From Solobacterium sp. (GTDB taxonomy: Bacteria > Bacillota_I > Bacilli_A > Erysipelotrichales > Erysipelotrichaceae): 41,994 nt of DNA. A program made the translations under genes and the position numbers. The DNA lies in NCBI GenBank assembly GCA_017510405.1, contig JAFWNG010000039.1, forward strand, positions 1 to 41,994. Reading direction: 5' to 3'. Each line of letters starts with the position of its first letter. Position 1 is the first letter of the stretch. The notes beneath the pieces were generated by a model, which saw only the letters and a program-made list of their open reading frames with translations, made no database searches and was not told the DNA's origin. Positions 1-41,994 of the stretch are shown in pieces.

Positions 1-62
1 CATGATAAAAACCTTCCTCTTATTCTTTCGTTGTAGTTTCGCAGACCACACACGAAATTATA
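1..62 (-). promoter_or_regulatory. Possible start signals of a leftward gene leaving the window
   Basis: On the minus strand an ATG occupies the last three bases of the window (positions 3-1). It is preceded at about 8 nt by AGGAAGG, which would make a good ribosome binding site. A TATAAT box lies further upstream at 62-57, but no convincing -35 hexamer is seen. Only the start codon would be inside the window, so no product can be named. The reading is an inference from spacing alone. Confidence 0.3.
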
Positions 63-80
63 AGCCAGGAGGCTTTTTTT
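62..80 (+). terminator. Terminator-like hairpin, plus-strand orientation
   Basis: A 5-bp stem AAGCC/GGCTT with an AGGA loop is followed by a run of T. It is short but has the form of an intrinsic terminator for rightward transcription. No plus-strand gene is visible to its left in the window. Confidence 0.4.
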
Positions 81-108
81 CATCATCTCTCCGCTAAAGC
101 TTGGCTGG

Positions 109-132
109 ACCCCCGGACTATCCGGGGGTTTT
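109..132 (+). terminator. Strong GC-rich hairpin, plus-strand terminator-like
   Basis: A perfect 9-bp stem ACCCCCGGA/TCCGGGGGT closes a 3-nt loop and is followed by TTTTAG. It is the second of three consecutive hairpins with T tails on the plus strand in this 110-bp stretch. Confidence 0.45.
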
Positions 133-145
133 AGTAGCCAATAAG

Positions 146-173
146 AATGCTGTGATATGACACAGCATTTTTT
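146..173 (+). terminator. Hairpin with T tail, plus-strand terminator-like
   Basis: A perfect 9-bp stem AATGCTGTG/CACAGCATT with a 6-nt loop runs into a T tract at 168-173. It is the third hairpin in a row pointing rightward. Confidence 0.5.
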
Positions 174-192
174 CATATCCGGCAGGCAAAAG

Positions 193-215
193 AAAAAGCG
201 GTGCATTCTCACCGC
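193..215 (-). terminator. Terminator of the cobalt/nickel transporter operon
   Basis: Read leftward, the stem GCGGTG/CACCGC with a 6-nt loop is followed by TTTTTCTTTT. The TGA stop codon of the CbiO gene (211-209) lies inside the hairpin, so the operon ends with its last codon. Confidence 0.75.
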
Positions 216-928
216 TGCAGGCATAAGGGAAGTTCCAGCCGGCTGGATTCCAGCAGTTCTTTGTTTCGCAGGATGTCATCCGCGCTGCCGTCTGCCTGTA
301 TTTTCCCGTTTCCGATCAGAAGGACTCGGCTGCACGTATCGAGGATCATATCCAGATCGTGGGATGTGATCACCCGGGTGACCGGCATCTCTTTGATCAC
401 GCCGATGATCTGCCGCCGGTTGTACGGATCCAGGGCCGATGTCGGTTCATCCATGAGCACGGCTTTCGGCTCCATTGCCAGTACTGCCGCGATGGCAGCC
501 ATGCGCTTTTCCCCGCCGGACAGACGGTGATTGTAGCGTTCCTTCAGGTCTTCGATCTGCAGCTGCTCCAAAACAGCATCTGCCTTCGCTTCGGCTTCTT
601 CCCGTGACAGGCCGTAGTTCACCGGGCCGAACAGCAGGTCTTCCTTTACCGTCGGCATGAACATCTGGTTGTCGGAATTCTGCAGGACGAAGCCGCATGT
701 TCTGCGGACGTCCGCCAGCGTATCCTTCGACACCGGGATGCCGTTTACGAGCACTTCGCCGCTCTGTGGAAACAGCAGTCCCAGGATCAGTTTCATGACC
801 GTGGATTTGCCTGCGCCGTTGGCACCGATCAGTCCTACGCTTTCCCCTTCTTCGATCTGAAAGGATATATCCTCCAGCACCGGATGAGCGGAATCATATG
901 CAAATGTCACATGACGGAATTCGATCAT
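209..928 (-). CDS. cbiO: Energy-coupling factor ATPase CbiO-type (cobalt/nickel ABC transporter)
   Basis: This 239-residue protein is the ATP-hydrolysing subunit of an energy-coupling factor (ECF) transporter for cobalt or nickel, acting at the cytoplasmic face of the membrane. Visible motifs are the Walker A loop GANGAGKST near residues 36-44, a Q-loop (LQNSDNQMF), the ABC signature LSGGEKR, the Walker B VLMDEPTSALD and the switch histidine in TSHDLD. I chose the ATG at 928 because AGGAGG sits just upstream and the family N-terminus (IEFRHVTFAYD) begins there. A longer reading to 1006 would run into cbiQ. The start overlaps the cbiQ stop as ATGA, which implies translational coupling. It is the last gene of the operon. 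Confidence 0.9.
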   Translation of the reverse strand: MIEFRHVTFAYDSAHPVLEDISFQIEEGESVGLIGANGAGKSTVMKLILGLLFPQSGEVLVNGIPVSKDTLADVRRTCGFVLQNSDNQMFMPTVKEDLLFGPVNYGLSREEAEAKADAVLEQLQIEDLKERYNHRLSGGEKRMAAIAAVLAMEPKAVLMDEPTSALDPYNRRQIIGVIKEMPVTRVITSHDLDMILDTCSRVLLIGNGKIQADGSADDILRNKELLESSRLELPLCLQR

Positions 929-1734
929 AATTTTCCTCCTGTAAACAGCGCGCCGATCACGCGGATCACCGGTACGAAGCGGAATACCGCAAACATTGTC
1001 AGCCACATCAGTGCCCAGAGAATACTCTTCGGATCGGCTTTCTGCTGTTCTTCCGGGAATTCACCGGTATATCCCCGCAGCAGCATCGACGCATACAGTT
1101 CCTGCGCCCGGTCCATACTGCGCAGGATCAGCTGTCCGAGAAACGATCCCCAGGCCGCAAAGGCAATGCCTTTCTGCCGCGGCGCACGAAGATGATACGC
1201 ATTGGTCATGACCGCCACTTCTTCCGTCATTACGGTCAGATACCGGTATGTCAGAAGAATGAGCGTAACGATCACGGACGGCACACGGAGTTTCCGCAAA
1301 GCGCCGCATACCGCATCGATCTTCGTAGTCCCCATCAGAAGAAACAGCGCCGATACCGTCAGGAGCGCCTTGACGATCAGTACAGCAAAGGACAGCCACC
1401 CCCGCGACACCGGGACTGTGCCGATCATAAACCAGGTGTCTTTGTTCAGGAGCGGATCAAACACGCCGACAAACAGCAGCAGCGGCAGGATATATTTCAT
1501 TTTGCGCAGGCACATTCGGAACGTCAGGCCGCTCAGGGCAAAGACCAGATACGGATAAACGGCCATTGCCAGTACCCCGGTCAGGTCATACCGTCCGAAG
1601 GATAATGCGGTCAGAAGAAATACAACGGTTACGATCAGTTTGGACAAAGCAGAAAAACGATGAACCGGCGTTCTTCCGTCCGCCAGTTCATCCATTTCAT
1701 GAAACTCTCTCAATGCATATTCTGCTTTGTTCAT
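925..1734 (-). CDS. cbiQ: Energy-coupling factor transmembrane protein CbiQ-type
   Basis: The 269-residue protein is the transmembrane scaffold (T component) linking the ATPase to the metal-binding subunit. Several hydrophobic segments are evident (around residues 30-75, 90-110 and 120-170, and near the C-terminus). The cytoplasmic coupling region carries the family pattern Ala-Arg-rich helix: HLRAPRQKG, then RSMDRAQELYASMLLRGY, where the AxxxRGY-type end is the ATPase-docking motif typical of CbiQ/EcfT. It lies 8 nt after the cbiM stop and overlaps cbiO by 4 nt. The family assignment is firm. Cobalt versus nickel cannot be told from sequence. Confidence 0.88.
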   Translation of the reverse strand: MNKAEYALREFHEMDELADGRTPVHRFSALSKLIVTVVFLLTALSFGRYDLTGVLAMAVYPYLVFALSGLTFRMCLRKMKYILPLLLFVGVFDPLLNKDTWFMIGTVPVSRGWLSFAVLIVKALLTVSALFLLMGTTKIDAVCGALRKLRVPSVIVTLILLTYRYLTVMTEEVAVMTNAYHLRAPRQKGIAFAAWGSFLGQLILRSMDRAQELYASMLLRGYTGEFPEEQQKADPKSILWALMWLTMFAVFRFVPVIRVIGALFTGGKL

Positions 1735-1742
1735 AGATCCTT

Positions 1743-2777
1743 TCAGGCTTTCTTTGCCCGGGAGCGCGCTGCTGTGGCGATGCCGAAGGCTGCAAGTGCC
1801 ACGATGCCGGAGCCGACTATGCCGGAGACCGTCGTGCCGAGCGCACTGTCACTGTCTTTAAATGCATAGTCCGGCAGGAACGACGTCGCTTCCTGAATAC
1901 CGGCCGCACCGTCTGCCGCAGCGGAGGACTTGCCGTAATTCTCTTCGTCGAGTCCCATATTCTCCGCATAGCCCTCTTCGGCGTTCCCGAATAATGCCCA
2001 TTCCAGCCCGTCGGGGTTTCCGCTTGCATACAGGGACAGGCCGCCGCCGATCAGCAGGGTGACGACTGCCAGGATACTGATCGTCTGTTTCAGTGAGAAT
2101 GCGCCGCCTTTACCGGAATCCTGCACATCGCACAGAAGCTCCGGACGCGCGTTATATACAAATACAAGAATCGCTGCGGTAACCAGACCTTCCACCAGAC
2201 CGATCGCCAGATGGATCGGCAGCATCAGTCCGGCAAACGCGCCGAACGGCAGTTCGGTAATACCGGAAAGCTGTGTTTCCAGCACGACGGAGAACGCGCC
2301 CAGCTGCAGCGAGAACACGCTGCCGAGCACGGATGCGAGCACGATGCGCGCCGGTGTGGAAAGACTGCCGAATACCTTTCCGCGTATGATGGGACGCCAC
2401 AGGAGATAATACCCCACAAAGCATCCGTAGAATGCCATGTTCCATATATTCGCCCCGAGGGCCATCAGTCCCCCGTCGGCGAAGAAAAGACACTGGATCA
2501 CCAGTACTGCGATCATGGACAGGAAGCCGGCCTGCGGACCGAGCAGTGCGCTTAAGAGCATTCCGCCGCAGATATGCCCCGAAGACCCGGTTCCCGGAAT
2601 CGTATAGTTGATCATCTGCCCGGCAAATACGAGCGCAGCCGATACTGCCATCACCGGAATCTTTTCGGTATCTCCTTCTTTGCGCAGTGTATGTACCGAA
2701 TACCCTGCCGTTACAGCCGAAGCGGCTGCCATGGTCGCTGCCACCGAGGGCGACAGCAGTGCATCTGCCATATGCAT
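1743..2777 (-). CDS. cbiM: CbiM/NikM substrate-binding membrane protein with fused PDGLE (CbiN/NikN-like) part
   Basis: This is the metal-recognising S component of a group I ECF transporter. The chosen ATG (2777) gives the diagnostic N-terminus MHMADALLSP. In this family the N-terminal Met-His region itself coordinates the metal, which strongly supports this start over the longer reading to 2819. GGAGG precedes it at suitable spacing. The first ~215 residues hold the CbiM helices, including the SGHICGG and GANIWNMAFYG segments. After about residue 230 comes a transmembrane helix, a periplasmic-type loop with PDGLEWA, an acidic/alanine stretch and a last helix, as in fused CbiN/NikN modules. 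Length is 344 residues. It is followed directly by cbiQ and cbiO. Confidence 0.9.
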   Translation of the reverse strand: MHMADALLSPSVAATMAAASAVTAGYSVHTLRKEGDTEKIPVMAVSAALVFAGQMINYTIPGTGSSGHICGGMLLSALLGPQAGFLSMIAVLVIQCLFFADGGLMALGANIWNMAFYGCFVGYYLLWRPIIRGKVFGSLSTPARIVLASVLGSVFSLQLGAFSVVLETQLSGITELPFGAFAGLMLPIHLAIGLVEGLVTAAILVFVYNARPELLCDVQDSGKGGAFSLKQTISILAVVTLLIGGGLSLYASGNPDGLEWALFGNAEEGYAENMGLDEENYGKSSAAADGAAGIQEATSFLPDYAFKDSDSALGTTVSGIVGSGIVALAAFGIATAARSRAKKA

Positions 2778-2846
2778 GATGATTTCCTCCCTTATTTCAG
2801 TGCCATGGTACCATCGCAAATACCGGCATGGAAGCCCGTCAGGGGG

Positions 2847-3371
2847 TTATTTCTGTGCCAGTCCGGCGTTCTGCAGCGCCCGTACGATGATCGGGATCAG
2901 AATGAGATCGGTGATGATCGCCGGGAATGTTCCGACAAAATACGCGCTGATCCAGGCGGCGAAGGAATACTCGCCTGCATTCAGGATAAATCCGGTCACA
3001 AGACCGCCTACGATACGGCCGAGGATCATCGCCGGAATGAGTGACAGATAGATCTTCGCCATTCCCTTCTGTCCTTTCAGCATCTTCATAAGCAGTCCGC
3101 ACACCAGGCCGTACGTACCCAGTTCCGCCATCATTGCCCACGGGCCGTTGGGCGGCAGCTGGTTGATCAGATAGCTGAGCGCCGGCGTCAGAACGCCGCA
3201 CACCAGTCCCTCGACGGGACCGATGGCAAGACCGGCAAGAATGACCGGGAAATGCATCGGCGAGAACAGACGCAGGATCGGCTGGCCGCCGAAGTTCTTC
3301 AGTACGGTAACGATAACGATGCCTACGGCGATCATCATGCCGGTAAGCGTGATCGAACGTGTTTTTTTCAT
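2847..3371 (-). CDS. ECF transporter S component, substrate unknown
   Basis: The 174-residue, highly hydrophobic protein has about six membrane segments and resembles small substrate-binding S components of vitamin ECF transporters. Typical pieces are the N-terminal helix after MKKTRSITLTGMM, the SPMHFPVILAGLAIGP segment, and the repeated GLVCG pattern. The start at 3371 follows GGGGA. A longer reading to 3500 would add a hydrophilic tail with no ribosome binding site. It is the first gene before cbiM (69-nt gap), with no vitamin genes nearby. A cobalt- or corrinoid-related substrate is an inference from the neighbours only; pantothenate, folate or queuosine precursors remain possible. Confidence 0.75.
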   Translation of the reverse strand: MKKTRSITLTGMMIAVGIVIVTVLKNFGGQPILRLFSPMHFPVILAGLAIGPVEGLVCGVLTPALSYLINQLPPNGPWAMMAELGTYGLVCGLLMKMLKGQKGMAKIYLSLIPAMILGRIVGGLVTGFILNAGEYSFAAWISAYFVGTFPAIITDLILIPIIVRALQNAGLAQK

Positions 3372-3390
3372 AAGAGATCCCCTTTCATAC

Positions 3391-3414
3391 AAAAAAGCAT
3401 GCGAAAACATGCCT
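3391..3414 (-). terminator. Terminator-like hairpin in the leader of the S-component gene
   Basis: Read leftward, the stem GCATG/CATGC (extendable to about 8 bp through a G-T pair and two A-T pairs) with loop TTTTCG is followed by TTTTTT. It ends only about 20 nt before the S-component start codon and downstream of a plausible promoter. It could therefore act as a transcription attenuator rather than a gene-end terminator. Confidence 0.5.
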
Positions 3415-3470
3415 TCTGTCATGTGTATATTGCCGCTTCTGCAGCAGATGCCCTTCTGGGTAATGACAGA

Positions 3471-3500
3471 AGTATAGCAGATACCGGGCAAAATCGTCAC
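3471..3500 (-). promoter_or_regulatory. Putative promoter of the S-component/cbiMQO operon
   Basis: Minus strand: GTGACG (3500-3495), an 18-nt spacer, then TATACT (3476-3471). This would give a leader of about 90 nt containing the hairpin at 3391-3414. Confidence 0.45.
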
Positions 3501-3520
3501 GCAGAATGAACCGGATGCGG

Positions 3521-3526
3521 TATGAT
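3521..3526 (+). promoter_or_regulatory. Putative -10 box of a leaderless ttcA-like transcript
   Basis: TATGAT ends 9 nt before the ATG at 3536, and there is no purine-rich ribosome binding site between them. If this is the -10 box, transcription would begin at or next to the start codon. The -35 region is weak. Confidence 0.35.
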
Positions 3527-3535
3527 AGTACCGTT

Positions 3536-4420
3536 ATGGCAAGAGAACTTACAAGACAGCAGGAGATCGAACGCAGTATCTTCAAAAAATACAAGAGCAC
3601 GCTCTGGGCACCGTTCCTCAGCGCTGTCAACCAGTATGAGCTTCTGAAGGAAGGCGACCGCGTCGCGATATGCATCTCCGGCGGAAAAGACAGCATGCTT
3701 ATGGCGAAGCTGTTTCAGCTTCTGCAGAAGCACAGCACTTATCCCTTCGAACTCGTATTCCTGATGATGGATCCCGGCTACAGCCCCGCCCACCGGAAAC
3801 AGATCGAAGACAACGCCGCGACTCTCGGCATCCCGCTCACTGTCTTTGAAACGAATATCTTTCTGGTCAGTGACACGATCAGCCGCAAGCCCTGTTATCT
3901 TTGCGCCCGCATGCGCCGCGGCCACCTCTACAACAAAGCACGCGAGCTGAACTGCAGCAAGATCGCCCTCGGCCATCATATGAACGACGCGGTCGAAACG
4001 ACCGTCATGTCCATGTTCTGGTCCAGCAAGCTGGAAACGATCATTCCCAAGTCAAACAGTGAGAACTTCGAAGGCATGGAGCTGATCCGCCCCATGTACC
4101 GCACGCGGGAAGAAGACATTCTGAGCTGGTGCGCCTACAACGATCTGCATTTCATCCAGTGCGCTTGCTCCTTCACGGAACGCATGGCGCAGGAAGACAG
4201 TGAACTGACTTCCAAACGCAGAGAAACAAAGCTTCTGCTCAAAGAACTGAAAAAGACCAATCCGGACATCGAAGAGAATATCTTCCGTGCCCTGCATGCC
4301 GTCCAGATCGAATCCTTCCCGGGATACAAGGCCAACCATGCCATGCACAGCTTTCTCGAGAACTATTCCAGTCACGGCAGACTGATCACCAGGAACGATG
4401 ACACGGAGGGATCCGAATAG
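3536..4420 (+). CDS. TtcA-like tRNA 2-thiocytidine biosynthesis protein (PP-loop ATPase)
   Basis: The 294-residue cytoplasmic protein belongs to the adenine-nucleotide alpha-hydrolase (PP-loop) family that thiolates tRNA. The PP-loop SGGKDS is at residues 48-53. A CxxC pair (Cys120/Cys123 in PCYLCARMRRG) and a possible third cysteine (Cys209 or Cys211) match the Fe-S ligands of TtcA-type enzymes. The segment ALGHHMNDAVET is the family nucleotide/tRNA motif. Two in-frame starts exist (3506 and 3536). I prefer 3536 because MARELTRQQ begins the conserved region and a TATGAT box lies just before it. A TtcA-family relative with another tRNA substrate is possible. Confidence 0.82.
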   Translation: MARELTRQQEIERSIFKKYKSTLWAPFLSAVNQYELLKEGDRVAICISGGKDSMLMAKLFQLLQKHSTYPFELVFLMMDPGYSPAHRKQIEDNAATLGIPLTVFETNIFLVSDTISRKPCYLCARMRRGHLYNKARELNCSKIALGHHMNDAVETTVMSMFWSSKLETIIPKSNSENFEGMELIRPMYRTREEDILSWCAYNDLHFIQCACSFTERMAQEDSELTSKRRETKLLLKELKKTNPDIEENIFRALHAVQIESFPGYKANHAMHSFLENYSSHGRLITRNDDTEGSE

Positions 4421-4436
4421 GGATTCCTCCGTTTTT
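4403..4436 (+). terminator. Terminator of the ttcA-like gene
   Basis: Stem ACGGAGG (4403-4409) pairs with CCTCCGT (4426-4432), followed by TTTTTCTG. The TAG stop codon of the gene lies in the loop. Confidence 0.75.
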
Positions 4437-4495
4437 CTGTTTTCGAAAGAACATGGATGGTAAGATACAGACAGGAACTCGATGGAGATATGCCT

Positions 4496-5626
4496 ATGAC
4501 AATGATGAATAATGATAACAGAACAGCAGAACGCGAGATGATCGTGCGCATCTGCTGGTTTCCGAAAAGCCCGCCCGCCAAAGCCGATCCGGACACGGGC
4601 TTATACCGTGTGCGCGCCCGCTTTGACGAAGCAATCGACGCAGAGAGCGGTGAGAGGATCGGAAAAGGACAGTTCCAGTGGCTGGAATGGTCATTCCGGA
4701 AAAGGCTGTTCGGCGATCCGTTCGGCTTCACGATGAAGACCGGTTCCCTGTACCGTGTGCGCCTGCAGAAACAGGATGCGCCGGGACAGAACGGAACGGT
4801 ATGGGAACTGAAGGAAATGCTGGAAAAGAATGTGAAGGACCGCCGTCTCGATCCCATTCAGAGTTTTCTGAATACCTTTGCGGAAGAAGAGACGGAACTG
4901 GTGTTTCTGAATAAGAATTCCATTTCCGGCTGGGGTGTCTTCTGGGGCTGGAAGCGCATCTGTATGACGTATATTGCGGTCCTGGACCCATCATCCGGCA
5001 AGGTCCGGAAAGAGACCGGACGGATCTTCCTGCTGGAAAAGAACGCCGACGGTATGCTCAAAACGAAACTGAAGGATCTGACCGTTTACCGTGCTTCCGT
5101 ACGCCGTTCCCTGGATCAGAAGCGCACATGGCTGGCAGTGGGCCATCCGGTCAGCGAAGACGCTTCCCTCTTTGCGTCCTATATCGAAGAATACAATACG
5201 CCGGTCATTCTGGAAGATGCCCTCGGCACCTTCACGCTCAACCGGCGCTATAACTGGTTTGAAGGAACCATCCAGTGGTGCGGGCAAGACTGCAGCGTCC
5301 TTCTCGAAACCGAAGAAGGAGAAACGGACTGTTCCCGCGGCCTGGCCGTCCTGCATACAATCTCTCAGGATGCCGCCTCATTTGATGCCCGCGTCCGTGA
5401 ACAGGTCGCTGATCAGACGATGGAACTTCTGGAAGACTGGTACGATGAGCCGGTGACGCGGGAAGACTATATACGCGGACTCGGCACGCCTTCCATCACC
5501 GTCGGCGTCAAAGGAGATATGGAGTTTTCCTTCGACTGCATGGAAGATGACTACTATGCCGGACATGTGCTGCTGGTGCCGGTTTCTGAGGACGGCACCG
5601 TTGGCGAAGCGTATCTCGCCGGCTGA
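4496..5626 (+). CDS. DUF2262-type protein of unknown function
   Basis: The product (376 residues from the preferred start) has no signal peptide or membrane segment. The last ~130 residues resemble the DUF2262 domain: LGTFTLNRRYNWFEGTIQW, then an acidic strand, a helix near LEDWYDE, and the closing AGHVLLVPV plus AYLAG. The first ~240 residues are rich in charged and aromatic residues and are not recognised. The ATG at 4496 is preferred because GGAG lies 8 nt upstream; in-frame ATGs at 4457 and 4490 lack a good site. It is flanked by terminators on both sides, so it is probably a single-gene unit. Function is unknown. Confidence 0.7.
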   Translation: MTMMNNDNRTAEREMIVRICWFPKSPPAKADPDTGLYRVRARFDEAIDAESGERIGKGQFQWLEWSFRKRLFGDPFGFTMKTGSLYRVRLQKQDAPGQNGTVWELKEMLEKNVKDRRLDPIQSFLNTFAEEETELVFLNKNSISGWGVFWGWKRICMTYIAVLDPSSGKVRKETGRIFLLEKNADGMLKTKLKDLTVYRASVRRSLDQKRTWLAVGHPVSEDASLFASYIEEYNTPVILEDALGTFTLNRRYNWFEGTIQWCGQDCSVLLETEEGETDCSRGLAVLHTISQDAASFDARVREQVADQTMELLEDWYDEPVTREDYIRGLGTPSITVGVKGDMEFSFDCMEDDYYAGHVLLVPVSEDGTVGEAYLAG

Positions 5627-5642
5627 ACAGGGAAACATGAAT

Positions 5643-5682
5643 AACGGGGTGTCCGCTTACAACTGCGGATACCCCGTTCTTT
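5643..5682 (+). terminator. Strong terminator after the DUF2262 gene
   Basis: A 14-bp stem AACGGGGTGTCCGC/GCGGATACCCCGTT (one G-T pair) with an 8-nt loop is followed by CTTTATTT. It lies between converging genes and points rightward. Confidence 0.8.
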
Positions 5683-5721
5683 ATTTCCTCACTGCAGAAC
5701 TGCAGATTCCGGATCTATGGT

Positions 5722-7668
5722 TCAGTATGCTCTGTATACGAACGCGCGGTCGTGGGCAGCGTGCAGAGCGTCGTAGATCTGTCCGCCCTTTGCCGCGTCG
5801 CCGACCAGTACGAGATCGTCGCCGAACGCTTCCTTGAACGCTGCGTATACGGTGCGGTCCGGACGTACTCCCATCGCCAGTACAACAGTGTCTGCCTCGA
5901 TCTCAGACGTTTCCTGCGTCTTCGCATCGCATACCGTGACAGTGCCGTCATTGACCGCCGCGAGCGCCTTGCCCTTGGCAATCGCGCCGCCTGCCTTCAT
6001 GATCTCGGTGCAGAGATGCAGCGTCAGGCTCGGATAGAGATTTCCGCCGACCTTGTCGAGCATTTCAACAACTGTGACCTTATGGTCTTTCGACAGGAAT
6101 TCCGCTGTCTCAAGGCCGGTGACACCGCCGCCGATGACAGCGACTTTCTCACCCTTCACTTCCGCTCTGCCGGCCAGTACGTCTTCTGCCGTAACTGCCT
6201 TTTCAATACCCGGCAGATCCGGTACGATCGTCTTTCCGCCGCATGCCAGGAATACGCCATCGGCGCCGAGTTCCTTCACGGCTTCGACGGTTGCCGGAGT
6301 GTTATAGCGGATCTCAACACCGTATGCCGCCAGCTCGGCTTTCTGCGTCTCGATGAACTCATTTAACATGCCCTTGTTCGGCGGCACAGCAGCCAGGTTG
6401 ACCGTTCCGCCCGCTTTGTCGGAAGCTTCGAAGATGACCGGACGGAAGCCGCGCTTCGCCAGTGTGAGCGCTGCCTGCATGCCGGCCGGACCGGCGCCGA
6501 CAACAGCGATCACTCTGCCGTCACCGTTGCGGACGAGCTTCTCATCGCCCCATTCAAACTCACGGCCGAGGACCGGGTTCAGCGTGCAGCCGAGCGGCAG
6601 GCCGTCGTTCAGAATGCGGAAGCACTCCATACAGCCGAGGCACTTGCGGATCTGCAGGTCCTTGCCTGCCTTTGCCTTGTTGCCCCATTCCGCGTCTGCG
6701 AGATGGCCTCTGGCAATACCGACAAAGTCGCAGTTTCCTTCTTCCAGCATCTGCTCTGCCACAGCCGGATGCTTGATATTGCAGACGGCAATGACCGGCA
6801 CGCTTACTTCTTTGCGGATATTTGCGGCAAGGTGCTTCTTCCAGCCTTCCGCAAAATAGTTCGGCTCAATGATCGTGGCGCCGGAGTCGTATGTGCCGCA
6901 GCTCACGTTGATGTAGCAGACGCCGAGTTTCTCGAAATACTTCGCCTGCGCGATCGCGTCGGCTTCGTCGATGCCGTCGTCCAGATAGTCGCTTCCGTTC
7001 ATGCGGATGCCGACCGGGAACTTCGGACCGCAGAAGGCGCGGATGCCCATGATGATCTCGGTCGCGAAGCGCATGCGTCCTTCGAAGCTGCCGCCGTATT
7101 TATCCGTTCTCTTGTTGGTATGCGGGGACAGGAACTGGGATACCAGATAGCCGTGCGCCGCATGGATCTCGACGCCGTCCGCGCCTGCTTTCTGTGCGAT
7201 GACAGCACCGAATACGAATTTCTTTACCAGTCCTTCCACTTCTTCCGTCGTCAGGGCACGCGGCTGTTCACCGATGACCTTGCAGGTGACATCCGAAGCC
7301 GATACCGGCTGCTTTCCGCCGATCAGACGGCTCGGCGTCTGGTTGCCCGGATGATGGAGCTGAATGAACAGCTTCGTGTCATAGGCATGCAGAGTCTCTG
7401 CCAGACGGCTCAACTGGCCGACGACGTGCGTATTGGTGACGCTGAGCTGGTTCGGCGTGCCGACACCGGTCTCATCGTCGATTCTTGTGATCTCGGTAAT
7501 GATCATTCCGGCACCGCCGCGGGCACGGTCCGCATAGTATTTGATCATGCGCGGACCCGGTTCCCCGGTCACTTCCGCCAGGGAACAGCCCATGGCAGGC
7601 ATGACGATACGGTTGCGGATCTCAAGACCGCCGATCCGCCCCGGTTCAAATAATTTTGTGTATGGCAT
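5722..7668 (-). CDS. NADH:flavin oxidoreductase, 2,4-dienoyl-CoA reductase/BaiCD type (FMN, 4Fe-4S, FAD)
   Basis: This 648-residue enzyme has the three-part layout of 2,4-dienoyl-CoA reductase and the bile-acid enzymes BaiCD/BaiH. Residues ~1-330 form an old-yellow-enzyme TIM barrel that binds FMN, with the substrate motif HAAHGYLVSQF and Tyr174. A 4Fe-4S site follows (Cys343, Cys346, Cys349, Cys361). An FAD domain starts with GAGPAG at 391-396, and an NAD(P) domain contains IGGGVTG. Such enzymes reduce activated C=C bonds of enoates, dienoyl-CoAs or steroids in anaerobes. AAGGAGG lies 11 nt before the ATG. The nearest genes give no clear hint of the substrate. Confidence 0.9.
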   Translation of the reverse strand: MPYTKLFEPGRIGGLEIRNRIVMPAMGCSLAEVTGEPGPRMIKYYADRARGGAGMIITEITRIDDETGVGTPNQLSVTNTHVVGQLSRLAETLHAYDTKLFIQLHHPGNQTPSRLIGGKQPVSASDVTCKVIGEQPRALTTEEVEGLVKKFVFGAVIAQKAGADGVEIHAAHGYLVSQFLSPHTNKRTDKYGGSFEGRMRFATEIIMGIRAFCGPKFPVGIRMNGSDYLDDGIDEADAIAQAKYFEKLGVCYINVSCGTYDSGATIIEPNYFAEGWKKHLAANIRKEVSVPVIAVCNIKHPAVAEQMLEEGNCDFVGIARGHLADAEWGNKAKAGKDLQIRKCLGCMECFRILNDGLPLGCTLNPVLGREFEWGDEKLVRNGDGRVIAVVGAGPAGMQAALTLAKRGFRPVIFEASDKAGGTVNLAAVPPNKGMLNEFIETQKAELAAYGVEIRYNTPATVEAVKELGADGVFLACGGKTIVPDLPGIEKAVTAEDVLAGRAEVKGEKVAVIGGGVTGLETAEFLSKDHKVTVVEMLDKVGGNLYPSLTLHLCTEIMKAGGAIAKGKALAAVNDGTVTVCDAKTQETSEIEADTVVLAMGVRPDRTVYAAFKEAFGDDLVLVGDAAKGGQIYDALHAAHDRAFVYRAY

Positions 7669-7758
7669 AGTTTCGTAACCTCCTTTTCTCTACACCTGTA
7701 TCGTTACTTTCATGATAGCGCACAGGCAGACGGAAACATACTTCTTTGCCCGAAACGC

Positions 7759-9171
7759 CTATAATTTCTCCCCGTTGGAAGCAATGACCTTCTGATACCA
7801 GTAATAGCTGTCCTTGCGGATGCGCTCGCATTCCTTAACATCGTGTTCACCGCGGTCCACATACACAAAGCCGTAGCGCTTGCGGAATCCCTGGTGGGAG
7901 GACAGCAGGTCCATGAATGACCACGGTGAGTAGCCGAACAGATCCACGCCGTCTTCGACTGCCAGCGCGCATGCCTCGATGTGCTGCCGGAGATAGTCGA
8001 TGCGGTAATCATCGTGGATCCGGCCGTCTTCCGTCAGTACGTCCGCTGTTCCAAGGCCGTTTTCCGTAATGAGCAGCGGCAGGCGGTACCGGCTCCAGTA
8101 GTCATTGAGGACGATGCGCAGTCCCATCGGATCGATCTGCGCTCCGTATTCACTGGCCGAAAGATTCGTGTTCTTCTCATCCCGGCAGTATCCGTACTGG
8201 TCAAAGTCCACTTCGTTGCCCCGGTATACGCGGCTTCCCAGCGGATGTTCCGCATCGGCGGGAAGATACGACGCGCACAGTGTCCGGTAATAGTTCAGCG
8301 CGATGTAGTCCGGCTTGCCGTATTTCAGGATCTCCGGATCCCCTGCTTCCATTACCGGAACGATATCCCGTTCTCTGAGATAGCGCATATAGATGCCGGA
8401 GTATTCCCCGTAACAGTGCATATCGAGGCAGTACACCGTCTTCATATAATCGTTCATGCGCGCCGCCCAGACATCCTTTGGCTTATTTGTCAGCGGATAT
8501 GTGCAGGTGGAAGAGACGGCCGGTCCGATCTTTCCGTCCGGAACGATCTCATGACATGCCTTCACCGCCAGAGCGTGCGCCAGGAACATGTGGTAGTCCA
8601 TCTGCGCCCGCATGCGGTCTGCTTTCAAGGCATCCGGTTCGCGGATGTTCATGCGCTCGTCCACCCGGATCATCAGATTCTGTTCATTGATCACCTGCCA
8701 GTACTTCACGCTGTCTCTGAACTCCTCAAAGCAGACGCGGGCATAGCGCTCAAAGGCATACACACAGCGGCGGTCTTCCCAGCCGTTGTATTTTTCCGCC
8801 AGCGCATACGGCAGGTCGAAGTGATACAGCGTCACGAACGGTTCAATGCCGTTTTCCTTCAGCAGTCGCACGACCTCGCGGTAGAACGCCAAGCCCTCCG
8901 GATTCACTTCGCCGTCGCCGTCCGGGATGATGCGCGACCACGCAAACGAGAACCGGTACATCTGCATGCCCAGTTCTTTCATCAGGGCAATATCTTCCCG
9001 GTAATGATGGTAAAAGTCGGCTGCGGTCCTGGTGTCCGCCTGTTTGTCCGACCGTTTGAATGAATTGATATCGGCGACGCTCAGGCCTTTGCCCCCTTCG
9101 TCATATCCGCCCTCGATCTGAAATGCCGAGGAAGAAGCTCCCCACAGGAAATGTTCCGGAAATCTGCTCAT
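7759..9171 (-). CDS. Glycoside hydrolase family 1, probable 6-phospho-beta-glucosidase
   Basis: The 470-residue cytoplasmic enzyme shows the GH1 signature: N-terminal FLWGASSSAFQIEGG, acid/base Glu in the INEQN segment, ALNYYRT, and nucleophile Glu in LLITENGLG. Near the C-terminus SSHQGFRKRYGFVYVD places a Ser, a Lys 7 residues on and a Tyr 9 residues on. This is the S-x6-K-x-Y phosphate-binding set of 6-phospho-beta-glycosidases, so the substrate is probably a PTS-imported disaccharide 6-phosphate. No PTS permease gene is adjacent. The ATG is preceded by AGAAGGAGA. A TACAAT box at 9204-9199 could be its -10 element. Confidence 0.88.
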   Translation of the reverse strand: MSRFPEHFLWGASSSAFQIEGGYDEGGKGLSVADINSFKRSDKQADTRTAADFYHHYREDIALMKELGMQMYRFSFAWSRIIPDGDGEVNPEGLAFYREVVRLLKENGIEPFVTLYHFDLPYALAEKYNGWEDRRCVYAFERYARVCFEEFRDSVKYWQVINEQNLMIRVDERMNIREPDALKADRMRAQMDYHMFLAHALAVKACHEIVPDGKIGPAVSSTCTYPLTNKPKDVWAARMNDYMKTVYCLDMHCYGEYSGIYMRYLRERDIVPVMEAGDPEILKYGKPDYIALNYYRTLCASYLPADAEHPLGSRVYRGNEVDFDQYGYCRDEKNTNLSASEYGAQIDPMGLRIVLNDYWSRYRLPLLITENGLGTADVLTEDGRIHDDYRIDYLRQHIEACALAVEDGVDLFGYSPWSFMDLLSSHQGFRKRYGFVYVDRGEHDVKECERIRKDSYYWYQKVIASNGEKL

Positions 9172-9220
9172 AATGATCTTTCTCCTTCTGTTACTGTCAT
9201 TGTAGCGTACTTTGCATCAG

Positions 9221-9246
9221 AAAACGCATATACCGGAGTATATGCG
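9221..9246 (-). terminator. Terminator of the TIR-domain gene
   Basis: Read leftward, a perfect 9-bp stem CGCATATAC/GTATATGCG with a 4-nt loop is followed by TTTT. It lies 10 nt past the TIR gene stop. Confidence 0.75.
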
Positions 9247-9256
9247 CTGTATGTAT

Positions 9257-11161
9257 TTACTGGTCCTTCCAGCCGGGCATGCGGTCGCGCCGCGTGCGGA
9301 TAAAGTGACGGGATGTGCGTTTCTGCCAGTCTGCGTCATTGAGCAGCACGTCGGGAATGCTTTCAAACACTTCCCCGATATCACTGTGGAAACTGTCGTC
9401 CGGCAGCGCCCACATCTGCGGGATCACGCCGAACCGGAAATAGAACAGTTTCTTTCTCAGCATCTGGTTGGCGGAACAGACGCAGTACAGGTCGCAGTAG
9501 CTGCCGTCCCGGTAGATCTCCGCCGCCACATAGCATTCATCCGCGGAATTATATACTCCGTCATCCCCTTTATATTCCGTATTGATCTCCTCGCTGAGAA
9601 TATCTTCCGGATCCACTCTGCCGCTTTCCAGAAGATAGCGGATCCCGGCGGAGGAAAGCGACACCGTATCGGGAATGTGCACGCTTCCGGGCACATAGAG
9701 ATGGACCTGCCTGCCTTCTTTCTTCAGCTTCTCATACAGATCCATGGCAAACAGAAGACGGTCTTCAAATGCTTTGTCCGGCGTCAGGCCGTCTTTCAGC
9801 GGATGCTGGGCGGCGATCTCGATCAGATCGATGCCGCTGTCATTCTTCCGCCGGCGTGCCATACGGCGTTCCGCGGAAGCGTACCAGTTTTCCCACTGCG
9901 GACGCATCTTCTGCAGTTCGTTCACCGACTGTTCTGCTTCATCCGTACGGAACCGTTCCGGTATGCCTTCTCTCACATCAAACAGGCAGCCGCGGAACCG
10001 TGCCGTTTCCCGGATTTCCTTCACATGGGAATACAGGCTTTCCGCCAGAGAACGGTAATGGATGTTGCCGTCATCCGCAAGAGACTGCACTTCAATGCCG
10101 AGCGTACCGTCTGCCGCTTTCTTCGGCGGAATCGTTACGGACAGCCATGCCCACAGTGAATTCTTCTGTTCATTTACGGCCATGATCACGGTCTGACGGA
10201 TCAGCGTGAATGTGCATCCGAAGTAAAGATGTCCGCCTTCCGTACCGCGCTGCCTTGCCTTCACGGAAGCGGTGCTGCTGATCTGACGCAGCTGGTCGCG
10301 TACGCCTTCAAACTCTCTGCTCAGGCGTCCGGCTTCTTCCTCTGCCTTTTCCAGCCATTTTTCCCTGTCACCGGCAAACTCACCGGGGAATGCCTCGATC
10401 GCGCCGACATCCCGACAGAATTCCGAATCCTTATCGGCGATCAGGAAGAATACATCCGTCCCCTGCGCCAGTGCGTCGGCCAGTGTTTCCGCAAAGTTGC
10501 GTACAAACCCGCCGTTTGTTGTGCCGACCAGCCAGATCGATTCCGGCGTTTCTTCCACAAAGCGCTTCCGGAATACTTCAGAAGACAGCGGACTGTCCTG
10601 CATGCGTACGACACCGGACTGCAGACAGTACTGCAGGATCCGGCTGTATACCGCTTCGCTTCCGATATACGGACGGGTGCCGGTCCCGTTTGCCGGACGG
10701 TCGGGATCGGACGGCTGCGCGGCTGCCCAGGACACGGCGCATTCCCTGTTTTTCACATCGTGAAGCACACTGACCAGCGCATGCGGAAGATCCTCTGCCC
10801 GGCTTTCCTGAACATTGAAGCAGATCCGGTCGGTCCCGGTCAGCTTTTCCAGAAACAGCCGGCCGCTTCTGCCGTTGTATACGATCGGGAACACCGGTTT
10901 ATTCTGCAGCCAGAACGCGGAGATCTCGGATATGCAGATCACGCTGCGCAGATACGCGTCGGTCACAAATGCGATCATGAAATCACTGTCCAGCAGATTC
11001 CTGCGGATCTGTTCCGCTCTGTCCTTACCCACACCGATGCTTTCGCTGTATGTATTGAAAACGTCGTATTCCGGAAAAAGATCCGGTATGGTGCGGCTTA
11101 CCGCATCCATGATCTCCGTATCATCGGAACAATGACTGATAAAAATCTTCTTTCTGCTCAT
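9257..11161 (-). CDS. TIR-domain protein with central PLD-like region and C-terminal DUF218/YdcF-like domain
   Basis: The 634-residue protein starts with a TIR domain (about residues 3-135): KKIFISHCSDD opens the first strand, and Glu79 in the SVICISEISAFW segment sits where TIR NADases have their catalytic Glu. Residues ~165-400 contain SIWLVGTTNGGFVRNF and ALAQGTDVFFLIADKD, reminiscent of the first half of phospholipase-D-like sensor domains. Residues ~440-600 (LSSAGIRYLL, ILSEEINTEY, VYNSADECYVAAEIY, CVCSANQMLRKKLF) resemble the DUF218/YdcF fold. No membrane segment is seen. The ATG at 11161 is preferred; a TTG at 11188 in frame is possible. The gene is alone, bounded by terminators. An NAD-cleaving immune or signalling role is inferred from TIR alone. 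Confidence 0.72.
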   Translation of the reverse strand: MSRKKIFISHCSDDTEIMDAVSRTIPDLFPEYDVFNTYSESIGVGKDRAEQIRRNLLDSDFMIAFVTDAYLRSVICISEISAFWLQNKPVFPIVYNGRSGRLFLEKLTGTDRICFNVQESRAEDLPHALVSVLHDVKNRECAVSWAAAQPSDPDRPANGTGTRPYIGSEAVYSRILQYCLQSGVVRMQDSPLSSEVFRKRFVEETPESIWLVGTTNGGFVRNFAETLADALAQGTDVFFLIADKDSEFCRDVGAIEAFPGEFAGDREKWLEKAEEEAGRLSREFEGVRDQLRQISSTASVKARQRGTEGGHLYFGCTFTLIRQTVIMAVNEQKNSLWAWLSVTIPPKKAADGTLGIEVQSLADDGNIHYRSLAESLYSHVKEIRETARFRGCLFDVREGIPERFRTDEAEQSVNELQKMRPQWENWYASAERRMARRRKNDSGIDLIEIAAQHPLKDGLTPDKAFEDRLLFAMDLYEKLKKEGRQVHLYVPGSVHIPDTVSLSSAGIRYLLESGRVDPEDILSEEINTEYKGDDGVYNSADECYVAAEIYRDGSYCDLYCVCSANQMLRKKLFYFRFGVIPQMWALPDDSFHSDIGEVFESIPDVLLNDADWQKRTSRHFIRTRRDRMPGWKDQ

Positions 11162-11185
11162 ATCTTCTTCATATGCCTCTCTAAG

Positions 11186-11206
11186 CAAAAGACCCTTGCG
11201 GGTCTT
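11186..11206 (-). terminator. Terminator after the iron alcohol dehydrogenase gene
   Basis: Read leftward, the stem AAGACCC/GGGTCTT with loop GCAA is followed by TTG. The U tract is short, so termination may be partial and allow some read-through into the TIR gene. Confidence 0.55.
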
Positions 11207-11213
11207 ATGGTGA

Positions 11214-12296
11214 TTACTGAATGCCGACGACGCGCTTCAGGGCGTCCGCGTCCATCGGAACACGGGAACCGTTCATGCGCACCTCGTCTTTTACAACGGT
11301 GCTGTATGCCCGCTGCAGGGTCTCCGGACTGACGTCGGTATCGGCGAATACTTTATCGATCCATGTCACAAAGGCATCGATATCGCTGAAGCCGGCAGCT
11401 TCCAGGATCGGATCCCGGTCTTCCGGCGCCGCTTCTTTTACAAAGCGTGCCAGGAACAGGCCGCATGCCTTGCCGTGAACGATACGGTCTTCGTAGGTCA
11501 CGATATAGGACAGCGCGTGCGGAATGGATGTGCCGGTCTGGGCAATTGCCATGCCGGCAAATGTGGAAGCGCGCATCAGTACGCTGAAATCCGCATCGTC
11601 CGCCTTGCGTGTTCCGTCCAGGACTTCCTTGCACGGACTCCAGATCTTCAGGCCTTCGATCGCGATAGCTTTGCTGTAGGCGTCTGCCTTTTTGCTGAGA
11701 TAGCTTTCCATCATATGCGCCAGAGCGTCGACCGATGTGTTGGTGATCATGGTCTGATGAGCGCCGTTCAGATACTTGCCGTCGATCAGCGCGATCGTGG
11801 GGAAGATCTTGTGCGGGATGGATTTCTTTGTTCTTTTTTCATGCAGGGTCAGCACGGATACGCCGGTCACTTCGGAGCCGGTGCCGCATGTCGTCGGAAC
11901 CGCCGCCACCGGAACCGCTTCGCTGCTCATTGACGCGTCGTACAGATCCGCTGTCTGCGGGTCTTCCTGCTTCATCAGGAAAGCCGCTGCCTTGGCTGCG
12001 TCCATCGGAGAGCCGCCGCCGATGCCGATGACGAAGTCACAGCCTTCGGCCAGACCGGCAGACGCTGCCTTCCGTACGGTCTCCACGGAAGGATTCTCTT
12101 CCACGCCGGAGAACACATACCACGGCGTTCCGTACATCATCAGTACGGTGCATACGTCGTTCAGGGCACCGGAGCGCTGGGCGGACTTTTTGCCGGTCAC
12201 AATCAGTGCTTTTCTGCCGAGAGAAGCAAGTTCTTCACCATGGAGCGCCACGCACTCCTGCTCATCATATACTTTTACAGGCATGTAGAATTTCAT
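11214..12296 (-). CDS. Iron-containing alcohol dehydrogenase
   Basis: The 360-residue cytoplasmic oxidoreductase interconverts alcohols and aldehydes with NAD(P). The dinucleotide motif GGGSPMD is at residues 93-99, and the metal ligands are Asp190 and His194 (SVDALAHMMESYL), His260 (IPHALSY) and His274 (VHGKACG). It lacks the acetaldehyde dehydrogenase half of AdhE. The ATG at 12296 is chosen because conserved sequence starts at MKFYMPVKVY; a longer frame to 12413 would overlap the cupin gene. The 16-nt gap to the cupin gene suggests an operon. The substrate is unknown. Confidence 0.88.
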   Translation of the reverse strand: MKFYMPVKVYDEQECVALHGEELASLGRKALIVTGKKSAQRSGALNDVCTVLMMYGTPWYVFSGVEENPSVETVRKAASAGLAEGCDFVIGIGGGSPMDAAKAAAFLMKQEDPQTADLYDASMSSEAVPVAAVPTTCGTGSEVTGVSVLTLHEKRTKKSIPHKIFPTIALIDGKYLNGAHQTMITNTSVDALAHMMESYLSKKADAYSKAIAIEGLKIWSPCKEVLDGTRKADDADFSVLMRASTFAGMAIAQTGTSIPHALSYIVTYEDRIVHGKACGLFLARFVKEAAPEDRDPILEAAGFSDIDAFVTWIDKVFADTDVSPETLQRAYSTVVKDEVRMNGSRVPMDADALKRVVGIQ

Positions 12297-12312
12297 ACAG
12301 TGTCCGTCCTTT

Positions 12313-12663
12313 CTACACGTAGAGGACCAGGGCGATGAAGTCCAGCGGTTCCTCACCGGCATTGCGGATCGCATGACCCGTTCCGGCCGGACAGATGGAA
12401 ACATCCCCGGCATTCAGCGTAACGATCTCGCCGTTGTCGCTGTATTCCGCCGTTCCGTTCAGGATATAGAACAGTTCTGCGTCTTTTTCATGCACATGCC
12501 AGCCGATGCCGCATCCCTTTTCCAGATGCATATGGGAGAACAGACGTCCCTTGTCATTCAGTTCACCCGGTTCATGGATGATGTGATTCAGCTGTACAGT
12601 ACCGTCGCCGCCTCTCATATGTTCGCGGTATTCGACGTTTCTGTCTTCTTTTCTGCGGATCAT
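12313..12663 (-). CDS. Small cupin-domain protein
   Basis: The 116-residue single-domain cupin carries the first metal-binding motif G-x-G-W-His-Val-His-x3-Asp-Ala-Glu (His56, His58, Glu62) and the second motif ending in AGTGHAIRN. Such proteins bind a divalent metal and act as sensors, isomerases or dioxygenases; the exact role cannot be read from sequence. AGGAGG stands 7 nt before the ATG. It lies between the dipeptidase and the alcohol dehydrogenase in the same direction. Confidence 0.85.
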   Translation of the reverse strand: MIRRKEDRNVEYREHMRGGDGTVQLNHIIHEPGELNDKGRLFSHMHLEKGCGIGWHVHEKDAELFYILNGTAEYSDNGEIVTLNAGDVSICPAGTGHAIRNAGEEPLDFIALVLYV

Positions 12664-12711
12664 AGCAATACCTCCTGCTTCTCTTTCAGTGTATCAGTTT
12701 CCTGCCGGTTT

Positions 12712-13350
12712 TCACAGGCTGATGTGACGCACCGGAAAATCAAAATACGTGTCCGGATACGGTTCGTCCTTCAGCGTGAAATGCCACCATTCCTCAGCCA
12801 GCGGCACAAAGCCATGGCGCATCATCGTCTCTTTCAGCAGGCTTCTGTTCGCCAGCTGTTCCGCGGTCAGGTCCGTGTAATCCGAAGCGCTCGAGGGCAT
12901 GAAGCTGTCAAACATACCGCCCATGTCCAGTTCCGCCAGTGTATCCGCACGCACCAGCGTCAGATCCACGGTGGAAGCGCGGGAATGGGAGGAGCGGGCA
13001 GCGATATAGCCGAGCGGGATCAGGTCCTTCTTGTCGATGTGCGGATAATATACTGCCTTGTTCCGTACATCCGCTGGATCTTCCGCCCACCGCATGAAAT
13101 GGGCAACCGCGCGGCCGGGACGAAACGCGTCCCAGATCTTCAGCAGATACCCCTTCTCCTTCAGTTCCTCTTCCGCCGCTTTCAGCGCCAGCGCCGCCGG
13201 TCCGCACAGGAGCGCCGCAGCCTCCTCATAGCCGTCGATCACCGTGCCTGCAAAATTGTGATCCGAAGCATACCGTATGTCATACAGGGCATACGAAAGG
13301 ACTTCGTTCAGGTCTTTCATATCTGCAGGCATGCATGTTTCTGTTCTCAT
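12712..13350 (-). CDS. D-alanyl-D-alanine dipeptidase, VanX/DdpX family (peptidase M15D)
   Basis: This 212-residue zinc peptidase hydrolyses D-Ala-D-Ala. The conserved Arg is in IWDAFRPGRA (Arg77), the zinc ligands His122 and Asp129 are in SSHSRASTVDLTL, and the catalytic Glu187 and zinc ligand His190 are in EEWWHF. No signal peptide is present, so it should be cytoplasmic. There are no vanH, vanA or vanS/R homologues nearby, so a role in peptidoglycan or dipeptide turnover is more likely than glycopeptide resistance. GAGGAAAACG precedes the chosen ATG; the in-frame ATG at 13374 is less well placed. Confidence 0.87.
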   Translation of the reverse strand: MRTETCMPADMKDLNEVLSYALYDIRYASDHNFAGTVIDGYEEAAALLCGPAALALKAAEEELKEKGYLLKIWDAFRPGRAVAHFMRWAEDPADVRNKAVYYPHIDKKDLIPLGYIAARSSHSRASTVDLTLVRADTLAELDMGGMFDSFMPSSASDYTDLTAEQLANRSLLKETMMRHGFVPLAEEWWHFTLKDEPYPDTYFDFPVRHISL

Positions 13351-13405
13351 CGTTTTCCTCTTTTTTAATATCATACTCCAAAGCCCGTTTTAAGGGTGCT
13401 TTCGT

Positions 13406-13434
13406 TTGCATTCTCCCCCTATTACTGTTACGAT
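13406..13434 (+). promoter_or_regulatory. Promoter of the HAD phosphatase-butyrate kinase operon
   Basis: TTGCAT (13406-13411), a 17-nt spacer, then TACGAT (13429-13434). It is correctly spaced for a vegetative sigma factor and lies 24 nt before the start codon. Confidence 0.55.
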
Positions 13435-13458
13435 TGACAGGATCTGAGGAGGGTCCTT

Positions 13459-14313
13459 ATGCTGAATAAAATCTCGGTCGTCGCAGCCGATATCGATATG
13501 ACACTGACGTTCAAGGGAGAACCGCTTCCCGAGCCGGTGAAAGACGCATTTATCACACTTCATGAGAACGGCGTCCGGATCGGACTGGCCACCGGCCGCG
13601 AGATCACGGACAAGCTGCGGAATATGGGAAACAGCTGGGGTCTTCCGTTTGAGTTCGACTTCATCATCGGTATGAACGGCGGAATGCTCTACGACCGGGA
13701 AGATGACTACAGCTGGTCGGTGGATCTCATGAGCAGAGAGAAGCTGAAAGAGATCCTGACATGGATGATGCCTCTGATCGACAAATACGAGATCTCCGTT
13801 AATGCCGAAGGCGGCGGAAACAGCAACGCCATGTACATCCGCGATGAACTGCTCGCATCCGCAAAACGGCGCGGCTTCGACTTTGTCGATAAGACCGGCG
13901 ATGTGGACGGCTTCTGCGAAAAAGAAGCGTACAAGCTGCTGTTCCGTTCCGAACCGGAATACGAACAGGAGATCCGCAGCCGCTTCCTGGAGAAATTCGG
14001 CGATACCTGTCAGATGATCGCTACGTTCCCGGGCACGGTGGAAGCCATGGAAAAAGGCTACGACAAGGGCTCCGGACTGCGCAAATACGCGGACCGTCAC
14101 GGCATCGGACGCAATGAGATCATCGCATTCGGCGACAACGAGAACGACAATGCCCTTCTGATGGTCGCGGGCTGGGGCGTCGCGCTGATCGACGGCGCGG
14201 AAAAGACGAAGCTGATCGCAGATGACGTGACCTTCGATACCTGCCGCGACGGCGGTGTCGGCACCTATCTGAAGAAGAATTATATCGACCCGCACGGACT
14301 CGCAGAGAAATGA
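13459..14313 (+). CDS. HAD-superfamily phosphatase, Cof type
   Basis: This 284-residue hydrolase has the HAD motif I near the N-terminus (Asp11-Ile-Asp13-Met-Thr15), motif II in GLATGRE, and motif IV GDNENDNALL near residue 234 followed by a GWGVAL segment. The cap is the Cof type (class IIB), used on sugar phosphates, nucleotides or flavin precursors. GAGGAGG precedes the ATG. It is followed after 7 nt by butyrate kinase, so the two are co-transcribed. The substrate is unknown. Confidence 0.87.
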   Translation: MLNKISVVAADIDMTLTFKGEPLPEPVKDAFITLHENGVRIGLATGREITDKLRNMGNSWGLPFEFDFIIGMNGGMLYDREDDYSWSVDLMSREKLKEILTWMMPLIDKYEISVNAEGGGNSNAMYIRDELLASAKRRGFDFVDKTGDVDGFCEKEAYKLLFRSEPEYEQEIRSRFLEKFGDTCQMIATFPGTVEAMEKGYDKGSGLRKYADRHGIGRNEIIAFGDNENDNALLMVAGWGVALIDGAEKTKLIADDVTFDTCRDGGVGTYLKKNYIDPHGLAEK

Positions 14314-14320
14314 GGAAAAT

Positions 14321-15430
14321 ATGAAAACCTATCGTATATTAGTGATCAACCCGGGCTCCACTTCCACGAAGCTCGCTCTGTATGAAAATGACGTAAAGCA
14401 GTATGAATACGACGTCTTCCACGATTCATCCGTACTGAAGACCATTCCGACATTCAATGACCAGATCCCCTACCGCATGAAGGTCATTCAGGAATTCCTG
14501 CAGGAGAACGGGATCGACCTGACCGGCATTGACGCCATTGCCGCAAGAGGCGGCGGCTTCTACCCGGTCGAAGGCGGCACCTATGAGATCAGCGATCTGA
14601 TGATCCGTCACGCGAACGAATGCGTCTGCGGCCTCTACCACGCTTCCATGCTGGGCGTGCAGATGGCCAGGGAAGTACAGAAGATCTGGGGCGGAAAGAT
14701 GTATGTCATCGATCCGACCTGTTCCGATGAGTTCCAGGATCTTGCCCGCGTCACCGGCATCAAAGGCGTCTACCGCCATTCGGCAACGCACTTCCTGAAT
14801 CTGAAGGCGGCCTGCCGCAAATATGCCGAATCCATCGGCCGGAAGTATTCCGACCTGAATCTGATCGCCTGCCACATCGACGGCGGGATCACCATCACTG
14901 CCCACGACCACGGCCGCATGATCGATGCCAATGACGGAGGCGGCGGCGAAGGTCCCTACACGCCTACCCGCATGGGCGGCATGGCGGTGACCGACGTCCT
15001 GCGCTTTGTCTACGATATGCCGAAAGAAGAACTGCGTTCCCTGTGTTCGCAGACCGGCGGCTTCTCGTCCTGGTTCGGCACATCGAACTCCGATACCATC
15101 CACGCCATGGTTGAAAACGGCGATCCGCAGGCAGTGCTGGTATGGAACGGCATGATCTACCGCGTAGCCAAGTGCATCGGCGAAATGTCGATGGTGCTGC
15201 ACGGCAAAGTCGACGGCATCGTTCTGACCGGCGGTCTCATGCGTTTCGATGACGTCCGCGAACAGCTGAACGATTACTGCGGCTGGCTCGCTCCGATCAC
15301 TGTGTACCCGGGCGAGTTCGAAATGGAAGCGCTTGCGAAAGGCGTCCTGCGCGTCCTGACCGGTGAGGAAGAAGCGAAACAGTATTCCGGCCATCCGGTA
15401 TGGGAAGGCTTCGATTTCGACCGGAAATAA
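14321..15430 (+). CDS. buk: Butyrate kinase
   Basis: The 369-residue enzyme of the ASKHA acetate/butyrate kinase family interconverts butyryl phosphate plus ADP with butyrate plus ATP. The N-terminal phosphate loop INPGSTSTKLALYEN, the RGGGFYPVEGGTYE segment, the HSATHFLNLKAACRKYA stretch and HIDGGITITAHDHGRMID are all characteristic of Buk rather than AckA. Full family length is present. The usual partner, phosphate butyryltransferase, is not next to it; instead it follows a HAD phosphatase by 7 nt. A branched-chain acyl phosphate substrate is also possible. Confidence 0.9.
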   Translation: MKTYRILVINPGSTSTKLALYENDVKQYEYDVFHDSSVLKTIPTFNDQIPYRMKVIQEFLQENGIDLTGIDAIAARGGGFYPVEGGTYEISDLMIRHANECVCGLYHASMLGVQMAREVQKIWGGKMYVIDPTCSDEFQDLARVTGIKGVYRHSATHFLNLKAACRKYAESIGRKYSDLNLIACHIDGGITITAHDHGRMIDANDGGGGEGPYTPTRMGGMAVTDVLRFVYDMPKEELRSLCSQTGGFSSWFGTSNSDTIHAMVENGDPQAVLVWNGMIYRVAKCIGEMSMVLHGKVDGIVLTGGLMRFDDVREQLNDYCGWLAPITVYPGEFEMEALAKGVLRVLTGEEEAKQYSGHPVWEGFDFDRK

Positions 15431-15437
15431 GCACTTT

Positions 15438-15463
15438 GGCCTCTGTTCATTCAGAGGCCTTTT
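15438..15463 (+). terminator. Terminator of the HAD-buk operon
   Basis: Stem GGCCTCTG/CAGAGGCC with a 6-nt loop is followed by TTTTC. It faces the terminator of the opposing aldo-keto reductase gene. Confidence 0.8.
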
Positions 15464-15469
15464 CAATTG

Positions 15470-15491
15470 AAAAACGGGGAATCATCCCCGT
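15470..15491 (-). terminator. Terminator of the MBL-aldo-keto reductase operon
   Basis: Read leftward, the stem ACGGGG/CCCCGT with a 6-nt loop is followed by TTTTC, 8 nt beyond the stop of the reductase gene. Confidence 0.7.
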
Positions 15492-15498
15492 GTGTCAG

Positions 15499-16494
15499 TT
15501 ACTTAGGCTGTTTCCGCCAGGCGTTTGTCGCAAGCACGCCGACCGGCGCGTGCGGCACATACAGTTCTTCCAGATACTGTATTTCATCTTCCGTCAGTTC
15601 GAGATCCACTGCCTTTACGGCGCCGTCGATATGCGACGTCTTCGTGGCGCCGGCGACCGGAGCGGTCACTTTCGTCAGAAGCCATGCCAGAGAGATCTCC
15701 GTCATGGATACGCTCTTCTGTTCCGCCAGTTCGGCAACGCGCTCAATGATGCGCTGATCGGCTTCGGCGGTCGCGTCGTATTTGAACTTCGCGTAGGCGT
15801 CCAGTTCCAGGCGCTTCGACGTCTCGCCCGGTTTGCGGGACAGACGTCCGGCAGCCAGCGCGCTGTACGGCGTCATGGCAATGTTGTCTTCCCGGCAGAG
15901 ATTCCGCAGTTCCCGCTCATCCTCGCGGGCAAGCAGGTTGTAGTGGCTCTGGATGGATACGAACGGTGCGAAGCCGTACTGTTCTGCCAGCGCGTTTGCC
16001 TTGGCAAGCTGCCACGCATAGCAGTTGGAGATGCCTACTGCACGCACTTTGCCGGCTTTGACGGCATCGTTCAGCGCTGCCATGGACTCATACACCGGTG
16101 TGTTATAGTCCCAGCTGTGCATGATATAGAGATCGATCCAGTCTGTTCCGAGTCTCCGAAGGGAATCGTCCAGACATTTTTCGATCCATTCCCGGCCGGT
16201 ATACTGTTCCACCATCTCTCCCATGCGCGGGGAATACTTCGTGGCGATCACTGCTCTGTCACGGACATCCTTCAGCGCTCTGCCGACGAATTCCTCGCTG
16301 GTGCCGCCCTGGTATGCCATCGCCGTGTCATAGAACGTGATGCCGCTTCCCCAGGCATGATCGATGATCTTCTTCGTATCTTCGTACGGCAGGGTCCATT
16401 TGTGCATGCCCTGTTCCGCTTTTCCGAATCCCATGCATCCAAGGCAGATACGGGATACTTCCAGAGAACTGTTTCCAAGCTGTGTGTATTTCAC
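15499..16494 (-). CDS. Aldo/keto reductase
   Basis: The 331-residue NADPH-dependent carbonyl reductase has the family tetrad: Asp in FYDTAMAY, Tyr in the same segment, Lys in ATKYS, and His in YIMHSWD. The NADP-binding end is SNCYAWQLAKANAL followed by VAGATKTSHIDGAV. It lies 22 nt after the metallo-hydrolase gene, and both are read from the MerR-palindrome promoter. Detoxification of reactive aldehydes or quinones would fit that control, but the inducer is unknown. Confidence 0.87.
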   Translation of the reverse strand: MKYTQLGNSSLEVSRICLGCMGFGKAEQGMHKWTLPYEDTKKIIDHAWGSGITFYDTAMAYQGGTSEEFVGRALKDVRDRAVIATKYSPRMGEMVEQYTGREWIEKCLDDSLRRLGTDWIDLYIMHSWDYNTPVYESMAALNDAVKAGKVRAVGISNCYAWQLAKANALAEQYGFAPFVSIQSHYNLLAREDERELRNLCREDNIAMTPYSALAAGRLSRKPGETSKRLELDAYAKFKYDATAEADQRIIERVAELAEQKSVSMTEISLAWLLTKVTAPVAGATKTSHIDGAVKAVDLELTEDEIQYLEELYVPHAPVGVLATNAWRKQPK

Positions 16495-16516
16495 TGCTCT
16501 GTTCCTTTCCGGATAT

Positions 16517-17314
16517 TCAGCGGGCGATCTTTTCCAGCTTTACTGCCTGTCCGCACGGTACGGCATGCAGTCTTTCCGGGTTGACGATACGGGAACGGAC
16601 GACTTCCGGATCACCGTTGAACTCTCTCCAGTCGGAACGCACGCAGCCCCAGTGGATCGGCAGGAGATAACTGTCCGGATACGCAGCTGCGAGCTTGTCC
16701 ACACCGGCCAGTCCGATATGCCAGGAACCGTCGCTGATGTCCATCAGGATGAGATCCGGCTGTTCGTATGTCAGCTGTACCGGCATGAGGCGGGAATCGC
16801 CCGGCATCCAGACGCTTCCGTCCGGTGTATCGATCCGATAGCCGCAGTAGTCTTCCATCGCATAGTGACGGACAGCGGAATGCTTCGGGCTTTCGTTCTG
16901 CCATGCATGGTCTGCCGGCGTCAGGGTAACGGTGCAGTCACCAACTTTGAAAGATTCATTGATATCATGGCCTTCTGCCTTGATATCCAGCTGTTCAAAC
17001 AGAGATGCGACATAGTGCGGTGCATGGAAGGAACCGCACTTTCCCTTCAGGTCTCTTAATGTATCTTTGGAAAAATGATCGTTGTCGCAGTGTGTGATCA
17101 GAACAGCGTCCGCATGCGGGATGTCTTCCGGCTGTACCGGCGCTTCGGTATAGATCGGCATGTCAAATCCCTTGAGCAGCGGATCGATGAGGATCACGGT
17201 GCCGCGGGAATTGATCATGGCGCCGCCGTTGCCGAGCCAGTATACTTCGGTATGATCGATCACTGAGAAATCACTCTGTTTCATTTCAATACGTTCTGCT
17301 TTTGCCTGTGTCAT
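16517..17314 (-). CDS. MBL-fold metallo-hydrolase (UlaG/YycJ-like)
   Basis: The 265-residue cytoplasmic protein of the metallo-beta-lactamase fold has the metal motif in VLITHCDNDHF (His-x-Asp-x-Asp-His form), later ligands in TPADHAW and MPGDSRLM, and the terminal PIHWG. The closest general type is the L-ascorbate-6-phosphate lactonase-like group, often of unknown substrate. The ATG at 17314 is chosen because AAGGAGG lies directly upstream; the ATG at 17332 has no site. It is the first gene after the MerR palindrome. Confidence 0.82.
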   Translation of the reverse strand: MTQAKAERIEMKQSDFSVIDHTEVYWLGNGGAMINSRGTVILIDPLLKGFDMPIYTEAPVQPEDIPHADAVLITHCDNDHFSKDTLRDLKGKCGSFHAPHYVASLFEQLDIKAEGHDINESFKVGDCTVTLTPADHAWQNESPKHSAVRHYAMEDYCGYRIDTPDGSVWMPGDSRLMPVQLTYEQPDLILMDISDGSWHIGLAGVDKLAAAYPDSYLLPIHWGCVRSDWREFNGDPEVVRSRIVNPERLHAVPCGQAVKLEKIAR

Positions 17315-17340
17315 ATTTTCCTCCTTGTGCATACTTCTAT

Positions 17341-17371
17341 TATAATCCTAGAACTTAGAGTATACTCTAAG
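17341..17371 (-). promoter_or_regulatory. MerR-type promoter with 18-bp palindromic operator
   Basis: CTTAGAGTATACTCTAAG (17354-17371) is a perfect 18-bp palindrome between the divergent MerR and MBL genes. On the minus strand a TTAGAG hexamer within it stands 20 nt from a perfect TATAAT (17346-17341). A 19-20 nt spacer is the stretched geometry that MerR-family activators correct by untwisting DNA. The plus-strand TATACT inside the palindrome could serve the MerR gene itself, giving autoregulation. Confidence 0.8.
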
Positions 17372-17384
17372 GCAAGAGGTATTT

Positions 17385-17843
17385 ATGAAATTTTTTACGA
17401 TCAAAGATGTCGCCGAGCGTACCGGCATCAGTGCGTACACTCTCCGCTATTATGACAAGGAAGGTCTGCTGGGCTTTGTCGAGCGCAGTGAATCCGGCAT
17501 CCGTCTGTTTACGGAAAAGGACTTTGAACCGCTCTACACGATCACCTGCCTGAAGAAAAGCGGTATGCCCATCAAGGAGATCCGCGGCTTCATGGAACTG
17601 TTCCTGCAGGGAAATGAGACCATTCATGACCGTTATGAGCTGTTCTGCCGGCAGAAAGAATCCCTGCAGAAACAGATCGAAGAGCTGCAGGAAATGCTTG
17701 CCGTTGCGGAATACAAATGCTGGTATTTCGAAGAAGCGGAAAAGCGCGGCGACATCGACTGGTACAAAAAGCTGCCGGAAGAAGAAATCGATCCGCGCAT
17801 TCTGGAATTCAACCGGAAAGTGCGTGATTTCCGCGGCGAGTGA
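17385..17843 (+). CDS. MerR-family transcriptional regulator
   Basis: The 152-residue regulator starts with the MerR winged-helix domain (MKFFTIKDVAERTGISAYTLRYYDKEGLL). A dimerisation coiled coil follows at about residues 80-115 (RQKESLQKQIEELQEMLAVAEYK). The C-terminal ~35 residues carry a single cysteine (in YKCWYFEEAEK) and no obvious metal-binding cluster. It is likely a sensor for electrophiles or another organic signal that controls the divergent MBL/aldo-keto reductase operon through the palindrome between them. AGAGG precedes the ATG. Confidence 0.9.
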   Translation: MKFFTIKDVAERTGISAYTLRYYDKEGLLGFVERSESGIRLFTEKDFEPLYTITCLKKSGMPIKEIRGFMELFLQGNETIHDRYELFCRQKESLQKQIEELQEMLAVAEYKCWYFEEAEKRGDIDWYKKLPEEEIDPRILEFNRKVRDFRGE

Positions 17844-17906
17844 ACAAACAAAATGACGAAACCGAAAAAATCCTGTACCATAGCATAGGAAAACGGAGGA
17901 AATATA

Positions 17907-19601
17907 ATGCGATTTGAAGATATGAAATATGAGCGTCCGGATTTTGAGACCGTCTCGGCAAAATACGGACAGCTGCTGGATGAACTGGAAAAGGCAGATC
18001 AGCCGGCATCCTTCCTGGAGACCTTCCATAAGATCCAGGATCTGAAGACGGAACTGGAGACCATGGGAACTCTCTCTTCCATCCGCCATTCGATCAATAC
18101 AAAAGATGCGTTCTACGACGCGGAAAACGAATACTGGGATGAGCACGGTCCGCTGTATGAGGAATACAGCACGCGTCTTGCAAAGATCTGTGTGGAATGC
18201 CCGTTCCGCGAAGATCTGTACAGCGATATTCCGAAGACATTCTTCCTTCTGGCGGAATGCCAGCTGAAGACCTTCTCCATGGAGATCATCCCTCTTCTGC
18301 AGCTGGAAAACAAACTTGCCAGTGAATACGGCAAGCTGAAAGCATCGGCACAGATCGATTTCGACGGTGAGATCTATAACCTGTCATCGATCGCCGCAAA
18401 GATCAATTCCACCGACCGGGATATCCGTCACCGCGCCACCGACGCAAAGCTGAAATTCTACGAAGATCACGAAGCGGACTTCGACCGCATCTACGATGAA
18501 CTCGTGCATGTACGCACAGAGATCGCGCATAAGCTCGGCTATCCGTCCTTCACGGAGCTTGGCTACCTGCGCATGCAGCGGCTTGACTACAACAGCGAGA
18601 TGGTCGCCAACTACCGCCGCCAGATCGTATCGGATATCGTTCCGACCGTGGAATCCCTGTTTGCCCGCCAGGCAAAGCGCCTCGGCACAGAGACGGTCGC
18701 CTACTACGACGCCGGCATGGAATTCCCTGGCGGCAACCCCACCCCGAAGGGAACATACGAAGAGCTGATCGAAGCAGCCCGTACGATGTATCATGAGATG
18801 TCCGCGGAGACCGGTGAATTCATCGACGTCATGATCGAGAACGAACTGTGGGACCTGAAATCCCGCGACGGCAAGCAGATGGGCGGCTACTGCACATCCA
18901 TCCCGGCTTACAAAGTTCCGTTCATCTTCTCCAACTTCAACGGCACCAGCGGCGACGTGGACGTTCTCACGCACGAAGCCGGCCATGCCTTCCAGTACTA
19001 CATGTCCCGCAATATCCCGGTCACGGACGTACAGTGGCCGACGATGGAATCGGCGGAGATCGCTTCCATGTCCATGGAATTCAACGCCTGGCCTTGGTCA
19101 CACCTGTTCTTTAAGGAAGATACTGCCAAATACCAGTTCCTGCACCTGTCCGGCGCGCTGAAGTTCCTGCCGTACGGCGTACTCGTGGATCACTTCCAGC
19201 ATGAAGTATACGCCCATCCGGACTGGACGCCGGACGAGCGGAAACAGTGCTGGCGGACACTGGAAAAGATGTATCAGCCGTACAAGGACTACGACGGTGC
19301 GCCGATCCTGGAGAAAGGATGCTGGTGGTTCCAGCAGGGACACATCTTTGAAGCCCCGTTCTACTACATCGACTACACCCTAGCACAGGTCTGCGCGCTG
19401 CAGTTCTGGGCAAGAAACCACCGTCATGATCCGGAATCCTGGAAGGATTACACAGAGCTCTGCCGGTGCGGCGGCACCCTGTCCTTCACCGAACTGGTCC
19501 GCCATGTGAATCTGAAGGTCCCGTTCGAAGACGGATGCCTGAAAGACACTGTCAAAGAAGTCAACAGCTACCTTGACAGCGTGGATGACGCAAATCTCTG
19601 A
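17907..19601 (+). CDS. M3-family oligoendopeptidase (PepF-like)
   Basis: This 564-residue cytoplasmic zinc peptidase degrades short peptides. The HEAGH zinc motif is at residues 356-360 within VLTHEAGHAFQYYMS, and the third zinc-ligand helix is in TMESAEIASMSMEFNAW. The N-terminal helical lid and the segment GGYCTSIPAYKVPFIFSNFNGT are typical of the family. GGAGG precedes the ATG by 7 nt. Length and motifs are complete. It follows the MerR gene by 63 nt and is probably a separate unit ending at the shared terminator. Confidence 0.9.
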   Translation: MRFEDMKYERPDFETVSAKYGQLLDELEKADQPASFLETFHKIQDLKTELETMGTLSSIRHSINTKDAFYDAENEYWDEHGPLYEEYSTRLAKICVECPFREDLYSDIPKTFFLLAECQLKTFSMEIIPLLQLENKLASEYGKLKASAQIDFDGEIYNLSSIAAKINSTDRDIRHRATDAKLKFYEDHEADFDRIYDELVHVRTEIAHKLGYPSFTELGYLRMQRLDYNSEMVANYRRQIVSDIVPTVESLFARQAKRLGTETVAYYDAGMEFPGGNPTPKGTYEELIEAARTMYHEMSAETGEFIDVMIENELWDLKSRDGKQMGGYCTSIPAYKVPFIFSNFNGTSGDVDVLTHEAGHAFQYYMSRNIPVTDVQWPTMESAEIASMSMEFNAWPWSHLFFKEDTAKYQFLHLSGALKFLPYGVLVDHFQHEVYAHPDWTPDERKQCWRTLEKMYQPYKDYDGAPILEKGCWWFQQGHIFEAPFYYIDYTLAQVCALQFWARNHRHDPESWKDYTELCRCGGTLSFTELVRHVNLKVPFEDGCLKDTVKEVNSYLDSVDDANL

Positions 19602-19608
19602 TCTATGC

Positions 19609-19641
19609 AAAAAGCCAGTACGATGTGTACTGACTTTTTTT
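19609..19641. terminator. Bidirectional terminator between convergent genes
   Basis: Stem CAGTAC/GTACTG with a 5-nt loop continues past one mismatch into AAAAG/CTTTT and is followed by T on both strands. It serves the M3 peptidase on the plus strand and the TIR-NTPase gene on the minus strand. Confidence 0.75.
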
Positions 19642-19645
19642 GTTT

Positions 19646-22600
19646 CTATGCAGATAATGCGGCGATGCGTTCCTGCAGTTCCGTGATATAGACATGATCC
19701 CTGCGCAGTTTGCTTTCCCGGTACAGTTCAATTGCTTCCCGGTAATACCGGATGGCTTCCGCGGTCCTGCCATGTTTTTCCGCGATCGTTCCCCTGCTCT
19801 TGCGGCAGTGCCCCGCACCCAGCTTCGTTTCGCTTTTGTTATAGATGTGCTCAGATCCTTCCAGATACGCTTCCGCAGCCTCCCAGTCTTCCTGCAGGAT
19901 CATGCATTCGGCAAGATCCTGCAGCACCATGGCAGCGGTCCCGCTTTCCTCGCCGTTGTGGCGCCGGAACAATGCCAGTGCTTCTTTCAGCAGCTGCTCC
20001 GCTTCCTTCGCGTCCCCTGCCCGATTCCGTTCACACATGAGAAGCGCCAGGTTTCGCTTGGAATACGCGGTATAGACGTTGTCTTCGCCGTAGAAGCCAA
20101 GGCGGATGCGCAGACTTTTGCGGAAGGCTTCCTCCGCTTCTTCCAGCCTGCCAAGCTTGATCAGGATATGTCCGTATTCATTGAGATGCGCTCCGATCTC
20201 GACCGATTCTTCCCCGAAGAGCCGTTTCCTTATTTCCAGTGCCTTCTCAATGTACTCCAGCCCCTCCTCATACCATCCTTCCGCGTAGGCATGGAAGGAC
20301 ATCTGATAGAACATCTGCGACAGTTCTTCTTCCGGCAGGATGTGCGGATCCTTTTTCACCATATCAAGGCATTCCGCAATATATTGCCCGGCAAGTTCAT
20401 TCCGGCCGGCGCTCTGGGCACAGAATGCCCTGCCGGTCATGATCTTCGCGTACAGCCGCGGATTTTCGCGCTTCATCTGTGCCGGCGGAATGATCGCATT
20501 CATCCGCTCATAAATATCGTCCGTTTCATCGTAACAGCTGGCGCTGCGGGCCATCATGGCGTGATCGTTCATGACTTCCGCAAGCGTATAGACATCGTTG
20601 TCTTTCTCCATGAGTTTCTCGGCTTTCCGGTAGGCTTCCTCGCTTTCCTGCCAGTTGTTGCTCATGGAAGAGACCTTGCCGTGCCGGCTGTACAGCGGTG
20701 CAGCGGCCTGATCGTCTTCTCCGTACGGCGCAATTGTTTTTTCTGCTTCACGGCAGACCTTTTCTGCCTGGTCCTTGTTGGAGAGTCGCAGCAGTGCGTT
20801 TACAATGATCAGCGCAGCATTCAGATAATTGTTTTTATACGCCGGCAGAGCGCTGCGGAAGATCTCCGCGGCATCCTGTGCGAGCGTCAGGGCATCCGCA
20901 AAGCGGTATTCCTCCATGGCGGAAGCCGCGTATTTTTCCAGCATCCTGCCATATTCCGTATCCTGCAGAACTTCTTTCAGAAGCGGATCCCGGGTCTTTT
21001 TCAGATACGTCATAAGATTCAGAAGTTCGTACCGGTTCATCTGTTCCGGATCGTCCAGATAGGCATTCCGGCAGCCTTCCGCGATCAGTTCTCTGCCCTT
21101 CTTTTTCTCTACGCCGAATTCATACGCTTCCTCGCTGCAGAGCCAGTCGATCAGCGACAGATGGAATACCTTGAAGATGTCCTCGCGCGGGAAGTAGGAT
21201 GACGTCTTGGCGCGGAACTCCTGCTTTTCAAAGGCATCCCATCCGCATGCCTTCCAGATCGTTTCCGCCGGGATGGGCTCCCTGCTTTCACAGATCGCCG
21301 CGAATACCGGCATACAGCGGTCATGATAGAGCCTGCGGTCTTCGAACGTACGGCTGAAATACGCGTAATAGAGACCGGTCAGAGAGACCGGCAGAGAATC
21401 GATATCCGTTTCCGGGATATTGCCGGCAAGCAGTCCGTCGGTAAGCAGGACGGCATACTGGAAGTTCTCTTCGCACTTGTCCTGTACCTTCCGGATGACG
21501 TCTGCAGGCATTTTTTCTTTCAGACGCAGCGCAATGTATTCATCGACGTCATTCCGGTTTTCCTGCCCGTACGCATCCAGATCGATCGTATCGAAATTCT
21601 TCAGGAACCGGGTCACTTTGGTATCGTTGCGGGATGTGATGAAGAAACGGATCCATGCCGGCAGTCCGCCGGCAAACTTCTGAATCAGCTCTGCCAGCTC
21701 GTTTTTCCAATCATAGCGGGCGCCGCTCCGGCTCTGGCGTTCGATCTCATCGATGCCGTCGATCAGGATCAGCAGAGTATTGCGGTCTCCGCCGATCAGT
21801 GAATTGGCCGGCCGCACGAACAATGTTCGGAACAGTTCGCCGGCATCGCAGTCATAGATCCTCCGGCCGTCTTCTTCCATCCTTTTTACCGCGTCCAGAA
21901 CAAGGTAGCGGTAGTCCGGATAGTGCGACGCCAGCTGGAAGATCACGGAACGGATGACCGCGTCCGCGTTATTGGATTCACTGTTGTCCCATTCACAGTA
22001 GATGACCGCGCCGGCATAGGCATTGAAGATGAACTCATGACTGACAAACGCCGATTTTCCCGATCCGGGCGACCCGGTCATAAGCAGGACATTATTCTTT
22101 GTCGGATCTTTGATCCACGCGTCGGTCAGTTCTTTCAGCCATCCCCGGCCGCAGTACAGACCGTCGGTCTGCGAATTCTTGTAGGCAATGGAGAGATTCG
22201 GCCGCAGGATCTGTTTCAGATACCGGACTTCTTCTTCGTATTTTTTCGTTTCGGGATCGTTGATGACCTTCAGGATCTCCTGCAGTTTTTCCTGGTACCA
22301 CGGTTCAAACTGTTTGGTTCCGTACAGTTCCTTCCAGTCGCTCATATCGATGTACTGGCGGAAGGATGCATTGGCAGGCACTTCCACTTCTTTTTCCAGC
22401 AGCACGCTCTGGATCAGGGCGCCTTTCACCGCGACCGCGATCGACAGTTCATCCCGGCATACCCCGGATTCCCTTAAGGCATGGCGGCTCGCGAAAGTGA
22501 AAAACATCTCGCTGTCGACGATGCCTTCGGCGATCTTGCGGCGCCAGTCATTGCCGCTTTCCAGACGGTCCAGGTCGACCCAGACCTCGTGTTTTTCCTT

Positions 22601-22672
22601 CATGACATCTTCTTTGATGCGCTGGACAATAACGCTGTTTTCATCATGCCCGTAGCTGAAAAACAATTTCAT
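19646..22672 (-). CDS. TIR - STAND/NACHT-like NTPase - TPR protein
   Basis: The 1008-residue protein has three parts. Residues 1-~130 are a TIR domain opening with MKLFFSYGHDE; Glu75 in VCRDELSIA is the likely NADase residue. Residues ~165-520 are an NTPase with Walker A GSPGSGKS (200-207), Walker B LILIDGIDEIE (301-311) and the STAND-type FFITSRND (344-350), followed by a helical/winged region. Residues ~560-1008 are helical repeats of the tetratricopeptide kind (for example LNEYGHILIKLGRLEEAEEAFRKSL). This is the layout of NLR-like bacterial defence proteins, where the repeats sense, the NTPase oligomerises and TIR kills by NAD depletion. The ATG at 22672 has GGAGG 8 nt upstream. Confidence 0.83.
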   Translation of the reverse strand: MKLFFSYGHDENSVIVQRIKEDVMKEKHEVWVDLDRLESGNDWRRKIAEGIVDSEMFFTFASRHALRESGVCRDELSIAVAVKGALIQSVLLEKEVEVPANASFRQYIDMSDWKELYGTKQFEPWYQEKLQEILKVINDPETKKYEEEVRYLKQILRPNLSIAYKNSQTDGLYCGRGWLKELTDAWIKDPTKNNVLLMTGSPGSGKSAFVSHEFIFNAYAGAVIYCEWDNSESNNADAVIRSVIFQLASHYPDYRYLVLDAVKRMEEDGRRIYDCDAGELFRTLFVRPANSLIGGDRNTLLILIDGIDEIERQSRSGARYDWKNELAELIQKFAGGLPAWIRFFITSRNDTKVTRFLKNFDTIDLDAYGQENRNDVDEYIALRLKEKMPADVIRKVQDKCEENFQYAVLLTDGLLAGNIPETDIDSLPVSLTGLYYAYFSRTFEDRRLYHDRCMPVFAAICESREPIPAETIWKACGWDAFEKQEFRAKTSSYFPREDIFKVFHLSLIDWLCSEEAYEFGVEKKKGRELIAEGCRNAYLDDPEQMNRYELLNLMTYLKKTRDPLLKEVLQDTEYGRMLEKYAASAMEEYRFADALTLAQDAAEIFRSALPAYKNNYLNAALIIVNALLRLSNKDQAEKVCREAEKTIAPYGEDDQAAAPLYSRHGKVSSMSNNWQESEEAYRKAEKLMEKDNDVYTLAEVMNDHAMMARSASCYDETDDIYERMNAIIPPAQMKRENPRLYAKIMTGRAFCAQSAGRNELAGQYIAECLDMVKKDPHILPEEELSQMFYQMSFHAYAEGWYEEGLEYIEKALEIRKRLFGEESVEIGAHLNEYGHILIKLGRLEEAEEAFRKSLRIRLGFYGEDNVYTAYSKRNLALLMCERNRAGDAKEAEQLLKEALALFRRHNGEESGTAAMVLQDLAECMILQEDWEAAEAYLEGSEHIYNKSETKLGAGHCRKSRGTIAEKHGRTAEAIRYYREAIELYRESKLRRDHVYITELQERIAALSA

Positions 22673-22732
22673 GTCATATTCCTCCAAGTGTATTTTCTGA
22701 AGAAGTGTCCGCCCGCACAGCCGGGGGAGGAG

Positions 22733-22758
22733 AAAAAGCCGAAATTTACTTTCCGGCC
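22733..22758 (-). terminator. Terminator of the tandem flavodoxin gene
   Basis: Read leftward, GCCGGAAA pairs (with one bulge) with TTTCGGC and is followed by TTTTT. The TAA stop codon of the gene is in the loop. Confidence 0.65.
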
Positions 22759-24095
22759 TTTTCAACGATCTTTTTATACGGCAGGATCATGCCTTCCGTC
22801 ATTTTCCCGTTCAGTTTCTTTTTGAGCTTCGGACTGCGCATCATGGAACCAACTGCGTACATGCCGAGCATCATCGGCAGCTTCTTCTGCGGGAAGTCGT
22901 AGAAACCGTGCTCTTTGTAGAAACGGTGGTCTTCCTGCATCAGTCCCTGCATCTGCCAGATGAGGTCACGGAAGATCTTCATTCCGCCCACGCCGTAGAA
23001 GTTGACCGGCTGGGTGTAGTGATGCATCACGGCATATTCCAGCGTATCCGCCAGAGCGTCGATCTGCCGGTCGGTGTCTGCGGTATCGGAAACGATGCCG
23101 CACAGATAGTTTCCGCCTACCTGGGCGCGCGCTTCCATCAGAGTCATCAGATTCTTTTCTGCCGAAAGATCGCCGTCCACGAGATATCCCTGCGGCATGC
23201 CCATGGTCACGGTGCGGTGGCCGTTGCAGAACTGGCGGTCATCGTACAGTTTGAACCGGTATCCCATGGAATGGTCTTTGACCGTATAGGCATAGACGAT
23301 CGCGTCCGCCGTCTGGATCTTTTCCCGCAGGAAGCGGTCAAAGCCGTCTTTGTAGATGCACGTGCCGTCCGCGGCGCAGCTGAAACAGCCAAGACAGCCG
23401 CCGGCAAACGGGAATGTACGCAGGTTGACGACAGTCACTTCCCGGTGCGCTTTTGCGGCAAAGCGGCGGATCATTGCCTGCAGGTTCCCGCTTTCCGCGT
23501 CGTTTTCATCATAGTCGGTGATGACGGCATAGCGGCCGCCCTTCTTCTCGGCCGATTCCGCTTCGGAAGCACGCACGCGCTCTGCCGAAGGTTCCGGACG
23601 CACAGCAGTCCCGTAAATATTCCTTTCCATGGACCAGAGCACGAAGCGGAACCATGCCTCTGCTTCTTTCTGCCCTTTCGCGTGCAGGAGGTCATCCATG
23701 TCCGCGGAAAGACCGCGCAGGATCTTCATGCCCAGATCGGCGCAGTTGTCTTCGATGAAGGCATGGGCGGTAATGTCATAGAAATGCTTGGAAGTGCTGA
23801 TCTGGGTCACGTATTTGTCCCGCAGGTCGATGCCGCTTTCTTTTGTCAGCTCGATGAACCGGTGCAGCTGCGAAGGCACCAGGAACGTATACACCGGATA
23901 GCAGAACAGGACCAGATCCGCCCGCTCCAGCGCTTCGACGCAGGGTGCGAAGTCCTTCTCCATTTTCCGGATCTTCTGACCGGCATTCAGAAACTCATAG
24001 ATATGTTCCGGAAACATTTTCTGCAGATACAGTACTGTCTGCAGGGTAATGCTGTGGTCACCGGACGGCGAACCGTTCACAACAAGAATATTCAT
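22746..24095 (-). CDS. Tandem flavodoxin-fold oxidoreductase (two NAD(P)H-dependent FMN reductase-like domains)
   Basis: The 449-residue protein seems to be two flavodoxin-like domains in one chain. The first starts MNILVVNGSPSGDHSITLQTV with the phosphate loop NGSPSG and the flavin strand LVLFCYPVYTFLVPS. The second begins near residue 190 (RYAVITDYDEND), contains a CLGCFSCAADGTC cysteine cluster and AIVYAYTVKDHSMG, and ends in a basic tail (MMRSPKLKKKLNGKM). The FMN-binding loop of the second domain is not of canonical form, so that half may be degenerate. The cysteine cluster suggests an extra redox site. The gene is separate from its neighbours. The substrate is unknown. Confidence 0.75.
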   Translation of the reverse strand: MNILVVNGSPSGDHSITLQTVLYLQKMFPEHIYEFLNAGQKIRKMEKDFAPCVEALERADLVLFCYPVYTFLVPSQLHRFIELTKESGIDLRDKYVTQISTSKHFYDITAHAFIEDNCADLGMKILRGLSADMDDLLHAKGQKEAEAWFRFVLWSMERNIYGTAVRPEPSAERVRASEAESAEKKGGRYAVITDYDENDAESGNLQAMIRRFAAKAHREVTVVNLRTFPFAGGCLGCFSCAADGTCIYKDGFDRFLREKIQTADAIVYAYTVKDHSMGYRFKLYDDRQFCNGHRTVTMGMPQGYLVDGDLSAEKNLMTLMEARAQVGGNYLCGIVSDTADTDRQIDALADTLEYAVMHHYTQPVNFYGVGGMKIFRDLIWQMQGLMQEDHRFYKEHGFYDFPQKKLPMMLGMYAVGSMMRSPKLKKKLNGKMTEGMILPYKKIVEKAGK

Positions 24096-24156
24096 AATAT
24101 GTATTTCTCTCCGTCATTGTTCTGTTTCCAGTATAGCATTTCTTTTCCGGCCAATG

Positions 24157-24177
24157 AAAAAGGCATGTGACCATGCC
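24157..24177 (-). terminator. Terminator of the partner-switch operon
   Basis: Read leftward, GGCATG/CATGCC with a 4-nt loop is followed by TTTTTC, about 25 nt after the last stop codon. Confidence 0.75.
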
Positions 24178-24202
24178 CTTTCGTTTTTTATACCGTGATC
24201 GA

Positions 24203-25387
24203 TCAGAACAGCAGTGTGTCAACGCTGTCGAGAAGTTCCAGGATGCGCTTTCTGCAGAACTCGATGAATACTTTCTCGGTCTCGTCTTCCAGTCCGCCTC
24301 TGCGGATGGAGCGGCGCATGATGCGCGTATAGCCGATCAGTTCTGCTTTTTCAGCGATCTTTTCGATCTTTTCCGGCGTTCTGTCGTCGAAATAATACTG
24401 CAGTGTCTTGTTCCAGAACTCGCGTCCCTGTTCATAGGTGATGCCGAGGAACCGGTGTACCGTCTCATGATCGACGCAGCTGTATCCCTGGTACGCGTTG
24501 TATGCCGAAGCAAATTCGAAGACCGGATGGCCGGTGCACAGCGTATCCATATCGATCAGGAGGACTTCGCCGTCCTGGATCATGACGTTCTTGAGGTGGT
24601 AGTCGCCGTGCAGAAGATGCGGGTCTTCCGGAACTTCCTCAACAAGGCGCACCAGTTTCTCCGCCTTCTCTTTCGGCAGATAGTCCAGCATGAACTTCGC
24701 CCACTTCAGAGCAACGCCTTTCATGGAAGGCATGTCGCCGTCCGGAACGATCGTGGAATGGATCTTCTTCAGCAGGTCCACCGACATATGCGCCACTTCA
24801 TCCAGCTTCGAAGCGTCTTCCGTCAGGATCTTGGCGAATGACTTCGCATTCAGCAGTTCAAACACTGAGCCGTAGCCGTCGCCGACACGGACGACATCGT
24901 ACGGGATGGCCGTCGGGATACCGAGGATCAGCGCCTTTCTGGCCAGTTCGCGCTCACGGCGGATATCCGGAAGAGAATCCGGATTGACATATACTTTGAC
25001 GATCGTATCGGGATCGATCCGGTAAACGGCACCGTTGGCGCCCTGTCCGATCTGTTCGCAGCCGTCCACCGAAATGACGCGGTACGCTTTTTCCACTTTG
25101 ATCATTTCCGTGAAGCCGGTCATGTCGAGGATCTCATAGACTTCCGGCGATACGTTGATGATGCGGACATCTGCCCTGCTCTTGCGGATCCGCAGGATCA
25201 CGCGCAGTCCCGCGCTGGAGATGTATTTCAGATCCTGTGCGTCCAGGATCAGTTCCTTCGCGTCCGGTGCCTTGCTGCGTTCTTCCGTCGCTGCTTCTTC
25301 CACCTTTGCGGCATTGGAAGAATCGATATGACCGATCAGATACAGGGTCAGTATGTTATTTTCATATTTCGCTTTCAGGTTTTCCAT
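24203..25387 (-). CDS. STAS domain fused to aminoglycoside-phosphotransferase-like kinase
   Basis: The 394-residue protein has an anti-sigma-factor-antagonist STAS domain (residues 1-~100) and a kinase of the APH/choline kinase fold (~105-390). In the STAS part, LKYISSAGLRV holds the phosphorylatable serine position (Ser57/Ser58), as in SpoIIAA. In the kinase part, GQGANGAVYRI is the nucleotide loop, LLHGDYHLKNVMI (259-270) the catalytic loop with Asp262 and Asn267, and LLIDMDTL (277-283) the metal-binding Asp. This STAS-kinase layout is known as an uncharacterised family in anaerobes. It is the third gene of the operon after the sensor phosphatase/kinase and the EIIB-ROK protein. STAS phosphorylation probably controls the kinase; the substrate is unknown. 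Confidence 0.83.
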   Translation of the reverse strand: MENLKAKYENNILTLYLIGHIDSSNAAKVEEAATEERSKAPDAKELILDAQDLKYISSAGLRVILRIRKSRADVRIINVSPEVYEILDMTGFTEMIKVEKAYRVISVDGCEQIGQGANGAVYRIDPDTIVKVYVNPDSLPDIRRERELARKALILGIPTAIPYDVVRVGDGYGSVFELLNAKSFAKILTEDASKLDEVAHMSVDLLKKIHSTIVPDGDMPSMKGVALKWAKFMLDYLPKEKAEKLVRLVEEVPEDPHLLHGDYHLKNVMIQDGEVLLIDMDTLCTGHPVFEFASAYNAYQGYSCVDHETVHRFLGITYEQGREFWNKTLQYYFDDRTPEKIEKIAEKAELIGYTRIMRRSIRRGGLEDETEKVFIEFCRKRILELLDSVDTLLF

Positions 25388-25420
25388 TGTTTCCTCCGTG
25401 TTCTCCTCTTATCGTTCGGG

Positions 25421-26845
25421 TCAGTCTTCGTTCAGCAGCTTCAGTGCTTTCAGAACGCCGGCATACAGATATTCGCGTATACTCTCCGTCTTTACGATCT
25501 CCGGCATATAGGCTTCCGGGATGAACTGTGCGACTTTCTCACGCAGCGCTTCGGCGTCCGGGATCATCTTGCTGTAGTAGGCAATGCGGCGGATGCCGGT
25601 GTAGCTGTACAGTCCCGTCATATAGCGGGCAGCCAGCTCGATATTTCCTTCCGGCGTCTTTACCAGTGTATACGGATTCTGCGGGAATGTCGTCAGGGAA
25701 GTGACCGCATCCATCTGCCGGCCGCCCATATGACGTTTTCCGCGCACGGTATTGCCGTTGATCACGAGCCCGATATTCCCGACGCTGCTTCCGGTCGGCA
25801 CGAAGTAGAAGGCCGTGTCGCCGCCTTCCAGCTCGATGGCGGAATAGCCGAGCGCGATCATGTCCGCATCGTTGTAGAGACGCACGCTCATATCATAGCT
25901 TTCCTTCAGGATCTCGCGTACATTGAGATCTGTGATGCCTGCATCTTCGTAGGTGAGGACGCCCTTGTTGATCATGCCCGGCGTGACCAGACAGATCGTT
26001 TTCAGTTCCGGATGCGTGCATACCGCTACCCGGATGACGTCCTGTACATCCGAGAACGAATAGGTTTCCTTGGTGATCTGGTTCTCAGCCGTGATCTCGC
26101 CGTTGTCATAGACGCGGTACGCGATCTGGCTGCGGGATTCCATGCGGATGACGGAAACGATCAGGACCGATCCCTTGCGGCGGCCCTGCAGCGCAGCAGC
26201 GGGTCCCCCCTGCTCTGTCTTTTCCGCATTCTTTTCTTCAAACAGCGTATTCAGCATCGTGATCATGCCGGCGCCGTCATATGTGGAGAAGATCTTCACC
26301 GGGATCTGAATGACGACCTTGTCCGTGAGGACTTCCTGAACGGTCTTGAGACGATAGCCGATCTGCGGCGCCAGCAGCACCGCATCTTTTGTCCCTGCTT
26401 CGTCAAACAGTTTTTCATACGGCACAGCCGTGAATTCCATATCCACGCCGAGCGTCTCAGCCGCTTCGTTGAGCTTCATCGTGAAGAACGACGTCGTCAG
26501 TCCGCAGCTGCAGCACAGCAGGATGTGTCTGGTCTCTGAGCTCGTCTGTTTGTCCAGACAGTCGCGCATTTCATGGAACAGTTCTTTTGCGTGATCCAGA
26601 TCATTCAGTTCGAAATGCAGATAGAAGACATTCTCTTCCTTGCTGTTTATGATCCGGTATTCCACCACGGCAGCTTCCAGAAAGACCACGTCGATCTGTG
26701 CCGCGGCGAATTCCGTCTTCATATCCAGTCCGATGGAATTGTCTTTTTCCCAGCGGGTGATGCTGTAGTCATCTTTGTTGTTTGTTTCGATCCAGTCAAG
26801 CAGCTTGTCTGCCAGTATTCTTGCGTATGCAGCAGTTTCTGTCAT
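25421..26845 (-). CDS. PTS EIIB-like domain fused to ROK-family domain
   Basis: The 474-residue soluble protein has an unrecognised N-terminal ~100 residues, then a PTS lactose/cellobiose EIIB-like domain (~106-200) with the active-site loop CSCGLTTS at 112-119. From ~225 to the end it resembles a ROK sugar kinase/repressor. The ROK part has CLVTPGMINKGVL, then RLYNDADMIALG with Asn325-Asp326 where sugar kinases place their catalytic Asp, and FVPTGSSVGNIGLVINGNTVRG. The Cys-rich zinc motif of typical ROK proteins is missing. The start overlaps the stop of the upstream sensor gene as ATGA, so expression is coupled. It may report sugar supply (EIIB phosphorylation) to the switch; that is inference. 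Confidence 0.75.
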   Translation of the reverse strand: MTETAAYARILADKLLDWIETNNKDDYSITRWEKDNSIGLDMKTEFAAAQIDVVFLEAAVVEYRIINSKEENVFYLHFELNDLDHAKELFHEMRDCLDKQTSSETRHILLCCSCGLTTSFFTMKLNEAAETLGVDMEFTAVPYEKLFDEAGTKDAVLLAPQIGYRLKTVQEVLTDKVVIQIPVKIFSTYDGAGMITMLNTLFEEKNAEKTEQGGPAAALQGRRKGSVLIVSVIRMESRSQIAYRVYDNGEITAENQITKETYSFSDVQDVIRVAVCTHPELKTICLVTPGMINKGVLTYEDAGITDLNVREILKESYDMSVRLYNDADMIALGYSAIELEGGDTAFYFVPTGSSVGNIGLVINGNTVRGKRHMGGRQMDAVTSLTTFPQNPYTLVKTPEGNIELAARYMTGLYSYTGIRRIAYYSKMIPDAEALREKVAQFIPEAYMPEIVKTESIREYLYAGVLKALKLLNED

Positions 26846-28998
26846 TGTTCTTTCTTACTCCTGATCTTCTTTTCCATATGCAGTATATTGCGTCCGTTGA
26901 TGCGGCGGTATGTGATTGCATCCATTACCCTGCGCACAAGGTAGATACCGAGGCCGCCGACCGGCCGTTCTTCCACGTTCAGCGTGATATCCGGGGCTTC
27001 CTTGGCCAGCGGATCAAACGCCGATCCCTCGTCTATGACGGTAATGGACGCCTTGCGGCTGTCCTCATCAAACGAGTACTGAACGGTGAATGTACCGTCT
27101 TTTCCGCCGTACGCGTAACGGACGATATTGCTTAATACTTCATCGAGGGCGATGTCGATCTGCATCTTTTCCCGCGTACCGAAGCCTGCTTCATCCAGCA
27201 GTCCCTCGATCACTTCTGTGATCTCCGTAATGCTTTCGCTGACAGCCGGCAGAGTCTTCTCCAGGATCGGCCTGTTTCCCTCTGCACCAAAGTATTCCAG
27301 GCAGAGCATCGTCAGGTCATCGAACAGAGGTTCTCCCTGAGTGAACTCATCCACTGCTTTCTGCATCTGTTCCAGCGTTTCCCGGACATCTGCGTCTTTA
27401 TTCGCATTGAGTACTTCCAGGATACGGTCTGCTTTAAACATCTGCTGATCCGGTCCCTGCGCCTCCGGCAGACCGTCGGTATAGACGAACAGTCTCTGGT
27501 GCGGCTTCATGTGAATTTCATATTCGGAATACTCCATGCCTTCCATACCGCCGATCACAAATCCATGGCGGTCTTTATACAGCGCATACGTGCCGTCTTC
27601 CTGCTGGAGCACAGGATATTCATGTCCGGCATTGGCTGCTTTCAGGATACCGGTAGAGATCTCCAGAATACCCATCCACACGGTGATGAACATCTGCTCT
27701 TTGTTGCTGACACAGATCATGTTGTTCACGATCTCAAGAATCTCAGCCGGTGACTTGTTCGAAATCGCCTGTGTTCCGATCAGGATCTTGGATGCCATCA
27801 TAAACAGCGCCGCCGGTACGCCCTTTCCGGAAACATCGGCGATCACAAGAGCAAGATGATCATCGTCGATCAGGAAGAAGTCATAGAAGTCGCCTCCGAC
27901 TTCCTTGGCAGGAGTCATGGAAGCGTATATATCAAATTCCGTGCGGTCCGGGAACGGCGGGAAGATACCCGGCAGCACATCTGCCTGGATCTTGCGGGCA
28001 AGCGAAAGCTCCGTCCCGATCCGTTCTTTTTCCGCGATCGCGCCGGACAGTTTCTCCGCGTAATCTCCGAGACCGTCTTCCATGTGCGCCATGACTCTGG
28101 CCATGTTTTCCAGTTCATCGCCGGTCTCGATCTTCAGTTCGCTGAAATGCTTCGTGCCGGTTTTGCCGCTGCTGTAATCCCTGGCAAAACTCTGGGCAGC
28201 GTGGGTGATGCGGTTGACCGGGTCTACGACCATCTTTTTCATCCGTCCGCCCATCCGCTCCATCGTGTAATAAACACCTGCCATCAGAGCCAGTCCGAAC
28301 AGGATCAGGAAATTCTTGATGCCGGCAAATACCTCCGACAGTGTGATATCTGCCAGAACATAACAGACCGTCACTTCATTCGCGTCGACCAGCGGTGTCC
28401 CGGCTGTGACCATGAAGCCGTACTTATCCGTACTGCCCATGTCATACAGCATGCCGTAGCCGTCCCAGTTGCTGAAACGTTCTACTTCTTTCCGTTCCAC
28501 GATCTCCCATTCGCCTGGATAGAACCTGGTTTCTTCGTTTGTGTCGGTATCGCAGATATATACAAGCGCCTGGGTATCCGGATCATAATATCCGAGGTAC
28601 AGATCACCGACATCACTGGAACCGTGCAGCTGGGAAAGCAGATCGTAGATCACATTGTAAGCCAGGGAATCCTCGATATCTTTAAAATGGCTGCGGTATG
28701 CCTCTGTACCGGTCATATTGCGTTCCAGCGGCTTCATGGCGCGGTAGCGGCTCATGACTTCGTTTGAGATCTGATCGTACTGAACCAGCCTCTCAAACAG
28801 CGCCGCCGCACTTCGGGTCAGATCGAAAGCATCTCCGATATACTGCATCGTCAGCATATACGTATACATGCTGAGACCGGCGATCAGAGAAATGATGCCC
28901 AGCAGGATCGACCCCGAGACTGTAGCGCTCTGTACTTTATATTCCAGAGGCCGGCCATTGAGTCTGTTCGTTATTTCTTTTCTTTTCCCGAATGCCAT
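26842..28998 (-). CDS. Membrane sensor with PP2C (RsbU/SpoIIE-type) phosphatase and RsbW-like kinase domain
   Basis: The 718-residue protein begins with a basic cytoplasmic tail and a transmembrane helix (~29-51). An extracytoplasmic sensor region of about 170 residues follows, then a second helix (~225-248) and a HAMP-like linker. Residues ~345-560 form a PP2C phosphatase: VGGDFYDFF, IADVSGKGVPAAL, ANAGHEYP, YTDGLPEA and FDDLTMLCL carry its metal ligands. Residues ~585-715 are a GHKL ATPase of the RsbW type: IALDEVLSNIVRYAY (N box), VIDEGSAFDP (G1) and GGLGIYLVRRVMD (G2). Phosphatase and kinase activities on the same STAS target would sit in one chain. GGGAG precedes the ATG. It is the first gene of the operon. 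Confidence 0.88.
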   Translation of the reverse strand: MAFGKRKEITNRLNGRPLEYKVQSATVSGSILLGIISLIAGLSMYTYMLTMQYIGDAFDLTRSAAALFERLVQYDQISNEVMSRYRAMKPLERNMTGTEAYRSHFKDIEDSLAYNVIYDLLSQLHGSSDVGDLYLGYYDPDTQALVYICDTDTNEETRFYPGEWEIVERKEVERFSNWDGYGMLYDMGSTDKYGFMVTAGTPLVDANEVTVCYVLADITLSEVFAGIKNFLILFGLALMAGVYYTMERMGGRMKKMVVDPVNRITHAAQSFARDYSSGKTGTKHFSELKIETGDELENMARVMAHMEDGLGDYAEKLSGAIAEKERIGTELSLARKIQADVLPGIFPPFPDRTEFDIYASMTPAKEVGGDFYDFFLIDDDHLALVIADVSGKGVPAALFMMASKILIGTQAISNKSPAEILEIVNNMICVSNKEQMFITVWMGILEISTGILKAANAGHEYPVLQQEDGTYALYKDRHGFVIGGMEGMEYSEYEIHMKPHQRLFVYTDGLPEAQGPDQQMFKADRILEVLNANKDADVRETLEQMQKAVDEFTQGEPLFDDLTMLCLEYFGAEGNRPILEKTLPAVSESITEITEVIEGLLDEAGFGTREKMQIDIALDEVLSNIVRYAYGGKDGTFTVQYSFDEDSRKASITVIDEGSAFDPLAKEAPDITLNVEERPVGGLGIYLVRRVMDAITYRRINGRNILHMEKKIRSKKEQ

Positions 28999-29036
28999 GA
29001 AACGCTCCCGAAGGTATAGAACATATATAACCGTAT

Positions 29037-29042
29037 ATTATA
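29037..29042 (-). promoter_or_regulatory. Putative -10 box of the partner-switch operon
   Basis: A perfect TATAAT on the minus strand lies about 38 nt before the sensor start codon in a very AT-rich stretch. No good -35 hexamer is seen, and no SigB-type promoter was recognised. Confidence 0.35.
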
Positions 29043-29082
29043 TTTTATTCGATAAACACATGCCCTGCATATACCAAATCTT

Positions 29083-29109
29083 AAAAACAGCAGTCCCGGA
29101 CTGCTGTTT
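29083..29109 (-). terminator. Terminator of the AIM24-family gene
   Basis: Read leftward, a perfect 11-bp stem AAACAGCAGTC/GACTGCTGTTT with a 3-nt loop is followed by TTAA; the U tract is formed partly by the stem end. Confidence 0.75.
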
Positions 29110-29120
29110 CTCAGAAGTGA

Positions 29121-29798
29121 TCAGTTGGAGCTTGGATGCGGCATGTACGCGTACAGGTTCATTGCCAGTGCGTTGATCGGCATTGTCTGCAGCCATACTC
29201 TGCCGGGACCGGTAACGATCGTGTTGAACAGGCCTTCGCCGCCGAGCAGGATATTCGTAAATCCCTTGACCTGCTGGATGTCCATCGAACAGGTGGCTTC
29301 CATCGCCGCGACATAGCCGCTGTCAACGATCAGCTGTTCGCCGGCTGCCAGTTCTCTTACCTGAACAGAACCGTCGATCTCCAGCCATGCGACGCCGTTT
29401 CCGGTGTATTTCTGCATGAGGAAGCCTTCGCCGCCGAAGAAGCCTACCATCCCCTTCTTCTGCAGGTATACTTCCATATTCACACCGGGAGTCGCAGCCA
29501 GGAACGATGTCTTCTGCGCAATGATCGGCATGGCGGAAATATCAAACGCCAGTATGTCGCCCGGGCTGTGCTTTGCCAGCGTCAGCTCACCGCCGCGGTC
29601 CGCCGTGTATTCATTCAGGGCAAGGCTTTCACCGACGATCGCCTTGCGGAACATTCCGCCGAGGCCGCCTGTTTTCGTTTCCATGTGAATGCCCGGCGTC
29701 ATCCATGCCATCGCACCGCTCTGGCATTTGATCGTTTCGCCGGCTTCCATTTTCAGAGTAAGTACGGTAAACGGCTGGTTCTTGATATCGTAACGCAT
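29121..29798 (-). CDS. AIM24/TIGR00266-family protein
   Basis: The 225-residue protein belongs to the AIM24 family, a beta-rich fold of unknown biochemical role. Characteristic segments are MRYDIKNQPFTVLTLKMEAGE at the N-terminus (read as family start), ECQSGAMAWM-like KCQSGAMAWMTPG, and the glycine-rich LGGEGLFNTIVTGPG near the end. No signal peptide is present. GGAGGAAATCTG precedes the ATG. It lies 12 nt after a small membrane protein gene and is probably co-transcribed with it. Confidence 0.88.
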   Translation of the reverse strand: MRYDIKNQPFTVLTLKMEAGETIKCQSGAMAWMTPGIHMETKTGGLGGMFRKAIVGESLALNEYTADRGGELTLAKHSPGDILAFDISAMPIIAQKTSFLAATPGVNMEVYLQKKGMVGFFGGEGFLMQKYTGNGVAWLEIDGSVQVRELAAGEQLIVDSGYVAAMEATCSMDIQQVKGFTNILLGGEGLFNTIVTGPGRVWLQTMPINALAMNLYAYMPHPSSN

Positions 29799-29810
29799 CA
29801 GATTTCCTCC

Positions 29811-30365
29811 TTATAATACAGTTTCAGCTTCTTTGCTCAGCTTGAACAGTGTGAACATCGTAACGATGGCCGCGATCAGCGCCGCAAGTCCGAGGATCAG
29901 CACGCCCATGGCAATAAATGCCACATTTTCCGGTGCCGCGACCAGGGAAAGAACTGCCAGCGCCGCATAGATGACAGCATTGAAGTACCGCAGGAAACTG
30001 AGTCTTTCGGTAACGCCGGAGTTCATATCTTCCGCCACATGGATCAGAATGCCGAAGAACAGGAAGTTGTAGACCGCCGCTGCAATCTCCGCACATGTGA
30101 TCAGATACCGGATATCCATTTCCGGGTTTGCAATTCCCATGACCCACTGAACAAAAGAAGCCGCACCGATCGCCGCTGACATCCATTTCAGCCACGGCAT
30201 GCTGTCTTTGTACTCTCCGAACTTGTCAAAGGCAATAAACAGCAGGATCCAGCCGATGAAGTCCGGCATGACATTCAGGGTATGACCGTTCAGCGTCAGG
30301 TTCAGATTGATCAGTGTGAACATAAACCCGAACGCTGTCATTTTCAGCGCTTTTTTAATATCCAT
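29811..30365 (-). CDS. Small polytopic membrane protein of unknown function
   Basis: The 184-residue protein is mostly hydrophobic, with about five membrane segments (around residues 8-26, 33-46, 62-78, 88-108, and a long pair at 128-176). The first ~50 residues (FMFTLINLNLTLNGHTLNVMPDFIGWILLFIAF) contain a conserved-looking polar break between helices. No catalytic motif is seen. AAGGAG stands 10 nt before the ATG, and a TATAAT box lies upstream. It precedes the AIM24 gene by 12 nt. Function is not recognised. Confidence 0.75.
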   Translation of the reverse strand: MDIKKALKMTAFGFMFTLINLNLTLNGHTLNVMPDFIGWILLFIAFDKFGEYKDSMPWLKWMSAAIGAASFVQWVMGIANPEMDIRYLITCAEIAAAVYNFLFFGILIHVAEDMNSGVTERLSFLRYFNAVIYAALAVLSLVAAPENVAFIAMGVLILGLAALIAAIVTMFTLFKLSKEAETVL

Positions 30366-30398
30366 AGTTCAAAATCTCCTTTGTTTCTACAACCATGT

Positions 30399-30404
30399 AT
30401 TATA
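30399..30404 (-). promoter_or_regulatory. Putative -10 box for the membrane protein-AIM24 pair
   Basis: A perfect TATAAT on the minus strand lies about 34 nt before the start codon, just after the terminator of the preceding operon. The -35 match (TACAGA at 17-nt spacing) is weak. Confidence 0.45.
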
Positions 30405-30445
30405 CCTGTTCTTCTTCGGTTTCTGTATCTTTTTTCGGCAGACCG

Positions 30446-30476
30446 AAAAAAAAGAGAAGACTTTTCCGGTCTTCTC
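30446..30476 (-). terminator. Terminator of the XRE-aldo/keto reductase operon
   Basis: Read leftward, the stem GAGAAGAC/GTCTTCTC with a 7-nt loop is followed by eight T. The TGA stop of the reductase gene overlaps the stem start. Confidence 0.85.
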
Positions 30477-31278
30477 AGTCATACCATCCGAAGAGTGATC
30501 GACCTTCGTCCAGCGACGCGATTTTATCCATCTCCTCTTTACTCAGAACAAATGAATACAGGTCGATGTTTTCTTTCATGCGTTCTTCCCGGGAAGTCCT
30601 GGGAATCACGACGATGCCGTTCTGCACCAGATACCGCAGGGCAGTCTGCCCTGCCGTTACGCCGTGTGCGGAAGCAATCTCTTTCAGCACCGGTTCTTCA
30701 AAGATCCGACGCCTGCCTTCCGTGAAAGGCGCCCAGCTTTCCATAACCGTGCCTTTCGAAGCAAGATATTTCTGATATCCTGTCTGGGGATAATACACGT
30801 GGCTTTCCACCTGGTTGACCATTGGTACGATCTTGCATGTTTTCAGCAGTGAATCGTAATTGCGGCGGACAAGATTACTGACGCCGACAGCACGGACTTT
30901 TCCTTCTCTGTACGCGTCTTCCAGCGCCCGGTACATTTCTCTGAAGTTCGAATACGGTTCATGGACCAGAATGAAATCGATATAATCCAGTCCCATGCGC
31001 ACCAGCGACGCATCCACCGCTTTTGCCGTTTTATCATAGGAATTGTACGGCCCGTTTACTTTTGTCGTTACAAAGAGTTCGCCGCGGTCTGTGCTGCAGG
31101 TGCGTACGGCGCGTCCCACAGCTTCTTCGTTATCGTACATGATCGCTGTATCGATCAGGCGGTACCCGCAGGCGATCGCTTTCTGCACGCAGGATACGCA
31201 TTCCCTTCCCCGCAGATCCCATGTGCCGAAGCCTGTCATCGGCATCTTCACGCCGTTGGAAAGCGTCTTGAATTCCAT
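30475..31278 (-). CDS. Aldo/keto reductase
   Basis: The 267-residue reductase has the conserved tetrad: Asp and Tyr in LIDTAIMYDNEEAVG, Lys in VTTKVNG, and His in ILVHEP. The NADP-binding end has VIPRTSREERMKENID. It is shorter than the other aldo-keto reductase in the window (15499-16494) and of the 2,5-diketo-gluconate-reductase-like subtype. Its start codon overlaps the preceding stop as TAATG, so it is translationally coupled to the small membrane-anchored protein. Confidence 0.87.
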   Translation of the reverse strand: MEFKTLSNGVKMPMTGFGTWDLRGRECVSCVQKAIACGYRLIDTAIMYDNEEAVGRAVRTCSTDRGELFVTTKVNGPYNSYDKTAKAVDASLVRMGLDYIDFILVHEPYSNFREMYRALEDAYREGKVRAVGVSNLVRRNYDSLLKTCKIVPMVNQVESHVYYPQTGYQKYLASKGTVMESWAPFTEGRRRIFEEPVLKEIASAHGVTAGQTALRYLVQNGIVVIPRTSREERMKENIDLYSFVLSKEEMDKIASLDEGRSLFGWYD

Positions 31279-31652
31279 TACTGTTCACCGGCTTTCCGGG
31301 AGATCCTTTCCACTGATTCCAGGCGAAGCAGTTTCATTTTCACTGTTTTCGGGGTCGTGATCTGTACGAGCATCCACTCATTGTCTGTATCCAGGACCAC
31401 ATTGGAACCATGCTTCGTGTTGCCGTAATTGATGATATCCGCGTCCATATGATCTTCCTTCAGTTCCAGGATCACTTCTTCGCCGATCCATTTCCGCACG
31501 ACAGAACGAAGAGATGTCTGCTTCTGGGCATGCTCTGTTCCTTCGATCTTTGTCATTTCCCGTTCCAGATCATCCACGCGTTTTTTCAATGCGGAGATCT
31601 GCAGATATGCCATCAGTCCGAAAATGCCGAATACAAATCCCATGTACTCCAT
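31278..31652 (-). CDS. Membrane-anchored protein with coiled coil and XRE-neighbour-like C-terminal domain
   Basis: The 124-residue protein has an N-terminal hydrophobic helix (residues ~4-20), a short coiled coil (ALKKRVDDLEREMTKIEG, ~21-38) and a beta-type domain from about residue 56. That domain shares a pattern with the C-terminus of the XRE protein encoded next to it: Gly then V-x-L near the start, W-M-x-V (93-96), Lys-Leu 14 residues later (107-108) and Ser-Val (113-114), with identical spacing over the last part. Both junctions (with the XRE and reductase genes) are TAATG overlaps. It may tether or antagonise the regulator at the membrane; that is inference. Confidence 0.7.
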   Translation of the reverse strand: MEYMGFVFGIFGLMAYLQISALKKRVDDLEREMTKIEGTEHAQKQTSLRSVVRKWIGEEVILELKEDHMDADIINYGNTKHGSNVVLDTDNEWMLVQITTPKTVKMKLLRLESVERISRKAGEQ

Positions 31653-32101
31653 TATTCATCCTCCTGCACGTATTCCACGGACAGCACCGAGGATACCGGG
31701 ATCAGTTTTTCAATGGTCCCTTTCTTTTTCTCGGCGCGCACTTTCATCCAGCTTCCCTCAAAGCCGACCACAGTGCATACGGTGTTATACAGATCGATGT
31801 CCGCTTCTTCATCGAAGAACTGCAGGCGCACGCGTTTGCCGACTGTCTCCTGCAGAAGCGAACTGATCCGGTATGCCGGCTCTGCAGTTCCTTCTTCTGT
31901 TACATCATCTTTCATCAGATAATCGCAGCTGACGCCGAGCAGCTCCGCAATGTCCGGAATCTTATCGATATCCGGCAGTACGCTTCCTGCCTCCCAGCGG
32001 CTGACCGTCTGCCTTGTGACGGCAAGCTGCTCCGCAAATTCGATCTGGGTCATGCCGATGTCTTTCCGCTTCCTTGCAATCTTATTTCCTAACTCATTCA
32101 T
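31652..32101 (-). CDS. XRE-family transcriptional regulator with C-terminal beta-type domain
   Basis: The 149-residue protein has an N-terminal helix-turn-helix of the Cro/CI type (residues 1-66; MTQIEFAEQLAVTRQTVSRWEAG) and a C-terminal domain (~85-145) that matches the neighbouring membrane protein: W-M-K-V at 118-121, Lys-Leu at 132-133 and Ser-Val at 138-139. The ATG at 32101 is preferred because AAAGGA stands upstream and the HTH begins there; the frame is open to 32185 but adds no domain. It is the first gene of a three-gene TAATG-coupled operon and probably regulates it. Confidence 0.83.
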   Translation of the reverse strand: MNELGNKIARKRKDIGMTQIEFAEQLAVTRQTVSRWEAGSVLPDIDKIPDIAELLGVSCDYLMKDDVTEEGTAEPAYRISSLLQETVGKRVRLQFFDEEADIDLYNTVCTVVGFEGSWMKVRAEKKKGTIEKLIPVSSVLSVEYVQEDE

Positions 32102-32213
32102 ATTCAGAGATCCTTTCTTTTTCGTCTTCATCATACCTGCCGGGACTGCCTGAAACAAGAAACGCTCCTGTTCAGAATGTAACACGTCAGTTTACATTTT
32201 CCTGTTTTTCCGC

Positions 32214-32238
32214 AAAAAAAGCGGAATTTACTCCGCTT
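32214..32238 (-). terminator. Terminator of the GtrA-family gene
   Basis: Read leftward, AAGCGGA/TCCGCTT with a short loop is followed by TTTTT. The TAA stop codon lies in the loop. Confidence 0.85.
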
Positions 32239-32641
32239 CCTGCTGCTTTCTGCCGGTGTCGATCGTTTTGGCAAATACATAGTAGCGCTGGTACAGGAAC
32301 TCCGTCGTGAAGTTCAGGATCATATTGACTGCCGTCGCGATATATTCGTTGACCCCGAGCGTCATCGTCAGATAGTGTTCCAGCATCGTTGACAGCGGTG
32401 TGAATACGATGTAGTACATCGCCACTTTGAACATAGCTGCGGGAATATTCCCGGCCGACTGGAACGTGAACTTCCTGTTCAGGGTAAAGTTCCAGAGAAC
32501 GGACAGTACAAGTCCGGTCAGATAGGATACCCAGTACGGTGTATGCAGCACTTCGTTCATCAGCGTGAACGTACCGATCTCGATCAGTCCGGCGCTGATC
32601 GAGAAAAAGGTAAACTTAACAAATCTGAGCAGTTCTTTCAT
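32228..32641 (-). CDS. GtrA-family membrane protein
   Basis: The 137-residue protein has four membrane helices and the GtrA pattern: KFTFFSISAGLIEIGTFTLMNE in the first helix, then WNFTLNRKFTFQS after the second, and NFTTEFLYQRYYVF at the end. GtrA proteins help move or use polyprenyl-linked sugars for cell-wall glycan decoration. No glycosyltransferase gene is adjacent. It is divergent from pyruvate kinase. Confidence 0.87.
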   Translation of the reverse strand: MKELLRFVKFTFFSISAGLIEIGTFTLMNEVLHTPYWVSYLTGLVLSVLWNFTLNRKFTFQSAGNIPAAMFKVAMYYIVFTPLSTMLEHYLTMTLGVNEYIATAVNMILNFTTEFLYQRYYVFAKTIDTGRKQQEAE

Positions 32642-32756
32642 AGTTACCTATTATACTCCCGGACCGTAAAACCGGCACAGAAAACAGTTCTTTAATTTAC
32701 ACATAAATTCCACATTTCTCATGCATTCTCTGCGCAAGAGTATTTCCTGTTTTTGC

Positions 32757-32762
32757 TATAAT
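32757..32762 (+). promoter_or_regulatory. Extended -10 promoter of pyruvate kinase
   Basis: TGCTATAAT (TATAAT at 32757-32762) is an extended -10 element 39 nt before the start codon. The -35 region is poor, which is usual with extended -10 boxes. Confidence 0.6.
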
Positions 32763-32801
32763 AATCTTGTCAGTAAAATTTGAAAAAGGAGATCATTCAG
32801 T

Positions 32802-34217
32802 ATGCGCAAAACAAAAATCGTATGCACGATCGGCCCGGCCAGTGAATCCGAAGAAACACTGCGGGAATTATGCCTGAACGGCATGAATGTGGCACGCCTC
32901 AACTTTTCGCACGGCACCCATGAAGAACACCAGGAACGCATCAACCGCATCAAGAAAGTCCGCCAGGAACTCGATCTTCCGATTGCGATCATGCTGGACA
33001 CCAAAGGTCCGGAATTCCGCATCGGCACATTTAAGAACAATAAGATCATGCTGGAGGACGGACAGCTGTTTACGTTCACGACGGAACAGATCGAGGGTGA
33101 CGAAAACATCGTTTCCGTCAGTTATGCCAATCTGGCAAATGAACTGGCTCCGGGCGACCGGATCCTGCTGAACAATGCCCTTCTGGAATTTGTCGTTCTT
33201 TCCACCGACGGCGTAAAGATCGAGACGAAGGTACTTGCCGGCGGCGAACTGTCCAGCCGCAAGTCCATGAGCTTCCCGGGCAAGCATATGCAGCAGGTAT
33301 ACCTCTCTGAACAGGATAAGTCAGACATTGCATTCGGTGTCGCAAACGATGTTGATTTCATTGCCTGCTCCTTCGTATCCGTCAAGCAGGATCTTGTGGA
33401 TGTCCACGACTTCCTGAAGTCTCTCGGCAAGGATGATACCGTCGAACTGATTGCGAAGATCGAGAACCAGTCCGGTTATGACAACATTGACGAGATCTGC
33501 AGCGAATGCGACGGCATCATGGTAGCGCGCGGCGACATGGGCGTCGAAGTCCCGTTCGAGCGTCTGCCGGCAATGCAGAAAGACCTGATCACCCGCTGCC
33601 GCATCATCGGCAAGCGCGTCATTACAGCGACCGAAATGCTGGAATCCATGATCCACAATCCGCGTCCGACCCGGGCGGAAACATCCGACGTCGCCAACGC
33701 AGTATACGACGGCACCAGCGCAGTCATGCTGTCGGGCGAGACCGCAGCCGGCGCGTATCCGGTACAGGCAGTACAGGCAATGGCGAAGATCGCCGAAGCA
33801 GCTGAGAACTCCATCGACTATGAAAAGCGTTTCTATCAGAATGACTTCAAGATCACGAACGATATGGACGCCGTTTCCCACGCGACATGTACGATGGCTA
33901 TGGACGTCAACGCAAAGATCATCGTTGCCTGCACCATGTCCGGACGCATCGCCAAGATGGTCTCCCGCTTCCGTTCACCGGTCGACATCATCGGTATGAC
34001 CACGAATGAAAAGACGTGGCGTTCGCTCGCTCTGTCCTGGGCAGTAACGCCGAAGATCTGCGAAGTCGTTCCTACGACAGACGTACTCTTCTATATGGCA
34101 AGAAAAACTGCCATGGATTTCAAGCATCTGCAGAAAGGTGATAAGATCGTCATCACCGGCGGCGGAACGACCGGACAGTCCGGCAATACCAACCTCATCA
34201 AAGTCGAAAGAATCTGA
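32802..34217 (+). CDS. pyk: Pyruvate kinase
   Basis: The 471-residue glycolytic enzyme converts phosphoenolpyruvate and ADP to pyruvate and ATP. The N-terminal RKTKIVCTIGPAS, NFSHG, LDTKGPE, and the active-site segment with VARGDMGVEVPFERLP and the Lys in IAKIENQSG are all present. It has the short form without the extra C-terminal PEP-utilising-like domain found in some Bacilli. AAGGAGAT precedes the ATG. It is a single gene with its own promoter and terminator. Confidence 0.95.
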   Translation: MRKTKIVCTIGPASESEETLRELCLNGMNVARLNFSHGTHEEHQERINRIKKVRQELDLPIAIMLDTKGPEFRIGTFKNNKIMLEDGQLFTFTTEQIEGDENIVSVSYANLANELAPGDRILLNNALLEFVVLSTDGVKIETKVLAGGELSSRKSMSFPGKHMQQVYLSEQDKSDIAFGVANDVDFIACSFVSVKQDLVDVHDFLKSLGKDDTVELIAKIENQSGYDNIDEICSECDGIMVARGDMGVEVPFERLPAMQKDLITRCRIIGKRVITATEMLESMIHNPRPTRAETSDVANAVYDGTSAVMLSGETAAGAYPVQAVQAMAKIAEAAENSIDYEKRFYQNDFKITNDMDAVSHATCTMAMDVNAKIIVACTMSGRIAKMVSRFRSPVDIIGMTTNEKTWRSLALSWAVTPKICEVVPTTDVLFYMARKTAMDFKHLQKGDKIVITGGGTTGQSGNTNLIKVERI

Positions 34218-34226
34218 CACAGCATC

Positions 34227-34258
34227 AGATCCCTGTCCTTCCCGGCGGGGATCTTTTT
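34227..34258 (+). terminator. Terminator of pyruvate kinase
   Basis: AGATCCC (34227-34233) pairs with GGGATCT (34248-34254), then a T run to 34258. Confidence 0.75.
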
Positions 34259-34316
34259 CTTTCTGCAGTATTCTCCGCTCCCCTGCGTGCTGTGCTGCGT
34301 ACAGTTTTCCCGAAAG

Positions 34317-34344
34317 AAAACCCCGGCACTTTAATGTGCCGGGG
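34317..34344 (-). terminator. Terminator of the surface-protein operon
   Basis: Read leftward, a perfect 9-bp stem CCCCGGCAC/GTGCCGGGG with a 6-nt loop is followed by TTTTC, 10 nt after the stop codon. Confidence 0.85.
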
Positions 34345-34353
34345 ATCCCTGTT

Positions 34354-37300
34354 TTACTCTGCGCGGATCACTGCTTCCAGTTTTCCGCCGTCATACGAAT
34401 AATTCGTTTCCGGATTGATGGCAAATACCAGTTCGTCGCCTGCCTCCACATCGTATACTTCGTCGAAGGTAACCGTCTGGGCTTCGGCAAAGTTGCCCAT
34501 CGTGCCCATCCATTTCTTCTCGCCGCCGTTGATGCAGATGCGTACACAGGTTCCGTCTGCGTTCGGATCATCGCTGTTTGCATACTTCGTATAGCTTCCG
34601 CTGACCCGGATCTTTCCGGATCGTGCAGCCACCCACTTGTATCCGGCATTTACGCCGTCACCGGGATGAACGAAATCTGCTTTCAGTTCCGCTGTACCGT
34701 TCGAATACGCCTTATTATCCGCATTATAAGCAAGTTCCTGGAAGTTTGCGCCAAGCCAGTCGCATGTTCCGTAGTGCCAGCCGTTCGTTCCCTGAACGCC
34801 GCTGAAATCGTCAGCCAGTACTGCATTGTTTGTTCTCGTCGGGGTAAATGTCCAGGTGCCGGTGAAAGTGACGTCGCTTCCGCTGACCGTCTTCTTTTCC
34901 GCATCCCAGCCGTCGAAGGTCCAGGTTCCGGGTTCACCGTCCTGTGTATCCACAACTTCTGCAGGATTCGGCTGAATCGCTGTCACTTCCGCGCCGTCTT
35001 CATATTCCGTGCTGTCGCTCGGCAGAGTTGCCATGACCTCTTCGGGATATGTCCCGTCGTATTCGTAAGTGACTTTGTACGTCAGTGCCGGTTCAACGGA
35101 AGCGGCTGTGAACGTCCATGTGCCGGTGAATGTCACATTGCTTCCGCTGATCGTCTTCTTTTCTTCGTCCCAGCCGTCGAATGTCCAGGTTCCGGACTCG
35201 CCGTCCTTCTCCCCTTCGATCTCCGTTTTTTCCGGCTGAATGGCAGTTACTTCAGCACCGTCATCGTACTCCGTGCTGTCGGTCGGCAGGGTCGCCATGA
35301 CAGCTTCCGGATATTCTCCGCTGTATTCATACGTTACGGTGTACTTCTCAGCAGGTTCCGGTTCACCTTCTGCGTCTTTGATCGTTACGGAAAGTCTGCC
35401 GCCGTCCAGAGCATCGCTGCCGTCCGGGTCGATTGCGAAGATCAGCTCATCGCCTGCTTTGACATCCAGTGTCTCATTGAAGCTGACGCTTCTTTCATCT
35501 GCGAAATTACCCTGGATCGTTCCGCCGTACCACTTCACCTCGCCGCCGTTCAGGAAGATGCGCATGCATGTTCCGTTCGCGGACGGATCTTCGCTGTTCG
35601 CGAACTTCACATACTCACCGCTTACGTTGATCGTGCCGTCTTTTGCGACGACCCACTTGTACGCAGCGTTTCTTCCCTGACCAGGTTCTACGAAGTCTTT
35701 CTTCAGTTCCGGCTTGCCGTTGTTGTAGTATCTCTCATTTTCAGCATCGTACTCGAGGTCGGAATAGTTTGCACTGTCCCAGTCGCACATGCCGTAGTAC
35801 CAGCCGTTCTTGCCCTGCTCGCCGCTGAAGTCATCCAGAAGTACAGTGTTGTTCGTTCTGTCCGGTTCCGGTTCTTCTTCTGCGTCTTTGATCGTTACAG
35901 AAAGTCTTCCGCCGTCATAGGCGTCATTGCCGTCCGGGTCGATTGCGAAGATCAGCTCATCGCCTGCTTTGACTTCGAGTGTCTCATCGAAGCTGACGCT
36001 TCTTTCTTCGTCGAAGTTGCCCTGGATCGTTCCGCCGAACCACTTCACCTCGCCGCCGTTCAGGAAGATGCGCATGCATGTTCCGTTCGCAGACGGATCT
36101 TCGCTGTTCGCGAACTTCACATACTCACCGCTTACGTTGATCGTGCCGTTCTTTGCGACGACCCACTTGTACGCAGCGTTTCTGCCCTGGCCCGGCTCTA
36201 CGAAGTCTTTCTTCAGTTCCGGTTTGCCGTTGTTGTAGTATCTCTCGTTTTCAGCATCGTATTCGAGATCGGAATAGTTCTCACTGTTCCAGTCGCACAT
36301 GCCGTAGTACCAGCCGTTCTTGCCCTGCTCGCCGCTGAAGTCATCCAGAAGTACTGTGTTGTTCGTTCTGTCCGGATCTTCTTCCTGTGCAGTCTTGACT
36401 GTTACGGACAGTCTGCCGGCATCCCAGGCATTGTTGCTGTTCGGGGAAATCTGGAACGACAGGATATCGTTTGCTTTCACTTCGAGTTCGTCGAAGCTGA
36501 AGTTCAGAACAGTATCATTTCCGTCACCCTGCTTGACTGCGACTTTCTCATTCAGTTTCACTTCATCGTTGAGATAGATGATCACGGTGACGCCGTCCGG
36601 CCAGCTCGGATTGCTGTCGTTGTGTCCGAACTTCGTGTAGTTGCCGGTCACATTGACGGTTCCGTCTTCCTTGACGACCCAGCGGTAGATCGGACTCAGC
36701 GAAGCACCCGGATGGACATAGTCTTTCTTCACTTCCATGCCGCTGTCGCGTACGGATGTGTAAGCGCTCTTGTCAGCGCTCAGGTTTGTCAGCGGCTTTG
36801 CATCACTCAGTGATGTGCCTTCCATGAAGTACCAGCCGTCTGTGCCCTGTTCCACATTGGCAATGCTGCCGAGGACGGTTTCGTTGTCATCGCCCGGCTT
36901 CAGATCGATCTCAGAAGTCGGTTCCACTGCTACTGCGAGTCTGCCGGCATCCCAGGCATTGTTGTTGTCCGGGGAGATCTGGAACGACAGGATGTCATTC
37001 GCCTTCACTTCGAGACCTTCGAAGCTGAAGCTCAGGACATTGTCATTGCCGTCGCCCTGCTTGACCGGCACCTTCTTGTGCAGCAGTTCCTTGCTGTTCT
37101 GGTAGATGATCACAGTGACGCCGTCCGGATATGTCGGATTCGCGTCGTTCTGTCCGAACTTCGTATAGTTGCCGACAACGTCTACTTTGCCGTCTTCCTT
37201 GACGACCCAGCGGTAGATCGGACTCTGTACGGTACCTGTATGAACATAGTCCTTCTTCATCTCGAGGCCTGTGTCGCGTACAGATACGTATCCGCTCTTA

Positions 37301-40300
37301 TCATCTGTCAGTTTTGTCAGCGGTTTGATATTGCTCAGTGATGTGCCTTCCATGAAGTACCAGCCGTCTGTGCCCTGAGCGATACTGTCGAGGTTTCCGA
37401 GGACTGTCCGGTTATCGTCACCCGGCTTATAATTCATTTCTACTGTCGGTTCGATCGCAACGGAGAGCTGACCGCCGTCCCACGCATTGTTATTGTCGCC
37501 GCAGATCTGGAAACTGATCTTGTCGCCGCGCTTGACAGCGACTTTGCTGAAGTCGAAGGAGGCAGTGTTGTTGTTTCCGTCGCCGCGCAGCACATTGACC
37601 TTCTTTGTAAGCAGCACCTTGTTATTGAGATAGATCTTCAGAGTAACGCCGTCCGGCCAGTTTGGATTGCTGTCTTCCTGTCCGAACTTCAGATAGGAAC
37701 CGGTGATATCGACATTGCCGTTTTCTCCGGCCACAAACTGGTAGATCGGATCCAGGGCAGCACCGGTATGAACGAAGTCTTTCTTCATCACCAGGCCTTC
37801 CGTCCTTCTGGAACCGTAGCCGGTGTTGTTGTCGATCATCTTTGTGAGTACTTTTGCGTCTGCCGGAGATGTTCCTTCGAGGAACCACCAGCCGTCAGTG
37901 CCCTGCGTCATCGATGTCAGTCCGGCAAGCGACGTTGAATTGTCGTTATTGCCGACTTTGACAGTCGGTGTCTTTGCAGCGTCTTCGATCACGAAGCGGT
38001 ACTTGCCGCCGTCGTAAGCGCTGTTTTCACCCGGATCGACGATCATGGTGATGCAGTCGCCGGCAACGACCGGAACATTGTTCACCGACAGATCCTTCGT
38101 CACTTCACGGTCGGTCAGCGGCGCGAAGTATTCCTTTCGGAGCAGCGTTCCGTTCTTAAACAGATACACTGTGACGCCGTCCGGCCATGACGGGTTGCCG
38201 TCTTCGTTCTTCAGCTTGGTGTACTGCAGGTCAACGTTTACAACGCCTGTTTCTGCAGCGACCCACTTGACGTTGGCAGACTTGCCGTTGGGACCCGGAA
38301 CGATATAGTCTTTCTTGATCTCAACGCCGTCTTTCGTATACCACTTTTCGCCGTTCTCGCAGTTTTCAATGTTGACTGCTTTGAACGGATCCGCGTCGTA
38401 GCCGTACTGGTAGTACCAGCCGTTGTAGCCCTGCACGCCGTTGAAGTCATCCAGCGTGGATGCGAAGTTGACGCGTTTGCCGTTGAAGGTTGCCGGTACG
38501 GTCTTTTCGGTATCGCCGACAAGTCCGCTCAGGCTGTTGATGGAGAACTCGTATTTGCCGCCGTCATAAGCGTTGTTGTCAATGCCGTTGACGACCATCG
38601 TGATATAATCGCCGCGCCGTACACGGAGGGACGGGATGTCCAGCCGCTTTGTGACTTCACGGTTTCTCTCCGGGGCGAATGTCTGAGTAGCAAGTGCCTG
38701 ATTGTTCAGATACAGAGTGACTCTGGTGCCGTCCGGCCATGCCGGGTTGGAGTCCTCATTCTTCATCTTTGTGTAGGATGCCTTGACGGAGACTGTGCCG
38801 TTCTGAGCGACCTTCCACTTGATAATTGCCGAACTGTCATGTTCGCCGGTATTGACGTAGTCACGCTTGATCTCCAGCCAGTTGCTGCTGAAGTAGCGGT
38901 CTTCGCTCTGATAGTACGGCGTCATGTTGTAGGCGTTGAACGGATCGTCGCCGTAGCCGCTCTGGAAGATCCAGCCGTTGCTTCCCTGCGGACCGAAGTC
39001 TGTCATGACATTGGCAACGTTCTGACGGATCTCGGATTCATCGATCACAACGGAGTTCTCATTACCGAGACCGTTGACATCAATGACGGTTACATCCAGT
39101 GCACCGCCGTCGTAGGAGGAATTTCCTTCCGGATCGACCATGAAGTACAGCCGGTCTCCGGTCGTTACACTGAGTGCCGGAATTCTGTATTTGACAAGAT
39201 TCTCTCCCTTTGCCGGTACGGATACATACTGCTGCCACAGCAGCGTATTGTTTTTGAACGCCTTGATGCGTACGCCGTCCGGGAAGTTCGGGTTGCCGTC
39301 GTTCTGCTCAAACTTTGTATAGCGGATCCGCAGGTCTACGGTACCGTTTACTGCCGGAGCCCAGCCGAGGATCGCGTTATGGTTGAGGGACGGATGGATG
39401 AAGTCTTTCTTGATCGTAAGACTCGGGGATGTACCGTTGAGATATTCACCGCCGTCTATAACGTGGGATACCAGCTGTGCATCAGCCGGGCTTGTACCGA
39501 ACATATACAGCCAGCCGTTGCTGCCCTGTACGCCGAAGTCGGAAACGCTGTTTGCGTTGTTATTTGACCGGCGGCCCGGTGAAGCAGACGGAGGCGCCGC
39601 ATTGACATCATTGATCACGACATAGAGACTGCCGCCGTCATATGCGTTGTTAGCCTGCGGGTTTACGACAAAGTACAGACTTTCCAGTTCTTCCACTGGA
39701 ACATTGTCCAGTTTGATCTGGGCAAAGTTTTCTGTCTCCGTGCTGATCGGCACATTTTCCATGCCGAGCAGTTCACTGCCTTTGTAGACGACGAGCTGAA
39801 CGCCGTCCGGGAAACTCGGATTGGCATCGCCGTTGACATTCTTGACATAGGATACGGTCACATTGACTTTGCCCTTTTCAGCAGCGCGCCATTCCAGAAT
39901 CGGCGAAATGCCGGTCGCGGTATGAACGAAACCGCTCTTGATCTCAAGTCCGGTCGCACCGGGCTGATAGTACTTTTCCCCGTCGAACAGCGAACAGCGC
40001 TTGGAACGTTCCGGTCTCCGGTAATCGCCGTACCGGTAGAACCATCCGTTGGTTCCCTGCTCGCCGAAGTCCACGACGTTGAACGCGTTGTTCGTGCGTG
40101 ACGGATCGTCGTCGAATGCCGGTTCATCATACGCTTCGGCAACAAAGGCATCCGGCCAGAATCCCGGAATCAGTCTGGTGTCCTGTCCGCCGCCTCCGCC
40201 TCTGTTCAGTCCCATGACTGCCGCAACGAGCACCGCGACTGCCGTGATCAGCGCAGCGATAATTCCTGCAAGGCGTTTTTTGCCGAGTGCGAGGAATGCC

Positions 40301-40341
40301 GGAAGTGCTTTCTTGGATTTCTTTTCGTTTGTTTCAGACAT
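34354..40341 (-). CDS. Giant membrane-anchored surface protein of ten QG-x-NGW modules and two SHIRT-like repeats
   Basis: The 1995-residue protein has a basic N-terminus and one transmembrane helix (~23-43), then a Gly/Ala-rich linker. It lacks a cleavable signal peptide and an LPXTG end, so it should be a type II membrane protein facing out. Ten modules of ~160 residues follow (about 84-246, 262-424, 440-604, 623-787, 796-967, 974-1141, 1150-1317, 1325-1487, 1495-1657, 1838-1994). Each carries Q-G-x-N/D-G-W-x-Y/F near its start, K-K-D-F/Y-x-H/P, NPSWPDGV (modules 1-7), and NNAYDGG near its end. Two SHIRT-like repeats (1665-1744, 1753-1833) sit before the last module. AAGGAGG precedes the ATG, and the GH32 lipoprotein gene lies 19 nt upstream. 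Glycan binding or adhesion is inferred. Confidence 0.82.
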   Translation of the reverse strand: MSETNEKKSKKALPAFLALGKKRLAGIIAALITAVAVLVAAVMGLNRGGGGGQDTRLIPGFWPDAFVAEAYDEPAFDDDPSRTNNAFNVVDFGEQGTNGWFYRYGDYRRPERSKRCSLFDGEKYYQPGATGLEIKSGFVHTATGISPILEWRAAEKGKVNVTVSYVKNVNGDANPSFPDGVQLVVYKGSELLGMENVPISTETENFAQIKLDNVPVEELESLYFVVNPQANNAYDGGSLYVVINDVNAAPPSASPGRRSNNNANSVSDFGVQGSNGWLYMFGTSPADAQLVSHVIDGGEYLNGTSPSLTIKKDFIHPSLNHNAILGWAPAVNGTVDLRIRYTKFEQNDGNPNFPDGVRIKAFKNNTLLWQQYVSVPAKGENLVKYRIPALSVTTGDRLYFMVDPEGNSSYDGGALDVTVIDVNGLGNENSVVIDESEIRQNVANVMTDFGPQGSNGWIFQSGYGDDPFNAYNMTPYYQSEDRYFSSNWLEIKRDYVNTGEHDSSAIIKWKVAQNGTVSVKASYTKMKNEDSNPAWPDGTRVTLYLNNQALATQTFAPERNREVTKRLDIPSLRVRRGDYITMVVNGIDNNAYDGGKYEFSINSLSGLVGDTEKTVPATFNGKRVNFASTLDDFNGVQGYNGWYYQYGYDADPFKAVNIENCENGEKWYTKDGVEIKKDYIVPGPNGKSANVKWVAAETGVVNVDLQYTKLKNEDGNPSWPDGVTVYLFKNGTLLRKEYFAPLTDREVTKDLSVNNVPVVAGDCITMIVDPGENSAYDGGKYRFVIEDAAKTPTVKVGNNDNSTSLAGLTSMTQGTDGWWFLEGTSPADAKVLTKMIDNNTGYGSRRTEGLVMKKDFVHTGAALDPIYQFVAGENGNVDITGSYLKFGQEDSNPNWPDGVTLKIYLNNKVLLTKKVNVLRGDGNNNTASFDFSKVAVKRGDKISFQICGDNNNAWDGGQLSVAIEPTVEMNYKPGDDNRTVLGNLDSIAQGTDGWYFMEGTSLSNIKPLTKLTDDKSGYVSVRDTGLEMKKDYVHTGTVQSPIYRWVVKEDGKVDVVGNYTKFGQNDANPTYPDGVTVIIYQNSKELLHKKVPVKQGDGNDNVLSFSFEGLEVKANDILSFQISPDNNNAWDAGRLAVAVEPTSEIDLKPGDDNETVLGSIANVEQGTDGWYFMEGTSLSDAKPLTNLSADKSAYTSVRDSGMEVKKDYVHPGASLSPIYRWVVKEDGTVNVTGNYTKFGHNDSNPSWPDGVTVIIYLNDEVKLNEKVAVKQGDGNDTVLNFSFDELEVKANDILSFQISPNSNNAWDAGRLSVTVKTAQEEDPDRTNNTVLLDDFSGEQGKNGWYYGMCDWNSENYSDLEYDAENERYYNNGKPELKKDFVEPGQGRNAAYKWVVAKNGTINVSGEYVKFANSEDPSANGTCMRIFLNGGEVKWFGGTIQGNFDEERSVSFDETLEVKAGDELIFAIDPDGNDAYDGGRLSVTIKDAEEEPEPDRTNNTVLLDDFSGEQGKNGWYYGMCDWDSANYSDLEYDAENERYYNNGKPELKKDFVEPGQGRNAAYKWVVAKDGTINVSGEYVKFANSEDPSANGTCMRIFLNGGEVKWYGGTIQGNFADERSVSFNETLDVKAGDELIFAIDPDGSDALDGGRLSVTIKDAEGEPEPAEKYTVTYEYSGEYPEAVMATLPTDSTEYDDGAEVTAIQPEKTEIEGEKDGESGTWTFDGWDEEKKTISGSNVTFTGTWTFTAASVEPALTYKVTYEYDGTYPEEVMATLPSDSTEYEDGAEVTAIQPNPAEVVDTQDGEPGTWTFDGWDAEKKTVSGSDVTFTGTWTFTPTRTNNAVLADDFSGVQGTNGWHYGTCDWLGANFQELAYNADNKAYSNGTAELKADFVHPGDGVNAGYKWVAARSGKIRVSGSYTKYANSDDPNADGTCVRICINGGEKKWMGTMGNFAEAQTVTFDEVYDVEAGDELVFAINPETNYSYDGGKLEAVIRAE
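34843..35349 (-). repeat. Two SHIRT-like repeats (~80 codons each)
   Basis: Residues 1665-1744 and 1753-1833 of the giant protein both read YTVTYEY or YKVTYEY, then ATLP-S/T-DSTEY, DGAEVTAIQP, GTWTFDGWD and TFTGTWTF. This matches SHIRT/InlB-like beta repeats that form stiff stalks on surface proteins. Confidence 0.75.
35371..36369 (-). repeat. Nearly identical tandem copies (modules 8 and 9)
   Basis: Modules 8 and 9 of the giant protein (DNA about 35881-36369 and 35371-35859) differ at only about a dozen of ~163 residues, and the DNA is alike over long runs. This points to a recent duplication or gene conversion. Confidence 0.85.
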
Positions 40342-40360
40342 AGCCTACCTCCTTCAGAGA

Positions 40361-41848
40361 TCAGTTATAGACCGCGATATTGTCAAACGTAACGCCGGCA
40401 TTGATTCCGAAGAACTGCCAGTTCGTTCCGTTCGAACGATACATTCTTGCGGACAGAGCAATTTCATCATCCAGATACAGACACGTTACGCCGCTGTCTG
40501 CCAGGACTGTCATGTGAACAGAATCCTTGCCGCTGAAGTCATAATCCATATAGGACTGCGGATATCCGTCGATCAGTTCATCTGTGTTGTAGAACTCGAT
40601 CCGGTTCTCCGCTATGTTGAATACATAATTCAGAGTTCCGACATTATCCAGATCCGGTGCGAAAGCAAGGCCGAACATGTCATCTCCCTCAAAACCGGAG
40701 ATATCCGCTTCTATGCGTCCGGAATCTTCAAAGGATTCAAACTGTACGATCTCATACTGCTTTCCTGCCAGTTCGAAGCCGTCTTTCAGTTTTTTAACGG
40801 TATCTGTCATGACGACCGGTTTCTCGCTGAGTTCGTGCGTCATGGTTTCTGCGATATTTTCATTTAAGATCGGCGTCAGGGTTCCGTCCGGATGCTGGCG
40901 GAGCTGATGAATGACCATATTTCCTGCCCAGTCGTAATCGTTGGCGTCATCATGATCATATTTTGTTCCGTTCCAGCCGACGATATACAGATTCGTTCCG
41001 TCGGTCTCCATTCTTCCGGCATAGAAGCCGTTGCCGTCCATCGTGTCTTTTTCCGGTTTGACGAACGGTCCGCTGATGGAGTCGGAGATCCGGTAGTGAA
41101 CGACACGGTCCGGCCACTGGTCAGAGAATGACAGGTACCACTTATCGCCGTATTTCAGGAGCGTAGGACACTCCATGTTCGTACCGAAGCCCATGTCATC
41201 TGTGAAGAAGATTCCTTCATCCGTCCATTTGCTCAGGTCTTTGGAAGTGTACCGTGCGATCACGCCGGTGCCTTCGCTTCTTGTCACTACGAGCATCCAG
41301 TACTGCTGTTCCTCCGGAACATAGAATACATACGGGTCACGGAAGTCTTCCCGGGAGTATTTATCATTTGCGATAAAAGTATCTTCCGGGATCTTGGTCC
41401 AGCTCAGCATATCGCTGCTGGTCGCATGCATAACGGCTTCCTTTGGATCGTAGTAATCGTTATGACCGGTATAGAAAGCATGGTACAGACCATTCTGGTC
41501 TTTCATCACACAGCCGGTGCCGAGGGCGATATCCTGATCCGTATCCTTCTCTCCATACGGAATCACGATACCCATGTCTTCATACGTACAGAAGTCTTTT
41601 GTACGCAGCAGACCCCACGGGTGGTATCCGGTCTTTCCGTCACGCTGGTCAGCGAGGTAGAAAACGTTCATTACACCGTCATCCCAGAACGGCATGGTGT
41701 CGCCGATCAGTGCCCCGTCTGTTGTCGGGAACACCTGCACCGGTACCCTGTCCGGATCCGAAGTGCCTCCCCCCGAGGAATTGTTGGACCCGCAGGCACC
41801 AAGAAGCACGGCTGACAGCGCGGTCAAGAGTAATCTGTGTTTTCTCAT
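40361..41848 (-). CDS. GH32-like glycosidase lipoprotein
   Basis: The 495-residue protein has a lipoprotein signal peptide with the lipobox LLGAC (Cys19), then a Ser/Gly-rich linker. Residues ~35-360 form a five-bladed propeller of the GH32 (fructan/sucrose hydrolase) type: PFWDDG (residues 53-58) takes the place of the usual WxNDPNG, RDP is at 170-172 and Glu-Cys at 226-227. The last ~120 residues are a GH32 C-terminal beta-sandwich. The ATG at 41848 has AAAGGAG upstream; the in-frame start at 41929 would hide the signal peptide. A fructan- or sucrose-related substrate is likely, but the altered first motif makes specificity uncertain. It is followed after 19 nt by the giant surface gene. 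Confidence 0.8.
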   Translation of the reverse strand: MRKHRLLLTALSAVLLGACGSNNSSGGGTSDPDRVPVQVFPTTDGALIGDTMPFWDDGVMNVFYLADQRDGKTGYHPWGLLRTKDFCTYEDMGIVIPYGEKDTDQDIALGTGCVMKDQNGLYHAFYTGHNDYYDPKEAVMHATSSDMLSWTKIPEDTFIANDKYSREDFRDPYVFYVPEEQQYWMLVVTRSEGTGVIARYTSKDLSKWTDEGIFFTDDMGFGTNMECPTLLKYGDKWYLSFSDQWPDRVVHYRISDSISGPFVKPEKDTMDGNGFYAGRMETDGTNLYIVGWNGTKYDHDDANDYDWAGNMVIHQLRQHPDGTLTPILNENIAETMTHELSEKPVVMTDTVKKLKDGFELAGKQYEIVQFESFEDSGRIEADISGFEGDDMFGLAFAPDLDNVGTLNYVFNIAENRIEFYNTDELIDGYPQSYMDYDFSGKDSVHMTVLADSGVTCLYLDDEIALSARMYRSNGTNWQFFGINAGVTFDNIAVYN

Positions 41849-41916
41849 AAATGCTCCTTTTTCGCTTATGCTGATTACATACGCACATTTCACTGAAGAA
41901 ACTGCACTTTCAAAAT

Positions 41917-41941
41917 TGTGCATTTGCACACATTCAGTATA
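41917..41941 (-). promoter_or_regulatory. Promoter -10 box and palindromic operator of the GH32-surface protein operon
   Basis: On the minus strand TATACT (41941-41936) is followed by the 14-bp inverted repeat TGTGCAAATGCACA (41930-41917). The repeat would cover the transcription start, a common place for a repressor site. The regulator is not in the window. The bases upstream are very AT-rich and no clear -35 hexamer was found. Confidence 0.45.
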
Positions 41942-41994
41942 CCACCTTGCATATTGATTTTTGTATTATAAATATGTAATTATATGCATCCATA

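Follow-up and report, generated by a model that had tools for sequence, protein, structure and literature searches.

We identified, in a 41,994-nucleotide stretch of gut bacterial DNA (hereafter the window), a three-gene operon that we read, with moderate confidence, as encoding a partner-switching phosphorelay whose output would be an enzyme, an APH-type kinase linked to a STAS domain, and not a sigma factor. Control of sigma factors is the textbook role of partner switches, and a small number with a different output have been described. The window corresponds to a single contig of a 3.27-Mb genome (G000), and we compared it with related genomes to see which parts of the operon belong together.

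Organization of the operon

The operon consists of three open reading frames on the minus strand, spanning positions 24203-28998, in the order membrane sensor, EIIB-ROK protein and STAS-APH protein (Table 1). Genes were called with a simple open reading frame chooser and domain models, and every domain of the three proteins was backed by Pfam and NCBIfam profiles, confirming the genes described in an earlier note on this DNA in both domain content and coordinates. The sensor and EIIB-ROK frames overlap by 4 bp and the STAS-APH start lies 33 bp further on, an arrangement that suggests a single transcript for the three genes; scans of the operon for promoters and terminators gave no signal above the shuffled expectation. 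As the operon is undisrupted and searches with each operon protein found the STAS-APH family in 71 of the 245 genomes of the family, the arrangement of the reading frames is not a product of chance. A sample of 392 genomes from the phylum extended the range of STAS-APH to further families within the class.

Table 1. Genes of the operon and its flanks, in window coordinates
Gene	Length (aa)	Position	Strand	Profile matches and remarks
Membrane sensor	718	26842..28998	-	SpoIIE/PP2C PF07228 2e-45; HATPase_c_2 PF13581 2e-21
EIIB-ROK	474	25421..26845	-	PTS_IIB E 4e-9; ROK E 4e-6
STAS-APH	394	24203..25387	-	STAS E 6e-14; APH E 9e-19
AIM24-family		29121..29798	-	PF01987 8e-66; upstream flank, outside the switch
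FMN-reductase/flavodoxin-like		22746..24095	-	PF03358; downstream flank, outside the switch

The sensor has hydrophobic peaks at residues ~22-50 and 209-243, on either side of an extracytoplasmic region, followed by a SpoIIE-type PP2C domain (residues 378-569) and a C-terminal RsbW-like HATPase_c_2 domain (584-710). The latter matched the RsbW profile at 1e-14 and an RsbW structure at 3e-8, and its N- and G-boxes are intact, with E41, N45, D77xG79 and GGLG conserved in at least 90% of 66 sequences; the metal-site Asp residues of the PP2C domain are conserved in 41 homologues. This type of PP2C sensor was present in 79 of the 245 family genomes, including all of those with STAS-APH. The resulting association (71/71 STAS-APH genomes against 8/174 others, p ~4e-53) carries no correction for phylogeny and owes part of its strength to common descent, and further paralogues of the sensor occur at other sites.

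The STAS-APH protein combines a STAS domain (residues 6-100) carrying a Ser57-Ser58 motif with a kinase of the APH/TIGR02172-like type, made up of residues 110-323 and helices at the C-terminus. Within the SSAGLR motif, Ser58 is present in 68/68 fused and 57/57 standalone STAS domains. The kinase has the G-loop, K131, HGDxHxxN (260-267) and D279; in 37 diverse homologues G116, K131, H260, D262, H264, N267 and D279 are invariant, and the G-loop, Lys, HGDxHxxN and IDxD motifs are invariant or at least 90% conserved. The kinase part resembles TIGR02172 at 4e-32, its 111.7 bits lying below the curated cut-off of 228.2. A profile search of the PDB with this part matched hygromycin-B kinase only and gave no clue to the substrate. 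An AlphaFold prediction of STAS-APH that used four sequences was good for STAS and poor for the APH core (mean pLDDT 60, core <50), and for that reason Foldseek matches to APH(3')-Ia were rejected as evidence on the substrate. In a midpoint-rooted tree, the fused STAS domains formed nearly one clade, with 68 of 70 tips below their common ancestor, and the STAS-APH fusion is therefore probably old and of a single origin. TIGR02172-like kinases without STAS also occur as standalone proteins.

The cassette in related genomes

We drew the neighborhoods of 68 STAS-APH loci. An RsbW-like HATPase in any form was found at 58 of them, a standalone STAS of ~99 aa at 47, PP2C at 44, a small-alarmone-hydrolase-like (SAH) HD protein at 21 and EIIB-ROK at ~10, counts that come mostly from apparent MAGs, whose contig ends hide genes. 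The typical cassette consists of the standalone STAS, PP2C usually fused to HATPase, often the HD protein of 190 aa, and then STAS-APH. The exact gene order of the window, whose retention among relatives the earlier note had proposed to check, was not conserved among these loci. Those relatives that carry a name are MAGs of the Erysipelotrichaceae; two are labeled Solobacterium and one comes from sheep rumen.

The position of the HATPase domain was informative about its partners. At four loci (L006, L063, L065 and L067) STAS-APH carries it at its C-terminal end and the PP2C sensor lacks it, being shorter to the same extent; the single-chain STAS-APH-HATPase fusion was also found at L005/L062 and in G596, and six genomes have the fusion. 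The relocation of one domain between sensor and STAS-APH provides strong evidence that both act with a common HATPase. About 10 STAS-APH paralogues have no visible switch partners (L081, L082, L086-L090, L093, L121 and L126), some of them at contig ends.

Common as it is among the related loci, the standalone STAS was not found in the window. G000 encodes two at other sites, one at ~C6:41296-41595, immediately behind a paralogue of the PP2C-HATPase sensor, and one at C10:1121-1426. Among the cassette STASs, those of L077, L006, L063 and L065 are the nearest to the C10 protein, whose gene has that of a PHP-domain phosphoesterase next downstream; the same PHP gene directly follows STAS-APH-HATPase in 6/6 fusion genomes. 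The STAS gene at C10 is the best candidate for the missing one. The operon in the window thus resembles a cassette that has been rearranged, and its standalone STAS may be supplied from elsewhere in the genome or no longer be needed.

Absence of the usual sigma factors

Neither the window operon nor any of the 68 compared loci has a recognizable sigma gene. The sigma factors of G000 are RpoD, two RpoD-like proteins (C25:74435 and C15:161677) and several ECF-like ones; of these, the long proteins fall well short of the SigB/F/G model's cut-off. SpoIIAB/SigF and RsbW/SigB were sought in G000 as hidden partners and not found. Across the family, the SigB/F/G model matched 39 of the 245 genomes, among them a single one with STAS-APH (G120, with 7% contamination), and gave no match in 60 genomes of the genus. 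The normal clients of RsbW and SpoIIAB are thus missing where the STAS-APH switch is found. The earlier note had reported no sigma factor here and had proposed a search for co-occurring sigma genes elsewhere; the absence extends to unlinked SigB/F/G-type genes in 70 of the 71 STAS-APH genomes.

The EIIB-ROK protein

The EIIB-ROK protein has ~100 N-terminal residues without a domain assignment, followed by a PTS EIIB (Lac/Cel) and a ROK domain, the fold of the latter being confirmed by Foldseek. The phospho-Cys motif of EIIB, LLCC[ST]xGLTTS, is kept in the cassette-linked orthologues. In the same proteins the DxGGT ATP-binding motif of ROK is absent and an SV[IL]xME-like sequence is found instead; the catalytic Asp of ROK is lost in L006. 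Because DxGGT is missing, we rejected sugar kinase activity as the default, and the ROK domain is more likely pseudokinase-like, a sensing role suiting the protein better than phosphorylation of a sugar. The ROK repressor Mlc binds an EIIB domain in a structure (3bp8) that is among the structure matches of EIIB-ROK, and, by analogy with that contact, sensing of the PTS state by the fusion is plausible.

Close EIIB-ROK orthologues were found in ~10 genomes of the genus, and the gene is absent from ~58 of the 68 cassettes; where present, it occupies varying positions in several gene orders. G000 has at least five paralogues, several of them adjoining PTS or glycosidase genes. The closest relative, L007, is syntenic with the window on both sides (AIM24 86% and FMN reductase 70% identical) and has EIIB-ROK (67%) between the flanks. 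Upstream of it the sensor is missing, and an MscS gene occupies the position of STAS-APH; the genome of L007 carries a STAS-APH-HATPase fusion at another site. At this locus the sensor and STAS-APH are thus present or absent jointly, while EIIB-ROK is kept in either case. It is an accessory at the level of the genus and separable from the switch, and the proposal of the earlier note that it feeds sugar status into the switch was not supported.

Proposed mechanism and alternatives

In the partner switch that we propose, the RsbW-like domain would bind and/or phosphorylate the STAS domain of STAS-APH and so keep the APH kinase in a single state of activity. An extracytoplasmic signal would activate the PP2C domain of the sensor, leading to dephosphorylation of STAS; the PP2C target would be the standalone STAS in most relatives and, here, STAS-APH itself or a STAS acting in trans, such as the one at C10. 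The released STAS-APH would then alter the phosphorylation of a small-molecule or protein substrate, with EIIB-ROK probably an optional sensor of sugar or PTS phosphorylation that resides at the locus and not an obligate part of the switch. Two mechanisms appear workable, direct phosphorylation of STAS-APH or competition for the RsbW-like domain, with the standalone STAS and STAS-APH as the rivals. The earlier note had favored the first, with STAS phosphorylation toggling the fused kinase. Its broader idea, a sigma-less switch with the STAS-linked kinase as output, drew support from the HATPase fusions, the co-occurrence with the PP2C sensor, the invariant Ser58, the lack of a linked sigma gene and the absence of SigB/F/G-type sigmas from 70 of the 71 genomes, and lost its obligate three-gene layout.

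The explanation is weakened by the missing standalone STAS in the window, the orphan paralogues, the RpoD-like sigmas and a precedent from Chlamydia, where RsbW binds the primary sigma66 (PMC4552016). The last two, together with the standalone STAS of most cassettes, would also fit a switch in which the RsbW-like domain holds an unlinked primary or RpoD-like sigma, STAS and STAS-APH serve as antagonists and APH provides an extra input or feedback. We consider this unlikely: sigma genes are lacking at all compared loci and the SigB/F/G type in nearly all STAS-APH genomes, the HATPase is covalently joined to STAS-APH in six genomes, and the APH active site is strictly conserved. The orphan paralogues are relevant to a different alternative, that STAS-APH is no client of the switch and its STAS only docks or localizes the kinase, which would be co-regulated with the sensor and exchange no phosphate. 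STAS domains dock or localize in SulP transporters or MlaB. Fusions of STAS to transporters and a glycosyltransferase also occur (PMC8256260). A purely docking role is nevertheless distinctly improbable given the invariance of Ser58 and the SSAGLR motif in all fused domains, the STAS-APH-HATPase fusions and the presence of the PP2C sensor in every STAS-APH genome.

We give least credence to an obligate three-gene system with EIIB-ROK feeding sugar status into the switch. The overlap of its gene with that of the sensor, its adjoining STAS-APH in ~10 genus genomes, the intact EIIB Cys motif and the ROK-EIIB contact of Mlc are what such a system would lead one to expect; against it stand the absence of EIIB-ROK from most cassettes, its occurrence at the syntenic L007 locus, where neither sensor nor STAS-APH is present, and the G000 paralogues beside PTS or glycosidase genes.

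Comparison with known systems

The closest textbook counterparts, RsbU/RsbV/RsbW and SpoIIE/SpoIIAA/SpoIIAB, have the same PP2C, HATPase_c_2 Ser kinase and STAS with a conserved phospho-Ser motif. They differ from the system described here in that the latter has no cognate SigB or SigF in the operon or in 70/71 genomes, unites phosphatase and kinase in one membrane protein, has one STAS fused to an APH-type kinase, and lacks a free-standing antagonist STAS at the window locus. Enzyme control by a partner switch is known from SiaABCD of Pseudomonas aeruginosa, where SiaC activates the diguanylate cyclase SiaD (PMC8457831, PMC7647112). There too, a PP2C, a kinase and a STAS-like protein govern an enzyme rather than a sigma factor, whereas the predicted output here is an APH-type kinase covalent to STAS and an RsbW-like HATPase_c_2 protein serves as the switch kinase. 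Rv1364c of Mycobacterium tuberculosis, whose kinase and phosphatase act on its own STAS domain (PMC7693655), resembles the sensor in having PP2C and an RsbW-like kinase in a single polypeptide, but it has an N-terminal PAS instead of a membrane sensor, an in-chain STAS, an interaction with SigF and no APH. In CapK/CapS, an RsbW-like kinase with a STAS substrate likewise has a non-sigma output (PMC13373217); unlike STAS-APH, CapS is a DNA-binding repressor and has no enzyme fused to STAS, and the signal of that system is ssDNA. The kinase itself belongs by profile to the TIGR02172 APH-like family of Fibrobacter, from which it differs in its sub-threshold score and its fusion to STAS.

Literature searches on TIGR02172, the STAS-APH fusion and EIIB-ROK fusions found no description and no STAS-APH output in the papers covered, in agreement with the earlier note, whose author knew of no system of this layout. 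Partner switches, including those with enzyme outputs, are known, and what appears to be new is the covalent fusion of STAS to an APH kinase as the putative output. If this reading is correct, a partner switch can directly gate catalysis, and would do so in a widespread version found in dozens of relatives, with the switch kinase fused to the enzyme in some species. The STAS-APH-HATPase protein offers a single-chain object for studying the readout of STAS phosphorylation, and an uncharacterized kinase family gains a concrete, testable role.

Companion genes of the cassettes

A hint at the possible substrate of the STAS-APH kinase comes from two hydrolase companions that exclude each other. The HD protein has the HD_4 fold (PF13328, 5e-23), matched the structures of Lmo0812 and RelA/MESH1, and retains the full (p)ppGpp-hydrolase set of R, H, HD, ED and D..N, with H32, H56-D57, E60-D61, D124 and N128 invariant in 13 sequences. 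Similarity of the PHP protein to 3',5'-nucleoside bisphosphate phosphatases stayed below the curated cut-off. In this set of loci, the HD and PHP genes were never found in the same cassette. Characterized members of both families, SAH/MESH1 (PMC7644958) and PHP (NCBIfam description), act on nucleotide 3'-phosphates. This is suggestive only, and we think it very unlikely, though worth stating, that STAS-APH makes a phosphorylated nucleotide or nucleotide-like messenger, with the switch gating the writer, the HD and PHP companions acting as erasers and no transcription factor involved. An MscS-type channel gene lies directly upstream of nine cassettes.

Gene neighborhoods and paralogs

EIIB-ROK, the fusion of a PTS EIIB domain to a ROK-fold domain, has five more paralogs within the genome containing the window (G000), and we regard these proteins as an undescribed, regulator-like family. 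Several adjoin PTS or glycosidase-like genes. G000 also carries standalone STAS genes. For the pair formed by one of them with a second sensor, neither a sigma gene nor any other gene that could serve as output was obvious. The PHP gene following the other is of the type found directly 3' of single-chain STAS-APH-HATPase fusions in six other genomes.

In cassettes of relatives, the gene between the PP2C-HATPase sensor and STAS-APH (STAS fused to an APH-like kinase) can encode a small-alarmone-hydrolase-like HD protein with intact catalytic residues, and at nine loci an MscS-type mechanosensitive channel gene lies immediately 5' of the cassette. A sodium:dicarboxylate symporter (SDF) gene immediately precedes STAS-APH in L083 and L085; its product has an additional N-terminal stretch of ~140 aa, which gave no Pfam match and, judged by eye, reads like a HATPase-type domain.

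The window's TIR-NTPase-TPR protein, weakly matching the Thoeris family, is of the STAND type and a candidate for a defense or signaling role.

Locations of the features (C, contigs of G000; L, comparison loci)
Feature	Location	Strand	Remark
EIIB-ROK paralogs	C3:63388, C20:218406, C37:16616, C43:109062, C16:116771		
Standalone STAS, then PHP-domain phosphoesterase	C10:197-1426 (L162)		start of contig
Second PP2C-HATPase membrane sensor plus standalone STAS	C6:39119-41595 (= L022:6120-8596)		standalone STAS directly after
HD protein gene	L038, L047, L052, L053, L055, L058-L060, L066, L069-L073, L075, L076, L080, L091, L095-L097		
MscS-type gene upstream of cassette	L043, L045, L046, L048, L072, L073, L075, L095, L097		
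MscS-type channel gene, closest syntenic relative	L007:9418-10203		immediately 3' of EIIB-ROK
TIR-NTPase (NPHP3/NACHT-like)-TPR protein	window 19646-22765	-	1039 aa
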